The notes under the pieces were generated by a model. The model was not told the origin of the DNA and made no database searches. It worked only from the letters and a program-made list of their open reading frames with translations. DNA of 64,000 nt from Nitrospirales bacterium (GTDB lineage Bacteria > Nitrospirota > Nitrospiria > Nitrospirales > UBA8639): positions 310,001-374,000 of the forward strand of contig JAJDBP010000002.1 of NCBI GenBank assembly GCA_029261295.1, given 5' to 3'. The position numbers were made by a program, and so were the translations under genes. Within the stretch, counting starts at the first letter, position 1. Each line of letters begins with the position of its first letter. Of the stretch, positions 1-64,000 are shown in pieces.

Positions 1-1
1 C

Positions 2-1225
2 AAGCAGGGTGGGTATGAGGTTTGGAAGGAATGCCTGACGAAGTCTGATCCGCAGGGCATTATTGCGAAATTGAAGGAAGCTCATCTTCGAGGGCGTGGT
101 GGCGCGGGGTTTCCAACCGGTTTGAAGTGGGACAAAGTTCTCAATCATCGTATCGAAGAGCATTATTTTGTGTGCAACGCCGGTGAGCATGAACCAGGTA
201 CCTTTAAGGACCGCTATTTACTCCGACATCATCCCCATCAACTCTTAGAGGGGTGCCTGATTGCCGCATATACCGTAGGAGCCAAAAAAGCCTACATTTA
301 TCTCAATCACGAATTTTCTGAGGAGAAAGCTATCTTTGAGCGAGCTAAGGAAGAAGCGAAAGCTAAGGGTCTAGTGGGTGAAAATATTTTAGGGACAGGT
401 CTCAATTTAGATATTGAAGTATTTGATGGCTATGGAAGCTATGTTGCCGGCGAAGAAACGGCCATGTTGGAGTCCATGCAAGGGCGTCCAGCGCAACCCA
501 AACAAAAGCCGCCATTCTATCCGACCGAATTTGGGCTCTATGGCAAACCGACATTGGTGAATAATGTAGAGACATTATCGAATATTCCACAATTACTTCA
601 GAAAGGTCCCGAATGGTTTAGAGAAGTGGGAACCAGTACGACGCCGGGAACCATGTTGTTTTCTTTGAGTGGGGCCGTCAATCGGACGGGAGTGTATGAG
701 TTGCCGTTAGGAACAACCATCCGGCATTTGATTGAAGTGTGTGGGCAAGGCGTACCGCAGGGCCGTGGGGTGAAAGCCGTGTTCCCTGGTGGGCCCTCCT
801 TCTCCATGGTGGGTGCGGATCAGTTAGATCTGCCGATGGATTTTGATTCCTTAAAAAAGGCGGGAACCGGATTGGGGTCTGCGGGTGTGATTGTGGTGGA
901 TGATGCAACGTGTATGGTGGAACAAACTCTCAAGTTTTCACATTTCTTTGAGCGAGAGACCTGTGGCCAATGCCCTCCCTGCAAAATTGGCACGGAAGAA
1001 TTGGCAACGTTGGTTCGGAAAATTGAAGACGGACAGGGCGAAGAAAAAGATTTGGCAAAATTGTTGCAAATTTGTGGGTTTGTCAAAGGTACGGGATTTT
1101 GTACGTTGGTGACCGGTGCGGCGGTTCTCGTGCAAAATAGTTTGCGACTGTTCAGGCCTGAGTTTGAAGAGCATATCCGATTAGGACGGTGCCCACAAAA
1201 AACAGCAACGGTGGCAGCAGGATAA
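2..1225 (+). CDS. nuoF: NADH-quinone oxidoreductase subunit F (5' partial)
   Basis: This is the flavoprotein subunit of complex I, which accepts electrons from NADH through FMN and passes them to a 4Fe-4S cluster. The frame is open to the left window edge (codons from base 2), so the gene starts outside the window; about 30 N-terminal residues are missing compared with typical NuoF. The NADH/FMN-binding glycine-rich block (GRGGAGFPTGLKW) lies near the start. The C-terminal cluster motif is seen as CGQCPPC followed by a later Cys near GFCTL. The gene is 12 bp upstream of a 2Fe-2S ferredoxin, so the two are probably co-transcribed. A NuoF-like subunit of a formate dehydrogenase or hydrogenase cannot be excluded without the upstream genes. 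Confidence 0.9.
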   Translation, partial: KQGGYEVWKECLTKSDPQGIIAKLKEAHLRGRGGAGFPTGLKWDKVLNHRIEEHYFVCNAGEHEPGTFKDRYLLRHHPHQLLEGCLIAAYTVGAKKAYIYLNHEFSEEKAIFERAKEEAKAKGLVGENILGTGLNLDIEVFDGYGSYVAGEETAMLESMQGRPAQPKQKPPFYPTEFGLYGKPTLVNNVETLSNIPQLLQKGPEWFREVGTSTTPGTMLFSLSGAVNRTGVYELPLGTTIRHLIEVCGQGVPQGRGVKAVFPGGPSFSMVGADQLDLPMDFDSLKKAGTGLGSAGVIVVDDATCMVEQTLKFSHFFERETCGQCPPCKIGTEELATLVRKIEDGQGEEKDLAKLLQICGFVKGTGFCTLVTGAAVLVQNSLRLFRPEFEEHIRLGRCPQKTATVAAG

Positions 1226-1237
1226 AGGACGAGAAGA

Positions 1238-1585
1238 ATGCCTCGTGTGACGTTTATTCATCCTGAAGGAAAAAGTGGAGAAGTGCCAGCCGATCTTTCT
1301 CTTTTAGAGGCGGCAGAGCAATTAGGCTTTCCTCTCAATCATGACTGTGGCGGCAATGCCTCGTGTACAACCTGTCGCGTGGATGTGGTGGCCGGGTTGG
1401 AAAACTTGTCTGACATAGATTTTGATGAGCAAGATTTATTGGATCGCGAAGCTCTAATCGAACCATATCGACGATTAGGCTGTCAGGCTCGAGTGACGGG
1501 GGATGTGATTGTTCAAGTCCCTGAAGAGAAATGGGATAAATCATCATTAGATGAATCTCAAGAAGTCGAATCCTCTCCGCAATAA
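1238..1585 (+). CDS. 2Fe-2S ferredoxin
   Basis: A 115-residue plant/adrenodoxin-type ferredoxin that carries single electrons in the cytoplasm. The cluster ligands are visible as Cys37, Cys43 and Cys46 (CGGNASCTTC) and Cys82 in RRLGCQ. It follows nuoF by 12 bp, with an AGGACGAGAAG purine-rich region before the ATG, suggesting co-expression. The pairing suggests it exchanges electrons with the NuoF-containing complex, but that is inference. The acidic tail after residue 100 is typical of surface-charged ferredoxins. Confidence 0.9.
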   Translation: MPRVTFIHPEGKSGEVPADLSLLEAAEQLGFPLNHDCGGNASCTTCRVDVVAGLENLSDIDFDEQDLLDREALIEPYRRLGCQARVTGDVIVQVPEEKWDKSSLDESQEVESSPQ

Positions 1586-1660
1586 CACGCAATCTCATGC
1601 TCAGAGACGAGAGCGACGTCTCATGACCCCAATGAATCCATTCTGCTCCATCTAGTCTCA

Positions 1661-2083
1661 ATGCCTCCAATTTCTTCAATTACCCGAACGTATTTCTTTT
1701 GTGCCGCGCATCGGTTGCATACCGATCAATTATCAGAGGATGTCAATCAGAAAATATTTGGCAAATGCAATAACCTGAACGGCCACGGCCATAATTATAC
1801 GATTCAAGTTACTGTTCAAGGAGAACTGGATACAACAACCGGATTGATTACGGATGTGAATCAACTTGATCAAGTAGTGCAAGAAGACATCGTTGCTCGA
1901 TTCGATCACCAACATTTAAATTTCGATCCGGCATTCGACAATCTCACCACAACAGGGGAAAATTTGGCCCGTGTCATCTGGGGTCTATTGGTGAATCGAA
2001 TTCCATCAGGTCAATTGGAAAAAATTGGAGTCGTCGAAACACGGGATAACTTTTTTGAATATGTTGGTGACCCGAAGCAATAG
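1661..2083 (+). CDS. 6-pyruvoyl-tetrahydropterin synthase, animal-type (PTPS-II)
   Basis: A 140-residue member of the PTPS/QueD family, which converts 7,8-dihydroneopterin triphosphate. Zinc ligands are His17 (CAAH), His42 and His44 (GHGH). The likely catalytic Cys36 sits six residues before His42 (KCNNLNGHGH). That spacing and the FGKCNN...GHGHNY block resemble animal PTPS; bacterial QueD usually has C-x3-HGH. A second catalytic His83 (FDHQHL) and Glu127 (VVET) are present. It lies 45 bp upstream of folE, whose product makes its presumed substrate. The function could be tetrahydrobiopterin-type pterin synthesis rather than queuosine; a broad-specificity QueD is the alternative. Confidence 0.85.
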   Translation: MPPISSITRTYFFCAAHRLHTDQLSEDVNQKIFGKCNNLNGHGHNYTIQVTVQGELDTTTGLITDVNQLDQVVQEDIVARFDHQHLNFDPAFDNLTTTGENLARVIWGLLVNRIPSGQLEKIGVVETRDNFFEYVGDPKQ

Positions 2084-2128
2084 ATAGGGCAGAGGGTCGT
2101 TTTCACGAAGCCGAAATTAGGGAGCCGT

Positions 2129-2797
2129 ATGAAACAAAAAGCCATAAAGTCTAAAGTCGCATCGAAGTCGCGAAATATTAGAAAGATCGCGGACTCAGTT
2201 AAAATCGAGATTGAGCCACCGGCTCAGATCAAAGATATTGAGCCCACCGTTCGGAAATTGCTGAGCCAGCTTGGGGAAAACCCTGATCGGAACGGGTTAC
2301 AAGAGACCCCCAAGCGCGTGGCGAAGGCCTTAACCTATCTCACTCAGGGCTATCATCAAGATATTGATACATTGCTCAACGGAGCCCTCTTCCCCATTCA
2401 ATATGACGAAATGGTCATCGTCAAAGACATTGATTTTTACAGCTTGTGCGAACATCATTTATTGCCGTTTTTTGGTAAATGTCATGTGGGTTATATCCCT
2501 CGAAAGCATGTGGTTGGGTTGAGTAAAATCCCTCGTATTGTAGATATGTTCAGCCGACGCTTGCAGGTGCAGGAACGGTTAACCGTTCAGATTGCCCATA
2601 CCATTCAAGAAAAACTCAATCCACATGGTGTTGCGGTCGTCATGGAGGCACGGCATCTGTGTATGAGCATGCGAGGGGTCGAAAAGCAAAACACGGTCGC
2701 AGTGACAAGTGAAATGTTAGGGGTGTTCAGAAAACAACAGGGCACTCGAGACGAATTTCTCAAATTGATCCGTCAGCGTGGTGGAGATGGAGATTAA
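2129..2797 (+). CDS. folE: GTP cyclohydrolase I
   Basis: Makes 7,8-dihydroneopterin triphosphate from GTP, the entry step to folate, biopterin and deazaguanine compounds. It has 222 residues. The zinc-binding CEHHLLPF block and the HLCMSMRGV block are intact, as is QVQERLT. A lysine/arginine-rich N-terminal extension of about 40 residues precedes the domain. A good Shine-Dalgarno (TTAGGGAG) sits before the ATG. It directly follows the PTPS-like gene, which suggests the two act in sequence. Confidence 0.95.
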
Positions 2798-3066
2798 GGC
2801 TCCTCTCTTCTCCTCTTCTTGTTCTCATCTCGGGCTTAGCTCACTTCTTGACCATTTTCAAAGAATTAGCTTTAATAGGGCTTCTTTTATAATTGTAGTT
2901 TTCTTTCCTTTCCCACGGACGGGCCAGGAGCGCAGGATGCGCCGGTATCATGGCTCATGTCGTCTCTTCGTTAAATGAGCAGTGCAAGTGGTGGGTAGGG
3001 CGATATGCCCATCAACAAACGCCTAATTAATCTCTTCCTTCTTGTTGCCTTGATTGTCCTGTCTCA

Positions 3067-3861
3067 TTATAAAAGGCATTTTTCCAGAAAAGAATGTACG
3101 GCCTGATTGAAGGCGGCGGGTTGCTCAAAATTTGAGAGATGCCCTGCTTGAGGAATAGTCACGAATGTTGACCGAGGAATGCGCTGGGCCATGTATTGTG
3201 ATTCTGCAACGGGAGTCGCTTGATCCTCTTCACCAACAATAACCAAGGTTGGACAAGTAATGGTGGAAAGAAGATCAGTCGAATCCGGTCTTGAGGCCAT
3301 CGCCACCAAATCAACCACAATCCCCGCTGTTGGGGTTTCAAGAATCATCTGCCGAACCTGTTCCACCTGTTCAGGGTGGTGTTCAATAGTTGAAGGGGCC
3401 AGAAGTTTAGGCAGCATCATGTCGGCAATGGCTGATGCCCCATCTTTGAACGCCACTTCTGCCATCGCTTGTCGTCCAACTTTTCCTTCCTCTGTATCTG
3501 CTTGAGCCCTCGTATCGGCAAAGACCATCGCTTTCACACGATCTGAATAATGTCGATAGATTGAAAAGAGCGTATATCCACCCATCGACAAGCCCACAAA
3601 CATGGCTTGAGGAATCTCGAGATGATCAAGGAGTCGAATGACATTCTTGGCATAACCATCCAGCGAATCATTCCAGGGGACAAGGTCGGATTCTCCATGT
3701 CCCCCAAGGTCAATGGTGATGACTCGATAGGTGTTTTTTAGAGCCTCGACTTGCGGTTGCCACATGGTTTTGGATAGTGGAAAAGCATGAATAAAGACGA
3801 GAGCCGTGCCCTTCCCTTGGTCGGTATAGCCAACTGTCATTCCATCAATAATGGTCTGCAT
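3067..3861 (-). CDS. alpha/beta-fold hydrolase
   Basis: A soluble alpha/beta hydrolase of about 264 residues; the substrate cannot be told from sequence. The nucleophile elbow GLSMGG gives the catalytic Ser. The acid is probably Asp in GEEDQATP, and the His is in AGHLSNFE near the C-terminus. The oxyanion-side FIHAFPLS motif is near residue 27. An ATG four codons upstream (3873) would put its own start inside the GGAGG that serves as Shine-Dalgarno for 3861, so 3861 is preferred. It is convergent with folE and has no operon partner. Confidence 0.85.
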   Translation of the reverse strand: MQTIIDGMTVGYTDQGKGTALVFIHAFPLSKTMWQPQVEALKNTYRVITIDLGGHGESDLVPWNDSLDGYAKNVIRLLDHLEIPQAMFVGLSMGGYTLFSIYRHYSDRVKAMVFADTRAQADTEEGKVGRQAMAEVAFKDGASAIADMMLPKLLAPSTIEHHPEQVEQVRQMILETPTAGIVVDLVAMASRPDSTDLLSTITCPTLVIVGEEDQATPVAESQYMAQRIPRSTFVTIPQAGHLSNFEQPAAFNQAVHSFLEKCLL

Positions 3862-4051
3862 CATTTCCTCCATTCTCGTCTAGAGTAGACACACCGATTC
3901 TTCTTAAGAGATGTCATCAAGACGCAATATCTTGGTTCCATTTGCGGGAGTATGGCCGGTGGTTATAGCATATGGGGGTTGAAGAGTTAATCAGGAAAGC
4001 CATGCCCACACCTACGTAATGTTTTTAACATTCAACTAAGGTCCTTCAAAA

Positions 4052-4089
4052 CTCCCTCGCCCTTTCAGGGAGAGGGTTGGGGTGAGGGT
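4052..4089 (-). repeat. REP-like 38-bp dispersed repeat, copy 1
   Basis: A G/C-rich block that is imperfectly self-complementary (CCCTCGCCC ... GAGGGT). The same 38 bases recur in inverted orientation at 56544-56581 with about four mismatches. It sits between divergent genes, immediately upstream of rarA. It looks like the short palindromic intergenic repeats common in many bacterial genomes. Confidence 0.7.
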
Positions 4090-4138
4090 AAAGGCACATC
4101 GAATAATCAGAGCTACGATAAAGTTGTATCAGATATCT

Positions 4139-5482
4139 ATGGAACTATTTGAATCACAGTCCCAAGAAGATCTCTTCCCCGTTCAGGAGCCGTCCGATCA
4201 CCAACAAGCTCCCTTAGCAGATCGAATGCGCCCACAGAATTTCGGGGAGTTTGTCGGGCAAGCAGAAGTACTGGCTGAAGATCAGACGCTACGCATGGCC
4301 ATAGAACAAGGTCGTGTCCCCTCCCTGATTCTGTGGGGACCCCCAGGAACGGGAAAGACCACCTTAGCCAATCTTATTGCGAAGAAAACGGAAGCGACCT
4401 TCGTGCCTTTTTCTGCGGTGCTCAGTGGGGTGCCAGAGTTGCGTGGGCTATTAAAGACAGCGGAACAGCGTCGAAAAGTCTCAGGGCAACGCACGCTGCT
4501 TTTTGTAGATGAAATCCATCGGTTTAACAAAGCCCAACAGGATGCGTTTCTGCCCTATGTGGAACGGGGAGATATCACTCTCATTGGAGCCACCACTCAG
4601 AACCCATCTTTCGAAGTCATTGCCCCGTTGTTGTCGCGGGCCATGGTGGTGGTGCTTAAGTCCTTAAGCGATGAGGCCCTAGGGCATATCTTGGATCGTG
4701 CTCTTTCAGATACTAAACGGGGGCTGGGATCTTCACGCGTCACGCTGACTTCTGAGGCCAAACATTTGCTGATTGGGTACGGCAACGGCGATGCGCGTTC
4801 GATGTTAACGGGTCTAGAATTTGTGGTCACTCAATATGCAAAAACTGAGAAGCCGACTACTATCGACAAACCTCAGGTCGAACAGGCTCTCAAGCAAAAG
4901 GCTTTACGATACGATCGGGATGGAGAAGAACATTACAATCTCATTTCCGCGTTTATTAAAAGTATGCGGGATTCCGATCCCGATGGGGCTCTTTATTGGC
5001 TGGCACGAATGCTGGAAGGCGGAGAAGATCCGAAGTTTATCGCCCGGCGCATGATGATTTTTGCTTCGGAAGATGTTGGGATGGCTGATTCGCAAGCGCT
5101 GGTGATCGCCTCGGCGGTCTTTCATGCAGTGGAAGTCATAGGGTTGCCTGAAGTGCAAATTAATCTGGCCCATGGGGTCAACTATTTAGCCACTGCTCCT
5201 AAAAGTAATGCCTCCTATGCCGGAATTTTAGCTGCGAGAAAAGATGCCAAAGAAAAAGGCAACTTGCCGGTTCCGCTGCATTTGCGCAATGCCGTAACGT
5301 CGTTGATGAAGGATCTAGACTATGGAAAAAACTATCGCTATGCCCATGATGATCCAGCAGGAGCCGAAGCCCAAACTCATCTTCCTAAAGAATTAGAAGG
5401 TCGCAGGTATTATCGAGCCAAAGATCCTTCTTCTATTGAGGATGAAGAAGTTCCTCCGCTTCCTGATAATCATTTGATTTAA
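4139..5482 (+). CDS. rarA: Replication-associated recombination protein A (AAA ATPase)
   Basis: RarA/MgsA is a clamp-loader-like AAA+ ATPase that acts at stalled replication forks. The 447 residues from this ATG match family size. Walker A is GPPGTGKTT near residue 67, Walker B is LLFVDEIHRF, and sensor region GATTQNPSF follows. The C-terminal tetramerisation part (ARMLEGGEDPKFIARRM, YRYAHDDPAG) is complete. An upstream GTG at 4082 is in frame but lies inside a dispersed repeat, so the ATG at 4139 is chosen although its Shine-Dalgarno is weak. Confidence 0.93.
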   Translation: MELFESQSQEDLFPVQEPSDHQQAPLADRMRPQNFGEFVGQAEVLAEDQTLRMAIEQGRVPSLILWGPPGTGKTTLANLIAKKTEATFVPFSAVLSGVPELRGLLKTAEQRRKVSGQRTLLFVDEIHRFNKAQQDAFLPYVERGDITLIGATTQNPSFEVIAPLLSRAMVVVLKSLSDEALGHILDRALSDTKRGLGSSRVTLTSEAKHLLIGYGNGDARSMLTGLEFVVTQYAKTEKPTTIDKPQVEQALKQKALRYDRDGEEHYNLISAFIKSMRDSDPDGALYWLARMLEGGEDPKFIARRMMIFASEDVGMADSQALVIASAVFHAVEVIGLPEVQINLAHGVNYLATAPKSNASYAGILAARKDAKEKGNLPVPLHLRNAVTSLMKDLDYGKNYRYAHDDPAGAEAQTHLPKELEGRRYYRAKDPSSIEDEEVPPLPDNHLI

Positions 5483-5509
5483 AATTAAAAAGCCGGGGTT
5501 CATCCCGGC
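5481..5509 (-). terminator. Possible intrinsic terminator on the minus strand
   Basis: Six-bp stem GCCGGG/CCCGGC (5492-5497 with 5504-5509). On the minus strand it is followed by CTTTTTAATTTT. It could end transcripts coming from the minus-strand gene at 5843-6643. The hairpin is also the first element of the dispersed repeat described next, so its role as a terminator may be incidental. Confidence 0.4.
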
Positions 5510-5686
5510 GGCCGATCTACTTTTCTTTCGGGAAAAGTAGACAAAACCATTGACGCCCCGTTCTGCCTCATTTGAAGGGACGGACCAAGTATACGGAGGG
5601 CGGCCTAACTCGCTGTGCTCAAGCAAAGCCCGCCGAATACAAGGTGCGTCCGTCCCTAGGGCCGAACGGTAGGCGTCGGTCCGGAG
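5493..5686 (+). repeat. Structured dispersed repeat, copy 1 (about 195 bp)
   Basis: A noncoding block that recurs at 51641-51837. Conserved stretches include CAAAACCATTGACG, a block around AACTCGCT..GCTCAA, and GGCCGAACGG.AGGCGTCGG. It contains an 8-bp hairpin with loop TTTCGG (5518-5525 with 5532-5539) and a 9-bp outer stem GGGACGGAC/GTCCGTCCC (5577-5585 with 5648-5656). Reading frames across it on both strands are repeat-derived and not credible genes. The stretch 5687-5842 that follows holds nothing I recognise. Confidence 0.8.
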
Positions 5687-5842
5687 CAAAGGCGCTTAGC
5701 AGACAACAATGATTGGGAGTTTATTTGGAAGAACCAATTCAAAAAAGGCTAGTGAGGCTTTTCATGAGAAGTGAGAAGAAGGCGGGGCGAGTGCTTAAAT
5801 ACAGACCGCAAGGGCGGCCTAAAACCAATATATAAAGGGCAG

Positions 5843-6643
5843 TTATTGGTTAGGTTTAGATAGTTTGGTTAAACATGCTGAAATAAATAGTTGTCCAAAT
5901 GGCGTAATATCAGCTCTCGCTTTTTCATAGGTCAATTTATGCTCCGGCATTTGCTCTGCAACTTGCTTCCACATTTTTTCTTGTTCGGTCCATATTGGAT
6001 TGTAGTGTTGTTCTGGAGGGACGCAGAATATATCTCTTCTGATTTTGATAATTCCTAGAGAATCTAAATTACTTAAATAAGATGCTATATTTTGTCTATA
6101 AGTTAAGCCATTAGTAACAGACGAGTGAACTACATAATCTGCTAATGTAACCCATTCGTTTTTTTCCTGTTTAAGTAACCTAATTTCTATAAAAGGTATG
6201 GCAGGTGTTTGCTGCAATATTTTTAGAAAACCAGCTTCGTCAGGGCTTAGAGAGGAAATTAAGTTTACAAAGCTTGGATGTGCTTGATTCGCTGCTTTGT
6301 GTGAAGATGCTTTGGCTAATAAGTTTACATACATGTCGCTGAGTTCTTCATTACTGACATGAGTTAATTTCTCAAGAATCGGTACTCCAACCTCAGGCGG
6401 GACTTCTACAACATCCTCTAATTCAATATTTTCTGTCTGTAGGCGATATTTCTCTAGGTTATTTTCAAGAAATATCTTCGATCTTTCATTGAGTATATGG
6501 ATAGGTAATAAAATTGTATTTCCTAGTCCTATAATTCCACCTACTGCCTTACCTATTTGAGATACTCCGGGCTTAGCCAAGTCTCCGTATATTTCCTTTA
6601 GCAGGTCTGGAAATTTTGATAGTCCTTCTACTATTTCTTTCAT
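5843..6643 (-). CDS. Abi-alpha (DUF4393) family protein
   Basis: A 266-residue protein that I place in the Abi-alpha/DUF4393 family, associated with abortive-infection phage resistance; biochemical activity is not known to me. The N-terminal part has the family-like KPGVSQIGKAVGGIIGLGN segment followed by a hydrophobic stretch (about residues 33-50). The middle (LEKLTHVSNEELSDMYVNLLAKAS) and the winged-helix-like C-terminal part follow. The gene is clearly AT-rich compared with rarA and the ABC-F gene beside it, suggesting recent acquisition. It stands alone between a dispersed repeat and an ABC-F gene with no obvious partner. Family assignment is by recall, so moderate. Confidence 0.7.
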   Translation of the reverse strand: MKEIVEGLSKFPDLLKEIYGDLAKPGVSQIGKAVGGIIGLGNTILLPIHILNERSKIFLENNLEKYRLQTENIELEDVVEVPPEVGVPILEKLTHVSNEELSDMYVNLLAKASSHKAANQAHPSFVNLISSLSPDEAGFLKILQQTPAIPFIEIRLLKQEKNEWVTLADYVVHSSVTNGLTYRQNIASYLSNLDSLGIIKIRRDIFCVPPEQHYNPIWTEQEKMWKQVAEQMPEHKLTYEKARADITPFGQLFISACLTKLSKPNQ

Positions 6644-6823
6644 TTAACGTCCTACATACTCAAAATCTAGCTAGAAAATGGAGCAATAGTTTAAAACTCA
6701 AACACAATACTTATAGGAATTCTTAAAAATTGTCTATTTGTTAATGAATATTTCTGAAAAAATAGAAAAATTGGGCTGTTTCGATTAGTAGGTCTTTTTT
6801 CAAAAGAACCAGAGAAGTAAAAA

Positions 6824-8692
6824 CTACGAGATTTGGGATTGTTGCTTTTCTAGTTGGGCGGTGAGGTCGCCCCATTTGTGGGTGAGACGGTCGAGGTCGC
6901 GAGTCCATTTTTCGCGTTCTTGATGGAGGGTGTTCCAGCGGGAATAGTCTTGATAGGTCTCTGGGGCGGCGAGTTCGACATCTCGCGCTTTGATTTGCTC
7001 TTCAAGTTCCGCAATCTCTTTTTCGACGTTGCTGACTTGTTTTTCTAAGCGGGCGATACTTTTGGAGAGGTCTCGTCGAGATGGTGCGGCAGGAGCAGCG
7101 ACGGATGATGTAGTCGTGGTGGTTCCATTGGTGACGTGTTCGGTCGTGGGTTTGTCTTTTTCGGGTTTCTGCTTTTTCTTCGATTTTTTCTTCTCGACTT
7201 TGGCTTCCGGCGGAATTTGATCTTCTAATTCTTTGGCTCGTTTCCAGCAGTAGTATTCATAGTCGCCAATGTAATCCCGGGCTTTCCCTTCATCTATTTC
7301 TACCACACGTGTGGAGACTCGCATGAGAAACGTGGGGTCATGGGAGATGAAGACGATGGTGCCAGGGAATAGGAGAAGGGCATCAGTCAACATGTCGACC
7401 GATGAGGGATCTAAATGATTCGTGGGCTCATCTAAGAGCAAGGTGTTGGCTGGTTCGACGAGCATACGGGCAAGGGCTACGCGATTACGTTCGCCTCCGC
7501 TTAAGGCCTTGATGGGTTTGTGTTGATCGTCTCCAGTAAAGAGAAAGGCACCGGCCAACCCTCGTAGAAAATTCCGTTCAGCCATAGGGGCGGCGTCTTC
7601 GAGGGAGTCTAGGATGCTGTGCTCCGGATGCAGAATTTCGGCTTGGTGTTGCGCGAAATAATGGATGGTGACGCCATGTCCGACAGTTCGTTTGCCTTCT
7701 TCAAATTCTAGAATGCCTGCCAACATTTTCAGGAGGGTTGATTTCCCCGCGCCATTTTCCCCAACAAAGGCGATTCGCTGGCCTCGCTCAATTGCAAAGT
7801 CTAGTCCCTCGTAGACGATTTTCTCGCCATATCGTTTGTGGATGTTTTGCATCTCCAGGACTTCTCTTCCACTCGTAGGAGGCTCGGGGAATTTAAATCT
7901 GAGTCGTTTGGTGTCTCGCTGTAATTCAATGCGTTTAACTTTTTCCAAGGCCTTGATGCGCGATTGGACTTGGGTGGCTTTATTGGCTTGATATCGGAAT
8001 CGATCCACAAAAGATTGGACGCGATTAATTTCTTTGGATTGCCGATTAGCGGCGGCTTCTTCTTGTGCATCGCGTTCGGTTTTGAGCTTTTGGAAGCGCG
8101 TGTAGTTGCCCCGATATTCTTGCAGCGTGTGATTACGGACTTCCCAGATATGGGTGACCATTTTGTCGAGAAATTCAATGTCATGGCTGATGATCAGCAG
8201 TGTGAAGGGTGAATTAATGAGAAAATTTTCCAGCCATCGTTGCGTGGGTTTATCAAGATGATTGGTAGGCTCGTCCAACATCAGCACATCCGGGGCCGAT
8301 AGTAAGAGGTAGGCGAGTGCCACCCTCATGCGATAGCCGCCAGAGAGGGCCTGAATCTTTCGGTCCCAATCCCCTTCTTGGAACCCGAGTCCTGCCAGAA
8401 TGCGCTTGGCTTCATATTCGGGGAATTCATCACGATGGGTGGCATCCAAGATGGTATTGCCTGGCAGCGTTTCCAATTCTTGTGGCAGATAGCCTATTCG
8501 GAGATGTGGCCGTTTTCGGATTCGGCCACTTTCGATATCATTCTCATCAAGAATCATACGTAAGAGCGAAGTTTTTCCCGATCCATTTGGTCCAACCAGA
8601 CCCACACGGGTATTGGGTTTCAGATGGGCCGACGCTTCTAAAAACAGCGGTTTGGTTGGGAAGGTTTTAGTGAGGCGTTCTACGTGTAACAT
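6824..8692 (-). CDS. ABC-F family ATP-binding protein
   Basis: A 622-residue soluble twin-ATPase of the ABC-F class, ribosome-associated translation factors with no membrane domain. First domain: GPNGSGKTSL, LSGGYRMRVAL, LMLDEPTNHLD. Second domain: GENGAGKSTL, LSGGERNRVAL, LLLDEPTNHLD. Between them is the charged interdomain linker with YRGNYTRFQKLK. The C-terminal 120 residues are lysine-rich then coiled-coil, as in the Uup/YheS-like branch. It probably aids ribosomes stalled on difficult sequences; resistance function is less likely but not excluded. Confidence 0.92.
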   Translation of the reverse strand: MLHVERLTKTFPTKPLFLEASAHLKPNTRVGLVGPNGSGKTSLLRMILDENDIESGRIRKRPHLRIGYLPQELETLPGNTILDATHRDEFPEYEAKRILAGLGFQEGDWDRKIQALSGGYRMRVALAYLLLSAPDVLMLDEPTNHLDKPTQRWLENFLINSPFTLLIISHDIEFLDKMVTHIWEVRNHTLQEYRGNYTRFQKLKTERDAQEEAAANRQSKEINRVQSFVDRFRYQANKATQVQSRIKALEKVKRIELQRDTKRLRFKFPEPPTSGREVLEMQNIHKRYGEKIVYEGLDFAIERGQRIAFVGENGAGKSTLLKMLAGILEFEEGKRTVGHGVTIHYFAQHQAEILHPEHSILDSLEDAAPMAERNFLRGLAGAFLFTGDDQHKPIKALSGGERNRVALARMLVEPANTLLLDEPTNHLDPSSVDMLTDALLLFPGTIVFISHDPTFLMRVSTRVVEIDEGKARDYIGDYEYYCWKRAKELEDQIPPEAKVEKKKSKKKQKPEKDKPTTEHVTNGTTTTTSSVAAPAAPSRRDLSKSIARLEKQVSNVEKEIAELEEQIKARDVELAAPETYQDYSRWNTLHQEREKWTRDLDRLTHKWGDLTAQLEKQQSQIS

Positions 8693-8792
8693 CGTGATCC
8701 CATAAAAAAATCATCCGGCCAGTCGGTCGGATACACTGACTCTCTCCTGTCAGGGATGAATGCCAGAGAAGATAGTAATAATAACGGAAGGT

Positions 8793-8868
8793 TGGTGGAG
8801 CTGGCCGGGATCGAACCGGCGACCTCGTGAATGCCATTCACGCGCGCTCCCAACTGCGCTACAGCCCC
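8793..8868 (-). tRNA. tRNA-Ala (GGC)
   Basis: On the minus strand the cloverleaf reads GGGGCTG acceptor, D-arm GCGC, anticodon stem CGTGA/TCACG with loop ATGGCAT (anticodon GGC), T-arm with GTTCGATCC, discriminator A and encoded CCA. The acceptor has one G-T wobble. Confidence 0.97.
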
Positions 8869-8880
8869 ACACCGAAAAAG

Positions 8881-8909
8881 ATGCTATCACGGGTTTTGAA
8901 TGCGGTCAA
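8881..8909 (-). promoter_or_regulatory. Promoter of tRNA-Ala
   Basis: Minus-strand TTGACC (8904-8909), 17-bp spacer, TAGCAT (8881-8886), ending 12 bp before the tRNA 5' end. The same -10 box occurs at the tRNA-Lys promoter. Confidence 0.7.
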
Positions 8910-8944
8910 GAAAGCTCCAGTGGAGTGTGCAGTGCAATTCTTCG

Positions 8945-8973
8945 TTGACAATTTGTGAAACGGGACCTACCAT
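8945..8973 (+). promoter_or_regulatory. Promoter of purA
   Basis: TTGACA (8945-8950), 17-bp spacer, TACCAT (8968-8973). It lies about 70 bp before the purA start. Confidence 0.6.
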
Positions 8974-9042
8974 GTCAAGTTGCGCTCTGGCCTTGTCAGA
9001 GCTTTTTTTTGCCCAGATTATCGTAAGGGAGTGGAGGAAACG

Positions 9043-10353
9043 ATGTCAGCGCTTATTGTTGTGGGGTCCCAGTGGGGTGATGAGGGAAAAGGGAAGATTG
9101 TCGATCTTCTCGCAAAAGATGCCGATGTCATCGTCCGCTTTCAGGGAGGCTCGAACGCTGGGCATACGGTCATCACTGACAAAGGGACCTTTATTTTTCA
9201 CCTCATTCCTTCGGGCGTTCTCTATCCTAGAAAGCTGTGTGTTCTTGGCAATGGCGTAGCGATCGATCCTGGTGGGTTAATTGGTGAGTTAGATGGGTTA
9301 AAGAAGAATGGCATTGCTGTTGGTAAACGATTTCTCATTTGCCAACGCGCGCATGTCATCATGCCCTACCATAAAGCCATTGATAAGGCGGCTGAAGAAG
9401 CCAAAGGGGCTCGGCGTATTGGTACCACCGGTCGAGGTATTGGTCCCGCTTATGTCGACAAGATGGCTCGTGTGGGTATTCGGATGGGGGATTTGCTCAA
9501 CGCAGATATCTTAAAGAAAAAAATCAAAGAAAACTTAGTGGAGATTAATGCTTTCTTGCAGCGCATCTATCACGCCAAGGGATTTACCGTGCAAGCGATC
9601 TTTAAGGAATACCAAGCCTATGGGGAACGATTGCGGCCTCATATTGCTGATGTCCCATTGGTTTTAGACCGGGCTTTTGCCAATGGGCAAAAGGTTTTAT
9701 TTGAAGGAGCACAAGGAACACATTTAGATGTTGATTTTGGAACCTATCCATTTGTGACGTCATCGAGCTCTTGCTCCGGGGGTGCCTGCACGGGAAGTGG
9801 CGTGGGGCCCACCAACATTTCAGCTGTATTAGGAGTGACAAAAGCCTATACCACTCGCGTGGGTGGCGGACCATTCCCTTCGGAATTGGATGATGCCATG
9901 GGGGCGCAACTCATGAAACGCGGTCATGAATATGGAGCTACCACCGGACGGGCGCGACGCTGCGGATGGTTAGATGCGGTATTGTTGCGGTATGCCGTTC
10001 GAGTCAATGGCTTGACCTCTCTCGCCATGACGAAGTTGGATGTGTTGGACGGCTGTGAAGAGCTCAAGATTTGTACGGGCTATCGATATCAGGGGAAATT
10101 GTATCGGGAGATGCCGGCTGATTTAGAGGTGTTGGAGAATTGTCAGCCTGTGTATGAACGTTGGCCAGGTTGGACGACTGATACCACTGGAGTCACCTCC
10201 TATAAAGGCTTGCCAGTTGCCGCAAAAAAATATTTAGCTCGTGTCAAAGAACTGGTGTCTTGTCCCATTGATATGGTTTCCACCGGCTCTAAACGTGAGG
10301 AAACTATTGTCATCCGCAACCCGCTTACTCATTCAAAAAAACGTCGAAAGTAA
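9043..10353 (+). CDS. purA: Adenylosuccinate synthetase
   Basis: Catalyses the GTP-dependent joining of IMP and aspartate, the committed step to AMP. It has 436 residues from this ATG. Motifs: GDEGKGK near residue 12, the IMP-binding GTTGRGIGPAY, and TTGRARRCGWLD. The ATG at 9043 is chosen because GTGGAGG lies six bases upstream; the in-frame start at 8980 would add a non-homologous leader. A TTGACA-N17-TACCAT promoter precedes it. Downstream is tRNA-Lys. Confidence 0.97.
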   Translation: MSALIVVGSQWGDEGKGKIVDLLAKDADVIVRFQGGSNAGHTVITDKGTFIFHLIPSGVLYPRKLCVLGNGVAIDPGGLIGELDGLKKNGIAVGKRFLICQRAHVIMPYHKAIDKAAEEAKGARRIGTTGRGIGPAYVDKMARVGIRMGDLLNADILKKKIKENLVEINAFLQRIYHAKGFTVQAIFKEYQAYGERLRPHIADVPLVLDRAFANGQKVLFEGAQGTHLDVDFGTYPFVTSSSSCSGGACTGSGVGPTNISAVLGVTKAYTTRVGGGPFPSELDDAMGAQLMKRGHEYGATTGRARRCGWLDAVLLRYAVRVNGLTSLAMTKLDVLDGCEELKICTGYRYQGKLYREMPADLEVLENCQPVYERWPGWTTDTTGVTSYKGLPVAAKKYLARVKELVSCPIDMVSTGSKREETIVIRNPLTHSKKRRK

Positions 10354-10382
10354 ATTCTTTTCAAGACACTTTCAATGGTTGT

Positions 10383-10411
10383 TTGACAACGACAAAGGCC
10401 ATTGCTAGCAT
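10383..10411 (+). promoter_or_regulatory. Promoter of tRNA-Lys
   Basis: TTGACA (10383-10388), 17-bp spacer, TAGCAT (10406-10411), ending 10 bp before the tRNA 5' end. Confidence 0.75.
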
Positions 10412-10421
10412 CGCCTTCGGT

Positions 10422-10497
10422 GAGCCGCTAGCTCAGTTGGTAGAGCATCGCCCTTTTAAGGCGAGGGTCGTGCGTTCGAGCCGCACGCGGCTCACCA
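10422..10497 (+). tRNA. tRNA-Lys (TTT), integration target
   Basis: Acceptor GAGCCGC/GCGGCTC, D-arm GCTC/GAGC, anticodon stem with loop CTTTTAA (anticodon TTT), T-arm GTGCG/CGCAC, discriminator A and encoded CCA. The 3' part from 10450 is repeated exactly at 18160-18210, so this tRNA is the attachment target of the element that follows and its 3' half is now supplied by that element. Confidence 0.97.
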
Positions 10498-11594
10498 GAA
10501 GAATCAATGGGTTGCGACTCTTCTGGTTCCTCCTCACTTCCCCCAGTCACGGTTTTAGTCACGGTTCCATCTGGAATTTTCCCCGCAAAGGTCGTCAGTC
10601 CTTCTACCGCACTCCATAAATGAGTCGGGCTGAGATGGGCATAGCGCGACAACATGGCCGGACTCTTCCATCCCCCTAAAGCCATCAGTGTTCGATCATT
10701 TGCGCCTTGCATGGCCAGCCGACTGGCGAAGGTATGTCTGAGGTCATGAAACCGAAATGGAGCCAATTTAGAGGCATTCACTGCCTTATCAAATGCCCGT
10801 CGGAGATAGCGCACGTCCAGTGGAAAAATTCGGTCCTGAGGGCCAACCTCGGACGATTTCTGGATATTGCTCAGGAGATCTTGGACGGTCGAATTCATAG
10901 GAACTCTCCGAGAATCCCCAGCCTTGGTTTCGCGAAGGGCCAAGATCCCTGTATCCCAATCTACATCAGACCATTTCAATCGTAACAATTCACCTTGTCG
11001 GCATCCCGTGTTTACAGCTGCCACGACGATGGACCGATATTTTTCTGGAAGCTTTTCAAATAAGGTCGCTTCTTGTCCAGCTGTGAGGTATCGGACTAAT
11101 ACATTATTGACCTTAGGCGGCTTTACTCGGCTTGCTGGATTTTCTTTTAGCATTCCCAACCGGCGAGCATCATTCAGTGCGGCTTTCAGGACCCCAAAAA
11201 ATCGTAGGACTGTCCCTGGCTGATAGCCTTCCTCTGCCAATGCGGATAAGACCTTCTCGATATGCCGGGGCCCCATCTTGTTGATATCCAGATCCCCCAA
11301 TTCGGCAATCCAGCGGTCGATTCGTGACTTGTCATCGCCTTTCCGTTTCCGGCGAGCGTCAATCCGAGCAATATAATCATTTGCGACATCCCGAAAGAGA
11401 ATTGTTTTCGGCTTCTCGAAATGCTTCCCTGAAAGCTGTTCGCTTTTCAGTCTGCCATAAAGAGCCTTTGCCTCACTCTTCGTCGAACAGCGAATCCGTC
11501 TTTCTCTGCCATTTACCCATATTCTCGTAGACCACCGTCCACTCTTGGGCGGCCATTCCAAAACCCCACGGTCTCTCCCACCTTTTCTAGCCAT
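10428..11594 (-). CDS. Tyrosine recombinase / phage-type integrase
   Basis: A 388-residue site-specific recombinase that should integrate and excise the element at tRNA-Lys. Catalytic residues: Arg in NTGCRQGELL, Lys region ETKAGDSRRVPM, HDLRHTFASRL, GGWKS, and Tyr in MLSRYAHLS. The N-terminal part is a SAM-like core-binding domain. The start at 11594 (MARKGG) has GGGGG upstream; an in-frame start at 11690 would overlap the neighbour by 86 bp. The last 23 or so codons are read from the attachment repeat and tRNA-Lys on the opposite strand, so the C-terminal tail depends on whether the element is integrated. Confidence 0.92.
   Translation of the reverse strand: MARKGGRDRGVLEWPPKSGRWSTRIWVNGRERRIRCSTKSEAKALYGRLKSEQLSGKHFEKPKTILFRDVANDYIARIDARRKRKGDDKSRIDRWIAELGDLDINKMGPRHIEKVLSALAEEGYQPGTVLRFFGVLKAALNDARRLGMLKENPASRVKPPKVNNVLVRYLTAGQEATLFEKLPEKYRSIVVAAVNTGCRQGELLRLKWSDVDWDTGILALRETKAGDSRRVPMNSTVQDLLSNIQKSSEVGPQDRIFPLDVRYLRRAFDKAVNASKLAPFRFHDLRHTFASRLAMQGANDRTLMALGGWKSPAMLSRYAHLSPTHLWSAVEGLTTFAGKIPDGTVTKTVTGGSEEEPEESQPIDSSGEPRAARTHDPRLKRAMLYQLS
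10450..10500 (+). other. Left attachment site (inside tRNA-Lys)
   Basis: First copy of the 51-bp direct repeat. Identity with the right copy starts at base 10450 and stops after 10500; the bases on either side differ. The intact tRNA is at this end, beside the integrase. Confidence 0.93.
10546..10567 (+). other. Probable integrase arm-type site, left
   Basis: Tandem GTCACGGTT motifs 15 bp apart (begins GTCACGGTTTTAGTCACGG), within the integrase coding region and 45 bp inside the left attachment site. The same 22 bases with one mismatch, same orientation, occur at 17999-18020. Confidence 0.55.
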
Positions 11595-11604
11595 ATCGTG
11601 CCCC

Positions 11605-12504
11605 CTATTTATTAGTTTTCCCTTTTCGGGATTTACTCTTGTCAGTTGCTTTTTTCCCTTTGCGTTGAGCTGCCCTCCATTGACGAACATTTGCCTGGTT
11701 TTGGCAACGGGGCGAGCAATAGATTCCCCGGTGATGCCGAGCTAAAAAGATTCGACTACATTTTGAATTGGGGCACACTTGAATCCCACTCCCTTCCTCT
11801 AAGTCCAGCATCACCATGAGATACATGAGGCCCAATAAAGAAGGCGAATCCCACCACATTATCCAATCTCTGTTTGGAACGTTTTTGTTTAGGGTGTTTT
11901 GGATCAGGCGGAACCGAAATCCATAAAACTTAATGCCAAGTATTTTTTCCAAGGTACGGCTGGCGTGGAGCCTGACGGAGGGGTCTGGATTAACCTCAGC
12001 AGCTTGGGCAAGAGCAATAGTGGCACGTAATTCCTCTTGCGCTTCATGAAACTGGGAAAGCTTCATTGTCGTGTAGTGCTTCCAAACATAGCCGTAGGGG
12101 GGAGGTTGGTCGGCTTTCTGTACCTGAAAGATGGCGTTGATGTCTTTCCCCGTCCAGGTGTGGCTAGGTTTCTCCTTCGGAACGGAGGATTTGAGAATGC
12201 GTAGGTCAAAACCATCAAGTCGGGATGGATCGATGTTCCCTGTGAAGTTCAGCGGACCGGGAAGTCCAAATTCTTGGCAAAAGCGAAGAACTTCTTTTGG
12301 CCGCTGAGGATGAACATCGAGGAAGAGATAGGGGAGGGACTTCCCTCCTTTCGGTGGGTTCTGTTCCCTTGGCCAGTAGTGGTCAAACGGATCATAAGAA
12401 AGAGGACTTTCGACGATGATCTTGTCCTTAACCAATTGAGCTTTTCTTGGTTGGCCCCATTGAGACTCATACGTTTTTAAGGGGAGGTTACTTCTAGGCT
12501 TCAT
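11605..12504 (-). CDS. Zinc-finger protein of the element (CGNR-like C-terminus)
   Basis: A 299-residue protein of unknown function. The C-terminal 70 residues hold CPNSKCSR, YCSPRCQNQANVRQWR and a lysine-rich tail, a four-cysteine finger resembling the CGNR/FLYWCH-like fingers in bacterial regulators. The N-terminal 220 residues show no motif I recognise. It lies 10 bp upstream of the integrase on the same strand and so is probably co-expressed with it. It is transcribed divergently from the HTH gene at 12624, with a tandem 10-bp repeat between them. A regulatory or nucleic-acid-binding role for integration is plausible only by position. Confidence 0.6.
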   Translation of the reverse strand: MKPRSNLPLKTYESQWGQPRKAQLVKDKIIVESPLSYDPFDHYWPREQNPPKGGKSLPYLFLDVHPQRPKEVLRFCQEFGLPGPLNFTGNIDPSRLDGFDLRILKSSVPKEKPSHTWTGKDINAIFQVQKADQPPPYGYVWKHYTTMKLSQFHEAQEELRATIALAQAAEVNPDPSVRLHASRTLEKILGIKFYGFRFRLIQNTLNKNVPNRDWIMWWDSPSLLGLMYLMVMLDLEEGSGIQVCPNSKCSRIFLARHHRGIYCSPRCQNQANVRQWRAAQRKGKKATDKSKSRKGKTNK

Positions 12505-12522
12505 AGTTTTTCAGGGGGTAGG

Positions 12523-12542
12523 TGTAATTGAATGTAATTGAA
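12523..12542. promoter_or_regulatory. Tandem 10-bp operator candidate
   Basis: Two exact head-to-tail copies of TGTAATTGAA in the 119-bp gap between the divergent zinc-finger and HTH genes. One copy per near-helical turn is what a DNA-binding regulator such as the adjacent HTH protein could use. Confidence 0.45.
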
Positions 12543-12623
12543 TAAAGCGATTTATCAATTTCATATCTCATAATATAACTCTAGGGAAAACAGTGTCAAT
12601 ACTTTTAGCCATGGAGGAAGAAG

Positions 12624-12836
12624 ATGGAATTGAACAAACCTCAATTGGGACGGTTGATGACGTGTGAGGAAGTGGCGGATGCCTTGGGGCTTCGCGTTTC
12701 AACAATTAGGAGAATGATTCTGGAGCGCCGAATCGACACGGTACGACCGTCGCGCCGAAGTGTGCGGATTCCCGAAATCGCCGTTCAACATATTCTTCGT
12801 GCAGGCTATCGCCCAGCAATTCAGGAAGGAGCATAA
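12624..12836 (+). CDS. Excisionase-family helix-turn-helix protein
   Basis: A 70-residue protein with a MerR/excisionase-like winged helix: LMTCEEVADALGLRVSTIRRMILERRIDTVRPSRRSVRIPE. Such proteins bind DNA to direct excision or to repress the element's own promoters. A GGAGGAAGAAG Shine-Dalgarno precedes the ATG. It opens a rightward operon; the next gene begins 6 bp later. The choice between excisionase and repressor cannot be made from sequence. Confidence 0.8.
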   Translation: MELNKPQLGRLMTCEEVADALGLRVSTIRRMILERRIDTVRPSRRSVRIPEIAVQHILRAGYRPAIQEGA

Positions 12837-12842
12837 GGGCCT

Positions 12843-13310
12843 ATGCTCTTGGACCAAATCTTAGACCTAATTGGATCGGTACGGAAGAGTGGCCAGGGAT
12901 GGATGGCGAAATGTCCAGCCCATGAAGATCGAAGCCCTTCCCTCTCAATCAGAGAGGCAGAAGATCGAGTCCTTCTCCATTGCTTTTCGGGGTGTAGCGT
13001 TGCCGCGATCTGTGGGGCGTTAGGTATCGGCATTCGAGACTTATTCGCTGAGAATCTGTCACCCGTTCAATGGACCCAACTCCAACAAGCACGACGAGAA
13101 CGAAAACAGGCTGACCACAAGAAAAAGATACAGGAAAGTCGGGTTATTGACGCACGAAGAGAAGCCGAGGCTCTACTCCGAGCAAGTCAAGGCCAAGATA
13201 TTTCACAATGGAGCGAGGAAAAATTTGATCGAGTGATGAAGGCCGTAGGGCGCGCCTACGACTTATTGCGAGAGGAAAATGAGGATACTTTCTATGGACA
13301 CCTTGGATGA
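12843..13310 (+). CDS. Primase-type zinc-finger protein
   Basis: A 155-residue protein with a CHC2-like zinc-binding fold of DnaG/phage primases: Cys24 and His27 (CPAHEDRSPSLSI), then Cys47 and Cys51 (LLHCFSGC). The rest is a charged helical tail (QLQQARRERKQADHKKKIQ). The catalytic Toprim part is absent, so it probably recognises template for a partner. The next gene, encoding a DUF3987-type protein, overlaps its end by 17 bp, which suggests the two polypeptides work together in element replication. Confidence 0.8.
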   Translation: MLLDQILDLIGSVRKSGQGWMAKCPAHEDRSPSLSIREAEDRVLLHCFSGCSVAAICGALGIGIRDLFAENLSPVQWTQLQQARRERKQADHKKKIQESRVIDARREAEALLRASQGQDISQWSEEKFDRVMKAVGRAYDLLREENEDTFYGHLG

Positions 13311-14664
13311 GCAACTAAGCGTCTTTGAGGCAACGACACAAGAAATTGGTATGCCAATTCTGGAGGATGAGGCAACCAATTTTGAGTGTGACGGTATTCC
13401 TATCAATGCTCCGGCTGACAAACAATGGCCCGATCCAATCAATGAAGCGGCCTATTATGGATTGGCTGGAGAATTTGTGCGTCTGGTAGAGCCGGAATCA
13501 GAAGCCGACCCTGTGGCCATTCTTTTGCAATTTCTCACGGCCTTCGGGTCGGTGGTTGGTCGAGGACCGCATTTTGTCGCGGAAGGGACACGACACTATA
13601 CGAATCTCTTTATGGTCCTCGTGGGACAAACCTCCAAGGCCAGGAAGGGGAGTAGCTGGTCACATGTGTGGAATATTTTTAACGGCTGCGATGAAGTGTG
13701 GGCGACGAATCGGGTGAAGGGAGGCCTTTCTTCAGGAGAGGGTCTCATCTGGAATGTTCGAGATCCCATCTATAAACAAGAACCGATTAAAGATAAGGGA
13801 TTGCACACCGGAGAATACCAAGAAATCTGTGTGGATCCCGGTGTTGAGGATAAACGACTATTGGCCCAAGAAGCGGAATTTGCGGCACTCTTACATATGC
13901 CGGATCGGTCAGGAAACACCTTGTCACCCATTATTCGCAAAGCGTGGGAATCAGGAAATTTAGAGTCCCTCACCAAAAATTCCCCAGCCAAAGCCACCAA
14001 TGCGCATATCAGCATTGTGGGCCATATCGTGAAGGACGAAGTTCGGCGATATCTGAGCCGCACAGAAGCGGGGAATGGCTTCGGGAATCGGTTCTTGTGG
14101 GTGTGTGCTACGCGATCCAAGTTTCTTCCCGAAGGCGGACGGACCGACCAACTGAATTTTGCTCCATTAATCCATAGGCTGAAGGTGGCTATTGAGACCG
14201 CTCGCGCCACGGGTGAATTACGCCGCGATGAAGGCGCTAGGGAGATATGGCGGACCGTCTATCCCAAATTATCCGAAGGGGTTCCAGGAATGTTAGGCGC
14301 AGTCACGTCACGTGCCGAGGCCCAGGTAATGCGGTTGGCTTGTCTCTATGCCTTATTAGATGGGGCCACAGAAATTAAAGCACTGCACCTGCGTGCAGCA
14401 TTGGCAGTTTGGGAATATTGTAAAGCGAGTGCTCGGTTTATCTTTGGCGATACACTTGGCGATCCGATAGGCGATGACATTCTGACAGCGCTCCGGAATA
14501 ATTTAGATGGGCTAACACGGACTGAGATTAGTCAGCTCTTGCATGGCAACCGTAACCGGCAGCAAATTGGACGGGCATTGGGGGTGTTATTGGAATATGG
14601 GCTAGCGCGAATGATTTCTGAAGAAACAGGAGGCCGAAAGGCTGAGCGGTGGTTCGTGACCTAG
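13294..14664 (+). CDS. DUF3987-type replication protein
   Basis: A 456-residue P-loop protein of the type found beside primase fingers in phages and satellites. The block VGRGPHFVAEGTRHYTNLF leads into an atypical Walker A, GQTSKARKGSS. Then come SSGEGLIWNVRDP, an acidic EAEFAALL segment, and NGFGNRFLWVCA. The C-terminal part looks like a winged helix (GLTRTEISQLLHGNRNRQQIGRAL). The ATG at 13294 has GAGG nine bases upstream; an in-frame ATG at 13279 is possible. A role as helicase or primase-helicase partner for element replication is inferred. Confidence 0.78.
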   Translation: MDTLDEQLSVFEATTQEIGMPILEDEATNFECDGIPINAPADKQWPDPINEAAYYGLAGEFVRLVEPESEADPVAILLQFLTAFGSVVGRGPHFVAEGTRHYTNLFMVLVGQTSKARKGSSWSHVWNIFNGCDEVWATNRVKGGLSSGEGLIWNVRDPIYKQEPIKDKGLHTGEYQEICVDPGVEDKRLLAQEAEFAALLHMPDRSGNTLSPIIRKAWESGNLESLTKNSPAKATNAHISIVGHIVKDEVRRYLSRTEAGNGFGNRFLWVCATRSKFLPEGGRTDQLNFAPLIHRLKVAIETARATGELRRDEGAREIWRTVYPKLSEGVPGMLGAVTSRAEAQVMRLACLYALLDGATEIKALHLRAALAVWEYCKASARFIFGDTLGDPIGDDILTALRNNLDGLTRTEISQLLHGNRNRQQIGRALGVLLEYGLARMISEETGGRKAERWFVT

Positions 14665-14673
14665 CTATGAGGA

Positions 14674-14745
14674 ACGAAATAGACGAATTAAACGAAAAAA
14701 GGGTAGTTGGGGATAGACTTATTTCGTTACTTTCGTTTCTTTCGT
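14674..14745. repeat. Inverted 9-bp-periodic ACGAA / TTCGT array
   Basis: ACGAA begins at 14674, 14683 and 14692 (exactly 9 bp apart). TTTCGT begins at 14722, 14731 and 14740 (again 9 bp apart). The two halves form an imperfect inverted repeat in which only the ACGAA cores match. The last TTTCGT abuts the AGGAGG Shine-Dalgarno of the gene at 14755. A further ACGAA pair with the same 9-bp step starts at 14984 and 14993. Confidence 0.75.
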
Positions 14746-14754
14746 AGGAGGAAC

Positions 14755-14991
14755 ATGGGTAAATATCTCGATATGGCAGATGCCGTGATGGGCTTAAAGG
14801 CGAAGAACCAAGGGAGATTAGTGGAATTTGATTCTCCATTGTTTGGTCGCTGTTATGGACGGATTCGAGAGGTCAAAGCCAATCTCTACAAAATTACCAA
14901 TCATTCCGTCCTTCAAGATGAAGCGGTGATCCCTGGAGCGTGGCTTGTCAGAGTTATGGACGATGACCTAAGAGCCCACAATTACGAATGA
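14755..14991 (+). CDS. Small unknown protein of the element
   Basis: A 78-residue protein I do not recognise. It is mixed alpha/beta in composition, with a hydrophobic centre (SPLFGRCYGRIREVKANLYKI) and an acidic end (VMDDDLRAHN), and has no membrane segment. The start at 14755 is fixed by AGGAGG seven bases upstream. The inverted ACGAA/TTCGT array precedes it, and two more ACGAA units lie at its stop codon. Its 3' end overlaps by 38 bp with the convergent HEPN-like gene. Confidence 0.6.
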   Translation: MGKYLDMADAVMGLKAKNQGRLVEFDSPLFGRCYGRIREVKANLYKITNHSVLQDEAVIPGAWLVRVMDDDLRAHNYE

Positions 14992-16237
14992 GACGAAGAA
15001 AGTCAGTAACCTTCTTGGTCAAACGAGTGCATATGTTCCTTCCCTCAACATTTTTGTAGAGCGGTTTTCCATTCATGATACAGGATTGAATGAGTTCGGA
15101 AATTAGATTATGTGTTTCATTGATAACTTCATAGGAACTCTTTTGGTGGATCTTGGGTTCTACCTTTCCAGTGTGAACAGCTTGACTACGTAGTTCATAA
15201 AAATTCGTAATTAAACTCACTACCCTTTTTTTCTTCCGGCCCCTGATGTCCAAAATTGCAGGAATTCGCTGCCGTAAGGTTTTAGCAATTCCATCTTCGG
15301 GTGGTTGGTTCCGATCAATGACCAATGCCTCTAAAGCTATTCCTGAGTCTATTGCACTATCTCGAAGAAAGCTTTGCCCCTTCGATGAGTTCAATCGTTC
15401 TACGGGGACCTCAATAGCTGCTTGTTCTTCTTTGGACAATTTCAAAAGGGAATTGAATAGCTTTTCCCATTCATTGAGCTTTTTTGTATCCCAGGGTGAT
15501 GGGGGAGCCACTTGAAGTTTATTGCTGAAAATCCATGGCTGTGGGGACGGATCCCCATTCAGCGGAACCCAATCAGGAAATTCTTTCCAAGAATACCAAA
15601 ACCTGATTCCATGTTGGCCTAAGACGCCAAGAAGTTGGGCCAGAATACGTAAATCTTTTGTGGAGTCGGACATATTGGGTACTGGTAGGTTTGAAGAAAA
15701 AATGGCGTGTCTAGGAACCATCACTTCCCTCATTATGGCCGCTGAAGGTCCATGGATCCCAGGGAGAAGGTTCTGGTCAATTTGCGTTTTGTGATGTGAA
15801 GTAGAAAGAATTTCGGAGTCCCAGGGAATGAGAGAGAGTTCAGGAGTAATAGTGAATTGTTCCGGAACTTGAATTCCGTCAATCGAAAAAAATTGGTGAA
15901 AAGGAATTTTAGGAGAGCTGAAAAACTTCTCTATATTTTGAACTGCCTCCTTTGGTCCGTGCTGGCTACCTCTGCGGATGAGCCAATGGGCAAGAAAGTC
16001 ATAGGTTAAATATTGAGCTCCCCCTGATGGCCAAACTTGGTATTGGTTATGAAAAAATTTTAATTCGGGAATTCCTTTAAAAAGGTCTAAGAATTCTATT
16101 AAACAGGTCGGAGCCTTTTCCGGTACTTTGTCCGCTAAGGGCAGAAGGAAATGGATAGGCATCTTATTCTCCTGTTCCAAATCTTCAATCCGGGTTAAAA
16201 GGATTTCAAGCTTTGGAATCAGAGCTTGCAAGTTCAT
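14954..16237 (-). CDS. Large protein with C-terminal HEPN-like domain
   Basis: A 427-residue protein without membrane segments. The C-terminal region has the layout of an Apea-like HEPN domain: IALEALVIDRNQ, KTLRQRIPAIL, then YELRSQAVHTG, giving the R-x4-H motif (about Arg350 and His355) of HEPN ribonucleases. The N-terminal 230 residues carry no recognised motif. HEPN proteins in mobile elements are often RNA-targeting defence or toxin proteins, so this may be element cargo. The ATG at 16237 is chosen over an in-frame TTG two codons upstream; neither has a clear Shine-Dalgarno. Function is inferred from one short motif and the helix pattern. Confidence 0.6.
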   Translation of the reverse strand: MNLQALIPKLEILLTRIEDLEQENKMPIHFLLPLADKVPEKAPTCLIEFLDLFKGIPELKFFHNQYQVWPSGGAQYLTYDFLAHWLIRRGSQHGPKEAVQNIEKFFSSPKIPFHQFFSIDGIQVPEQFTITPELSLIPWDSEILSTSHHKTQIDQNLLPGIHGPSAAIMREVMVPRHAIFSSNLPVPNMSDSTKDLRILAQLLGVLGQHGIRFWYSWKEFPDWVPLNGDPSPQPWIFSNKLQVAPPSPWDTKKLNEWEKLFNSLLKLSKEEQAAIEVPVERLNSSKGQSFLRDSAIDSGIALEALVIDRNQPPEDGIAKTLRQRIPAILDIRGRKKKRVVSLITNFYELRSQAVHTGKVEPKIHQKSSYEVINETHNLISELIQSCIMNGKPLYKNVEGRNICTRLTKKVTDFLRLIRNCGLLGHRP

Positions 16238-16662
16238 AGCCAATGCCCGTCGTTAGCCTATTCGCAACAGGTCACAAGGGGTAATAATTTTTATCCAATC
16301 TTTCTCAAGCCTCTTCAGGAAACCTCTACGAAAGAACATACCAAAAGAAAAGAAAAAATGATTCCTGAAAATAAACGACGGGTGGTCTCCCCCGATAATG
16401 GAATCAACGTCTTGTATGATGTTAAGAGCGTCTTTTAACCCACCCACCTGTGGAGAACTCAAAGGCCAGAGAGAGGGGATGCCTTTCAATACGCCTTGTT
16501 CCAGCAATCTGACCGGGACGAAAGATGTCTCACTAGCATTCTATCTTTTTCCAAACAAGACCTTCACACTCTCAAAGAATTTCTCGCCAAAAAGAGTTTT
16601 TCCTTTCTCTGGGCACCATAAAAAACTATTCTAGGTCTATGCCTGGTCACAAAAACCTCTCT
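16238..16662. other. Gap with no supported gene
   Basis: About 425 bp between the HEPN-like gene and the KTSC lipoprotein. One 84-codon minus-strand frame (16253-16507) ends 16 bp before the HEPN-like start but has no recognised motif and no clear Shine-Dalgarno. I see no repeat or hairpin of note. It presumably holds the divergent promoters of the two flanking genes. Confidence 0.4.
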
Positions 16663-17151
16663 ATGAGAGTTGTCCTCCTTTTTGTGGCATGCCTCTCTCT
16701 GTGTGTCTCTTCCGTTGCCTGTCAAGAAGCAGCATCAGAACAAGCTAAAGGTGGCTTTGAATATCACCAGGTCGTCTCAACTGCCATCGACACACTGGGA
16801 TATGACACCACACAACACATACTGTTCGTTCGGTTCATCAACGGCTATGAATATTATTACTTTGAAGTCCCCCGTGAGGGATTTGAGAACTTTCTAAACG
16901 CTCCCTCAAAAGGCAGATACTTCAACCAATATATAAAGCTGCATTTTTCAAACAAACGATTGAACCCTCCTCCAAAAAATAAGCAGAGAAGAGTTGAAGT
17001 GGAAGGGAAGAATTATGATGGATGGTCTTGGGTCGTTTTAAAGTTTGTACAATTTACACAGTGGAAGGCTAGGCATTTTCCAATAATTTCTTGTCGACTA
17101 TGGAGAGCGAGCTCTATTTCATGCTCATATTCAATTGTGCCGCCATCATGA
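16663..17151 (+). CDS. KTSC-domain putative lipoprotein
   Basis: The 162-residue product has a 20-residue leader ending in SSVAC-Q, which resembles a lipobox, so Cys20 is the probable lipid anchor. The KTSC-like domain follows: STAIDTLGYD, ILFVRFINGYEYYYFEVP and APSKGRYFNQYIK. The family is of unknown function. The ATG at 16663 is preferred; starting at 16639 would add eight residues ahead of the leader. The last 45 or so residues after GKNYDG look unlike the family and are read through the 3' end of the convergent gene at 17013, so the true end may have been altered. Confidence 0.65.
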   Translation: MRVVLLFVACLSLCVSSVACQEAASEQAKGGFEYHQVVSTAIDTLGYDTTQHILFVRFINGYEYYYFEVPREGFENFLNAPSKGRYFNQYIKLHFSNKRLNPPPKNKQRRVEVEGKNYDGWSWVVLKFVQFTQWKARHFPIISCRLWRASSISCSYSIVPPS

Positions 17152-17741
17152 CCATCTGTATCTATTTCTGCATAGGTATCTTCTTCCACATAACGTTTTT
17201 TGGATACCTTTTTAACTTCTAAAATTGCCCCTATGTCAGGCACTTTCAAGGTCAAGGGGTATTCAGCGTTCTCTTTCCACTTTTTGTAGTTCTGGAAAAT
17301 ATCTCTTACCTTGTTTATCTTGGTTTCTTCACAAGACATTACGAAATCAATAGGGGGAGTATTACCTTTTGCTTCAGCCCCAGATGGATTTCCCATCCTA
17401 AGAAAAACTCTTTCGTCAGTCCTCCAAATATCTTCAACTTCCCCACGTATAAAAAGAGTTTTTCCCACCATGCCTTTCATCCATTCTTCAATCTCGATAG
17501 AAAACGGCTCCGAAAAATAAGGGTTGCGATGTTCTTTATACCTCACGATCTCTTTGTCATAATTAATGGCATGATGTTTTTGGATAAAATCCTGAATGAA
17601 CCTCTGCTCCTCTTCTTTTGGTCTTTGCTCTTCCTGTACTGAGGGTGTTTTGGAATTGTGTGTTGGTGTTTTAGAAAATAGAAGGAAGCCTAATCCAATA
17701 ACCACTAACCCCAAAATTATTTTCTCTGCTTTGCCTGCCAT
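17013..17741 (-). CDS. Membrane-anchored unknown protein
   Basis: A 242-residue protein with one N-terminal membrane segment (IILGLVVIGLGFLLF, about residues 8-22), then a charged linker and a soluble domain with a GKTLFIRGEVEDIWR block that could be a small beta-barrel. I do not recognise the family. It is convergent with the KTSC gene and their 3' ends overlap by 139 bp. It is the last gene before the right end of the integrated element. Confidence 0.6.
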   Translation of the reverse strand: MAGKAEKIILGLVVIGLGFLLFSKTPTHNSKTPSVQEEQRPKEEEQRFIQDFIQKHHAINYDKEIVRYKEHRNPYFSEPFSIEIEEWMKGMVGKTLFIRGEVEDIWRTDERVFLRMGNPSGAEAKGNTPPIDFVMSCEETKINKVRDIFQNYKKWKENAEYPLTLKVPDIGAILEVKKVSKKRYVEEDTYAEIDTDGHDGGTIEYEHEIELALHSRQEIIGKCLAFHCVNCTNFKTTQDHPS

Positions 17742-17998
17742 TCTATTTGTTCCTCAATAATATTTGGGAGCATCATGAGGATTTTCCCTAAATCCTCTAC
17801 CCTAGAAGAAGCCCCATCTAGCATAACTTTTACAGAATTCCACAATAAAAGCTATAAGAGACAAATTAAGAAGAGTCATCTGGTAAGAGAATGCTGCTCT
17901 AACCAAATTTCTCAAGCACAGCGAGGAAGCCCTAAAGGATGGTTAGACCCCCCACTCTACGTTTTCTGGCTACCCATCGTTGGGAGGGAACGAATCTG

Positions 17999-18020
17999 GT
18001 CACGATTTTAGTCACGGTTC
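17999..18020 (+). other. Probable integrase arm-type site, right
   Basis: Matches 10546-10567 in 21 of 22 bases in the same orientation. It is extended by two further degenerate copies (GTCACAGTT, ATCACAATC) up to about 18040, 120-140 bp inside the right attachment site. The rest of 17742-18159 holds no gene I can support. Confidence 0.55.
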
Positions 18021-18159
18021 GGTCACAGTTTCAATCACAATCAAGCATCTGCCTGTTTCGTCATTCATCGCAATAAAAAATGAATAAATGCCTGTCCAGT
18101 TAAAGAGATAATGACTGTTCATCTTCCTCTGTCACTGTTGGTCGTTATCCCCCTGGCTT

Positions 18160-18210
18160 GCCCTTTTAAGGCGAGGGTCGTGCGTTCGAGCCGCACGCGG
18201 CTCACCAGAA
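18160..18210 (+). other. Right attachment site (orphan tRNA-Lys 3' half)
   Basis: Second copy of the 51-bp direct repeat. It contains the anticodon-loop-to-CCA half of tRNA-Lys without the 5' half, so it is the displaced original 3' end of the chromosomal gene. Confidence 0.93.
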
Positions 18211-18296
18211 AAAATCCTCTTTTAGAGGAAATAAAAATGGGGTCAGACTCGATTTTATGGTCGATAGCGGCAAATGAAAAATTCGTATGGAGGCTC

Positions 18297-19874
18297 TTAG
18301 TGGGATTGGGCGAGTCGTGCAAGATTGGCGTTGGTTTGGGAGAGCACTAAAGAAAACGTGGCAAAGTCAGCTTCTTGTAATGGGCTGTCGTTGGTGCCCC
18401 GGTCTGCGACAATCAATCCTATGGGTTTGTTGGGGGCATAGAGAGACCCGGCCAATCCTGGGGAGGCTCCCCAAAGTGTTAGGAAACTTGCTGGGGTTTC
18501 TTTTGTGGTATCTTCGTCAACTAAAGAGTGAAATTGAATGGGATGGTATTGGTGCAGGAGGCGATACCAAAAGTTGCCCTTGGAAATGGGGCAATGAAAG
18601 GTCTGTTGTAATTCTTCCGATGATTCTCCATAGCAAATTTTAGCCTCAAGCTTTTCTTTCCCGGGAATGGCAAATGCGAGTAGAACTCGATCGAACCCGC
18701 AGGAAGAATAGAGGGTTTTTGTCGCTAATGTGAGGAGTTTAGAAGGGTCAAGGATTTTCATGGCTGCTAGGGTGTAATCCATTAACTGATTGTCTAGTTG
18801 TCGGGAAGATGGTTCAACCAATTTTTGATTGTGTGATATTTTAATAGGGGTGTTTTCTTCTTCGGGTAGCGAGTCTTCACTGTGGAGAGTTTGTTGGACG
18901 GCCCGAGTGAGCTTTTGTAATTGTTCACTTTGAACCGGGGGGGTCTCCGGGTTTAAGTCAGGACTTAAATGTTGGTGAGGAATATTAATGGCCGATGCTA
19001 CTTCCGAGGCCTGCATGAAAGCGGTTGTTACCGTTTTTTCTAGTTGGGAGAATGTGAGAGAATAGGGAGGGAGAAATTGTTGGAGCAGGGACTGAAAAAC
19101 TTTTTCTTGCCCTCTTCCAGAAGGGTTCAGTAAACAGCAGGAAAGTTCCTTTGCGGCATGGACAATATTCTCCATAATTTGTTGATCGTTTTCGGGGCGA
19201 GTTTTTGGCCATACCGGTTTTTTCTCTAAAACCTGGATGAGGCTGTCAGGTAAATGCCAATGTTTTGCCATTGCTACTGCAATGGTGGATAGAGGCTTTC
19301 CAAGAAGCGCAACTTCGGCCTTTGAACTTTTTGAGGGATCCTCTCTTCGTATGGTTTCGAGCTGCTCGGCAATGTCTGGACGGCACAAGGCCAAAATGAA
19401 TTCACCCAAAGAGGAAAGCATGGCATTGGTAAATAAATAGCCAGGCTCTGGATGGTTCAATGCTTTACCAATCTCTTGTGCTTGAGTCCCGGTGACAAGT
19501 GCTCGGGCTAAGATATGTTTGAGCAGGGAGGTATTGCCTTTAGATCCGTTTGCCTGTTCAAGGAGTTGGGCTGCAACCACCATTCCTTGGATGACGTCAA
19601 ATCCAATGAGGGTTACGGCGTGAGTCGGGGTTTTTACTGGAACCTTTGTACAGTAGGCTGGACTGTTGGCAATTTTGACGACGTTCGTCATTATTGCTTG
19701 ATCACGCTTGATAATGTCTCCAATATCGCTGGCGCTGGAACGTTTATCTTGGGTAAGATTTAAGACTTGCAGGCAACTTTGCCGAAGAATAGGAAGAAAT
19801 TCTGGGGCATCCTCCAGCAGACTTTCCAGAAACGATGGTGGGGTTGTTTGGTCTTTAAGCGTGGACTCGATCAT
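18297..19874 (-). CDS. HDOD-domain protein with C-terminal GAF-like domain
   Basis: A 525-residue cytoplasmic signalling protein. The N-terminal HDOD domain (about residues 10-220) is seen in VLNLTQDKRSSASDIGDIIKRDQAIMTNVVKIANSP and THAVTLIGFDVIQGM. The C-terminal 150 residues (LAAMKILDPSKLLTLATKTLYSSCGFDRVLLAF to GLIVADRG) look like a GAF sensor. HDOD proteins are degenerate HD hydrolases found in signalling pathways. It lies 86 bp beyond the right attachment site and appears intact. Upstream, a SWIM-finger gene is divergent. Confidence 0.82.
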   Translation of the reverse strand: MIESTLKDQTTPPSFLESLLEDAPEFLPILRQSCLQVLNLTQDKRSSASDIGDIIKRDQAIMTNVVKIANSPAYCTKVPVKTPTHAVTLIGFDVIQGMVVAAQLLEQANGSKGNTSLLKHILARALVTGTQAQEIGKALNHPEPGYLFTNAMLSSLGEFILALCRPDIAEQLETIRREDPSKSSKAEVALLGKPLSTIAVAMAKHWHLPDSLIQVLEKKPVWPKTRPENDQQIMENIVHAAKELSCCLLNPSGRGQEKVFQSLLQQFLPPYSLTFSQLEKTVTTAFMQASEVASAINIPHQHLSPDLNPETPPVQSEQLQKLTRAVQQTLHSEDSLPEEENTPIKISHNQKLVEPSSRQLDNQLMDYTLAAMKILDPSKLLTLATKTLYSSCGFDRVLLAFAIPGKEKLEAKICYGESSEELQQTFHCPISKGNFWYRLLHQYHPIQFHSLVDEDTTKETPASFLTLWGASPGLAGSLYAPNKPIGLIVADRGTNDSPLQEADFATFSLVLSQTNANLARLAQSH

Positions 19875-20028
19875 TGTGGAAATCCTATGGGGAAAGAAAA
19901 TTTTAGAAGAAGTTGGATCTTAAGCTTCATTCTCGGTAATATTTCGTTCCAGATTAAGTCTATTGGTATCAATGCGGAATGAATTCGTAGGTATTAATAT
20001 CCATATTTCTTAATAATGTGAGGGTGAA

Positions 20029-20937
20029 ATGAGGAATCGGATTTCATGTTCCGCCCAGGACCTTGGTCAATTAGATCCCGCTATGGTGCAGTCTGTGGTT
20101 GGGGACCAGGTTTTTAAAATTGGCAACCAATATTTTTCTGACCAACGAGTCAATATCGTCGAAGCGAATGGGACGCAAGTTGTTGCCGAGGTCAATGGTA
20201 CCTACGGGGTGTATGCCCAGACTATTAAATTACGTGGCGGGACATTATCGACCAAATGTTCCTGCCCCTCGACGGAACAACCTTTTTGTCGACATTGCGT
20301 AGCGGTGTTATTGCAGCAATTCCATGTGGAGTCGTCCGTAGAAAAAACTGAGAAATCGGCTACCACGCCTTCTTCCCCTCCGCCCTCCGCGAAGGAGGAA
20401 TCACCTGCTGATATGTCCCCCTCTTCGGATGAACCATCTGGAACCGTGGATTTAAATTTTCGTGAAGCCACCCTATTCATTGATTGGATCCAGCAGGCTG
20501 TTGCGCATTTAGGAAAAGACGCTTCCCTCGCGCCAGTTCCTAAGGCCCTGGGTGGCGTGGCTCGGGAATGGACGGGAATTATAGATCGTCTGAACCAGCA
20601 ATTTTTAGAAAGTGAAGAAGATCGGACGGATGCTCAGCGAAATTTGCAATCTGCCGAAGGGATGGTCGATTCATTGACAAAGGAATTGGAGTCGGTGAAA
20701 GGGGAGTCAGAAGGAGCCCAGCAGACCTGTCATCGTTTGGAGAAAAAGGTGAAGCAGTTAGAAGAATCGTTGACCGATTTTACTCAGACTTCCAAGGAAC
20801 GAGACCGATTGGTGAGTAAAGTCTCCACGATGCAGGCAGAATTGCAAAATAAAGGAGCTGAATTGGAAAGTGTGTCGATGACCCTCAAGTCGTTGTCCAA
20901 CGCGATACGGAACTTACTGCCTTCTGATCCGAAATAA
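20029..20937 (+). CDS. SWIM zinc-finger protein with coiled coil
   Basis: A 302-residue protein. The SWIM finger (CSC...FCRHC, about residues 81-92, pattern C-x-C-x7-C-x-H) follows a domain starting VVGDQVFKIGNQYF. A Pro/Ser/Glu-rich linker comes next, then a helical domain and a long coiled coil (LNQQFLESEEDRTDAQRNLQS through ELESVSMTLKSL). SWIM fingers bind DNA or protein; no enzyme domain is visible. The ATG is preceded by GTGAGGGTGAA. It is convergent with the ParA-like gene at 20973. Confidence 0.75.
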   Translation: MRNRISCSAQDLGQLDPAMVQSVVGDQVFKIGNQYFSDQRVNIVEANGTQVVAEVNGTYGVYAQTIKLRGGTLSTKCSCPSTEQPFCRHCVAVLLQQFHVESSVEKTEKSATTPSSPPPSAKEESPADMSPSSDEPSGTVDLNFREATLFIDWIQQAVAHLGKDASLAPVPKALGGVAREWTGIIDRLNQQFLESEEDRTDAQRNLQSAEGMVDSLTKELESVKGESEGAQQTCHRLEKKVKQLEESLTDFTQTSKERDRLVSKVSTMQAELQNKGAELESVSMTLKSLSNAIRNLLPSDPK

Positions 20938-20972
20938 ATTGGTAAGGTAGATGTTGTGAATCCTGCCATGTT

Positions 20973-21902
20973 TTAAGCCCGCAATTTTCTGGGCTCTACC
21001 TGTGTCTCTGAGACCTCTTCTCGTTGTCTCACATGTTTCAGTAAATTCTCTAAAATTTCCTCAAAAGCCAATGTTGCGGCAGCTTGAGGAGAGCGTTCCA
21101 CAACTGGCAAATATTTCAATATAGACTGTTGTACCTGTGGATCTTCTGGAATATTTCCTAAAACAGACAGGTCAGCCCCAACATATTGTTTAAGCAATTG
21201 TTTCAAATGCAGGGTGTTTATACGAGATTTTGGAGTCATACGATTGAGAATTAAAGCCGGTTGGAATCCCTGCAGGGCTTTTTGAGCCAACGCGACACCC
21301 GACTCGCTCGTACTTCCGACCGCTTCCAAAACTTCTGTGATGCTATGAAATTCCTTGTTCAGGAGCGATTCAGCTACGGGGTCTCGAGCCAAAAAGGCTG
21401 AGAGGACCTTTCGAATCGCTGCCAGTTTGATAAATCTGTACAGATCTAAGACAGAGGTAGGATCAGGTGTTGCTACGGCCAAAAAATGATCTGCCAGGAG
21501 AAAGAAGTCAAGGGTGTGATAGCTTGTTCCAGCTCCAACATCCACGAGGATCACATCGGCATCGAGTTTGTGGAGATGTCGAATGAGACGTTTTTTCTTG
21601 GCATGTTGAAGATTAGCCGTAATCAGTGTTTCCCCTGTCCCGGGAATGAGACGGAGTCGTGAGGGGCTAGATACTGGATGCGCCAGATCTTCAAGATGGG
21701 TGACCTGATTAGAGAAGAAGTCGGTCAGCGTTGAAGGTGGATGAAACATCCCAAAGAGAATATGGAGATTGGCACCTCCAATATCCATATCTACTAAAAT
21801 AACCCGCAGCCCTTTTCTGGCCAAAAGAAGCCCAAGGTTGCTGACCACCATGCTCTTCCCAACTCCGCCTTTACCGGAGGCCACAGAAATGATTGTGGGC
21901 AT
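20973..21902 (-). CDS. MinD/ParA-type ATPase
   Basis: A 309-residue P-loop ATPase with a deviant Walker A (SGKGGVGKS), switch DMDIGGANLH and Walker B VILVDVGAG. The overall form resembles FlhG/MinD-like spatial regulators rather than plasmid ParA. No ParB, flagellar or Min gene is adjacent, so its cargo is unknown. The C-terminal segment (EILENLLKHVRQREE) is helical and could be a membrane or partner contact. Confidence 0.85.
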   Translation of the reverse strand: MPTIISVASGKGGVGKSMVVSNLGLLLARKGLRVILVDMDIGGANLHILFGMFHPPSTLTDFFSNQVTHLEDLAHPVSSPSRLRLIPGTGETLITANLQHAKKKRLIRHLHKLDADVILVDVGAGTSYHTLDFFLLADHFLAVATPDPTSVLDLYRFIKLAAIRKVLSAFLARDPVAESLLNKEFHSITEVLEAVGSTSESGVALAQKALQGFQPALILNRMTPKSRINTLHLKQLLKQYVGADLSVLGNIPEDPQVQQSILKYLPVVERSPQAAATLAFEEILENLLKHVRQREEVSETQVEPRKLRA

Positions 21903-22061
21903 CTGCTGATTTCCCCTCTCCTTGCAATAGAAAAATGGGATTATTTTCTTGGGAATAAGTCTATCACGAGCCCCATCTTATGCCTATGGTGGCCTTTTGC
22001 CTCGCAAGGTTTTCTCATACTGTGTGAGGTCCTATGGCGTTGAGAATGGAGCTGTGATATC

Positions 22062-22090
22062 TTGCCTTTGAAAGAGGAAAGTGCTAGTGT
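22062..22090 (+). promoter_or_regulatory. Promoter of the rimP-nusA-infB operon
   Basis: TTGCCT (22062-22067), 17-bp spacer, TAGTGT (22085-22090). The predicted start would be within a few bases of the hairpin at 22103. Confidence 0.5.
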
Positions 22091-22102
22091 TGGAATGAGT
22101 TG

Positions 22103-22127
22103 AGTGGGCGTGAGCCCACTTTTTTTT
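22103..22127 (+). terminator. Leader attenuator hairpin before rimP
   Basis: Perfect 7-bp stem AGTGGGC/GCCCACT with GTGA loop, followed by eight T residues. It lies 49 bp before the rimP start and immediately after the predicted promoter. A very similar GTGGGC/GCCCAC hairpin precedes rimP (yhbC) in many bacteria, where it fits NusA-dependent feedback on the operon. Confidence 0.75.
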
Positions 22128-22175
22128 GGTCTGTAGCTCTGGCCGCTGTCTCTCAAGTATTCTATGGTGGCCTTC

Positions 22176-22646
22176 ATGACTGAAAACATTAGTCAGGTCA
22201 TACGCCAAGTGGGCGATCCCATTGCCCGGGCGTTAGGCATCGAAATTCTCGATATTCACTGCATAGGGAAACCAACCAATCTGTTGGTCCGTTTAACGCT
22301 TGATAAAGAGGGAGGGGTAGGGATTGCCGATTGTGAACAATTCCACCAATCACTTCGAAGGACATGGGATGTTACCCAACCTTCGGGACCGAATTGTCGA
22401 TTTGAGGTGTCCTCTCCAGGATTAGACCGTCCCCTAAAAGTCCCAAAAGATTTTCAACGCGTTCAAGGACAACGGCTGCGAGTGACCGTACAAAACGATA
22501 CCCAAAAAAACGTGGTGGTTATAGGACGCTTGGAAGCCGTAACCGAGGACGGACTTCATTTGGTTGATGATCGGAAAAAAGCTCTCTTAGAGCATTCGGT
22601 TTCTTGGGGTGAAATAGTAAAAGCCAATATTGAGGTAGAATTCTAG
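22176..22646 (+). CDS. rimP: Ribosome maturation factor RimP
   Basis: Needed for 30S subunit assembly. The 156 residues show the family blocks GIEILDIHCIGKPTNLLVRLTLD and EVSSPGLDRPLK. The start is uncertain between 22164 and 22176; the second has GGTGG nearby. It heads the operon leading into nusA and infB, its usual partners. Confidence 0.92.
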   Translation: MTENISQVIRQVGDPIARALGIEILDIHCIGKPTNLLVRLTLDKEGGVGIADCEQFHQSLRRTWDVTQPSGPNCRFEVSSPGLDRPLKVPKDFQRVQGQRLRVTVQNDTQKNVVVIGRLEAVTEDGLHLVDDRKKALLEHSVSWGEIVKANIEVEF

Positions 22647-22718
22647 CACTCCGACTGCTACGACAAGCAGTCAAGTGCCGTAGTGGCTACTATTTATGGT
22701 GCGTTGCGAGGAACAATC

Positions 22719-23930
22719 ATGAAAAGCGAACTTATGTCAGTCATCGACCAAATTGGTCGCGAAAAAGGTATCGAGAAAGAAAAGGTTCTTGCGGCCTTAG
22801 AGTCAGCTCTGTTGACTGCAGCCAAAAAGCGGTTTGGGCAGGGAGATAATATTCAGGTCGATATTGATACAGATTCAGGCGAAATTTCCATTGTGAGTAA
22901 GAAAACTATTTCCGAGAATGTTGTTGATGCGAAGACAGAAATTTCTTTGGAAGAAGCCCGACTAATAGATGATGAAGCTGAGATGGGTGATGAAATTGGC
23001 TCGCTCATTGATATGGAAGATTTTGGTCGAATTGCAGCCCAAGCGGCCAAGCAAGTGATCTGTCAAAAAGTTCGTGAAGCGGAATGGGAATCCATTGAAC
23101 GTGAGTATTCTAAAAAAGAGGGTGAATTGGTCCATGGGGTGATTCTTGGGCAAGAACGGCGGAATTATCTTGTGGATATTGGAAAAACAGAAGCATTATT
23201 GCCAGTCCAAGAGCAGATACCTCGTGAAGCTCATCGACGAGGGGATCGGGTTCGGGCATTGCTTCTTGAGGTTCGTCGCACACCAAAGGATGTGCAGGTT
23301 ATCTTGTCACGTGCCCATCCACATTTTGTTGTGAAGTTGTTTGGGTTAGAAGTGCCTGAAATTTCTGAAAAAATTGTGGAAATTAAGGCGGTGGTTCGTG
23401 AGCCAGGAGACCGGACAAAAATTTCAGTCGCATCTCGGGATAAAGCGGTTGATCCGGTAGGCGCCTGTGTTGGAGTGAAAGGGTCTCGAGTCCAAGCCAT
23501 TGTCCGTGAATTACGTGGTGAAAAAATTGATATTATTCCATGGACGGATGATCCGCGCGTATTTATTGGCGAAGCATTGAACCCTGCCTCAATTGAGAAA
23601 GTCGGGATTGACGACCAAAAGAAATCAGCCCTTGTGGTGGTTGCGGATTCTCAACTGTCCTTAGCTATTGGTAAAAACGGGCAAAATGTTCGATTAGCAG
23701 CGAAGCTCACCGGTTGGAAGATTGATATTATTAGCTCAACCGAATATGAAAAAGAAAAAATGGAACGCGATCAGGAAATCAAGGCTGCCTTGGCCGAAGA
23801 AACGGCCAATATTGTTGATGAATCAGGCGCGTCGAGTGAAGCTGTCGATCAGCCAATTGAAGTAGCTCCTGATGAGTCTAAGGACAAGACTACAGAAGAG
23901 GCGGTTTCAGAAGATTCTTCGTCAGCGTAA
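22719..23930 (+). CDS. nusA: Transcription termination/antitermination factor NusA
   Basis: Binds RNA polymerase and RNA to control pausing, termination and antitermination. The N-terminal RNAP-binding domain begins MKSELMSVIDQIGREKGI. The S1 domain is around residues 135-200 (GELVHGVILGQE). Two KH domains follow, the second with AIGKNGQNVRLAAKLTGW. The 403-residue length with an acidic tail indicates that the C-terminal AR repeats of E. coli NusA are absent, as in many phyla. The ATG at 22719 has GCGAGGAA upstream. Confidence 0.96.
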   Translation: MKSELMSVIDQIGREKGIEKEKVLAALESALLTAAKKRFGQGDNIQVDIDTDSGEISIVSKKTISENVVDAKTEISLEEARLIDDEAEMGDEIGSLIDMEDFGRIAAQAAKQVICQKVREAEWESIEREYSKKEGELVHGVILGQERRNYLVDIGKTEALLPVQEQIPREAHRRGDRVRALLLEVRRTPKDVQVILSRAHPHFVVKLFGLEVPEISEKIVEIKAVVREPGDRTKISVASRDKAVDPVGACVGVKGSRVQAIVRELRGEKIDIIPWTDDPRVFIGEALNPASIEKVGIDDQKKSALVVVADSQLSLAIGKNGQNVRLAAKLTGWKIDIISSTEYEKEKMERDQEIKAALAEETANIVDESGASSEAVDQPIEVAPDESKDKTTEEAVSEDSSSA

Positions 23931-23939
23931 AGGATAGGA

Positions 23940-26492
23940 ATGAGAGTTCACGAAATTGCAAAGAAGCTTGGGTTAGAAAGCCGTTTGGTTATTCCGGAGC
24001 TCGTGCGGCTTGGAATTGAGGTAACTTCTCATAGTAATGCTGTTGAAGATGATGCGGCTAAGTGGGCAATGGATGTGTTGCAAGGGAAGATATCCGACCC
24101 AAAAGGTGGCCCACCCGCTGTGGCGATTCCTGGTAAGGGGGAAATGAAGAAAGGTGGTGGGCGACTTCTAAAAAAGGAAGGGGTTGCTTCTGGGAAGGGC
24201 AAGGTGCTGCCTTCAGAGCCTCAAAAACCAGGCAAGAAGCATATTCTCATTAAAAAGAAAAAGACGGAAGAGGAGCTGGCCGCTGAGGCAGCGGAATTTC
24301 CTTCCATCAAAGATGAAAGTTCTGAAGCTCCTGAGGCTGTAAGTGCCTTGACAGGGGACACTCAGGGCATTGGAGAATTGGCTGCGGGAGTTTCTTCTCT
24401 GGAGTCTCCTGCCGAAGCTCAAGGTGCAAATGTTGCTGAATCCGTCGCTCTTGACCCACCAGTTCTTCCTTCAGATAAACCCGCTGATAAAGATAAGAAA
24501 ATTGAGGGGAAATTCGACAAAAAAGGTCCTGCGACTCCACGGGATAGCGTAGCAGACGAAAAATCCAAAAAAACTAAAAAAGGGCCGCGATTAAAAAATG
24601 AAGAAATGTTTGCCGCCAGATTTGAAGATGCTGCAGTGTGGCAGGACCTTCGCCCATTACCTACCTTGCGCCGAGAAGAGCGAGCACGCCAAGTTCAGCC
24701 TGCCTCGGTTGGTGAAACGACCAAACCAAGGAAAAAAGTGATGAAGGTGACGGCTGGAATATCTGTCAAAGATTTTGCCGAGACTCTAGGTCAAAAGCCG
24801 ACCGAAATCATTCGAAAATTAATGGATTTAAATGTTGTGACCACTCTGAATCAACCGATGGATCTTGATGCCGGGATTCTTATCGCTGAGGGCTATGGCA
24901 TTGCGGTCGAGGCTGTTGCACCTAAAGGAGGTGAAGCGCTTCTGGAGGATATCTTAGAGCCCAGTGGCGATGAACGATTGGAGCCGAGATCCCCAGTTGT
25001 GACGGTGATGGGACATGTTGATCACGGAAAAACGTCTCTGTTGGATGCCATTCGAAAAACCCAGGTGACGGATCGGGAGGCCGGAGGCATTACCCAGCAT
25101 ATTGGGGCATCATATGTGAAAGTTGGCGAAAAAGGCGTGACATTCCTCGATACGCCTGGGCATGAAGCCTTTACCGCGATGAGGGCTCGCGGAGCACAAA
25201 TGACGGATATTGTCGTCCTGGTGGTTGCGGCAGACGACGGAACGATGCCCCAGACGATTGAGGCTGTTAATCATGCCCAAGCGGCAAGTGTGCCTATTAT
25301 CGTAGCCATCAATAAAATTGATTTGCCTGGGGCGAATCCTGATCGAGTAAAACAAGGCTTGGCTGAATATGGACTGCTCCCTGAATCATGGGGAGGCCAA
25401 ACTATTTTTGTAGAAGTCTCAGCTAAAGAAGGCAAAGGCTTAGATAGTCTTTTGGACATGTTGTTGCTTCAAGCGGAAGTCATGGAGTTAAAGGCCAATT
25501 TGGCATGTTCTGCTCGGGGTGTTGTCCTAGAGGCCAAATTAGATAAAGGGCGTGGACCTGTAGCCACAGTATTAATTCAGGGTGGAACATTAAGCGTCGG
25601 TGACGTATTTGTGGTTGGGGCTGTGAGTGGACGAGTTCGTGGCCTGACATCGGATAAGGGTGTCCGTCTGAAAAAAGCCGGGCCTTCAACGCCTGTTGAA
25701 GTGATCGGGTTGTTAGGGGTCCCAGAAGCTGGAGACCAACTGGTTGTGGTGAAGGACGAGCGAGCAGCCAGAGACATTGCGGAAGACCGTATGCAAAAGC
25801 AAAAGGATGTTGGATTTGCGGCTTCGTCTCGGCCAACCTTGGATGATTTGTTTGCTGGAACTCAGGATGGCGATATCAAAGAATTGCCCGTACTACTCAA
25901 GGCGGATGCTCAAGGTTCAGTAGGGGCACTGGGTGATGCTTTGCAAAAGATTTCGACCGATGCGGTGAAGCTCAAGATCATTCATAGCGGTGTCGGCGGA
26001 ATTAATGAATCGGATGTGTTGTTAGCCGCCGCGTCCAAAGCGATTATTATTGGATTCCATATTCGGCCTGATTCTAATGCTGCGAATATTGCTGAACGAG
26101 AAGGGGTAGAGATTCGTCTGTATACCATTATTTATAATGTACTTGATGATGTTCGTTCCGCAGCAGAAGGGTTGTTAGCCCCCACCATAAAAGAACGGGT
26201 TTTAGGCCATGCTGAAGTCCGACAATTGTTTTCGGTTCCAAAGATGGGGACCATTTCTGGTTGTTATGTCACAGATGGTACGATCTCGCGGACAAATACG
26301 AAGGTACGGGTGGTGCGAGATCAGGTGGTGATATATGAGGGTAAAATTGGCTCATTGCGTCGGTTTAAAGATGATGCCAAAGAAGTTCAGCAGGGCTATG
26401 AATGTGGAATCGGAGTTGAAAATTTTAACGATGTAAAGTTGGGAGATGTTTTGGAAGCCTACGTTTTGGAGGAGTCGGCGACCAAATTATAA
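23940..26492 (+). CDS. infB: Translation initiation factor IF-2
   Basis: GTPase that brings initiator tRNA to the ribosome. It has 850 residues. The N-terminal 280 hold a small IF2-N module ([21 protein letters not shown]) and a low-complexity Lys/Glu/Pro linker. A second IF2-N module precedes the G domain. G motifs: [32 protein letters not shown]. Domains II-IV follow in order. It starts 9 bp after nusA, as in the standard operon. Confidence 0.97.
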
Positions 26493-26519
26493 GGCGGATA
26501 TTATCGCGGGATAGAGTCA

Positions 26520-26807
26520 ATGGCCATGATTATTGGGTTGTGTACTGTAGAGCTACATTTCCCTGATGCCCAATCGCTCAAAAGTAAAAGAAAAATCCTA
26601 GTTAGCTTGAAAACTCGCCTTCAAAACCGATTCAACATATCCATTGCTGAAATTGATGAGAATCATCTCTGGCAAAAATCCATTTTGGGAATTGCGTCGA
26701 TTGCCAATGAAACGGCCAGAGTGAATCAGACGCTAGACTTTGTTCTCAATGATATACGAGCCAATCCGTCACTCGAACTTTTACGGTCTCAAATTGAAGT
26801 GCTATAA
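26520..26807 (+). CDS. DUF503 / YlxP-like protein
   Basis: A 95-residue protein of the YlxP family, commonly placed between infB and rbfA. The hallmark SLKSKRKILVSLKTRLQNRFN and IAEIDENHLWQKSILGIA blocks are clear. Proposed roles concern ribosome or RNA biology but are not established in the sequence. It is co-directional in the operon, with about 20 to 27 bp on each side. Confidence 0.88.
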   Translation: MAMIIGLCTVELHFPDAQSLKSKRKILVSLKTRLQNRFNISIAEIDENHLWQKSILGIASIANETARVNQTLDFVLNDIRANPSLELLRSQIEVL

Positions 26808-26828
26808 GGTCTTAATCCATTTTGAATC

Positions 26829-27221
26829 ATGCCAAAGTCAACAATCAGTCGGGCGACAAGAGTGGCCGATCAAATCCGGATGGAAGTCGCGGAGATTCTT
26901 TCACGAAAAATAAAAGACCCTCGAGTGCAGTTTGTCACGGTTACCGAAGTCAAAATGACGGCTGACCTCAAGATTGCCCGGGTCTATGTCTCGACATTAG
27001 CGCCAGAGCAATATAACCAACAAACGGCCCCAGGCCTCAAAAGTGCAGTAGGGTTTATTCGCACGGAGGTGGGTCGACGGTTGAATTTACGCTATACGCC
27101 TGAAATTGTGTTTTATCAAGATACGAGCGCAGAATATGCTGAAAGAATCGAAAAAATTCTTGACTCTCTTCCTCCCGAAGAACCCAATGATTCGAAAGAT
27201 TCTACTCTTTCTTCCATTTAG
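26829..27221 (+). CDS. rbfA: Ribosome-binding factor A
   Basis: Cold-shock 30S maturation factor that acts on 16S rRNA 5' processing. The 130 residues contain RVADQIRMEVAEILSRKIKDPR, VTEVKMTADLKIARVYVS and LRYTPEIVFYQD, all standard for RbfA. It lies between the YlxP-like gene and truB. Confidence 0.95.
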   Translation: MPKSTISRATRVADQIRMEVAEILSRKIKDPRVQFVTVTEVKMTADLKIARVYVSTLAPEQYNQQTAPGLKSAVGFIRTEVGRRLNLRYTPEIVFYQDTSAEYAERIEKILDSLPPEEPNDSKDSTLSSI

Positions 27222-27239
27222 AAGGAGAGCCATATATAC

Positions 27240-28232
27240 ATGACCCTCCTTTCTCCTACCATGGAACACTCGAACGTTAGCAATGACTTGGGGCCGGCAG
27301 GTCTTCATGGGGTGTTAATTGTGAATAAACCCGATGGATGGACATCTCATGATGTGGTGAAACGGGTTCGAACAGTTTTAGGAATCCAAAAGGTTGGTCA
27401 TGCTGGGACCTTGGATCCGCATGCAACCGGGGTGCTTCCGGTGTTAATTGGAAAGGGAACCAAAATCGCCCAATACCTTTTGGATTGGGACAAGGAATAT
27501 TCAGCGGTTCTGAAGTTGGGGGGAACGACTGATACCCAAGATGCATGGGGTACCATGCTAGAAGAGCGGGATTGTGAATCGTTGTCAGATGATAAAATTC
27601 GTTTAGCATTCAAGAGTTTCCAAGGTCCGATACAACAAGTTCCACCTATGTATTCTGCCGTGAAAGTGGGGGGGCAGCCCTTGTACAAAAAAGCGCGGAA
27701 AGGCCAAACTGTTGAACGCCAGGCCAAAACTGTGGTGATCCAGGATCTGGAGATTCAACGCGTGGCAATTCCTGAAGTCAGTTTCCGCGTGGCTTGTTCC
27801 AAAGGGACATATGTCAGGACATTATGTGCCGACATTGGGGATCAATTGGGTGTTGGGGGACATTTGAAGTGGTTACAACGCGGACGGGTCGGACCGTTAC
27901 GTCTTGATGAGGCTGTTGCTATGGAATCCCTTACTGAAGGGGTTGAATTATCGCAATTAAATGGAGCATGGTTGAGTTTGGATCAAGTGTTAAAAGAATT
28001 CCCTGCGGTGCAAGTGAATGGGGATGATGCTCGAAAAGTCTTGCATGGAAATGCCATTCCATGGAATCGAATAGAGTGGATTGGTGAGAAACCTGGAACG
28101 GCTACACTGGAAGAAGGCATACGAGTTCGTGTAAAAACCAAAGAAGGCGTGTTGTTGGCTCTAGGAACGGGGCCTTCCTTTCAAACAGGGCTGAGTGGTC
28201 CTGTGTTGGGGGTTGATACGCTATTGGGCTAG
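27240..28232 (+). CDS. truB: tRNA pseudouridine-55 synthase TruB
   Basis: Makes pseudouridine 55 in the T-loop of tRNAs. Catalytic Asp is in HAGTLDPHATGVLP. Further blocks are KEYSAVLKLGGTTDTQDAWG, VPPMYSAVKVGG and CSKGTYVRTLCADIG. A PUA-like C-terminal region is present, giving 330 residues. The first 20 residues are not conserved and an ATG at 27261 could be the start. Confidence 0.95.
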   Translation: MTLLSPTMEHSNVSNDLGPAGLHGVLIVNKPDGWTSHDVVKRVRTVLGIQKVGHAGTLDPHATGVLPVLIGKGTKIAQYLLDWDKEYSAVLKLGGTTDTQDAWGTMLEERDCESLSDDKIRLAFKSFQGPIQQVPPMYSAVKVGGQPLYKKARKGQTVERQAKTVVIQDLEIQRVAIPEVSFRVACSKGTYVRTLCADIGDQLGVGGHLKWLQRGRVGPLRLDEAVAMESLTEGVELSQLNGAWLSLDQVLKEFPAVQVNGDDARKVLHGNAIPWNRIEWIGEKPGTATLEEGIRVRVKTKEGVLLALGTGPSFQTGLSGPVLGVDTLLG

Positions 28233-28333
28233 GAGAATCGAGGAAAATTATTTAAGACCCGATTCGTATTTATAATGGTTATTAAAGAATAAGGCAGATT
28301 TTAAGTAGAGAAGGGTATTCCCAAGGAGGCATT

Positions 28334-28603
28334 ATGTCATTGACAAAGGAAGAAAAAACGGCAGCGGTGACTGCACATCAGATCCATGATCGAGACACAG
28401 GATCCTCAGAAGTTCAGATCTCGATATTGACAAAACGAATTACCAGTCTGACAGATCATTTCAAAACACACAAAAAGGACCACCATTCTCGTCGAGGATT
28501 ACTGAAAATGGTGAGTAAGCGTCGAAAATTGTTAGATTATTTACGGCGAGGAGATGAAGGAAAATATCAAGCGGTGATTGCCGCCTTAGGTATTCGAAAG
28601 TAA
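28334..28603 (+). CDS. rpsO: 30S ribosomal protein S15
   Basis: An 89-residue primary rRNA-binding protein of the 30S platform. [33 protein letters not shown] is the diagnostic block. The Shine-Dalgarno CCAAGGAGG is strong. It precedes pnp, the classic arrangement, and a small hairpin (28611-28625) lies just after its stop. Confidence 0.97.
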
Positions 28604-28776
28604 TGGCAATCTGCCCCATGGGCAGTAGTTTGGGTCGAACGCCTGATAGCATTTTCAAGGCCGGTGTCTTTTCGTCTTGGCCCACAGTCCTTCGCCCGGA
28701 TTCTTCAGCCAAAGCAGAAAACCCCAAATACAATATAAAAATTGAGCATTTATGAAGGATTCAGAAAGGTTGCAAC

Positions 28777-30882
28777 ATGATTCATGTCGTTGAAATGGAA
28801 CTTGGTGGGCGTCCGCTTCGGTTAGAAACTGGTCGAATGGCTAAACAGGCTGATGGCGCAGTGTTGGCCACCTACGCTGATACGGTCGTATTAGCCACGG
28901 CGGTGGCTTCGAGGACATATAAGCCTGACGCTGGGTTCATACCTCTCACGGTGAATTACCAAGAGAAGTTTTATGCTGCCGGGAAAATTCCTGGTGGGTT
29001 TTTCCGTCGGGAAGGCGCCCCAAGTGAAAAAGAGGTGTTGACGAGCCGATTGATTGACCGTCCGATTCGTCCGCTAATGCCTGATGGTTTTTACTATGAA
29101 ACTCAAATCATCGTGACCGTGCTGTCCATTGATCAAACGATGGCATCTGATGTGGTGGGTATTGTGGCTGCGTCTGCAGCCTTGGCCGTTTCGGATATCC
29201 CCTGTGCTGGGCATTTGGCGTCCGTCAGAATCGGTCGCATCAACGGAGAGTTTGTGGTCAATCCAGATCGAAGTGCCTTGGAAACAAGTGAATTGAATCT
29301 GGTCGTGGCGGGGACGCAGGATGCGGTCATGATGGTTGAGGCAGGGGCCAATGGGCTTTCCGAGGACACGATGCTTGAGGCAATTGAACTGGCGCATGCT
29401 GAAATAAAAAAAATCATTGCGAAGACCCAAGAGCTACAGGATAAGGTTGGGAAAGCGAAACGGGCGTTCCAAGCTGAAGCCCTTGACGCAGAGGTAGAAA
29501 AGGCCGTTCGCACACAAGCGGCTGCGGCGATTTGTGAGGCCATGTATATTCCTGGAAAAGCGGATCGCCAAGACCGGTTTAATCAAATCCTTCAAGAATC
29601 AATTGAGGCGGTTGCTGGTGAAGATGATGAGAAAAAGGCACACGTTAAGAGGGCGTTTCATGATTTGGAATATTCTGAAGTTCGAAGGATGATTTTAGAA
29701 AAGAAAACTCGGCCAGATGGGCGAAAGCTAGATGAAGTTCGTCCTATTACTTGTGAAGTGGGGCTGTTGCCGCGCACGCATGGCTCTGCCTTATTTACGC
29801 GAGGGGAAACGCAAAGTTTGGGGGTGGTGACGCTAGGAACGGGAGATGATGAACAGCGCATTGATGCCTTGGAAGGCGAATATTCTCGCGCCTTCATGCT
29901 GCATTATAATTTCCCTCCATTTAGCGTTGGCGAGGCGAAATTTTTGCGTGGGCCAGGACGACGAGAAGTGGGCCATGGGAAATTAGCTGAGCGGGCTTTG
30001 AGCGCGGTCCTGCCTACGAAAGAGGCATTCCCTTATACCATTCGAATCGTTTCAGAAGTGTTGGAGTCGAACGGGTCTTCCTCAATGGCCACGATTTGTA
30101 GTGGAACGTTGGCCCTTATGGACTCGGCTGCTCCGATCACGGCCCCGGTAGCAGGGATCGCCATGGGGCTCATCCTCGAAGGTGATCAGCTGGCCATTCT
30201 GTCTGATATTTCAGGCACGGAAGATCATTTAGGTGATATGGATTTTAAGGTAGCCGGAACGAAAGATGGTGTGACGGCCTTACAGATGGATATTAAGATT
30301 GGTGGGGTCACGCCCACTCTCATGCGACAAGCTCTCGCGCAGGCACGTGGAGGACGCATGACCATTTTGGAAAAAATGAATGAATGCCTCGCTACTCCTC
30401 GAACTGAATTGGCCCCCTATGCTCCTCGAATCAGCACGATTCAAATTAAGCAAGACAAGATTCGAGATATCATTGGTCCTGGAGGCAAAGTTATCCGTGG
30501 AATAATTTCGGAATGTGGCGTGAAAATGAATGTTGAAGATACCGGGATTGTGACGATTGCGGCAGTCGATGAGAGCTCGGCCAAGAAGGCCATGGATATG
30601 GTACGCGGCTTAGTTGAAGAGGCGGAGATAGGAAGAATTTACTTAGGGACGGTCAAGAAAATAATGGATTTTGGGGCATTTGTGGAAATCCTCCCGAATA
30701 TGGATGGACTCGTCCACATTTCTCAATTGGCTGCTCATCGTGTGGAATCTGTCTCAGATGAAGTGTCTGAAGGTGAAAAAATTCTGGTTAAAGTGCTGGA
30801 GATTGATCGACAAGGCAAAATCAGACTCAGCCGGAAAGAAGCGATGGCAGAACAACCCGAGAGCAATCAACCTTCGGCATAA
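28777..30882 (+). CDS. pnp: Polyribonucleotide nucleotidyltransferase (PNPase)
   Basis: Phosphorolytic 3'-5' exoribonuclease of the RNA degradosome. The 701 residues comprise two RNase PH domains (RREGAPSEKEVLTSRLIDRPIRPL; LPRTHGSALFTRGETQSL), a helical linker, a KH domain with IIGPGGKVIRGII and an S1 domain (GRIYLGTVKKIMDFGAFVEI). The 173-bp gap from rpsO contains a 6-bp hairpin CTGCCC/GGGCAG that could take part in RNA processing. Confidence 0.97.
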   Translation: MIHVVEMELGGRPLRLETGRMAKQADGAVLATYADTVVLATAVASRTYKPDAGFIPLTVNYQEKFYAAGKIPGGFFRREGAPSEKEVLTSRLIDRPIRPLMPDGFYYETQIIVTVLSIDQTMASDVVGIVAASAALAVSDIPCAGHLASVRIGRINGEFVVNPDRSALETSELNLVVAGTQDAVMMVEAGANGLSEDTMLEAIELAHAEIKKIIAKTQELQDKVGKAKRAFQAEALDAEVEKAVRTQAAAAICEAMYIPGKADRQDRFNQILQESIEAVAGEDDEKKAHVKRAFHDLEYSEVRRMILEKKTRPDGRKLDEVRPITCEVGLLPRTHGSALFTRGETQSLGVVTLGTGDDEQRIDALEGEYSRAFMLHYNFPPFSVGEAKFLRGPGRREVGHGKLAERALSAVLPTKEAFPYTIRIVSEVLESNGSSSMATICSGTLALMDSAAPITAPVAGIAMGLILEGDQLAILSDISGTEDHLGDMDFKVAGTKDGVTALQMDIKIGGVTPTLMRQALAQARGGRMTILEKMNECLATPRTELAPYAPRISTIQIKQDKIRDIIGPGGKVIRGIISECGVKMNVEDTGIVTIAAVDESSAKKAMDMVRGLVEEAEIGRIYLGTVKKIMDFGAFVEILPNMDGLVHISQLAAHRVESVSDEVSEGEKILVKVLEIDRQGKIRLSRKEAMAEQPESNQPSA

Positions 30883-30896
30883 CCCCATCTGGATTA

Positions 30897-32171
30897 ATGT
30901 CCATGTATAAAAAAGTGGTGTTGGATAATGGCGTGCGTGTAGTGCTTGAGCGGATGTCCTCTTTGAGGTCCGTGGCCCTAGGGGTGTGGGCGAATGTGGG
31001 GAGCCGCTACGAAATCAAAGGCGAGGAAGGCTACTCTCATTTCATTGAACATATGATGTTCAAGGGGACACGAAACCGAACTGCTGCGCAAATTTCCAAT
31101 GAGATTGATGCGTTGGGTGGGGAAATGAACGCCTTTACGACCCATGAGGCTACGGCTTTTTATGTCAAAGTCTTAGATCAGCAGGTGGGAGCGGCCTTTG
31201 ACTTATTGTCTGACCTTTTTCATCATTCGCGTTTCGGGCTTCGTGATCTTGAAAAAGAAAAGCAGATTGTGATGGAGGAAATCCGCACAGTTCAAGATGA
31301 TCCAGAAGATTACATCCATGAGTTACATGCCAAGGATGTTTTGGGTAATCATCCCATAGGGCGGCCGATTCTCGGAACGCCACGATCAATGCAACAAATG
31401 AGACGTCGTGCGCTGCTCCAGTATAAGCACAAACATTACCGGCCGGAAAACACAATCGTAGCAGTGGCTGGAAACTTTTCTTTCCCAAAGTTATTGGATC
31501 AAATCAATGAATATTTTGGGCAATGGCAAGGCGAACAGGCCATTGCCGTGCCTGAGAAAGTACGAAACAATGGGTGGCCGGACCATCCCTCAACCCAAAC
31601 AAGTTTTCATCAGAAGCCTTTAGAGCAGGTACATCTTTGTGTCGGATTTAATGGGCTTCAAGTTGGGCATCCTGATCGGTATGTGGCCCATGTGATGAAC
31701 ACGATCTTAGGCGGGGGTGTCAGTTCCCGATTGTTCCAGGAAGTTCGGGAAAAGCGTGGTTTGGCTTATACAATTTATACACATCTATCGAGTTTTCTCG
31801 ATGGAGGAACCTTAACAGTGTATGCGGCCACACGACCGACCGAAGTGGAAGCCGTCATTGATCAAATTTGCAAAGAAACAAAAAAAATGTGTCGTCGGGA
31901 AGTGGCTCAAAAGGAATTGGAGCGAACCAAAACGCAACTTAAAGGCAATTTGATGTTGGGTTTAGAGGGGACTTATGGTCGTATGAATAAACTGGCCAAA
32001 GACGAATTGTATCAGGGTCGTCATGTGACGCTTCAAGAAATTGTGAAGGCCATTGACCGAATTTCCCCCGAACAAATCCGGCAACTCAGTCAGAAGTTAT
32101 TAGATCAAAAGGAATTTGTAGTTACAGCCCTAGGTCCAATACCTAAAAAGGTAGTGGCAAAGTGGGGATGA
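30897..32171 (+). CDS. M16 family zinc peptidase
   Basis: A 424-residue pitrilysin-type peptidase. The inverted zinc motif HFIEHMMFKG (H-x2-E-H) is near residue 48, with the downstream Glu in EKEKQIVMEEI. The C-terminal half carries the usual non-catalytic M16 domain (NTILGGGVSSRLFQEVREKRGLAY). It lies 14 bp after pnp, like the YmxG-type peptidase in many bacteria. No signal peptide is visible, so it is likely cytoplasmic. Confidence 0.9.
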   Translation: MSMYKKVVLDNGVRVVLERMSSLRSVALGVWANVGSRYEIKGEEGYSHFIEHMMFKGTRNRTAAQISNEIDALGGEMNAFTTHEATAFYVKVLDQQVGAAFDLLSDLFHHSRFGLRDLEKEKQIVMEEIRTVQDDPEDYIHELHAKDVLGNHPIGRPILGTPRSMQQMRRRALLQYKHKHYRPENTIVAVAGNFSFPKLLDQINEYFGQWQGEQAIAVPEKVRNNGWPDHPSTQTSFHQKPLEQVHLCVGFNGLQVGHPDRYVAHVMNTILGGGVSSRLFQEVREKRGLAYTIYTHLSSFLDGGTLTVYAATRPTEVEAVIDQICKETKKMCRREVAQKELERTKTQLKGNLMLGLEGTYGRMNKLAKDELYQGRHVTLQEIVKAIDRISPEQIRQLSQKLLDQKEFVVTALGPIPKKVVAKWG

Positions 32172-32196
32172 GGCCAAAATTCTCATGGGAAATTGC

Positions 32197-32225
32197 TTGA
32201 CAACGATACCCTGTGCGAGTAGCAT
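32197..32225 (+). promoter_or_regulatory. Promoter of exported-protein genes
   Basis: TTGACA (32197-32202), 17-bp spacer, TAGCAT (32220-32225). It predicts a 5' leader of about 145 bases before the first exported-protein gene. Confidence 0.65.
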
Positions 32226-32376
32226 TGTCCCTCCCCAGACCAAGCCTTATTTTTAGGTGGAAATCGGGGTAAGAATAAGTAGTAAATTTGGGATTAAGGT
32301 TTGTAAGTTTTCAGAGGATAAAATGGTTAAGGTGTTTTTTAATTTTTGTCATTCTAACACTGTAAGGAGGGAGCAG

Positions 32377-32919
32377 ATGAAGAAGTCATCTCTACGTCGG
32401 GCGATGGTAGCTCTCTGTGCGTTTGGACTGCTAAGCATGGGTATGGCCGGAGCGGTTTACGCGCAAAAAGGCCCTGCTGCTGGTAATCCAAAGGCTAAGG
32501 GAGATTCAAAAGATGTCACCTCACAGGGTGATATTTCCATGAAAGGTGTGGCAGCCTCGAGTTTAAAAGGAAGAATTTTTGGACATTGGGCTGACAATCC
32601 TGATGGGGAAATTCTTTTCGGTATTCAATATTGGAATACCTCTGAGCCAGCGGAAGTGGGGAATCCTCCAGGTCGGGCTTCTGATGACCGTATTCAAACG
32701 CTTCCAGACCCATTAGTGTCCTGTTGTGGCTGGGGTTATCAAGGCGGTACGGACAAAAATAATCCGTACTCTGGTTGGTATACGCCACAAACTACGGTTC
32801 GGTTAGCAGTCAAAGATAAAGCCCTCATGGATCAAATGACTAAGGCCGCCCAAGATTTTGTGGCCATGGAAGTACAAGTGAGTGGACATACGGTCACGGG
32901 TTTTAAAATCTTGAACTAA
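32377..32919 (+). CDS. Exported protein of unknown function
   Basis: A 180-residue product. A clear Sec signal (KKSSLRRAMVALCAFGLLSMGMAGAVYA, cleavage after AYA-like VYA) ends near residue 29. The mature part has a VTSQGDISMKGVAASSLKGRIFGHW block and a CCGW pair, with no family I recognise. The start is fixed by AAGGAGG seven bases upstream rather than the in-frame start at 32257. It precedes another exported unknown by 60 bp, and both have strong Shine-Dalgarno sites, suggesting high expression. Confidence 0.75.
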   Translation: MKKSSLRRAMVALCAFGLLSMGMAGAVYAQKGPAAGNPKAKGDSKDVTSQGDISMKGVAASSLKGRIFGHWADNPDGEILFGIQYWNTSEPAEVGNPPGRASDDRIQTLPDPLVSCCGWGYQGGTDKNNPYSGWYTPQTTVRLAVKDKALMDQMTKAAQDFVAMEVQVSGHTVTGFKILN

Positions 32920-32979
32920 AGAAAAGTTTTACTCATTAATAAATGACATACAACTTTTTAGTCGAGGAGGGAAGCCATT

Positions 32980-33609
32980 ATGAAAGGTGCTAAGATGAAA
33001 GGATGGGCCTTTGTGGGAGCCATGGCGCTTGTAGGCACAATGGCCTCCAGTGCATTGGCAATCGAGGCATTCCAGGAACGGTTTGAATGGGGTGATTTAA
33101 GCAAGCCAACCACGCTTCATGCGCGGGTTGCAGTTGCTGACCCTTATGACAAAGCCGTCTGGGTTAATGTTGCCGTATTTGGTGGAAATGCTGAAAGTGG
33201 CTATTATTGGCAAAAATATTTCCCAGGCAAAAATATCAAAATGTATCCAGCAGACGATAAAGTCATGGGTGTTTTGAATGCAGCTGGGAAAGCTTCACAT
33301 AGCCAAGCCGTCATGACAGGTACCAAGCCATCGAATTACGGAATGGTTGAGATCGTGGTTCAAGAAAAAGAACAAAACAAGCGTATCATTCTTTCTGCTA
33401 AAGCTATTGATGATGTTGCGGGAACGCCTTCAAAACCACGTAGCATTCATGCTTTACGCTCAACTCCAGTAGCGCAAGCTACGGCTGATGAGAGCTGGCC
33501 ACAAAATCGGAAGATGCAATATGATGTGATGATCCCGGGTGGACCTACCATTTCCGGTGTCATTCCTTATTCCGATCAAGGGTTAGGAGTCTGGGATCCA
33601 GAAAAATAA
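32980..33609 (+). CDS. Exported protein of unknown function
   Basis: A 209-residue product with a Sec signal (MKGWAFVGAMALVGTMASSALA) ending near residue 27. The mature part includes HARVAVADPYDKAVWVNVAVFGGNAESGYYWQKYFPGK, which looks like beta structure; no family is recognised. GAGGAGG gives a strong Shine-Dalgarno. It is followed by the 13-bp terminator hairpin at 33637, so it ends a two-gene unit with the exported protein before it. Confidence 0.72.
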   Translation: MKGAKMKGWAFVGAMALVGTMASSALAIEAFQERFEWGDLSKPTTLHARVAVADPYDKAVWVNVAVFGGNAESGYYWQKYFPGKNIKMYPADDKVMGVLNAAGKASHSQAVMTGTKPSNYGMVEIVVQEKEQNKRIILSAKAIDDVAGTPSKPRSIHALRSTPVAQATADESWPQNRKMQYDVMIPGGPTISGVIPYSDQGLGVWDPEK

Positions 33610-33636
33610 TCTTTTTAGATTATCTCTAGTTTTAAA

Positions 33637-33672
33637 GAAAGGCCTGCGTACTACGCAGGCCTTTCTTTTTTT
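33637..33672 (+). terminator. Intrinsic terminator between convergent units
   Basis: Perfect 13-bp stem (33637-33649 with 33653-33665), 3-base loop and seven T residues on the plus strand. The minus-strand run after the hairpin is weaker. The mutS stop codon (33651-33653) lies at the hairpin apex. Confidence 0.9.
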
Positions 33673-36323
33673 GTGCTCTCGTCAACATCTAATCGAGCTT
33701 TGAAGTCTGCTAAGCGATTGAGGGCTTCAAGAGGTGTCATGGAAAATAAGTCTATCTGTTTAACTTCTTCTAAGATTATATGGGGTTGAGGGGAAAGTTG
33801 GTTTTGAAGGACGGAAAAATTTTCGCTCGATTCTAGGTTTGAAACATTTGGAGAAGCGTGATCCTGTTCAAGTTGTTCCAAAATATTTTTAGCTCGATGT
33901 AAAATGGCTGTTGGAATTCCTGCTAGTTTTGCCACTTGAATCCCATAACTTCTGTCAGCTTTTCCTGGAATAATCTTTCTCAGAAAAAGAACATCCTGAC
34001 CTTTTTCCTGTACGAGGACGGTGTAATTTTTAATCCCCTCCCGTTGTGATTCCAATTGGGTCATTTCATGATAATGCGTAGCAAAAAGGGTTCTTGCACC
34101 CATATTTCCTCGATCAAGAATATATTCTACTAAGGCCCAAGCGATACTGAGGCCGTCATATGTGCTGGTTCCCCTTCCCACTTCATCGAGTAATAAGAGG
34201 CTTCGAGCGGTAGCGGATTGGAGAATTTTAGCTGTTTCACTCATTTCCACCATAAACGTGCTTTGACCAGCGCTCAAATCATCGGCCGCTCCTACTCGTG
34301 TAAATATTCGATCTACCAAGCCAATGCGAGCAGAATCCGCTGGGACGAAACTTCCCATTTGTGCCATTAATACGATCAGGGCTACTTGTCGGAGATAGGT
34401 GCTTTTCCCTGCCATATTCGGGCCGGTAATGAGGAGCAGTCTGTTGGTGTCGAAATCTAAAACAGTATCATTTGCAATAAATCCGTTGATATGTTGGAGA
34501 CTTTCAATGACAGGATGTCGCCCCTCTGTGATTTGGATCATTCCTCCTTCATAGACCGTAGGTTGAACATAGCGGTTAAGTGCAGCGGTTTCAGCTAAAG
34601 AGCTAAACACGTCAAGCATGGCTAATTGTTGGGCCATGGCCTGAATGCGTGTTGCTGTTGAACCCACTCGTTGTCGAAGGCCTACGAAGAGGTCAAATTC
34701 CAGATGTTTCATCTTCTGATCAGCGCTGGAAAGACGGCCTTCCAATTCCTGAAGTTCTTCTGTTGTATAGCGTTCCGCATTCACCAGGGTCTGTTTCCGG
34801 TGATAATCTGCAGGCACTCGAGAAGCATTGGCTTTTGTCACTTCAATGTAATAGCCAAAGACTTGATTGAATTTCACTTTGAGAGTTTCAATGCCAGTCT
34901 TCGCCCGTTCTCTGGTTTCCATTTCAGCTAATAAACGAGTGCCTTCTTTGGACAGTATGCGAAGCTCATCAAGCTCCCGATGCACCCCTTCTCGAAATAT
35001 ACCTCCCTCCTTGGCTGAAAGAGGAAGGTTCTCCATGAGAGCATCTGAAATCCAGGAAGACACGTCTTGGAGTGAATCCCAATTAGTGTTCATGGTCATC
35101 ATGAAGTCGGCTTGGAATGATGATAAGAGCAGCTGAATTTTCGGCAAGTTTTCCAATGATTGAGAGAGGCTCGTGAGATCCCGAGGATTGGCTACACCTA
35201 AGGCTATGCGACTATTTAGACGTTCCAGATCTTTGATTGATTTCAGGTGGCCACGAATCGACATTCGCGTTCCCACGTGATTTACGAATTCTTTGACGAC
35301 GTCTTGTCTGGATTGAATGCCTGAGAGTTGGGTGAGAGGGCGAATGATCCATTGGCGCAATAATCGAGTTCCCATTGGCGTTTGAGTCTGGTCTAAGGTG
35401 GTAAACAAGGTAGGGCTTTGCCGTTGCTCTGACGCGGGTTTGAGAATTTCCAAATTTCTGAGGGTGGCCTGGTCCAATTGCATTTCTTGGTCAAGCAGGC
35501 GAATCCATGGTCGGCGCAAGTGGGTATGAGCTAAAGTTGGCTGTGTTTCAGTGAGATAGTGCAGCAGGCCACCACAGGCTTGGTAGCCCACCGTTAGCCC
35601 AGAAAGTTGAAGGTCATGGATATCCTCTACTTCAAAAGAATTCGTCAGTGTTTTTTTGCTCGCCTCTAATTTAAAAGTATCCAGGCGGCGGGGAACCAGG
35701 CGAGGAATGTCTAATGTTTGAAGACGTTCGGAAAGTTCTTCATGCAGCGAATCAGGACAAATCACTTCTTTAGGGTCGATACGACCAAGCTCATCAAGAA
35801 GAATGTGCGGTGACTTTTCATAGAGAGCTTCAGAAACCCAAAATTCTCCTGTTGAAAGATCTAAGGTAGCCAAGCCCACATGGCTATCCACTTTGGCGTA
35901 TTGAGCATGAGGTGCTTGTGAATAAAAGATCGAGGAAATATAGCTGGCTTCTCGAGCGGGGAGCAGTTCATGGTCATACAAGGTACCAGGGGTAAAGACC
36001 CGAACAACCTCTCGTCGAACAAGCCCCTTTGCTAGTTTTGGGTCTTCTACTTGTTCGCAGAGAGCCACGATTTTCCCGCATTTTAGGAGTTTCGCAATAT
36101 ATCCAGTGGCAGTGTGATGCGGCACACCACAGAGAGGAATAGCCGTGCCTTTGGCTTTCCCTCGCGCTGTAAGCACAATTCCTAGGAGGCTGGAAGCTTC
36201 TTCAGCGTCCTCGAAAAACATTTCATAAAAATCTCCAACTCGAAAAAGCAGAATGGCTTCAGGATGTTGCGCCTTAATGCCTTGATATTGGCGCATGAGG
36301 GGAGAGAATTCTTGATCCTTCAT
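33651..36323 (-). CDS. mutS: DNA mismatch repair protein MutS
   Basis: Recognises mispairs and starts mismatch repair. The 890 residues contain the mismatch-binding FYEMFFEDA near the N-terminus (the Phe-x-Glu region), core and clamp domains, Walker A GPNMAGKSTYLRQ and the DEVGRGTSTYDGLSIAWA block. It is the last gene of pdxJ-nnr-tsaE-mutS. Its last codons and stop lie in the terminator hairpin shared with the convergent unit. Confidence 0.97.
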   Translation of the reverse strand: MKDQEFSPLMRQYQGIKAQHPEAILLFRVGDFYEMFFEDAEEASSLLGIVLTARGKAKGTAIPLCGVPHHTATGYIAKLLKCGKIVALCEQVEDPKLAKGLVRREVVRVFTPGTLYDHELLPAREASYISSIFYSQAPHAQYAKVDSHVGLATLDLSTGEFWVSEALYEKSPHILLDELGRIDPKEVICPDSLHEELSERLQTLDIPRLVPRRLDTFKLEASKKTLTNSFEVEDIHDLQLSGLTVGYQACGGLLHYLTETQPTLAHTHLRRPWIRLLDQEMQLDQATLRNLEILKPASEQRQSPTLFTTLDQTQTPMGTRLLRQWIIRPLTQLSGIQSRQDVVKEFVNHVGTRMSIRGHLKSIKDLERLNSRIALGVANPRDLTSLSQSLENLPKIQLLLSSFQADFMMTMNTNWDSLQDVSSWISDALMENLPLSAKEGGIFREGVHRELDELRILSKEGTRLLAEMETRERAKTGIETLKVKFNQVFGYYIEVTKANASRVPADYHRKQTLVNAERYTTEELQELEGRLSSADQKMKHLEFDLFVGLRQRVGSTATRIQAMAQQLAMLDVFSSLAETAALNRYVQPTVYEGGMIQITEGRHPVIESLQHINGFIANDTVLDFDTNRLLLITGPNMAGKSTYLRQVALIVLMAQMGSFVPADSARIGLVDRIFTRVGAADDLSAGQSTFMVEMSETAKILQSATARSLLLLDEVGRGTSTYDGLSIAWALVEYILDRGNMGARTLFATHYHEMTQLESQREGIKNYTVLVQEKGQDVLFLRKIIPGKADRSYGIQVAKLAGIPTAILHRAKNILEQLEQDHASPNVSNLESSENFSVLQNQLSPQPHIILEEVKQIDLFSMTPLEALNRLADFKARLDVDESTKKERPA

Positions 36324-36356
36324 AGGGCGTGGGTCAGCGGTTGGTGAAAAAGTGAT

Positions 36357-36947
36357 TTACTGTGCCGTATTGGAATGGAGAGCTAATACGATTGCCTGAC
36401 TTCTGGGCCCTCTTGCTCGTATGGTCATAGCACGAGTTGTCTCGGAATCGCCATGTTCCAAATGAATCTCTAAAAAATCAGGCGGAAGAGCCTGGATAAA
36501 TCGATCAGCCCATTCAATGATGACAATATTCTTAGCCGTGAAATAATCTTCCAGTCCTAACTGTAAAATGGCTACTGGGTCTTCCAGTCGGTATAGGTCG
36601 ACATGAATGACGGGAATATGGTTTTCATAGGCTTGGATAAGGGAAAACGTTGGACTATTCACCTGGCCAGCTGGGATCCCTAAGCCCAGGGCGATTCCTC
36701 GAGTGATGAGTGTTTTCCCCACACCTAAATCACCGGTTAAGGCAAGGACATCTCCTCCTATCAAGGTATGGCTCAAGTTCTCGCCAAATGCCAGGGTTTT
36801 CTCTACAGAATTCAATTCAAGAGACAAAGATTCAAGAGTCGATTTGGGAGAGGAATGTGAAGGGTTGTCTATAATGGTAGGCCTCCCCTTACTTCGAAAG
36901 CGTTTTGGAGAGAGCCTGGGGGATGGCTGAGATGAGATCACTGGCAA
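36357..36947 (-). CDS. tsaE: tRNA threonylcarbamoyladenosine biosynthesis ATPase TsaE
   Basis: ATPase partner of TsaB-TsaD in making t6A37 in ANN-decoding tRNAs. Walker A GDLGVGKTLITRG, PTFSLIQAYE, HVDLYRLED and the IVIIEWADRF block are present. The 196-residue length includes about 40 non-conserved N-terminal residues that overlap nnr by 59 bp; no nearer start with a good Shine-Dalgarno was seen, so the true start may be later. Confidence 0.9.
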   Translation of the reverse strand: MPVISSQPSPRLSPKRFRSKGRPTIIDNPSHSSPKSTLESLSLELNSVEKTLAFGENLSHTLIGGDVLALTGDLGVGKTLITRGIALGLGIPAGQVNSPTFSLIQAYENHIPVIHVDLYRLEDPVAILQLGLEDYFTAKNIVIIEWADRFIQALPPDFLEIHLEHGDSETTRAMTIRARGPRSQAIVLALHSNTAQ

Positions 36948-38481
36948 TTAAACTCGTCTCCCCCGTGGATAAGGCAGCTAAGTCGCCAGCCAGGCCATGG
37001 ACATAGACCCCTACTCGGGCTGCATCCCAGGCAGGCAATCCTTGCGCTAGCAATCCGGCTATCATCCCTGTCAACACATCGCCCATGCCCGCGGACGCCA
37101 TTCCTGGGTTCCCAGTTGGACAAATGGCAATTTGTCCTTGTGGGTTAGCAATGACGGTATTTGCACCCTTTAAAACGAGAATGACGCGATGTTGGGTGGC
37201 AAAGGTCTTGGCGACACTGATCCGATCTTCATTGATCGTTTTTGGTGAATGGGTTTTTAGGAGTCTGGCCATTTCCCCTGGATGTGGAGTTAAAATTGGA
37301 GGAGATTTCATGGTCGAAAAGACCTCTAAGTTGGAAGTCAAATTATTGAGAGCATCGGCATCCAACACACAAGGGGCCTCAGTTTGGGGAAGTAGATGGG
37401 ATAACAGCTTTGTAGTTGAAGAAGAAACCCCCATCCCTGGGCCAAAGGCCAAAGCCGATTTATTTTGACAAAATTGTATGAGAACAGGTCGAGCCTCCAT
37501 CCCTATCAGGTGTTCGAGTGTTTCCGGTAGGGCCAGCGTCATCACTTCAAGAAGTTTAGATTCCACGATCGGCAAGATGGTTGCCGGGGTCGCAACGGTG
37601 ACGAGGCCAGTTCCCGACCGGAGGGCTCCGAGTGCCGTGAGTGCTGGTGCTCCAGCCTTTCCAGGGGATCCAGCGATAATTCCAACATGCCCGAAGGTGC
37701 CTTTATGAGAAGACGCAGATCGGAGTGGAATCAAAGAGCGAATGGATTGTTGTGTTAAGAGTTGAGTGTGAGGATGCATCTCATTGACAAATGTATGAGG
37801 AATGCCGATGTCTACCAATTCGATGTGTCCTACTTGATCAATGGCATCTCCGACATAGAGTCCAACTTTTTGGCAACCCAATGTCACAGTCAAATCAGCT
37901 TTTATGGCTGTACCAAATATAGCCCCTGTTTTGCCGTCCAATCCCGATGGAATGTCTACTGCGACCGTATAGGCGTGAGAGGCATTCATTGATTCAATGG
38001 GCGCTATGTAGGGAGCGCGTACTGATGATGAAAGGCCGGTGCCTAGAAGGGCATCAATGACCAGATGAGCATTTAGGGTCACAGCCTGCAGTTTTTCGGC
38101 ATGAGGTTGTAAAAGGATTTGAGAAGGTTGGGCCTTTTTTTTAAACCGTCGATACATTGTTTTGGCATCTTTACTGAGCTCTTGATATGGAGTCAGCAAG
38201 ATCACTTGGACCAGGGCACCTTTTGACTGGATGAGCCGGGCGACCACAAACCCATCGCCCCCATTATTCCCTTTCCCACAAAACACCACCACATGCTTCC
38301 CATTTAGAGGGCCATAGTACTGGAGAAGGTGGGCAACCACGCCGGTTCCGGCTCGTTCCATTAAGGAAACACCAGGAATTTTGGCCTCTTCGATCGTTCG
38401 ATGGTCGAGCGCTCGCATCTGGTCTGGGGTCACAAGCCACGTGGTCCCATTGGAAGAAGGGGGTGATTGAGATGAAGGCAT
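36889..38481 (-). CDS. nnr: Bifunctional NAD(P)H-hydrate epimerase / ADP-dependent dehydratase
   Basis: Repairs hydrated NADH and NADPH. The N-terminal epimerase (YjeF_N) has GKGNNGGDGFVVARLI and IDALLGTGLS. The C-terminal ribokinase-like dehydratase has HKGTFGHVGIIAGSPGKAGAP, GPGMG, LTPHPGEMARLL and GNPGMASAGMGDVLTG. Length 530. Its ATG shares one base with the pdxJ stop (TAATG), so translation is probably coupled. An acpS gene, often found between these two, is absent here. Confidence 0.95.
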   Translation of the reverse strand: MPSSQSPPSSNGTTWLVTPDQMRALDHRTIEEAKIPGVSLMERAGTGVVAHLLQYYGPLNGKHVVVFCGKGNNGGDGFVVARLIQSKGALVQVILLTPYQELSKDAKTMYRRFKKKAQPSQILLQPHAEKLQAVTLNAHLVIDALLGTGLSSSVRAPYIAPIESMNASHAYTVAVDIPSGLDGKTGAIFGTAIKADLTVTLGCQKVGLYVGDAIDQVGHIELVDIGIPHTFVNEMHPHTQLLTQQSIRSLIPLRSASSHKGTFGHVGIIAGSPGKAGAPALTALGALRSGTGLVTVATPATILPIVESKLLEVMTLALPETLEHLIGMEARPVLIQFCQNKSALAFGPGMGVSSSTTKLLSHLLPQTEAPCVLDADALNNLTSNLEVFSTMKSPPILTPHPGEMARLLKTHSPKTINEDRISVAKTFATQHRVILVLKGANTVIANPQGQIAICPTGNPGMASAGMGDVLTGMIAGLLAQGLPAWDAARVGVYVHGLAGDLAALSTGETSLIASDLISAIPQALSKTLSK

Positions 38482-39194
38482 TACGCCAGGAGGGCTTTCA
38501 TTTCTCGAACAGCGCGTTCAAGGCCGACAAAAATGGATTGAGCAATGATGCTATGTCCAATATTAAATTCTTCGATTTCTTGAATTTTAGTCATCCGTTG
38601 CGAATTGTGATAGTTCAGACCATGTCCGGCACTCACGCGCAAACCTAATTTCGCAGCGAGTTTTGCAGCTTGAACAAGTGCCTCAAATTCGGTGTCCGTT
38701 TCCTGTTGGCGTTGGGTATTGGCATAACGCCCAGTATGGAGTTCAACGAAATCGGCATTTGCCTTGTGAGCGGCGCGAATTTGTTGAAGGTCAGGGTCAA
38801 CAAATAAACTCACGCGAATGCCTCCTTCATGAAGAAGATTCACCATGGCTTGGATGCGATCACTGTGTTCGATCACGTTAAGCCCTCCTTCTGTTGTGAG
38901 TTCTTGCCGGCGTTCAGGAACTAATGTTGCGATGTCTGGTTTAACATGGAGGGCAATTTTTGCGACCGATTCCTCTGCTGCCATTTCTAAATTCAGTTGA
39001 ATATGGACGGTTTCTCTGAGAATCGTCAGGTCGCGTTCCTGGATATGTCGCCGATCCTCTCTGAGATGGACGACAAGTCCATCTGCCCCGGCTAGTTGTA
39101 CCAGAGAAGCGGCCATAATAGGATCGGGTTCATGTCCTCCGCGAGCTTGACGAAGAGTTGCCACATGATCCACGTTGACGCCGAGTCGAGCCAT
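38481..39194 (-). CDS. pdxJ: Pyridoxine 5'-phosphate synthase
   Basis: Forms the pyridine ring of vitamin B6 from deoxyxylulose phosphate and aminoacetone phosphate. The 237 residues begin MARLGVNVDHVATLRQARGG, with the key motifs HLREDRRHI and GHGLNYHN. The start at 39194 has CCTAGGAGGTGC upstream; the longer in-frame start at 39275 adds a non-homologous leader. It heads the minus-strand operon to mutS. Confidence 0.96.
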   Translation of the reverse strand: MARLGVNVDHVATLRQARGGHEPDPIMAASLVQLAGADGLVVHLREDRRHIQERDLTILRETVHIQLNLEMAAEESVAKIALHVKPDIATLVPERRQELTTEGGLNVIEHSDRIQAMVNLLHEGGIRVSLFVDPDLQQIRAAHKANADFVELHTGRYANTQRQQETDTEFEALVQAAKLAAKLGLRVSAGHGLNYHNSQRMTKIQEIEEFNIGHSIIAQSIFVGLERAVREMKALLA

Positions 39195-39230
39195 TGCACC
39201 TCCTAGGATAAAGAAACAGAAAGGGAAGAT

Positions 39231-39259
39231 ATTATCGCAAACCGGAATTGGTCCGGCAA
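39231..39259 (-). promoter_or_regulatory. Possible promoter of pdxJ operon
   Basis: Minus strand TTGCCG (39254-39259), 17-bp spacer, GATAAT (39231-39236), 37 bp before the pdxJ start. Confidence 0.45.
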
Positions 39260-39340
39260 TAAAACAAATCTTCAAGGCATCGTTGGATAACCGGCAAAAA
39301 CTATCTTATGGATTTTCCCTCAAAATATCCGCATTCCAAA

Positions 39341-39369
39341 TTGACTGGTTTCATTCCCTCCACTAGAAT
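39341..39369 (+). promoter_or_regulatory. Promoter of the aminotransferase-hom-thrC operon
   Basis: TTGACT (39341-39346), 17-bp spacer, TAGAAT (39364-39369). About 82 bp before the first start codon. Confidence 0.6.
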
Positions 39370-39450
39370 GAAATTTCTTAAGATTTATTAGAATTTCCTG
39401 TTATTTACCGCCTCAAATACCGAGGAACGTTCCTTCATTCTTCATTGATA

Positions 39451-40635
39451 ATGGACCCTTTTTACAGAATTCAACGACTTCCTGGGTACGTCTTTACCCA
39501 AGTTCAAGACTTGAAGCTTCAAGCTCGAAAGCGAGGTGAGGATATTATTGATCTTGGAATGGGTAATCCTGATCAGCCAACTCCCCCTCATATTGTGGAG
39601 AAATTAATTGAAGCGGCTCAGAATGGACGAAATCACCGGTATTCGGCTTCCCGAGGTATTACTAAATTACGGCATGCGATTTGTGATTGGTATCAACGAA
39701 AATATGATGTCACGTTGGACCCAGAGACCGAATCGATCGTAACCCTAGGTGTCAAGGAAGGGTTAGCTCATCTTGCTTTGGCCATTGTGGGGCCTGGCGA
39801 TGTGGTTCTAGCACCGACTCCGACATACCCAATACACATGTATTGCGTCATTATTGCTGGAGGGGAAGTCCGTGGAGTGGGATTGGGCCCTGACACTGAT
39901 TTTTTTGAAAACCTCACGAAGGCTTTTAAGCAAACCCAACCGGCTCCGAAGGCCCTAATTATTAGTTTCCCCCACAATCCAACCACACAGGTGGTGGATC
40001 TCGAATTTTTCAAGAAAGTTGTTGAGTTTGCTTTGGAACACAATGTCTGGGTTATTCACGATTTAGCCTATGCCGACCTTGTATTTGATGGATATCGAGC
40101 TCCGAGTCTGTTGCAAATTCCTGAAGCAAAAAAAATTGGGGTAGAATTTTATTCGTTATCCAAAAGTTATAATATGCCTGGGTGGCGCGTTGGATTTTGT
40201 GTCGGAAATCCTGAACTCATTGGCGCGTTAACTCGCGTCAAAAGTTACTTGGATTATGGGATGTTTCAGCCGATTCAAATTGCCAGTATTATTGCCCTCA
40301 ATGGACCACAAGATTGTGTCAAAGATATTGTGGGATTGTATGAGCAACGACGAAATGCCTTGGTTCGTGGCCTTAATCGAATTGGATGGCCGATAGATTA
40401 TCCTCGTGCCACGATGTTTGCTTGGGCTAAAATCCCAGAACCTTATCTTGGGATGGGGTCATTAGAATTTTCCAAGTTCTTACTTCGTGAAGCCAAAGTT
40501 GCGGTGTCACCGGGCATCGGATTTGGTGAGGGCGGTGATGAATATGTACGGTTTGCCCTTGTTGAAAACCAACAGCGAATCTTTCAGGCTGTCCGTGGGA
40601 TTCGGCAGGCCTTGAAATTAGGAGAAGACACATAA
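39451..40635 (+). CDS. Class I/II PLP aminotransferase (AlaC/LL-DAP type)
   Basis: A 394-residue fold-type I aminotransferase. The PLP lysine is in [31 protein letters not shown] and the C-terminal Arg in YVRFALVE also match. The N-terminal sequence ([19 protein letters not shown]) is typical of the AlaC-like branch next to hom, acting on alanine, methionine precursors or diaminopimelate. Its stop overlaps the hom start (TAATG), so it is coupled to aspartate-family synthesis. The ATG at 39451 is used rather than a TTG two codons earlier. Confidence 0.88.
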
Positions 40636-41945
40636 TGAACCAGGCCGTGAAGGTAGGACTGATTGGGTTTGGCACCGTTGGTTCAGGTGTGGTGAAAATT
40701 CTGCAAGATAATGCCAGCCTCATTGCTCGGCGAGTTGGTCAAAGCGTGAATCTCGCCAAAATTGCGGATTTGGATATCACGACAGATCGAGGCGTAGCGG
40801 TGCCTTCAGGTGTTTTGACGACGAATGTCAATGATATTCTAGACGATCCTGAAATAGACATTGTAGTGGAATTGATCGGCGGTCATGTGCCTGCCAAGCG
40901 TTTCATTCTCCAAGCCTTATCAACCCAAAAAGGTGTTGTGACTGCAAATAAGGCCTTGTTAGCGGATCATGGTGAAGAAGTGTTTGAAGCGGCCTTTAAG
41001 TCAAAATCGGATCTGGGATTTGAAGCCAGTGTGGGTGGGGGAATCCCCATTATCCGATCGTTGACCGAAGGATTGGCAGGCAATCATCTAACGTCGATTA
41101 CCGGTATTATGAATGGAACATCAAACTATATTTTAACGAGAATGACTCAGGAGGGGCGAAATTTTGGTGATATTTTGCAAGAAGCCACACGAGAGGGCTA
41201 TGCAGAAGCTGACCCTTCCTTAGACATTGAGGGCATTGATGCCGCCCACAAATTGGTGATCATGGTAAACTTGGCTTATGGAACACCGGTGCCAATGGAT
41301 GCTGTGTACACCGAAGGCATTTCAAAAATTTCCACTGTGGATATTGCATTTGCCAGAGAATTGGGCTTTACCATTAAATTATTAGGAATTGCGAAATTTC
41401 AAGACCAAGTCATCGAGGCGCGTGTGCATCCGACTCTTGTTCCTACGGATTCTCCAATCGCCCAGGTCCATGGTGTGTATAACGCGATTCATTTAGTGGG
41501 TGACGCAGTGGGTGACATTGTCCTGTATGGGCAGGGTGCGGGCTCTCTACCCACGGCAAGTGCGGTAGTCGGGGATATTATTGATTTAGCTCGAAACCGA
41601 ATCAGGGGATCTTCTTCCAGGATACCGGCAACTTCTTTTCAATGGGAGTCTCGCCAACCCCTAACAATAAAGCCGATGCCGGATATAGAGAGTCGGTACT
41701 ATTTGCGTTGTATGGTCAAAGATGAACCGAGGGTCCTCTCGACTATTTCTGGTATTCTAGGCCAGCAGGGAATCAGTATTTCATCAGTCTTGCAAAAAGG
41801 CCGAAAACAAGGGCAGCCCGTTCCATTGATCATTTTGACTCATCATTCAAGTGAGCGTGGCATTCAATCGGCCCTTCAGGATATAAACGCCCTTTCAATC
41901 GTGGCAGAACCTACCACATTGCTAAGAATGGAAGGGGGAGAATAA
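40635..41945 (+). CDS. hom: Homoserine dehydrogenase
   Basis: Reduces aspartate semialdehyde to homoserine. The Rossmann motif GFGTVGSGV is at the start. VTANKALLADHG, GTSNYILTRMTQEG and EADPSLDIEGIDAAHKL follow. A C-terminal ACT domain (LRCMVKDEPRVLSTISGILGQQGISI) suggests feedback control by threonine. Length 436. It is coupled to the preceding aminotransferase by a TAATG overlap. Confidence 0.96.
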   Translation: MNQAVKVGLIGFGTVGSGVVKILQDNASLIARRVGQSVNLAKIADLDITTDRGVAVPSGVLTTNVNDILDDPEIDIVVELIGGHVPAKRFILQALSTQKGVVTANKALLADHGEEVFEAAFKSKSDLGFEASVGGGIPIIRSLTEGLAGNHLTSITGIMNGTSNYILTRMTQEGRNFGDILQEATREGYAEADPSLDIEGIDAAHKLVIMVNLAYGTPVPMDAVYTEGISKISTVDIAFARELGFTIKLLGIAKFQDQVIEARVHPTLVPTDSPIAQVHGVYNAIHLVGDAVGDIVLYGQGAGSLPTASAVVGDIIDLARNRIRGSSSRIPATSFQWESRQPLTIKPMPDIESRYYLRCMVKDEPRVLSTISGILGQQGISISSVLQKGRKQGQPVPLIILTHHSSERGIQSALQDINALSIVAEPTTLLRMEGGE

Positions 41946-41977
41946 ACCTTGGGCCAACTTTCGCCGATAAAGGCAGA

Positions 41978-43045
41978 ATGCGAACAATGATACCCTGGCG
42001 TGGAATAATTGAGGAGTACCGCAAATTCTTACCGGTGAGCGATCAGACTCCTATTGTGTCCTTGCAAGAGGGAAATACTCCTCTCATTCCTGCTACACGT
42101 TTGGCTAAGACCATTTGCCCTGGGAGAGAGCTCTTTTTAAAAATAGAAGGTGCCAATCCTACAGGGTCGTTTAAAGACAGAGGTATGACCATGGCGGTTT
42201 CTAAGGCCATGGAAAAGAAAGCCAAAGGCTTGATGTGTGCATCAACTGGCAACACTTCAGCCGCTGCCGCGGCCTATGCAGCTAAAGCTGGGCTGCCAGC
42301 CTATGTCGTTGTTCCTGCTGGGAAGATTGCTTTAGGAAAACTGACTCAAGCACTCATGCATGGCGCCAGGGTTATCCAAATAGAGGGAAACTTTGATCAG
42401 GCCCTCACAATTGTCAAAGCGCTCTGTGAGGAAACGGCAATTGAATTGGTCAATTCCATAAATCCCTTTCGGTTGGAAGGTCAAAAAACAGCGGCTATGG
42501 AAGTATGTGATCAACTTGGGGGTGCCCCCGTGATTCATGCGTTACCAGTTGGCAATGCCGGAAATATTACGGCCTATTGGCGTGGCTATTGCGAATATAA
42601 AGAGGCTGGACAAACGCAAGGTTTGCCTCGTATGTTTGGGTTCCAAGCTGAGGGAGCTGCTCCTCTTGTCAGAGGCCATGTTGTGGATTCACCTCAAACG
42701 GTAGCCTCCGCAATTCGTATTGGAAATCCTGCAAGTTGGACCTTTGCCCTTCAAGCCGTTGAAGAATCAGATGGATGCCTTCACATGGTTTCCGATGAGG
42801 AAATCCTTCAGGCCTATCAAATGGTCGCTTGTGAAGAAGGTGTATTTTGTGAGCCGGCCTCGGCCGCGTCTCTTGCTGGAGTTTACAAGCTTAATCGGGA
42901 AGGCCTCTTACCTCCCGAAGGTCCTATCGTCTGTACGTTAACCGGCCATGGGTTGAAAGATCCTGATACCGGATTGTCTGTCTCCTATCGACCGGTAACG
43001 GTTCCTGCAACTCGTGAAGCTGTTGCCGCCCAATTAACGGCCTAA
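41978..43045 (+). CDS. thrC: Threonine synthase
   Basis: PLP enzyme converting O-phosphohomoserine to threonine. The 355 residues carry QEGNTPLIPATRLAK, the PLP lysine in GSFKDRGMTMAVSKA, STGNTSAAAAAYAAKAG and the phosphate-binding GNAGNITAYWRGY. It implies a supply of phosphohomoserine, yet no classical thrB lies in the cluster. ATG at 41987 is an alternative start. Confidence 0.95.
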   Translation: MRTMIPWRGIIEEYRKFLPVSDQTPIVSLQEGNTPLIPATRLAKTICPGRELFLKIEGANPTGSFKDRGMTMAVSKAMEKKAKGLMCASTGNTSAAAAAYAAKAGLPAYVVVPAGKIALGKLTQALMHGARVIQIEGNFDQALTIVKALCEETAIELVNSINPFRLEGQKTAAMEVCDQLGGAPVIHALPVGNAGNITAYWRGYCEYKEAGQTQGLPRMFGFQAEGAAPLVRGHVVDSPQTVASAIRIGNPASWTFALQAVEESDGCLHMVSDEEILQAYQMVACEEGVFCEPASAASLAGVYKLNREGLLPPEGPIVCTLTGHGLKDPDTGLSVSYRPVTVPATREAVAAQLTA

Positions 43046-43114
43046 TCGTTTTATGTGCGTATTACCCAAACGCTAACGCTCCAACAATGAATCCTAAACA
43101 GTGAGGCAAGGATC

Positions 43115-44350
43115 GTGAAGAAAACGATCATGGTTCACATCGATGGCATGTCTGCTCATTCCTTTGAGGAGTTGGGCACTCGTACTATTTTGCAAGCGGC
43201 CAATATCCCGCATTTTGACCATTTGGCCCAACATGGTGAATTGGGGCATTTAGGAATTCCTCATGAATCTCGTGCTTTTGCCGGAGAATTGGCTTTTTTA
43301 GGTCTGTTAGGTTATGAGACGCAGAAATGGTATGGCGGCCCTGGAGCCTTTGAAGCCATGAATTTAGAAGTGGTTCTCGATCGAAATGACGTGGCCTTTT
43401 TGTGTGACTTTGTGACATTGCGGGCCGAAGATGGTTGGGGAGATGGGAAAAAACTTGGACCAGCCTTAGTGATGGATGATGTGTCTGGTGGAGAGTTGGA
43501 GACTGAAGAGGCACGCGAATTAATTGATGCCATTAACGAACAATTAGTGTCAGAAAATATTCAGTTTTATTTCGGGCATCATGCCCGTCATCTCATGGTT
43601 TGGGTCGGTGGAAACGTTAAAATTGGTTGCCGGAATCCCCAGGAAGCTTTAGGCCAATCCATTGAGCCGTATCTCCCAACAGGAGAGGGGACTCAAATAT
43701 TGCGCGAATTTATGGAAGCCTCTCGTATGATTCTGCGGCATCACTCCGTGAATCAAGAGCGGGTCAATGCTGGGTTGAAGCCAGCAAATTGCTTGTGGCC
43801 ATGGGGACAGAGTAAGCCGGTAGAATTGACGCCGTTGATAGAACGGTGGCCAATCGAAGGTACGGTGGTTTCACAGAGTGGGCCGTATCGTGGGGTTGCT
43901 TTGGCCAGCGGCCTCAAGGTGGTCAAGTCTGAAGATCTTGAGGAGAGTCAACCAGAACCGTTAGGACAAATGGCAAAATTGGCTTCAATGATTTTGGAAA
44001 AACAGGATTTGGCCTGTCTCCATATTCCCTTCTTTTCTTTGTTTCCTAGTCATCGATTGTCCGAACAAGCTGGGATGGTTGTAGAATATCTGGAAAAAAT
44101 TGATGAATATCTCGTTAAATCGTTACAGCAATTCTGTTCGGAAAATGGGAATACTCAGCTTTTTGTCGTGATCACTCCAGGGGCCGGAAATTCGAAAGAG
44201 GGTTCCTCTTCCCCCGCGCCGTTTGTGCTGTATGAAGAGCAAAAAGCTGATAAGCCGATTTCTGAGATAGCGTTTCATGAACATGCAGCTTCGCAGGGTC
44301 CTATTCAACGTGCAGGTAATTTTTTTGATCGGTTTTTCGGGGGGAAATAG
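43115..44350 (+). CDS. Phosphoglycerate-mutase-like protein, proposed homoserine kinase relative, degenerate
   Basis: A 411-residue alkaline-phosphatase-superfamily protein resembling ApgM-type cofactor-independent mutases, a group that includes predicted alternative homoserine kinases. Matching blocks: [38 protein letters not shown] and the C-terminal SPAPFVLYE. Only the first metal Asp (Asp10) is obvious. The usual middle D..H segment reads [11 protein letters not shown], and the usual DH...H near the C-terminus reads [13 protein letters not shown], so ligands appear lost. Its position between thrC and lysC argues for a threonine-pathway role, perhaps non-catalytic. Comparison is from memory of the family. 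Confidence 0.75.
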
Positions 44351-44355
44351 CTGCT

Positions 44356-45582
44356 ATGGCTTGTTATGTTCAGAAATTTGGTGGGACGTCGGTAGGAAGT
44401 ATCGAGCGTATTCAACACGTGGCTCAGCTTATTGATAAAACCTATCGCGCAGGGCACCAATTAGTGGTGGTCTTATCTGCCATGAGTGGGGAGACGGATA
44501 GGCTTACGAAAATGGCGAGGGAAGTTAGTGCGGATCCTGATGATCGAGAATTAGATGTCTTGCTCTCTTCAGGGGAACGGGTGACGATTGCACTGATGGC
44601 CATGATGCTAAGGAATCTTGGTGTGAAGGCACGATCTTTTACCGGACGACAAGTGGGTATCGTGACAGATGGGGCCCACACCAAGGCTCGGGTTTCCCGC
44701 GTCGATACCCAAAGGGTCTTGGCTGCCTTAAAAGAGGGGGTTGTGCCTATTGTGGCAGGGTTTCAGGGTATTAATGAAGCCTCTGATGTGACGACCCTGG
44801 GACGTGGAGGGTCAGATCTCACCGCAGTGGTCCTAGCCGCCGCGCTTCATGCCGAGACGTGTTTTATTTATACTGATGTGGATGGGGTGTATACCGCTGA
44901 TCCCAATATGGTGCCGACGGCTCGTCGATTGGAAAAAATCTCGTATGAGGAAATGTTAGAATTAGCCAGTTTAGGAGCCAAAGTTTTACAAACACGCTCC
45001 GTGGAGCTGGCCGCGAAACATCAGGTTCCTATGGAAGTGCGATCCAGCTTTCAGGACGGACCGGGAACCCGTGTGGTAAAAGAGGATGCTGATATGGAAC
45101 AAGTCTTAGTTTCAGGGGTAACTGGAGATCGAAATCAGGCCAAAATTACCGTGATTGGGGTCCCGGATCAGCCGGGTATTGCGGCGAAAATGTTTGTGGC
45201 CATTGCGGCAGCCGGGATCAATGTTGATATGATTATTCAAAATGTGAGCCAGGAGTCTTTGACGGACATTTCCTTTACCGTGCCAAGGGGAGATCTCAAG
45301 GCCGCGACCAGTCTGGTTCAAGACCTTGCCAAAGAGGTGGGCGCTCGAACCTTTGAAGTGAATGAAGCTATTGCCAAGGTCTCGTTAGTGGGAGTGGGAA
45401 TGCGGTCTCATTCAGGGGTAGCGGCAAGGATGTTCGCAACCCTTTCTCGAGATGGGATTAATATTATGATGATCAGTACCTCAGAAATAAAAATTTCTTG
45501 TGTGATTGAAGAGAAATATATGGAATCGGCGGTTCGGGGATTACACCAGGAATTCGAATTAGAAAAGCCTACAATCGTTTAA
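44356..45582 (+). CDS. lysC: Aspartate kinase
   Basis: First enzyme of lysine, threonine and methionine synthesis. The 408 residues open with [11 protein letters not shown], and contain [17 protein letters not shown] and the [12 protein letters not shown] block. Two ACT domains at the C-terminus ([31 protein letters not shown]) indicate allosteric control. It starts 5 bp after the preceding gene's stop, so the two are tightly linked. Confidence 0.96.
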
Positions 45583-45638
45583 AACAAGACCTCTTGTATG
45601 AATGCCTCTAGAGGGGTTGATCGGCAAAATTGAGTTCA

Positions 45639-47231
45639 ATGCTTCAGAATCAAAATATTGAAATTTATGATACGACTTTGCGAGATGGGTCGCAGGCCGA
45701 AGACGTGAGTTTTTCGGTGGAAGATAAGGTTCGTATTACTCTCAAGTTGGATGAATTGGGCGTTCATTTCATTGAGGGCGGGTGGCCTGGAGCCAATCCA
45801 AAAGATATCGAATTTTTCCAAGTTATCAAAGCCACTCCGCTTCAACAGGCAAAAATTGTGGCGTTCGGGTCGACGAGGAAAGCTAAAAACTCTGCCAAAG
45901 AAGATCCCACACTTGAGGCTCTGCTTTCCGCTGAAACTGACATTGTGACCATTTTTGGCAAAAGCTGGACGTTGCACGTAACTGAGGCTCTGAGTACGAC
46001 CTTAGACACAAATTTGGAACTCATCGCGGATTCGATTACCTTTCTCAGGTCAAAAGGTCGGCAGGTGTTTTATGATGCCGAACACTTTTTTGATGGCTAT
46101 AAGGCCGATCCCACTTATGCTATGAAAACCCTTGAGGCAGCGATGAAAGCCGGAGCGGAACGCCTGGTATTGTGTGATACCAATGGGGGAACCATGCCTT
46201 GGGAGATTCGGGAGATTGTCTCCGTAGTCAAAGAGGGGTGCTCGGTACCGTTAGGGATTCATGCTCACAATGATGCGGAAATGGGCGTTGCGAATTCCCT
46301 AGTGGCGGTGGAAGCGGGTGTCTCCCATGTTCAGGGAACGATCAATGGCATTGGCGAGCGATGTGGTAATGCAAATCTCTGTTCCATTATGGCGAATTTG
46401 GAATTGAAAATGGGCCGGACCGCATTGGGGGATGGAAAATTATCCAACCTCAGGATGATTTCTCATTATGTGGCGGAAATGGCCAATCTTTTGCCAAATA
46501 AACGACAACCGTATGTGGGAGATACGGCGTTTGCCCATAAGGGGGGAGTTCATATTCATGCGGTGCAAAAAAACCCTCTGACGTATGAGCATGTACAACC
46601 GGAAGAAGTCGGCAATCAACGGAGAGTGCTTATTTCAGATAACAGTGGTCGCAGCGCAGTCTTTAATAAGATTGGGACTTTTGGGGTGGATCTTCCCCAG
46701 GATAATCCCAAAGTTCAGGAACTTTTAGGTTCTTTAAAAAACTTGGAATATGAAGGCTATCAATTTGAAGGTGCTGAAGGATCATTTGAATTACTGGTAC
46801 GTGAAGCCCTTGGAACTCATACCCCATCCTTCGAATTGCTAGGCTGTCGTATTATTGTCGAAAAACGAAAAACTGATGAAGAATCACTATCTGAAGCCAC
46901 CATTAAGGTCAAAGTAGGCGAGGTTGTTGAACATACGGCAGCGGTAGGAGATGGCCCAGTTAATGCGCTTGATCATGCCCTGCGAAAAGCCCTCGAGAAA
47001 TTTTACCCTCAATTGCGGGAGGTCAAACTTCTTGACTATAAGGTGCGAGTGTTAACAGGGCGCCGGGGGACGGGTTCTCGGGTCCGAGTATTAATTGAAT
47101 CGGGTGACCAGAAGGAAAAATGGGGGACGGTTGGGGTATCCGAGAATATAATTGAAGCGAGTTGGCAGGCTTTGGCTGATAGTATTGAATATAAATTAAT
47201 GAAAGAGCAGGAATTGAAGCCCAAGTCTTAA
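45639..47231 (+). CDS. cimA: (R)-Citramalate synthase
   Basis: Condenses pyruvate and acetyl-CoA to citramalate for isoleucine synthesis without threonine deaminase. The 530 residues have [36 protein letters not shown], and the CimA-type [16 protein letters not shown]. The C-terminal leucine/isoleucine-sensing domain is in the last 130 residues. A TTG three codons upstream is an alternative start. Homocitrate or isopropylmalate synthase is less likely, since [11 protein letters not shown] fits the citramalate branch. Confidence 0.9.
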
Positions 47232-47278
47232 TGCGTCCAGTTGTAGGTAGCGATGGGTCAATAGAAAATCATTTCTTC

Positions 47279-47307
47279 TTGACAACAATCATGAGTGTCG
47301 TTACGTT
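47279..47307 (+). promoter_or_regulatory. Promoter of ihfA-like gene
   Basis: TTGACA (47279-47284), 17-bp spacer, TACGTT (47302-47307). Confidence 0.5.
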
Positions 47308-47388
47308 CTGCCATTCAAGACCGCTGGGAGAGAGGACAGGTCGTCCCTTTTTACTCCTTTCACAATCATTTGCCAGGGGGTATTGATT

Positions 47389-47688
47389 ATGCGAAAGGCG
47401 GACATCGCCGATATTATCACCGAAACCGCCGGGATTCAAAAGTCGGAATCTATGGAAATGGTGGAGCAGGTCTTAGATTTAATTAAGGCGATGCTTCAGC
47501 AAGGTGAGGTGGTCAAAATTGCAGGGTTTGGTAATTTTGTGGTTCGAAGTAAGGGGGAGCGCAAAGGGCGAAACCCACGGACCGGAGAGGAAATTGCCAT
47601 TACCCCTCGACGGGTCGTGTCCTTTAGGCCAAGCGCCCTCTTTAAGCAATATGTCAACTCCGATGGCCAAGGTCAGAGCGTATCATGA
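47389..47688 (+). CDS. ihfA: Integration host factor alpha / HU-like DNA-bending protein
   Basis: A 99-residue histone-like protein that bends DNA. RKADIADIITETAGIQKSES is the helical part. GFGNFVVRSKGERKGRNPRTGEEIAITPRR is the beta-arm with the intercalating Pro in RNPRTG. IHF-alpha is the likely type, but HU cannot be separated with certainty. AGGGGG upstream supports ATG 47389. A MerR gene follows by 17 bp, a frequent pairing with ihfA. Confidence 0.9.
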   Translation: MRKADIADIITETAGIQKSESMEMVEQVLDLIKAMLQQGEVVKIAGFGNFVVRSKGERKGRNPRTGEEIAITPRRVVSFRPSALFKQYVNSDGQGQSVS

Positions 47689-47705
47689 TTATGGTGTGAA
47701 CGAGT

Positions 47706-48056
47706 ATGGCCGCGGGCACGAAACACGAAGAAAAAACTGGATATAAGATTGGGGAAGTCGCCTCGTTAACGAATCTTCCTGCCTATGTGCTGCGGTTTTG
47801 GGAATCCGAATTTATATTTTTGAAGCCCAAAAAAAGCCAGGGTAAGCATCGGGTCTATACTAAAACGGATATCGAAACAATTTTTGAAATCAAACGAATG
47901 TTGTATGAGGAAGGTTATACTATTGCCGGGTTGAAACGATTTTGGTATCGCAAGAAAAAAGGCGGGAAATCGGTTCAAATACCCAAGGATCGAGTGGAAA
48001 AAGCCAAATCGGAACTGCAAGGAATCCTGAAGCTGTTAGATCGCCAATCGGCGTAA
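47706..48056 (+). CDS. MerR family transcriptional regulator
   Basis: A 116-residue regulator with an N-terminal winged [27 protein letters not shown], then a [34 protein letters not shown] helix region. The C-terminal coiled coil is short and lacks a visible metal-binding cysteine set. It follows ihfA; similar small MerR proteins often accompany ihfA, function unknown. Confidence 0.88.
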
Positions 48057-48059
48057 AGA

Positions 48060-48088
48060 TTGGTACCCAGGTAAAGAAAAGATATGAC
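48060..48088 (+). promoter_or_regulatory. Possible promoter of tRNA-Pro
   Basis: TTGGTA (48060-48065), 17-bp spacer, TATGAC (48083-48088), nine bases before the tRNA. Confidence 0.45.
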
Positions 48089-48097
48089 ACTATTTGG

Positions 48098-48174
48098 CGG
48101 GGCGTAGCGCAGCCCGGTAGCGCACTCGCTTGGGGTGCGAGAGGTCGGCCGTTCAAATCGGCTCGCCCCGACCA
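48098..48174 (+). tRNA. tRNA-Pro (GGG)
   Basis: Acceptor CGGGGCG/CGCCCCG, D-arm with GCGC pairing, anticodon stem CTCGC/GCGAG with loop TTGGGGT (anticodon GGG), T-arm GTTCAAATC, discriminator A and encoded CCA. Confidence 0.97.
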
Positions 48175-48252
48175 AATTTTTCAGTAGGAAGTCAAAAGAG
48201 AACAACGAGGAGGAAAAGTCTCCTCAAGAAGACAGGGAAATGTTTGCCAGCG

Positions 48253-48507
48253 CTAACTCTGCAAGTCTTCATCCTCAATCAGCTCTTCACTGTCAGGCAT
48301 CCCGTAGGCAATGAACTTCGCATACGAAAGATAGATTTGGCTGCTGTCTCGTATCGCTGTTGAGCCAGCCTTCATACGCTCGAATTTTACCTGGTCTGCT
48401 GGGTCCTCACTTTTTTGGAGAGTTCCCACGTAGTCTCCAAGCAACATTGAGTAGCGTTGCATGGCCTGCTCAATTTCCATATAAGCTTGCATGATGTCTT
48501 CTTGCAT
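48253..48507 (-). CDS. Small hypothetical protein
   Basis: An 84-residue acidic, helix-rich product (MQEDIMQAYMEIEQAMQRYS...) with no recognised domain or membrane segment. GGAGGAACGTTA gives a strong Shine-Dalgarno before the ATG. The C-terminal EELIEDEDLQS is strongly acidic. It is alone on the minus strand between tRNA-Pro and the glycosyltransferase operon. Confidence 0.65.
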   Translation of the reverse strand: MQEDIMQAYMEIEQAMQRYSMLLGDYVGTLQKSEDPADQVKFERMKAGSTAIRDSSQIYLSYAKFIAYGMPDSEELIEDEDLQS

Positions 48508-48649
48508 TAACGTTCCTCCACAAAGATAATCGTCACCTTACAAAAGCGGGTTCATTTGGTCAACTTTCGCTGGAATAATGGCCGCCCTCGGCCCGTCGTT
48601 TTTGGAGACTGAGTTCGAGTAAGTAGAGAGGCTTCTCCATTCATAATGT

Positions 48650-48679
48650 TTGACCGGTTTTTCAAGGATTCAGTAGAAT
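48650..48679 (+). promoter_or_regulatory. Possible promoter of the glycosyltransferase operon
   Basis: TTGACC (48650-48655), 18-bp spacer, TAGAAT (48674-48679), 76 bp before the first gene. Confidence 0.4.
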
Positions 48680-48755
48680 GGCCTAGCTGAGCTGGAATAC
48701 CTTGACGTAAGCGGTATCCAATAAGAAAGGGCGCCCTGCCTTCTCAGTCCTTTCC

Positions 48756-49529
48756 ATGAACAACCTTTCCCTTCCATGGATTTCAGTCGTTATACCCATC
48801 AAAGATGAACGGGACAACATTCCTTTATTAGTGAGCCAATTGCTCAAATTTTTTGAGGGTCGTGCGGAAAGTGTAGCCGCTCCCTTTGAACTGATTTTAG
48901 TGGATGATGGGAGCACCGATGGCAGTGAGACGTTGTTGGATGAGTTGGTTATGCAATCTCCATCGGTGAGAGTCATTCACTTGGACAAAAATCATGGGCA
49001 GACGGCAGCCTTTGATGCGGGGTTCCGCCAGGCAAAAGGGGAACTTATTGCCACGATGGATGGCGACTTGCAGTATGATCCAAATGATTTTGCAAACCTG
49101 TTACCATTAGTGAACCAATTTGATTTAGTCTGTGGTCAACGGGCCGCTCGACACGACAATATGGTGCGACGGTGGTCATCAAAAATTGCCAATTTCGTGC
49201 GGAATTGGGTCGTTCATGACGGGATTTCTGATACAGGATGTTCGTTGAAAATATTTCGCAGAGCGGTGGTCGAGCGAATCCCGTTGTTTAAAAATATGCA
49301 TCGCTTTTTCCCTGCATTAGCGCAGATGTATGGGTTTACCGTAGCAGAAATTCCTGTGCAGCATTTTCCTCGAGCCCATGGCGTATCAAAATATGGAGTC
49401 GGCAATCGATTGTTTGTAGGTCTCTATGATTTGTTGGCTGTTCGATGGATGCAGAAACGCTGTCTGAACTTTACTATGCGAGAGTCCAATCCTTCACGCT
49501 CAAATGAGTGCCCCAAGAGTGATAGCTAA
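48756..49529 (+). CDS. GT2 family glycosyltransferase (polyprenyl-phosphate sugar type)
   Basis: A 257-residue glycosyltransferase of the dolichyl-phosphate-mannose synthase group, making a lipid-linked sugar at the inner membrane. It has VVIPIKDERDNIP, VDDGSTDGS, NHGQTAAFDAGFRQAKGE and TMDGDLQYDP. No C-terminal membrane segments follow, unlike ArnC or GtrB. It is 3 bp from the LAB_N gene and next to an ArnT-like transferase that would use its product. Confidence 0.87.
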   Translation: MNNLSLPWISVVIPIKDERDNIPLLVSQLLKFFEGRAESVAAPFELILVDDGSTDGSETLLDELVMQSPSVRVIHLDKNHGQTAAFDAGFRQAKGELIATMDGDLQYDPNDFANLLPLVNQFDLVCGQRAARHDNMVRRWSSKIANFVRNWVVHDGISDTGCSLKIFRRAVVERIPLFKNMHRFFPALAQMYGFTVAEIPVQHFPRAHGVSKYGVGNRLFVGLYDLLAVRWMQKRCLNFTMRESNPSRSNECPKSDS

Positions 49530-49532
49530 GGG

Positions 49533-49829
49533 ATGGATTTTACTTCGCTGACAACGGAAGAACTCGTATGGTTAGGTATTGGCTTTTTAGGACAAAGTCT
49601 CTTTTTTTCTCGGTGGTTGCTGCAATGGGCCTCATCAGAACGGCGTGAAGAAAGTCATATTCCGGTTTCGTTTTGGTATATGAGTTTAATCGGCAGTATC
49701 ATCGTGTTGGCTTATGCCCTTCATCGAGTGGATCCAGTTTTTATCGCAGGGCAGAGTGTTGGAACCGTCGTCTATGTGCGTAACCTAATTCTTCTCTATC
49801 GTTCGAAGAAGCGAGCGATGAGTGGATAA
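49533..49829 (+). CDS. LAB_N (lipid-A-disaccharide synthase N-terminal domain) membrane protein
   Basis: A 98-residue protein with about three membrane segments and the LAB_N-type FLGQSLFFSRWLLQWASSERRE and PVSFWYMSLIGSIIVLAYA. Such stand-alone domains accompany polyprenyl-phosphate sugar synthases in lipid A or LPS decoration, possibly as a partner of the GT2 enzyme. Its stop overlaps the following GTG start by 8 bp. Confidence 0.83.
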   Translation: MDFTSLTTEELVWLGIGFLGQSLFFSRWLLQWASSERREESHIPVSFWYMSLIGSIIVLAYALHRVDPVFIAGQSVGTVVYVRNLILLYRSKKRAMSG

Positions 49830-51588
49830 TCTCTCTGTTCCTTCTGATTCTTCCTCGACGTCGCCTTCTCTTTCTATTCCTCTTCAATCCAAGTTTTCTC
49901 ACCCTGCATTCGTGCATATTGTCTTAGTGCTGATGCTAGGTATCTGGCTGTTCGGCTTGGAAGGCGGATGGCTTGGGGGGTTAGAGATGGGTGGGTTAGG
50001 GCTGACCGATCGGGATGAGGGGAGTAATGCCGAGGCCGCGAGAGAAATGCTGGAAACTGGTGATTGGATTTCCCCAACTCTCAATTACGAACCACGTTTT
50101 GCCAAGCCCGCATTCACCTATTGGCTAATCAGCGGCTCCTATAGCCTGTTTGGCATCAATGAATTTGCGGCGCGATTTCCCTCAGCCATTTCGGGACTCT
50201 GTGTGTTGTTGTTGCAGTATGTTTTTGTCTATCGATGGCTGGGTGCGCGACTGGCCTTTCTCTCCTCACTCATGCTGTTGCTCAATATAGAATTCTTAGC
50301 AATCAATCGTATGGTGATTACTGATCCAGAGCTAGTGGTTTTTACCACGTTAGCAGGGTATTGCTTCTGGCAAGGGTTGCACGCTTCCACAAGCACCAGT
50401 CGATGGTGGTTCAGTTCTTTCTATCTAGCTATGGGATTCGGAATGTTGGTCAAGGGTCCGGTCGGCATTATTATTCCGTTGGTGGGTGCGATTCCCTATC
50501 TCATGCTAACCCGACAGGGGAAAAATTTTTGGCAAAAAGGAATGTCGTTGCTCGGAATAGGTCTTGTCCTTCTGCTCGCGGCACCCTGGTATATCGCGAT
50601 GATTCAAATTCATGGGGATGCCTATTGGGTCGCGGCGCAAGCCAATACCACTGGTCGATTTATGAATCCGATGGAAGGTCATGGGGGAACGCTCTTCTTT
50701 TATGTGCCGATCTTGCTGCTGGGATTTTTTCCTTGGAGTGCCTTTCTCCCTTCTATACTCTTCCAATCATTGAAGCAGTGGAAGACCTATTGGAAGGGGA
50801 AAGAATTTTCCACAAAGGAAGCTGATCTAGAATTTTTTCTGAGTCTATGGGTTGTGGGCTTGTTGATATTTTTTACCCTCTCCGCGACACGGTTGCCTCA
50901 CTATATTTATCCGTTGTTTCCCCCATCCGCCATCTTGGTGGCGCTATGGTGGAGGCGTTTTCGCAGTATGGTTGTATCACCGGATTGGCGAATCTCTCGT
51001 CGGCTCCTTCTCGGAATAGGCTATGTCTTGGGAATAGCTATCATGGTCGCTCCCGCCATTTTTCATCAATTTATTACGCAAATCACTAAGGAATTTCCGG
51101 CTGCCGTACAGGTAGACTTTGGGTGGCTTCCAGTCATCATGGGATTGGTCATTGTGCTAGGAACGCTGGGTACTCGACTGTGTCTGGATTCAGAAACAAA
51201 GCGATCCTGGGCCTTGGGAGTGGCCGCTGGAATGATGGTCGTCTTTGGTCTTTTTCTTGTCAAAGGCGCGCTTCCCGTTTTCCACATGTATTTTCTCGAA
51301 CCACCTCAGCAATTAGCGGCGATTGCGGGGTTTAACTTGGGGAAAGATGACCATCTATTGCAAGTCGGAAGAAAGCGTCCTTCTCTCAGTTTTTATGCTC
51401 AGCGTAAGGTGCATTTTCTCGGACCACGAGATGAGAAAAAATGGGAAACTCATCTAACGGCTTCAGGGAAAAAAATGATCATTCTTCAAACACCTCTTCG
51501 TCGAGAGATACCAGAAGCCGTGTCCGATTGGACCGTTGTCCTCGAACATGGCGGCTTCTCTTTGCTCTCCAGCGAACCGCTGTTGTAG
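49822..51588 (+). CDS. GT39/ArnT-like lipid-linked sugar transferase
   Basis: A 588-residue integral inner-membrane glycosyltransferase with about 12 membrane segments and a C-terminal soluble domain. The first periplasmic loop carries LTDRDEGSNAEAAREML and GDWISPTLNYEPRFAKPAFTYW, the acidic catalytic pattern of the PMT/ArnT fold. ITDPELVVFTTLA and LVKGPVGIIIPL also match. It starts with GTG overlapping the LAB_N gene. Lipid A is the probable acceptor, the sugar unknown. Confidence 0.87.
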   Translation: MDNLSVPSDSSSTSPSLSIPLQSKFSHPAFVHIVLVLMLGIWLFGLEGGWLGGLEMGGLGLTDRDEGSNAEAAREMLETGDWISPTLNYEPRFAKPAFTYWLISGSYSLFGINEFAARFPSAISGLCVLLLQYVFVYRWLGARLAFLSSLMLLLNIEFLAINRMVITDPELVVFTTLAGYCFWQGLHASTSTSRWWFSSFYLAMGFGMLVKGPVGIIIPLVGAIPYLMLTRQGKNFWQKGMSLLGIGLVLLLAAPWYIAMIQIHGDAYWVAAQANTTGRFMNPMEGHGGTLFFYVPILLLGFFPWSAFLPSILFQSLKQWKTYWKGKEFSTKEADLEFFLSLWVVGLLIFFTLSATRLPHYIYPLFPPSAILVALWWRRFRSMVVSPDWRISRRLLLGIGYVLGIAIMVAPAIFHQFITQITKEFPAAVQVDFGWLPVIMGLVIVLGTLGTRLCLDSETKRSWALGVAAGMMVVFGLFLVKGALPVFHMYFLEPPQQLAAIAGFNLGKDDHLLQVGRKRPSLSFYAQRKVHFLGPRDEKKWETHLTASGKKMIILQTPLRREIPEAVSDWTVVLEHGGFSLLSSEPLL

Positions 51589-51640
51589 GGAACTTTCTTG
51601 ACTTTTTTGATGCTTGACGAAGAATTGTGTACCTAAGGTT

Positions 51641-51837
51641 CCGGGTATTGGGCCCGGCAGCCGAGCTCCTTTTGTTTCGGCAAAAGAATCCAAAACCATT
51701 GACGTCCCGTCCGGCCTTATTAAATGTGACGAACGCAAGACTTTGGAGGGCGGACCAACTCGCTACGCTCAAACAAGGCCCTCCAGATTTTTGGAGGGTC
51801 TGTCCAGATGGCCGAACGGCAGGCGTCGGGTAAGGAG
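51641..51837 (+). repeat. Structured dispersed repeat, copy 2 (about 195 bp)
   Basis: Homologue of 5493-5686 in the same orientation. The hairpin here is CTTTTG/CAAAAG with the same TTTCGG loop (51669-51674 with 51681-51686). A second stem TGGAGGGC/GCCCTCCA frames the AACTCGCT..GCTCAA block. Reading frames across it are repeat-derived. Confidence 0.8.
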
Positions 51838-51975
51838 AAAATGGAACCCCCAAACGATATTGATGGTATTGGTGGAGAATGGGAGCCTTCGGTTGGCCTC
51901 CAAACGACGGTGGCAGCGGATGGACTTATCTAACCTGCTGAATTGGAAAGCGACGTGGAGAATGAGGAGAATAAA

Positions 51976-52188
51976 ATGAGTAGGATCCCTCTCAACTTCC
52001 TGGCACGTTCTGAAGGCGAACGCCAGTGGATTATGGCAAACACTTGGTGCGATGTATGCGGGGAGGCCGACTTGGGTATGAACTCACCACAGGAGTACAA
52101 GGATAATGGTAGGATATACGTCGAAGGCAATTGCAGGCGCTGTGGTGGAATTGTTCGGTCAGAGGTCTGTGAGAAGGATGGTGGTTAA
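51976..52188 (+). CDS. Small zinc-ribbon-like protein
   Basis: A 70-residue product with two CxxC knuckles (WCDVCGEAD and NCRRCGG, 32 residues between the first Cys of each), suggesting a zinc ribbon. The N-terminal MSRIPLNFLARSEGERQWIMA is helical. The start at 51976 has a GGAGAATAAA Shine-Dalgarno; the in-frame start at 51943 would lie in repeat-flanking DNA. No family is recognised with certainty, and there is no operon partner. Confidence 0.6.
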   Translation: MSRIPLNFLARSEGERQWIMANTWCDVCGEADLGMNSPQEYKDNGRIYVEGNCRRCGGIVRSEVCEKDGG

Positions 52189-52330
52189 CGAGTTGGTTTT
52201 GCAGATTGCCTTTGGTAGCGAAAAACCGTATTCGACAACATAAGGGATTCACTGTTATCCGAAGGACGGAAAAAGTCCTTGGATCATATTACATGCCTTA
52301 ATTACTTGTTCTAAAACAGAAAAAAGATAA

Positions 52331-52552
52331 CTATAGGGAACGCAGGGAGAGGGTTAGGAGGGATAGGAGAAATATTTCTATACCCAAAACCGCTTCCGAT
52401 AGGATGGGATTCAGACCTGCGATGAAATTGTTGGGGATTTCAGATTGTGATAGCCGTTCAAATTGAGTTCCGAGCTACCAGATGATTCCTGCTAAGATCC
52501 TTACTCCTATTATGCCTAAGTTGCCAGTTGTTTTTGTTAGCCCAAGATCCAT
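52331..52552 (-). pseudogene. Decayed C-terminal fragment of a PAP2-type phosphatase
   Basis: Minus-strand translation gives a stretch from MDLGLTKTTGNLG through FIAGLNPILSEAVLG to IFLLSLLTLSL that matches the last 70 residues of the intact gene at 55367-56479 (MGIGLASTTGSLI..., AELNPFLTEAIFG...MFLLALLC). An in-frame TAG replaces the second Trp of the WWLN segment. No upstream PAP2 motifs remain. It is therefore a remnant of a duplicated or transferred paralogue. Confidence 0.8.
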
Positions 52553-52611
52553 GGATTGGCTAGCGAACGTTTGAAAATTCAAGCCAGATTTTGAATTGAG
52601 TTTTCTGAATT

Positions 52612-52654
52612 CCCGTATCCATTGAGATACCAAATGTATCCTGTAGGATACGGG
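52612..52654. repeat. GTATCC/GGATAC inverted repeat
   Basis: 9-bp arms CCCGTATCC (52612-52620) and GGATACGGG (52646-52654), with two further GATACC/GTATCC units between them. It could be a hairpin or a regulator site for the M6 protease 250 bp downstream. Confidence 0.4.
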
Positions 52655-52900
52655 TACCTTTTGATCTGTCTCCCTTCTCTACCTAGTCCTTTCCGACCCA
52701 AAACTGAATACCTCCTTGTCTTTCACGCATTTACCTGCAGAAGGCCTAAAACGTACAGGCTGAAGAGATTCGGCATAAGAGTTGCTCGCTTCCCGCATTG
52801 AGTCAGCATCAAATTTTGGGTATTTCCTGAGCTTTGATTGACTCGACATTCGCTGGGTCCTCTCAATCATTATTATTGTTTCTGAACAGGAGGTTGGAAA

Positions 52901-55192
52901 ATGGCTTCACCGTTTATTGGAAAACAATTTACTTTTACGCAACCAGATGGATCGATGATTCAAGTACGTGGATGGGGTGACCAGCATTATGGAGTTTTCG
53001 AAACCTTAGACGGGTATACCTTAGTGAAAAATCCTAGCACGGGATTCTTCGAAATTGCCCAGTTATCAAATGATGGAGATCATCTAGAGCCTGCATCAGG
53101 TCCACGAGGAGAAATGGATGGGAGGCGGTTTTCCGTTCAGCCTGGTGTGCGGATCAATCGTGAGACAGCTCGGGCGCGAGGGTTGGAAAGCGCATTACGG
53201 TTTAGCGGCCGGCGATGTGATCGGCGGCGGGAACAACGTAAATCCCTGGCCAGGTCGGCTCGAAGCTTGAGGGGGCCAGCTTTTGCCCCGCCGCAACGCC
53301 CAACAGTTGGTGATTTTGTAGGGCTTTGCCTCCTCATTGATTTTCCTGATGAACATGGAACGATTGCCAGAGATGACGTTGACAAATTTTGTAATCAACA
53401 AGGGTACAACGGTTTTGGTAATAACGGATCTGTTTTTGATTATTTCCTGGATAATTCAATTGGCCGATGTCGTTATACGAATATTGTCGTAGAATATTAT
53501 CGAGCTCAACATCCCAAATCGTTTTATACCAACCCCGCCATTGAGATGGGAGTTCGGGCCCGGCAATTGATTGTTGAAGCTCTCACACATTTAAAAAATA
53601 ATAATTTTGATTTTTCGCCATTAACCGTTGATAGTGAAGGATTTGTTTATGCGCTGAATGTGTATTATTCCGGTGAGGTAGTGAATAATTGGTCTGAAGG
53701 TTTATGGCCCCATGCATGGCATTTAGCCAACTCGATTGAATTAGCGCCTGGAAAGGCCGCCTTTGATTATCAGTTTACCGATATGAGTCACCAACTGTCG
53801 CTTGGAACGTTTTGCCATGAGAACGGGCACATGCTTTGTGACTATCCTGATTTATATGATTATGGAAGTGAGTCAAGTGGGGTGGGCGCCTATTGCTTAA
53901 TGTGTGCTGGGGGGAACATCAATGAGAAAAACCCAACCCATATTTCCGCATATCTTAAGCGGCTGTCTGGGTGGGCCAACAATGTCAAAGCCATTGGGCA
54001 CAATGAGGAAATAGAACTGGCCTCTGGGACAAATGATTTTGCTCTCTTTCCGAAAAGTAGTGGGGAATATTTCATTCTTGAGAATCGAAAAAAGAGTGGA
54101 CGAGATATTTCATTAACTGATGAAGGTCTCACTATTTGGCATGTGGATGAAGATGGCAATAACAGTCATGAGCAAATGACTCCGAACCAGCATTACGAAT
54201 TATCCTTAGAACAGGCGGATGCGCAATTCCGTTTAGAAACTTGGCGCGCTCATATGGGAGATTCAACCGATTTGTATGGACGGAACAACAACCGTTTTTC
54301 AGATACCACGATGCCGAATAGTAAGTGGTGGGATGGAACGGCATCTCACTTAGATATTTCTGAAATTTCGGCACCTGGTCCCATAATGCAGTTTCGGGCG
54401 AAGTTATTCCAGGATGATGAGAACCAACAGCCCATACAAGGGGAGTCTTTGCCGGGGGCTCCAATTCCAGATAATATGGCTGCTGGGATTTCTGACACGA
54501 TCACCATCAATCAAGAAGGGATGATAGCTGGGGCCAAGGTAACCTTGGATATTACACACACCTATCGTGGAGACTTGCGGGTGACCTTAGTCGCTCCATG
54601 GGGTGAAGAGATTCGATTGCATGAAAGAAACCAAGGTGGGAGCGCTGATCATCTTCAGCGAATCTACGATGAGTCAGATCTGCAAATTCTTGCCAATCTC
54701 CATGGGAAGAGCACATTAGGGGATTGGCGTTTAATGGTTCAAGATCTGGCCTCTGCTGACGTGGGAGTGTTGAACCGTTGGGGGTTGGAATTTGCCACAA
54801 GTAGTCAGCCAAAGGGAGATGTCATATTGGAAGAGTCTCCAGGTACCCATATCCCGGATAATAATACTGCAGGCATTCAGCGTACTCTCGATACCAATGT
54901 AGAGGGGGAGGTTGCCAATGTAGAAGTCTCAGTCAATATTACACATACTTATATTGGTGATCTGCGGGTTAGCTTGCTGTCGCCTTCCGGCACAGAGGTG
55001 GCCCTCCATAGTCGGACCGGTGGGTCTGGCGATAATGTGGAAGAAATCTACACGACCTCCACTACCCCTACTTTAGGAACATTAGCAGGCGAATCAATAA
55101 AGGGAACTTGGGGGTTGAAAGTTTCTGATCAAGCTGGGCTCGATGTTGGGAAGCTCAATAACTGGCGAGTACTGATTCAGCCAGTATCTTGA
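52901..55192 (+). CDS. M6-family metalloprotease with two P domains
   Basis: A 763-residue zinc peptidase related to immune inhibitor A. The zinc site HENGH is at residues 306-310 (GTFCHENGHMLCDYPDLYD). Domain order: an N-terminal propeptide-like part (GDQHYGVFETLDGYTLVKN), the catalytic domain (about 135-510), then two proprotein-convertase P domains (about 515-630 and 640-762), each with ITHTYRGDL or ITHTYIGDL and VTLVAP or VSLLSP. P domains usually occur on exported proteases, yet no Sec signal is visible: the protein starts MASPFIGKQF and AGGAGG supports that ATG. Confidence 0.87.
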   Translation: MASPFIGKQFTFTQPDGSMIQVRGWGDQHYGVFETLDGYTLVKNPSTGFFEIAQLSNDGDHLEPASGPRGEMDGRRFSVQPGVRINRETARARGLESALRFSGRRCDRRREQRKSLARSARSLRGPAFAPPQRPTVGDFVGLCLLIDFPDEHGTIARDDVDKFCNQQGYNGFGNNGSVFDYFLDNSIGRCRYTNIVVEYYRAQHPKSFYTNPAIEMGVRARQLIVEALTHLKNNNFDFSPLTVDSEGFVYALNVYYSGEVVNNWSEGLWPHAWHLANSIELAPGKAAFDYQFTDMSHQLSLGTFCHENGHMLCDYPDLYDYGSESSGVGAYCLMCAGGNINEKNPTHISAYLKRLSGWANNVKAIGHNEEIELASGTNDFALFPKSSGEYFILENRKKSGRDISLTDEGLTIWHVDEDGNNSHEQMTPNQHYELSLEQADAQFRLETWRAHMGDSTDLYGRNNNRFSDTTMPNSKWWDGTASHLDISEISAPGPIMQFRAKLFQDDENQQPIQGESLPGAPIPDNMAAGISDTITINQEGMIAGAKVTLDITHTYRGDLRVTLVAPWGEEIRLHERNQGGSADHLQRIYDESDLQILANLHGKSTLGDWRLMVQDLASADVGVLNRWGLEFATSSQPKGDVILEESPGTHIPDNNTAGIQRTLDTNVEGEVANVEVSVNITHTYIGDLRVSLLSPSGTEVALHSRTGGSGDNVEEIYTTSTTPTLGTLAGESIKGTWGLKVSDQAGLDVGKLNNWRVLIQPVS

Positions 55193-55208
55193 TTCACAGA
55201 GGGAGTTT

Positions 55209-55250
55209 GCGCACCTTAGGCGTAGTTCAATCCTACGGCCTAAGGTGCGC
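55209..55250 (+). terminator. Hairpin after the M6 protease gene
   Basis: Perfect 13-bp stem (55209-55221 with 55238-55250), extended inside by GTAG/CTAC with one bulge. It is followed within a few bases by ATTTTT. It probably ends the protease transcript, although the T-run is short and offset. Confidence 0.55.
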
Positions 55251-55366
55251 GGCAGATTTTTGGAAATATTTGGAATAGAATTCATGAAATAGGTTCTGAA
55301 AAAAATGAATAGCTCTGGCAAAAAATTCTAAGGAGATGGACAAAGTTCATAAACGAGTACCTTTGT

Positions 55367-56479
55367 TTAAAATAAGGAAGATGGAAAAGTATTAATCCTG
55401 ATTGAGAAACACAGGAGAGCGAGAAGAAACATTCCTATTCCAAAAATAGCTTCAGTGAGAAAGGGATTTAGTTCAGCAATGAACTTGATAGTATTATTAG
55501 GTAGAGAGATTGATTGAGATTGGATGTTCAGCCACCAAGTGATTCCTGCCAAGCTACCTGCCCCTATTACGATTAAACTGCCGGTTGTTGATGCTAGGCC
55601 GATTCCCATGAGGACTCGTGGCCAGGTTGGTTTTTTCAGGTGGGAATCCGTCTGAGCGATTCTCTTTTCGCCTATCCACCAGAAGCGTAGTCCCAATCCC
55701 ATCATTATTAAAACCAGTCCGCAATATAGTGAGATGTAGGGCTCCAATTCGATGCCTGGATGAGGTACCAGAATCCAGAATAGGCCAAACGCTGTAACAA
55801 GCCAGGGGAGGCCATGGGCTAAAACGTAAACAGTCGTTTCTTTCCAGGTAGCGCGGGTGTAGACCAAGACTAGACCGCATCCTATTCCCACCAATAATCC
55901 TCCCAACACATCTGTAGGGAAATGTGAGCCTTTGATGACGCGGCATGTGCCAATGAAAGTCGCAAGCCCAAACCATATTATTCTTCCTTTAGGAAAGTAA
56001 TAGGAGAACACCAGTGCCATCGAAAATGATCCGGAGGTATGGCCGGAAGGAAAGGAATCTAATCCGCTCTCCAGGGTAGGGCCGATCTCCCAGGGTGTGG
56101 TGTCCATGAGGCGGGGACGGGGTCGGCTTAGAGTGTGTTTAAGGATTTGAGTGATTAGGCCACTAATGCCGTGGGCGAGTAAGGAGTAAAGCCCAGCGAA
56201 TTTCCAATTCTCCGATTTAAGCCAAAGGCCGATTCCTCCAATGGCCAATGAAACTAGGACTAAGGTGAGGCCGTGTCCCATCTTATTTCCGATATTGCCA
56301 ATTTGATCGACGAGGGGATCTGTGAAGCGATGAACGAGGTTCAAGCTGGGATGGTCTGCTTGACCCATGGCCGCGAACAACAGGATGATGAGAAGGATGG
56401 AGAGTCCGATAATCGAGTTGGCAGCGTGCCTGGATAGGATTGGAGGAACGGGTGAAGGAGACGGTGGTTGGTCAATCAC
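55367..56479 (-). CDS. PAP2-family membrane phosphatase
   Basis: A 370-residue integral membrane phosphatase with about nine membrane segments. The three acid-phosphatase signatures are seen: the first around HTLSRPRPRL, then FPSGHTSGSF, then GTCRVIKGSHFPTDVLGG. Likely substrates are lipid phosphates such as undecaprenyl pyrophosphate or phosphatidic acid. The C-terminal half has extra membrane segments beyond the PAP2 core. A decayed copy of its C-terminal part lies at 52331-52552. Confidence 0.85.
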   Translation of the reverse strand: MIDQPPSPSPVPPILSRHAANSIIGLSILLIILLFAAMGQADHPSLNLVHRFTDPLVDQIGNIGNKMGHGLTLVLVSLAIGGIGLWLKSENWKFAGLYSLLAHGISGLITQILKHTLSRPRPRLMDTTPWEIGPTLESGLDSFPSGHTSGSFSMALVFSYYFPKGRIIWFGLATFIGTCRVIKGSHFPTDVLGGLLVGIGCGLVLVYTRATWKETTVYVLAHGLPWLVTAFGLFWILVPHPGIELEPYISLYCGLVLIMMGLGLRFWWIGEKRIAQTDSHLKKPTWPRVLMGIGLASTTGSLIVIGAGSLAGITWWLNIQSQSISLPNNTIKFIAELNPFLTEAIFGIGMFLLALLCFSIRINTFPSSLF

Positions 56480-56543
56480 AGAATATTAGTGAGGATGGAT
56501 TCCTGCCAACTATTGGAGTGCTGTAATTATTTTCTATGTCTCG

Positions 56544-56581
56544 ACCCTCACCCTAGCCCTCTCCCTGCAAGGGCGAGGGAG
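56544..56581 (+). repeat. REP-like 38-bp dispersed repeat, copy 2
   Basis: Inverted relative to 4052-4089 with about four mismatches. It lies between a PAP2 gene start and the 3' end of the PD40 gene. Confidence 0.7.
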
Positions 56582-56602
56582 CATAGAAAGGGAAGGAGGA
56601 AA

Positions 56603-57712
56603 TTATGGAACCCAATCAGCTATAAAAATATTGAATTCCCCTTTGGCGGTTGTATTGCGGTCGGAAGACCATACAAGCTGTTTCCCATCAGGCGAGAACA
56701 TAGGGAAACCATTGAATTTCCCATTGAAGGTAATTTGTTCGGGTTTTGTGCCGTCTTCCCCAATGACATGGAGATGAAACGATGGACGACCTTGATGATC
56801 GGGTGGTGTGGCGAGATTCGACGAGTAAATAATGCGCTTGCCGTTAGGGAGGAAAAATGGCGCAAAGTTTGAACGTCCATTGTTTGTGACCTGGGTTTTG
56901 TGTGATCCGTCAGTATTCATGATAAAGATTTCTAAGTTGGAGGGCTCCACCTGGTTTTGTGCTAAGAGTTCCTTGTAGGCCTTCACTTCGTCCTCGGCTT
57001 GAGGATGATGTGCCCGATACACAATTCGCTTACTGTCTGGTGAGAAAAATGCCCCGCCATCATAGCCGACTTCTTTGGTTAGGCGTTTGATATTTCGCCC
57101 ATCGATATCCATCGAATAGATATCAAGGTCGCCATTGCGGACTGAGGTAAAGACCACCATTCTCCCGTTCGGGGAAACTGTAGCCTCCGCATCGTATCCC
57201 GGTGCCGACGTCAGCCGTTGTAAGTCGGTGCTGGCGACATTCATCGAGAAAATATCATAGTTATCTAACGCCCATCGGTACTGTTTTGTTTGTGGAAGTT
57301 TTGGTGGGCATTGTCCGCCAGTTAAATGAGTTGAGGAAAATAAGACTCGACGGTTTCCTGGAAAATAGTACCCACATGTTGTGCCACCTACCCCCATGCT
57401 CACGCGACGGACATTCGAGCCATCAAGATTCATGGTGTAGATCTGATAACAAGAACGCAGTGTTTTGCCATCCGGTTCCAACGTGGATTGATACACGAGT
57501 TTATAACCGTCAGGTGAAAAATAGGCTTCCGCATTTTTTCCGGAAAATGTCAATTGCTTGATATTGGCTAAATGGGGTTCGGACTTCGTCTCTTGAGTTG
57601 GAGTGTGTGCTGCAGGAGGTTCAGCAGCCAATACTGGAGAATAGATGAGTAAAAAGAGCATGGTCAAAAGTGTCCATGCTGCGAGCGTATTAGTTCGGAT
57701 ATTCCAATCCAT
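56603..57712 (-). CDS. Exported TolB-like PD40 beta-propeller protein
   Basis: The 369-residue product has a Sec signal (TNTLAAWTLLTMLFLLIYSPVLAA), then multiple WD40-like PD40 blades: SGKNAEAYFSPDGYKLVYQS, AEATVSPNGRMVVFTSVRNGDLDIYSMDIDG, GGAFFSPDSKRIVYRA, FAPFFLPNGKRIIYSSN. Periplasmic TolB-like proteins help keep the outer membrane intact or bind partners. It is next to the M1 aminopeptidase gene on the same strand. The start at 57712 is chosen over 57766, which would precede the signal with a non-signal leader. Confidence 0.85.
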   Translation of the reverse strand: MDWNIRTNTLAAWTLLTMLFLLIYSPVLAAEPPAAHTPTQETKSEPHLANIKQLTFSGKNAEAYFSPDGYKLVYQSTLEPDGKTLRSCYQIYTMNLDGSNVRRVSMGVGGTTCGYYFPGNRRVLFSSTHLTGGQCPPKLPQTKQYRWALDNYDIFSMNVASTDLQRLTSAPGYDAEATVSPNGRMVVFTSVRNGDLDIYSMDIDGRNIKRLTKEVGYDGGAFFSPDSKRIVYRAHHPQAEDEVKAYKELLAQNQVEPSNLEIFIMNTDGSHKTQVTNNGRSNFAPFFLPNGKRIIYSSNLATPPDHQGRPSFHLHVIGEDGTKPEQITFNGKFNGFPMFSPDGKQLVWSSDRNTTAKGEFNIFIADWVP

Positions 57713-57791
57713 GTTGTAGTCTCTACCTCCCCTGTCCCCTCCCCACAAATGAGAGGGAACGATCAAAGCCCCGAATGTTTATGCGCATTGC

Positions 57792-59933
57792 TCATGGTGA
57801 TGAGATGATGAATTCACGAGCAGAGTGTACTGGCTGAAACATCCCGCGGGCAACAACCTTGCCTTTTTCAAACACCAAATAACTATCCCACCCATAAAAG
57901 AAGAGGAGACGGGCGACGGGAGTGACGGCTTCAGGCGAGTGGCCGAAAAAGAGCGAGACAGTGTGATTCGACAAATTCGGATGTGAACAGGTGATAAGAA
58001 ACGCCATGTTGAGTCCCTCAAATACCTGGTCCAGAATTGTGGTGCGTCCTGATTCCATCTGAACATGCTTGTTGCAGGCTTGGAAGGATTTTGACTCCAA
58101 GAGCTGACGGGCCGGGGTGCCAATGATGAGATATGAAGCCTCATCCGTTATTTTCGGGGAATCGATTTGACGTACTTCAATATTAGGCTGCCCCTGGATT
58201 CGCTGCATGAGAGCCTGGAGACTGGCATCTTCTTCTTCCGAAGCGGTCTTGGCATGAACCAAAATGCGATGGGTATCGGTGTCCCAAGCATTCAACATGG
58301 GAGGCAACTGTTCGCGTTGTAGGCGCAGGAGCCAATGGTGTTCTGGGTCAAGGGAAATGGAAGTAGGAATGCCAGGGACATTTAATGAAAGCGGCTGGCT
58401 TTTCTGCTCCAGCGTCACTTTCGCGTTGAATGTTCGGTCATTTTGAAGATTGACTTGAATAGGTAATGGCAGTGTATAGGGCGTATCATTTTGAGAAAAA
58501 GTTCCGGACACAAGGCTTTGGCCTGGACGAAGCGGATCTGGCTGAAATAAGAGGTTCTCAACGGTGACTGATGGTGCGCCTGGTCGCCCAACCCACTGCC
58601 TAAAGAACTCTGTCAGATTCTGCCCTGATATCTCTGAGAACCCTCGTTCCAGATCTTTCCATTCAACATACTTTCCTGTTCCTTCATGAATAATGTGACG
58701 GATGCTTTTGAAAAATAAATCGTCACCAATCTCCTGTCGGAGCATATGAAAGACCAGGGCAGTTTTTTGATACCCTACAGCATTATCGATACGGGTTTCT
58801 TTGTGGTGGAACTGCCGGATGGGATAATCCTTAATTGGGGTTGCATAGAGGTTGTATTCGTCCATCATTCGACGGCGGGTCTTGACGGCTGCCGCGTGGT
58901 TCCCCGTCGCTTCATCGTAATAATAATTAGAAAGATAGGTTGTGAGGCCTTCGACCCAATTGCCCTCAGAAAAATTATTGAACACGGAATTCCCCAGCCA
59001 AGAATGCACAATTTCATGACCAAGAGAGTAGGGTTGTGTGTATCCACGGCGTACAATGCGTTGTCCTAGAAGGGTGAATGAGGGCATCCCCAATCCGCTA
59101 GGAAAAAAGTTCTCAACGACGGAAAATTGTGTGAAGGGATAGGGGCCTAAGAGTTTGGTATACAGATCTAAATAATTGGCAGTCGCATCGAGATATTGGG
59201 GTGCCAATGGGGCCTCGTCTGGAAAGAGATAGGTCGCCAGTTGAATGTCCCGCCAGGATTGTTTCTGGACCACAAAATGATTGGCGGCTAGCGTCAAAGC
59301 CTCGGTGGGCGCCTGAATACTCCATTGGCTTATTCGTTGTTCCCCCGTCACCGACTGATTGGTTTCCTGCCCCTGTGTGATCGCTTGCCAATCAGCAGGG
59401 AGAGTCACTGCCAAATCAAATGTAACAAGATGTTGTTCCCACGTTGGATACCAAAATGTTTCTGATGTGAGGTAGATCCCTTCCGGTCCAATATGGCCCT
59501 TGGTTTTATCTGGCCTGACAAAGCGAAGTCCCCTTGACGTTTTTGGCGCTTCTTCAATCTGTCCGTGATAGGCAATTGTGAGGGTAGGTATATCGTCTGA
59601 TGGCTTTTTGCTAGATGAGGGATGGTCGATTATCCATTGCCTGAATCCCGTTTGGTTTGAGGGATTATCAGGAATTTTTGAAACGGAGACTGATTGTCCG
59701 TTTATCTCTACCCGATCTATTACCAAATTCTGATTCAATGCAAAGGAAAATGGTGATGGCTTTAACAGGCTCTTCGGCAAATGAATAACATCCGTGGCCG
59801 AGAGGTTATGAGTGTCAGGGGCTAATTCAACTGTTAGGCTGTGGTGTATGGATGGTAGGGTAGAGGCGACAGTAATGGGGCTTGTACCCATCCACCCAGC
59901 AATGAGCCAAATAAGAATACGAAGGGTGGCCAT
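57792..59933 (-). CDS. M1-family metallopeptidase
   Basis: A 713-residue aminopeptidase-type zinc protease. The substrate-binding loop is a GLGMPSFTLLG variant of GAMEN. The zinc site is GHEIVHSWLGN with the Glu in NWVEGLTTY. The N-terminal segment (LRILIWLIAGWMGTSPITVAS) looks like a signal peptide, so it probably acts in the periplasm. The ATG at 59933 is right after the ftsY stop (59935); the longer frame from 60179 would overlap ftsY. Confidence 0.87.
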   Translation of the reverse strand: MATLRILIWLIAGWMGTSPITVASTLPSIHHSLTVELAPDTHNLSATDVIHLPKSLLKPSPFSFALNQNLVIDRVEINGQSVSVSKIPDNPSNQTGFRQWIIDHPSSSKKPSDDIPTLTIAYHGQIEEAPKTSRGLRFVRPDKTKGHIGPEGIYLTSETFWYPTWEQHLVTFDLAVTLPADWQAITQGQETNQSVTGEQRISQWSIQAPTEALTLAANHFVVQKQSWRDIQLATYLFPDEAPLAPQYLDATANYLDLYTKLLGPYPFTQFSVVENFFPSGLGMPSFTLLGQRIVRRGYTQPYSLGHEIVHSWLGNSVFNNFSEGNWVEGLTTYLSNYYYDEATGNHAAAVKTRRRMMDEYNLYATPIKDYPIRQFHHKETRIDNAVGYQKTALVFHMLRQEIGDDLFFKSIRHIIHEGTGKYVEWKDLERGFSEISGQNLTEFFRQWVGRPGAPSVTVENLLFQPDPLRPGQSLVSGTFSQNDTPYTLPLPIQVNLQNDRTFNAKVTLEQKSQPLSLNVPGIPTSISLDPEHHWLLRLQREQLPPMLNAWDTDTHRILVHAKTASEEEDASLQALMQRIQGQPNIEVRQIDSPKITDEASYLIIGTPARQLLESKSFQACNKHVQMESGRTTILDQVFEGLNMAFLITCSHPNLSNHTVSLFFGHSPEAVTPVARLLFFYGWDSYLVFEKGKVVARGMFQPVHSAREFIISSP

Positions 59934-59934
59934 G

Positions 59935-60861
59935 TCAATCTGGGGGTGTTTCTTGAGGCAACAGGGCATCCACGAAAGCTGCAGCATTAAAATCTTGGAG
60001 ATCCTCTTCCTTTTCACCCACGCCGATGAGTCGAATGGGAAGATTGAGTTCTTCGACGATGGCGACCACCACTCCGCCTCTTGCTGTTCCATCGAGTTTC
60101 GTGAGAGCAAGTCCGGTGACACCAAGTGATTCATGAAATTGTCGAGCTTGGGCGATGGCATTTTGGCCCAGTGTACCATCTAAGACGAGCAATGTTTCAT
60201 GGGGTGCGCCAGGCATCTCCCTTTCAATGATTCGTTTCATTTTCTTTAATTCATCCATTAAATTGACTTTGGTGTGAAGCCGTCCGGCGGTGTCGATGAG
60301 CACGACATCCACGTTTCGTGCTTTGGCGGCCACGATGCCATCAAATACCACAGCTGCTGGATCGGAACCTTGTTTATGCTTAATGACGTCCACACCCGTT
60401 CGCGTTCCCCAAATATCTAATTGTTCGATCGCGGCTGCACGAAAGGTATCGCCTGCCACAAAGAGGGTTTTTAATCCGAGTTGACTGAAACGATGGCCTA
60501 ACTTGGCAATGGTAGTGGTTTTGCCAACGCCATTGATGCCAATAGTTAAGAACACGAACGGTTGAGGTCCTCGACGAATGATTTCTTCTAGTGGCTCTGT
60601 TTCCCCTTTTCTTAAAATATCAAGGAGCAGTCTTTTTAGTACCTCAAGGGGAGTGGCAGATTGAAATGGTCCGGTTTGAGAGTTTATTTCTTCTAAAAAT
60701 CTTTGAACCGTCCTTACGCCGACATCGGCTTGAAGAAGGCTTTCCTCGACATCTTCAATAACAGTTGGATCAAGCTCGCTTCCGATCAAGCGGCGAAGTG
60801 AACTTTGCACGCTTTGGCGTGTTTTCGATAACCCATCCTGAAGACGTTGAATCCAGCTCAT
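59935..60861 (-). CDS. ftsY: Signal recognition particle receptor FtsY
   Basis: GTPase that docks SRP-bound ribosomes at the membrane. The 308 residues have the short N domain followed by G motifs GINGVGKTTTIAKLG, DTAGRLHTKVNLMDELKKM, ALTKLDGTARGGVV and GVGEKEEDL. The acidic A domain of E. coli FtsY is absent, as in many bacteria. The M1 peptidase gene starts right after its stop. Confidence 0.96.
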   Translation of the reverse strand: MSWIQRLQDGLSKTRQSVQSSLRRLIGSELDPTVIEDVEESLLQADVGVRTVQRFLEEINSQTGPFQSATPLEVLKRLLLDILRKGETEPLEEIIRRGPQPFVFLTIGINGVGKTTTIAKLGHRFSQLGLKTLFVAGDTFRAAAIEQLDIWGTRTGVDVIKHKQGSDPAAVVFDGIVAAKARNVDVVLIDTAGRLHTKVNLMDELKKMKRIIEREMPGAPHETLLVLDGTLGQNAIAQARQFHESLGVTGLALTKLDGTARGGVVVAIVEELNLPIRLIGVGEKEEDLQDFNAAAFVDALLPQETPPD

Positions 60862-60906
60862 AGCCTGTACAGGAGAAAAAGTGGTGAATGTATAGAGAGA
60901 GTTGAT

Positions 60907-61356
60907 TTAGGCAAGTAGTCGAGGGATGGGCGAAAGTTTTTTAACGATGGTCCGCTCTTTTCGCTGCATCCTTCCGGCTTCCCGCGCTGATTGTTCGTGA
61001 TCATAGCCTAGAAGATGAAGGGTCCCGTGGATGAGTAATCGAAGAATTTCTTGGTCAGAGGTATTTTCGAACCGGGAAGCTTGCCCAATCGCGATGGGTA
61101 GGCAGATGACGACATCTCCCAAGAAGACTTCTCTTTGTTTCCCCACACTTACCATTGGAAACGCGAGAACATCGGTGGGGTAATCCTTCCCCCGGTATTT
61201 CCGATTTAAACTGCGCATGCGTGTTTTTCCGACCAATGAGAGGCTCAACTGTGCGGTGGGATGACCAGCCTGTACTAATATTGACTGGGCGACGCGACGA
61301 ATCGTATTGGTATGGACGGAATGACGGCGAAGATGAGTACGAAACCAAATGGCCAT
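60907..61356 (-). CDS. ybeY: Endoribonuclease YbeY
   Basis: Zinc-dependent endonuclease in 16S rRNA 3' processing and quality control. The 149 residues carry NRKYRGKDYPTDVLAFP and the metal site LLIHGTLHLLGYDHE. It starts 6 bp after the phoH stop on the same strand, the standard phoH-ybeY pair. Confidence 0.95.
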   Translation of the reverse strand: MAIWFRTHLRRHSVHTNTIRRVAQSILVQAGHPTAQLSLSLVGKTRMRSLNRKYRGKDYPTDVLAFPMVSVGKQREVFLGDVVICLPIAIGQASRFENTSDQEILRLLIHGTLHLLGYDHEQSAREAGRMQRKERTIVKKLSPIPRLLA

Positions 61357-61362
61357 GGGGCA

Positions 61363-62346
61363 TTAGACCATCGGTCCTTGACCATTGGTGTTCGATCCCG
61401 AATCAGATTCAAACCGATCATAGGCTTTGATTATGTCTTTGACTAATTGATGACGGACCACATCTTGTTCTGAGAAATAGACGAATTGAATACCTTCAAT
61501 CTTCACAAGAATTTCCGCAATTTGGGATAACCCTGATTTTTGTGAATCCGGCAGGTCAATTTGTGTGATATCTCCGGTAACGATAGCTTTAGAGTTCATC
61601 CCGAGACGCGTTAAAAACATTTTCATTTGTTCGGTTGTGGTGTTTTGGGCTTCATCTAGAATGACAAATGCGTCATCCAAAGTTCGGCCACGCATGAATG
61701 CCAATGGAGCAATTTCTATTTCCCCTCGTTCGATGAGTCGATTCGCGCGCTCAATATCCATCATGGTATAGAGCGCATCGTATAAAGGCCGTAAGTAAGG
61801 ATGGACTTTGGCAAACAAATCACCAGGGAGAAAGCCAAGATGCTCGCCGGCCTCTACGGCAGGACGTGCCAATATAATCCGGCTGACCTGTTTGTGGGTC
61901 AGAGCAGCTAAGGCCATTGCCATGGCCAAGTACGTTTTCCCAGTTCCGGCAGGGCCAATGGCAATGACCAAATCAGACTGCTTAATCGCCTGGAGGTAAG
62001 CCTGCTGCGTGGGTGTTTTAGGGTTAACCGTTCCCTTGGTGGTAGAAAGATTATTCGTAGGAAAGGTGTAGGGCTTGAGAGGAACGTCCCGTTTTTCTTC
62101 GGTCGCTCTGATCGCCCGGGAAATGTCTTCCGGTTTCAATTCATGGTGGATCTGAGTCCAGTCAGCGAGTTCCTGTAAAATATGTTCGGCTCGTTTGATG
62201 GATTCAGGTTGACCCTCCAGAGTGATTTCATCGCCGCGTGCGGCCATGTTGACCTTCAGCTCCCCTTCAATCATTTTGAGGTGCAAGTCCTGTGGGCCGA
62301 ATAGATTTGCTAAATCAACTCCTTCGCGTAGTTTAATTTTTCTCAC
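61363..62346 (-). CDS. phoH: PhoH-family ATPase
   Basis: A 327-residue P-loop ATPase, possibly an RNA helicase, linked with YbeY. Walker A is GPAGTGKTYLAMA. The RPAVEAGEHLGFLPGD, FVILDEAQNTT and GDITQIDLP blocks follow. An N-terminal KH-like part (VNMAARGDEITLEGQ) is present. Confidence 0.95.
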   Translation of the reverse strand: MRKIKLREGVDLANLFGPQDLHLKMIEGELKVNMAARGDEITLEGQPESIKRAEHILQELADWTQIHHELKPEDISRAIRATEEKRDVPLKPYTFPTNNLSTTKGTVNPKTPTQQAYLQAIKQSDLVIAIGPAGTGKTYLAMAMALAALTHKQVSRIILARPAVEAGEHLGFLPGDLFAKVHPYLRPLYDALYTMMDIERANRLIERGEIEIAPLAFMRGRTLDDAFVILDEAQNTTTEQMKMFLTRLGMNSKAIVTGDITQIDLPDSQKSGLSQIAEILVKIEGIQFVYFSEQDVVRHQLVKDIIKAYDRFESDSGSNTNGQGPMV

Positions 62347-62450
62347 AGAAGACGTGAATTACCTTCCTACCTGCATTTGTATCAGAAATTTGTAACCGTG
62401 GTTGCATTCTAACAAAGGCCCTCACATGCCTCAAGAAAGAGATATCTATC

Positions 62451-63281
62451 TCAGCGTTTCTTTTGACAGGCCGGACAAAAGAATGAACTGCGTTCTTTCT
62501 GAAGGCGTTTGATGACGGTTGGGCATCCATGCTGACAGGGCGTCCCATCCTTTTGATAGACCTGATGCGAATCCTGAAAGTGCCCTTGTGTTCCGTTGGG
62601 AGTACGGAAGTCGCGAATAGAGGACCCTCCAGCAGTAATCGCTTCTCGCAAGACCTCTTGCATCGTTTGATAGAGGCGTTGGCATGAGGTTCGTCGAAGT
62701 TGGTGTCCTTTGGCATCAGGGTGAATATTGGCACGATAGAGAATTTCATTGGCGTAAATATTTCCAATGCCAGCTAGCCGATGTTGGTTGAGGAGGAAGG
62801 CTTTCAGTTGGCCATGCGTTGTTTGAATAAGCTGGCAAAACGCCTCTTTGGTAATAGTCAGAGCGTCAGGTCCAAATCGGCGCTTAATGAAAGCTTCCAA
62901 CCCCGGGGGCTCAAACAGCCAGAGCCGTCCAAATCTTCGAGGATTCCAATAATGGAGCTCGTTTTTTTTGGTTCCAGACAATCTGATCTGGCAATGGATA
63001 TGTTGAGGGGATGTTGCGAAATGAGCCTTATAAAACCAAAGCCCCGTCATGCCGAGCTCGGAAAGGAGATACCGGCTTTCCTGTAAGCGTTGGCAGGTCA
63101 TCACCACGCATTTTCCCATTCGCTGAACATGGGTCAATGTTGCTCCGTGAAACCAGGGGATTAGGTCACGCCCTGTTCTGATGATATCCGACCGATGAAC
63201 CGTGACAGTTTGAATCGTAGACCCAACAACATGTTTTTTGAGGTGCTGGACGACCACTTCGACTTCGGGAAGTTCGGGCAT
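62451..63281 (-). CDS. mutM: Formamidopyrimidine-DNA glycosylase
   Basis: Removes 8-oxoguanine and FaPy lesions. The mature Pro2 nucleophile and Glu3 are in MPELPEVEVV; NIYANEILYRANIHP and the GGSSIRDF block are present. Start 63281 is fixed by the catalytic N-terminus, so the upstream frame is not used. The C-terminal finger reads PCQHGC ... FFCPACQ, with three residues between the first cysteines instead of the usual two. Length 276. Confidence 0.93.
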   Translation of the reverse strand: MPELPEVEVVVQHLKKHVVGSTIQTVTVHRSDIIRTGRDLIPWFHGATLTHVQRMGKCVVMTCQRLQESRYLLSELGMTGLWFYKAHFATSPQHIHCQIRLSGTKKNELHYWNPRRFGRLWLFEPPGLEAFIKRRFGPDALTITKEAFCQLIQTTHGQLKAFLLNQHRLAGIGNIYANEILYRANIHPDAKGHQLRRTSCQRLYQTMQEVLREAITAGGSSIRDFRTPNGTQGHFQDSHQVYQKDGTPCQHGCPTVIKRLQKERSSFFCPACQKKR

Positions 63282-63486
63282 GGAGACGAATCTTTGGGAA
63301 AGAAGTATTGTGAGAGAAGCGGCGTGAGTGAGAGCCACGACTATATGGTCTTGTTATGACCAATGACGAGTTGTACCAGATTCCCGGTCGAATCCGGAAA
63401 TGTTTCTAGTTCTGGATTATAAGATGATGGGCTAACCATCTGATCCCTGATGCGGAAGAGAAACAGACCAGGTGCATGAAATGATG

Positions 63487-63912
63487 TTATCGATCAGAGG
63501 AGCGGGCCAGAGTTTTTGTTTTCAATTTTTCGATTACCGAGGCCAAGCAAGGAAGGGGAGTGGTGCCAGGTCGTTTTTGTGTGACCAGGGCCTGGGCTTC
63601 TTCGAAGGAAAGCCCAAGTTTGCAGCAAAAATAGGCAATAATGAGTGAAGGTGAGCGCCCGAAACCTGCACGACAGGCTACTAAAATATGATGTTCTGGA
63701 AGATGCCGGGTGAGCCAGGTGATTCCCATGTCCAGATCGATGGGGTCGGGTTCCGTATATTCTTTGAGAGGGAGTCGGGCAAAGAGGATATCGGAGGCTT
63801 GAGCAAGGTGAATGTCTAATGCAGTCCAGAGGACTGCGGTAATAAAGGCTGGAGGAGATTCTGCATCTGCCTGTTCACCAATATAGAGCTGTTGGTCAAC
63901 ATAACTGATCAT
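63487..63912 (-). CDS. Dual-specificity-type protein phosphatase
   Basis: A 141-residue cytoplasmic phosphatase. The signature ACRAGFGRSPSLIIAY gives C-x5-R, with the general acid Asp probably in TEPDPIDLDMGI. The His before the catalytic Cys is replaced by Ala. AAAGGG upstream supports the ATG at 63912; an in-frame start at 63948 is possible. It is separated from mutM by 205 bp in which I see nothing. The right window edge has no further gene I can support. Confidence 0.8.
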   Translation of the reverse strand: MISYVDQQLYIGEQADAESPPAFITAVLWTALDIHLAQASDILFARLPLKEYTEPDPIDLDMGITWLTRHLPEHHILVACRAGFGRSPSLIIAYFCCKLGLSFEEAQALVTQKRPGTTPLPCLASVIEKLKTKTLARSSDR

Positions 63913-64000
63913 TATCCCTTTCTTGTCGGCAAGGAGATGGACAAACACAAGCGGGATACAACCGACATATCGTGCCCGCCATGCCCTAAATCCTTGGTGG

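Follow-up and report, generated by a model that had tools for sequence, protein, structure and literature searches.

A 9-bp-phased inverted array behind a DUF3987 helicase gene is a probable iteron origin, putatively read by a winged helix in which one residue covaries with the first base of the unit

The 64-kb stretch of DNA analyzed here (the window) carries a 7.8-kb integrated element at tRNA-Lys, bounded by a pair of 54-bp repeats that are 98% identical. The first attachment-site repeat (10450..10503, + strand) lies within the 3' end of the tRNA (10422-10497), and the second (18160..18213, + strand) forms the right end of the element. Pfam and PHROG profile matches identified a tyrosine integrase (10428..11690, - strand) and an HTH_17/excisionase-like protein (12624..12836, + strand), while Pfam assigned a CGNR zinc-finger protein (11605..12504, - strand), which is probably cargo or a regulator. 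The element further encodes a CHC2 zinc-finger primase-type protein (12843..13310, + strand; Pfam 6e-7, PHROG DNA primase 5.6e-12) and a DUF3987 helicase (13279..14664, + strand; Pfam DUF3987 4e-9), the proposed initiator and putative binder of the repeat array that lies behind it. A small gene of 78 aa (14755..14991, + strand) comes after the array, and three more ORFs follow inside the element. No terS, packaging or interference genes were recognised among the element's proteins using Pfam and PHROGs. AlphaFold2 modelled the small protein, at low confidence, as a small beta-barrel with an N-terminal helix; an Sm/Hfq-like assignment of this fold was tried and not used, the matches being weak (E 0.005 or worse; pTM 0.56). 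Genes after arrays, in the window (14755-14770) and in L028, L029, L042, L045, L049 and L053, often begin M-x-YL-(D/E)-x-x-x-R and differ in the remainder.

The array consists of two facing arms, each with an exact step of 9 bp. The left arm (14674..14700, + strand) holds three 9-bp units, ACGAAATAG, ACGAATTAA and ACGAAAAAA, with ACGAA cores at 14674, 14683 and 14692, and is kept in L010/L031, L028 and L029. The right arm (14719..14745, - strand) holds three inverted units, likewise kept in sisters and reading ACGAAAGAA, ACGAAAGTA and ACGAAATAA on the - strand; TTTCGT at 14722, 14731 and 14740 corresponds to ACGAA on the - strand at 14723-14727, 14732-14736 and 14741-14745. The last inverted unit directly adjoins AGGAGG (14746-14751), as the first-pass annotation had noted, and the ATG of the small gene lies at 14755. 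Two further ACGAA cores at 14984 and 14993, behind the small gene, belong to an extra two-unit arm (14984..15001, + strand; ACGAATGAG and ACGAAGAAA) that spans the stop codon of that gene. The extra arm matches the 9-bp unit consensus, RCGNNWWAR, and is missing from the 79%-identical sister (L010/L031); extra arms are present in other elements (L076, L084, L128). Thus, where the first-pass annotation had proposed checking sister elements for the same phase, the 3+3 array was kept in L010/L031 and the pair at the gene end was not. The gap between the arms (14701..14718; GGGTAGTTGGGGATAGAC) is G-rich and not AT-rich. Mean AT content was 65% in the units, which are AT-rich, and 37% in the gap, against a mean of 0.44 for the locus, and the gap exceeded its locus in only 8/33 cases.

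The core positions, the 9-bp step and the pair at the gene end, all described from the sequence beforehand, proved correct and lie far above chance expectation: the 64-kb window holds five copies of ACGAA-N4-ACGAA, 5/5 at the array, the expected number for the window being 0.13, and five copies were reached in 0/100 shuffles of the window. Genome-wide, there are 16 copies of the pair pattern and a single facing double array, the one at the window locus. A coding repeat, for which 9 bp would represent three codons, was rejected, as the frames differ between the window and the sister and stop codons lie inside.

We then asked to which gene the array belongs. The closest homologue of the small gene (79%; L010) sits behind the same 3+3 array. 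More distant homologues, L011 and L012, have no array, while the array follows the helicase: genome G282 contains two elements (L028 and L029, the latter with the same left-hand gene order as the window element) with helicases 43-45% identical to that of the window, genome G084 contains one at 37% identity, and in all three the array stands directly after the helicase gene and before a gene that differs from the window's small gene. The array is therefore the helicase's and not part of the small gene. The first-pass annotation had placed it around the leader of the small gene; the position was right, but the array starts where the helicase gene ends, and the small gene is incidental. It had also held that cores lacking beside the same small gene would count against the array; such cases exist in L011 and L012, and they show only that the array is not linked to that gene.

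A helicase search of 84,980 genomes yielded 35 loci and 4 viral contigs. The 35 loci carry labels of about ten or more phyla, many of them from metagenome bins whose labels may be wrong. The window and most relatives have a 9-bp-phased array at the stop codon of the helicase gene; these arrays are mostly 3+3 inverted, with arms mostly of three units. Inverted 9-phased 5-mers were detected in 28/40 post-helicase regions (a count that includes L056, a chance pair whose true array is degenerate), with at least five units in 22/40, compared with 21/2000 shuffles and none of the control regions. Periods of 6, 7, 8, 10, 11, 12, 15 and 21 were each seen in 0-4/40 regions. Lag 9 was the only periodic peak, with 16/40 regions and no controls reaching 17/22 matches. 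Cores vary among elements (ACGAA, GCGAA, ACGAC, ACGGA, GCGCG, ACGCG, GCGCC, ACGKG and others, with a GGGG type in L044), and where an element has both arms the core agrees from arm to arm. Arrays also occur elsewhere, inside coding sequence or, >1 kb upstream, close to where the helicase gene starts; the arm order is swapped in L046, L076, L112 and L113, and there are single-arm arrays. Roughly 40/124 relatives, mostly distant, showed no clear array in the DNA examined. Among 72,556 plasmid records there was no plasmid with the module and one distant match (28%), and six helicase matches, at 25-28%, came from Streptomyces and Thermobifida phages.

The helicase matched PF13148 with 36.6 bits, above the gathering cut-off of 27. 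Its AlphaFold2 model, built with 56 relatives, reached a pLDDT of 88 and a pTM of 0.84, and the predicted core resembles that of MCM helicases, with a Foldseek E-value of 3e-8 and a superposition over 274 residues at Z 18.8 and rmsd 4.0. The enzyme is thus predicted to be an AAA+ helicase of MCM-like fold that carries a winged helix at its C-terminus. The winged helix-turn-helix was delimited from the AlphaFold2 secondary structure to residues 396-461 (14464..14661, + strand), where weak profile matches to winged-helix proteins fall at the same positions. Among relatives, the accompanying primase can differ, with a prim-pol fused to the helicase in L040 and a Toprim primase in L034.

Alignment of the helicase C-termini revealed Asn where the core begins with A and His where it begins with G, at the position of Asn424 (codon AAC, 14548..14550, + strand), just before the predicted recognition helix (427-439). 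In 71 curated loci the agreement was complete (Asn-A 37/37, His-G 34/34), and the mutual information between position 424 and base 1 of the unit was 1.00 bit (z 70.7), the next best of 385 columns having a z of 10.9. The rule was first noticed on the initial 40 loci and then held in later Nitrospirota and IMG/VR loci. Because the units of the 71-locus table were curated by hand, which could bias the covariation count, calling was repeated automatically, ignoring the residue and treating all first bases alike. This gave 28 Asn-A and 19 His-G calls (Fisher p 1.7e-12) and eight others, of which four (L049, L066, L068, L152) come from units that obey the rule but were read on the reverse strand, two (L114, L166) have Arg with G, and two (L120, whose units cannot be framed, and L146) are ambiguous. 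On a helicase tree built without the winged helix, the residue and the base each required 21 changes, and independent pairs on well-supported branches agreed in 8/8 cases (p 0.0078). L082, for example, has a helicase 68% identical to that of L028 (Asn, ACGAA), yet carries His and GCGAA. Arrays off the usual place also fit, including L137 (Asn, ACGAA, ~1.7 kb upstream), L062 (His, GCGAA) and L135/L140/L141 (His, GCGCG, arrays ~1.25 kb upstream). One exception, L126, has Asn and ACGAA arms with one extra GCGAA arm. Base 4 of the unit was associated with columns 423, 415 and, fourth by z, 418, all in the same helix-turn-helix. The residue–base covariation supports recognition of the iterons through the C-terminal domain of the helicase, which at the level of sequence appears to be the reading domain. 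Separately, Arg or Lys takes the place of Asn424 in L114, L129, L166 and L133, whose units start with G, possibly a third class of the rule.

Computation directly showed the array with its step of 9 bp, its association with the helicase and the covariation of residue and base. We consider it highly probable that the array serves as an iteron-type origin of replication and that the helicase encoded by the element binds it through the winged helix; an origin is the natural reading because the element combines a hexameric MCM-like enzyme that would read sequence with its tail, an adjacent primase, an integrase and sites for that tail. Physical binding, the number of rings, melting and replication we infer, as follows. 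Each 9-bp unit would be bound by the winged helix at the C-terminus of the MCM-like helicase, and the two inverted three-unit arms would load the ring-shaped enzyme, probably one ring per arm or else one ring, with its six tails, on all six sites, an idea suggested by the arrangement of six sites in two inverted trios. The helicase would then melt the DNA, possibly beginning within the units, since these are AT-rich and the gap is not, after which the CHC2 or prim-pol primase would start synthesis and the excised element would be copied from the array. More broadly, we think it likely that a family of mobile-element replicators in many bacterial phyla shares 9-bp-phased 3+3 inverted origins, with specificity set largely by one winged-helix residue (Asn with A, His with G at base 1) and base 4 tuned by neighbouring residues.

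The first-pass annotation had offered an iteron-like origin, an operator or a translational switch; the origin and its recognition by a protein are strongly supported by helicase linkage and covariation, and the other two options fared poorly. As an operator, the array would let the helicase or another element protein regulate the small gene or the replication operon, with replication starting elsewhere. Initiators often autoregulate, which favours such a role, as does the fact that many elements have the array between the helicase and the gene that follows. However, the genes behind the array differ between elements, arrays also lie within coding sequence, with swapped arms or >1 kb upstream near the helicase start, and the covariation tracks the helicase's own winged helix as the ligand. 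We therefore regard an operator as unlikely, for the small gene in particular. A phased mRNA hairpin acting as a translational switch for the small gene or as a transcription terminator is less probable still. The window array folds at -22.5 kcal/mol (z -3.7 versus shuffles) and touches the ribosome-binding site, but any inverted protein sites would fold likewise. In 28 arrays of 3+3, spacers matched their hairpin partner at 2.51 of 4 positions versus 2.54 for other units, and on this comparison the hairpin was rejected; nor would pairing account for swapped-arm and single-arm arrays or give a perfect match between a protein residue and a base. Because spacers do not pair preferentially with their partners and arms can be swapped, single or within coding sequence, the data fit arrays that behave as independent DNA sites.

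That the array is a dispersed REP-like palindrome, akin to the CACGAAGNN palindromes of other Nitrospirota genomes and located here by chance, is scarcely credible: several genomes of the phylum do bear many 9-bp-phased palindromes beside housekeeping genes, but the double array occurs only once in the window's genome, its sequence changes along with the helicase in related elements, and G196, G062 and G238 are not among the matches listed in the phylum-wide helicase search. The dispersed palindromes themselves, found in G196, G062, G238, G095, G126, G110 and G071 (L018-L025, L036-L039), have another 9-bp-phased unit, CACGAAGNN or CACGAATNN; they give up to 23 pattern matches per genome (0 in the reversed control) and are intergenic, near housekeeping genes. 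A kinship with the array was not supported, given this location and the absence of G196, G062 and G238 from the helicase matches listed.

Several known replicons resemble the origin proposed here. The origins of SaPIs and PICIs comprise two sets of short repeats that lie immediately 3' of the gene for the initiator helicase and are read by the C-terminal domain of that protein (PMC7581432, PMC6092414). The window element shares the two repeat sets directly 3' of the helicase gene, the gene order (int, HTH/xis, primase, helicase, ori) and, judging from covariation alone, the reading of repeats by the initiator's C-terminal domain; like PICIs, it has an integrase and an HTH/xis-type gene by a primase-helicase module and a specific attachment site. 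In contrast, its initiator is of the DUF3987 type where SaPIs use DUF927 or D5 types, its units keep a strict 9-bp step in 3+3 inverted arms, and its G-rich gap departs from the AT-rich gap of SaPI/PICI origins. SCCmec Cch2 similarly belongs to a primase-helicase operon, and the C-terminal domain of the helicase binds repeats just downstream (PMC7581432), a layout that the window element appears to share, although Cch2 has three direct AAGTG iterons in 23 bp and a D5-type helicase and resides in staphylococcal cassettes. In the Sulfolobus plasmid pRN1 the origin lies just downstream of the gene for a primase-helicase whose C-terminus forms a winged helix (PMC4234260), as proposed here, but it is a roughly 100-nt stem-loop without iterons and the helicase belongs to SF3. 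The consulted portion of Kazlauskas et al. (2018; PMC5862659) presents DUF3987, the Pfam family of the window helicase, as a predicted replicative helicase of mobile elements found beside primases, and that portion describes no DUF3987 origin or DNA-recognition rule. Our literature search found no report of a DUF3987 origin or of such a residue–base covariation.

DUF3987 helicases hence gain a candidate origin, a candidate binding domain and a simple putative recognition rule. How origin specificity evolves has usually been inferred from few plasmids and now becomes directly testable, because 21 Asn/His switches on the helicase tree pair with 21 A/G switches in the DNA. If the rule is true, origin compatibility groups would be predictable from protein sequence and compatibility could be altered by one change in the protein matched by one in the DNA. 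The two G282 elements, L028 and L029, share the ACGAA core within one genome, and the helicase of either element might therefore also serve the origin of the other. We also observed an orphan array of ACGAA and TTCGT cores (L030:6643-6694) that has the AAGGG gap as well and lies next to a HigA-like gene; no DUF3987 helicase was detected up to 5 kb away, and the array is perhaps a relic origin.
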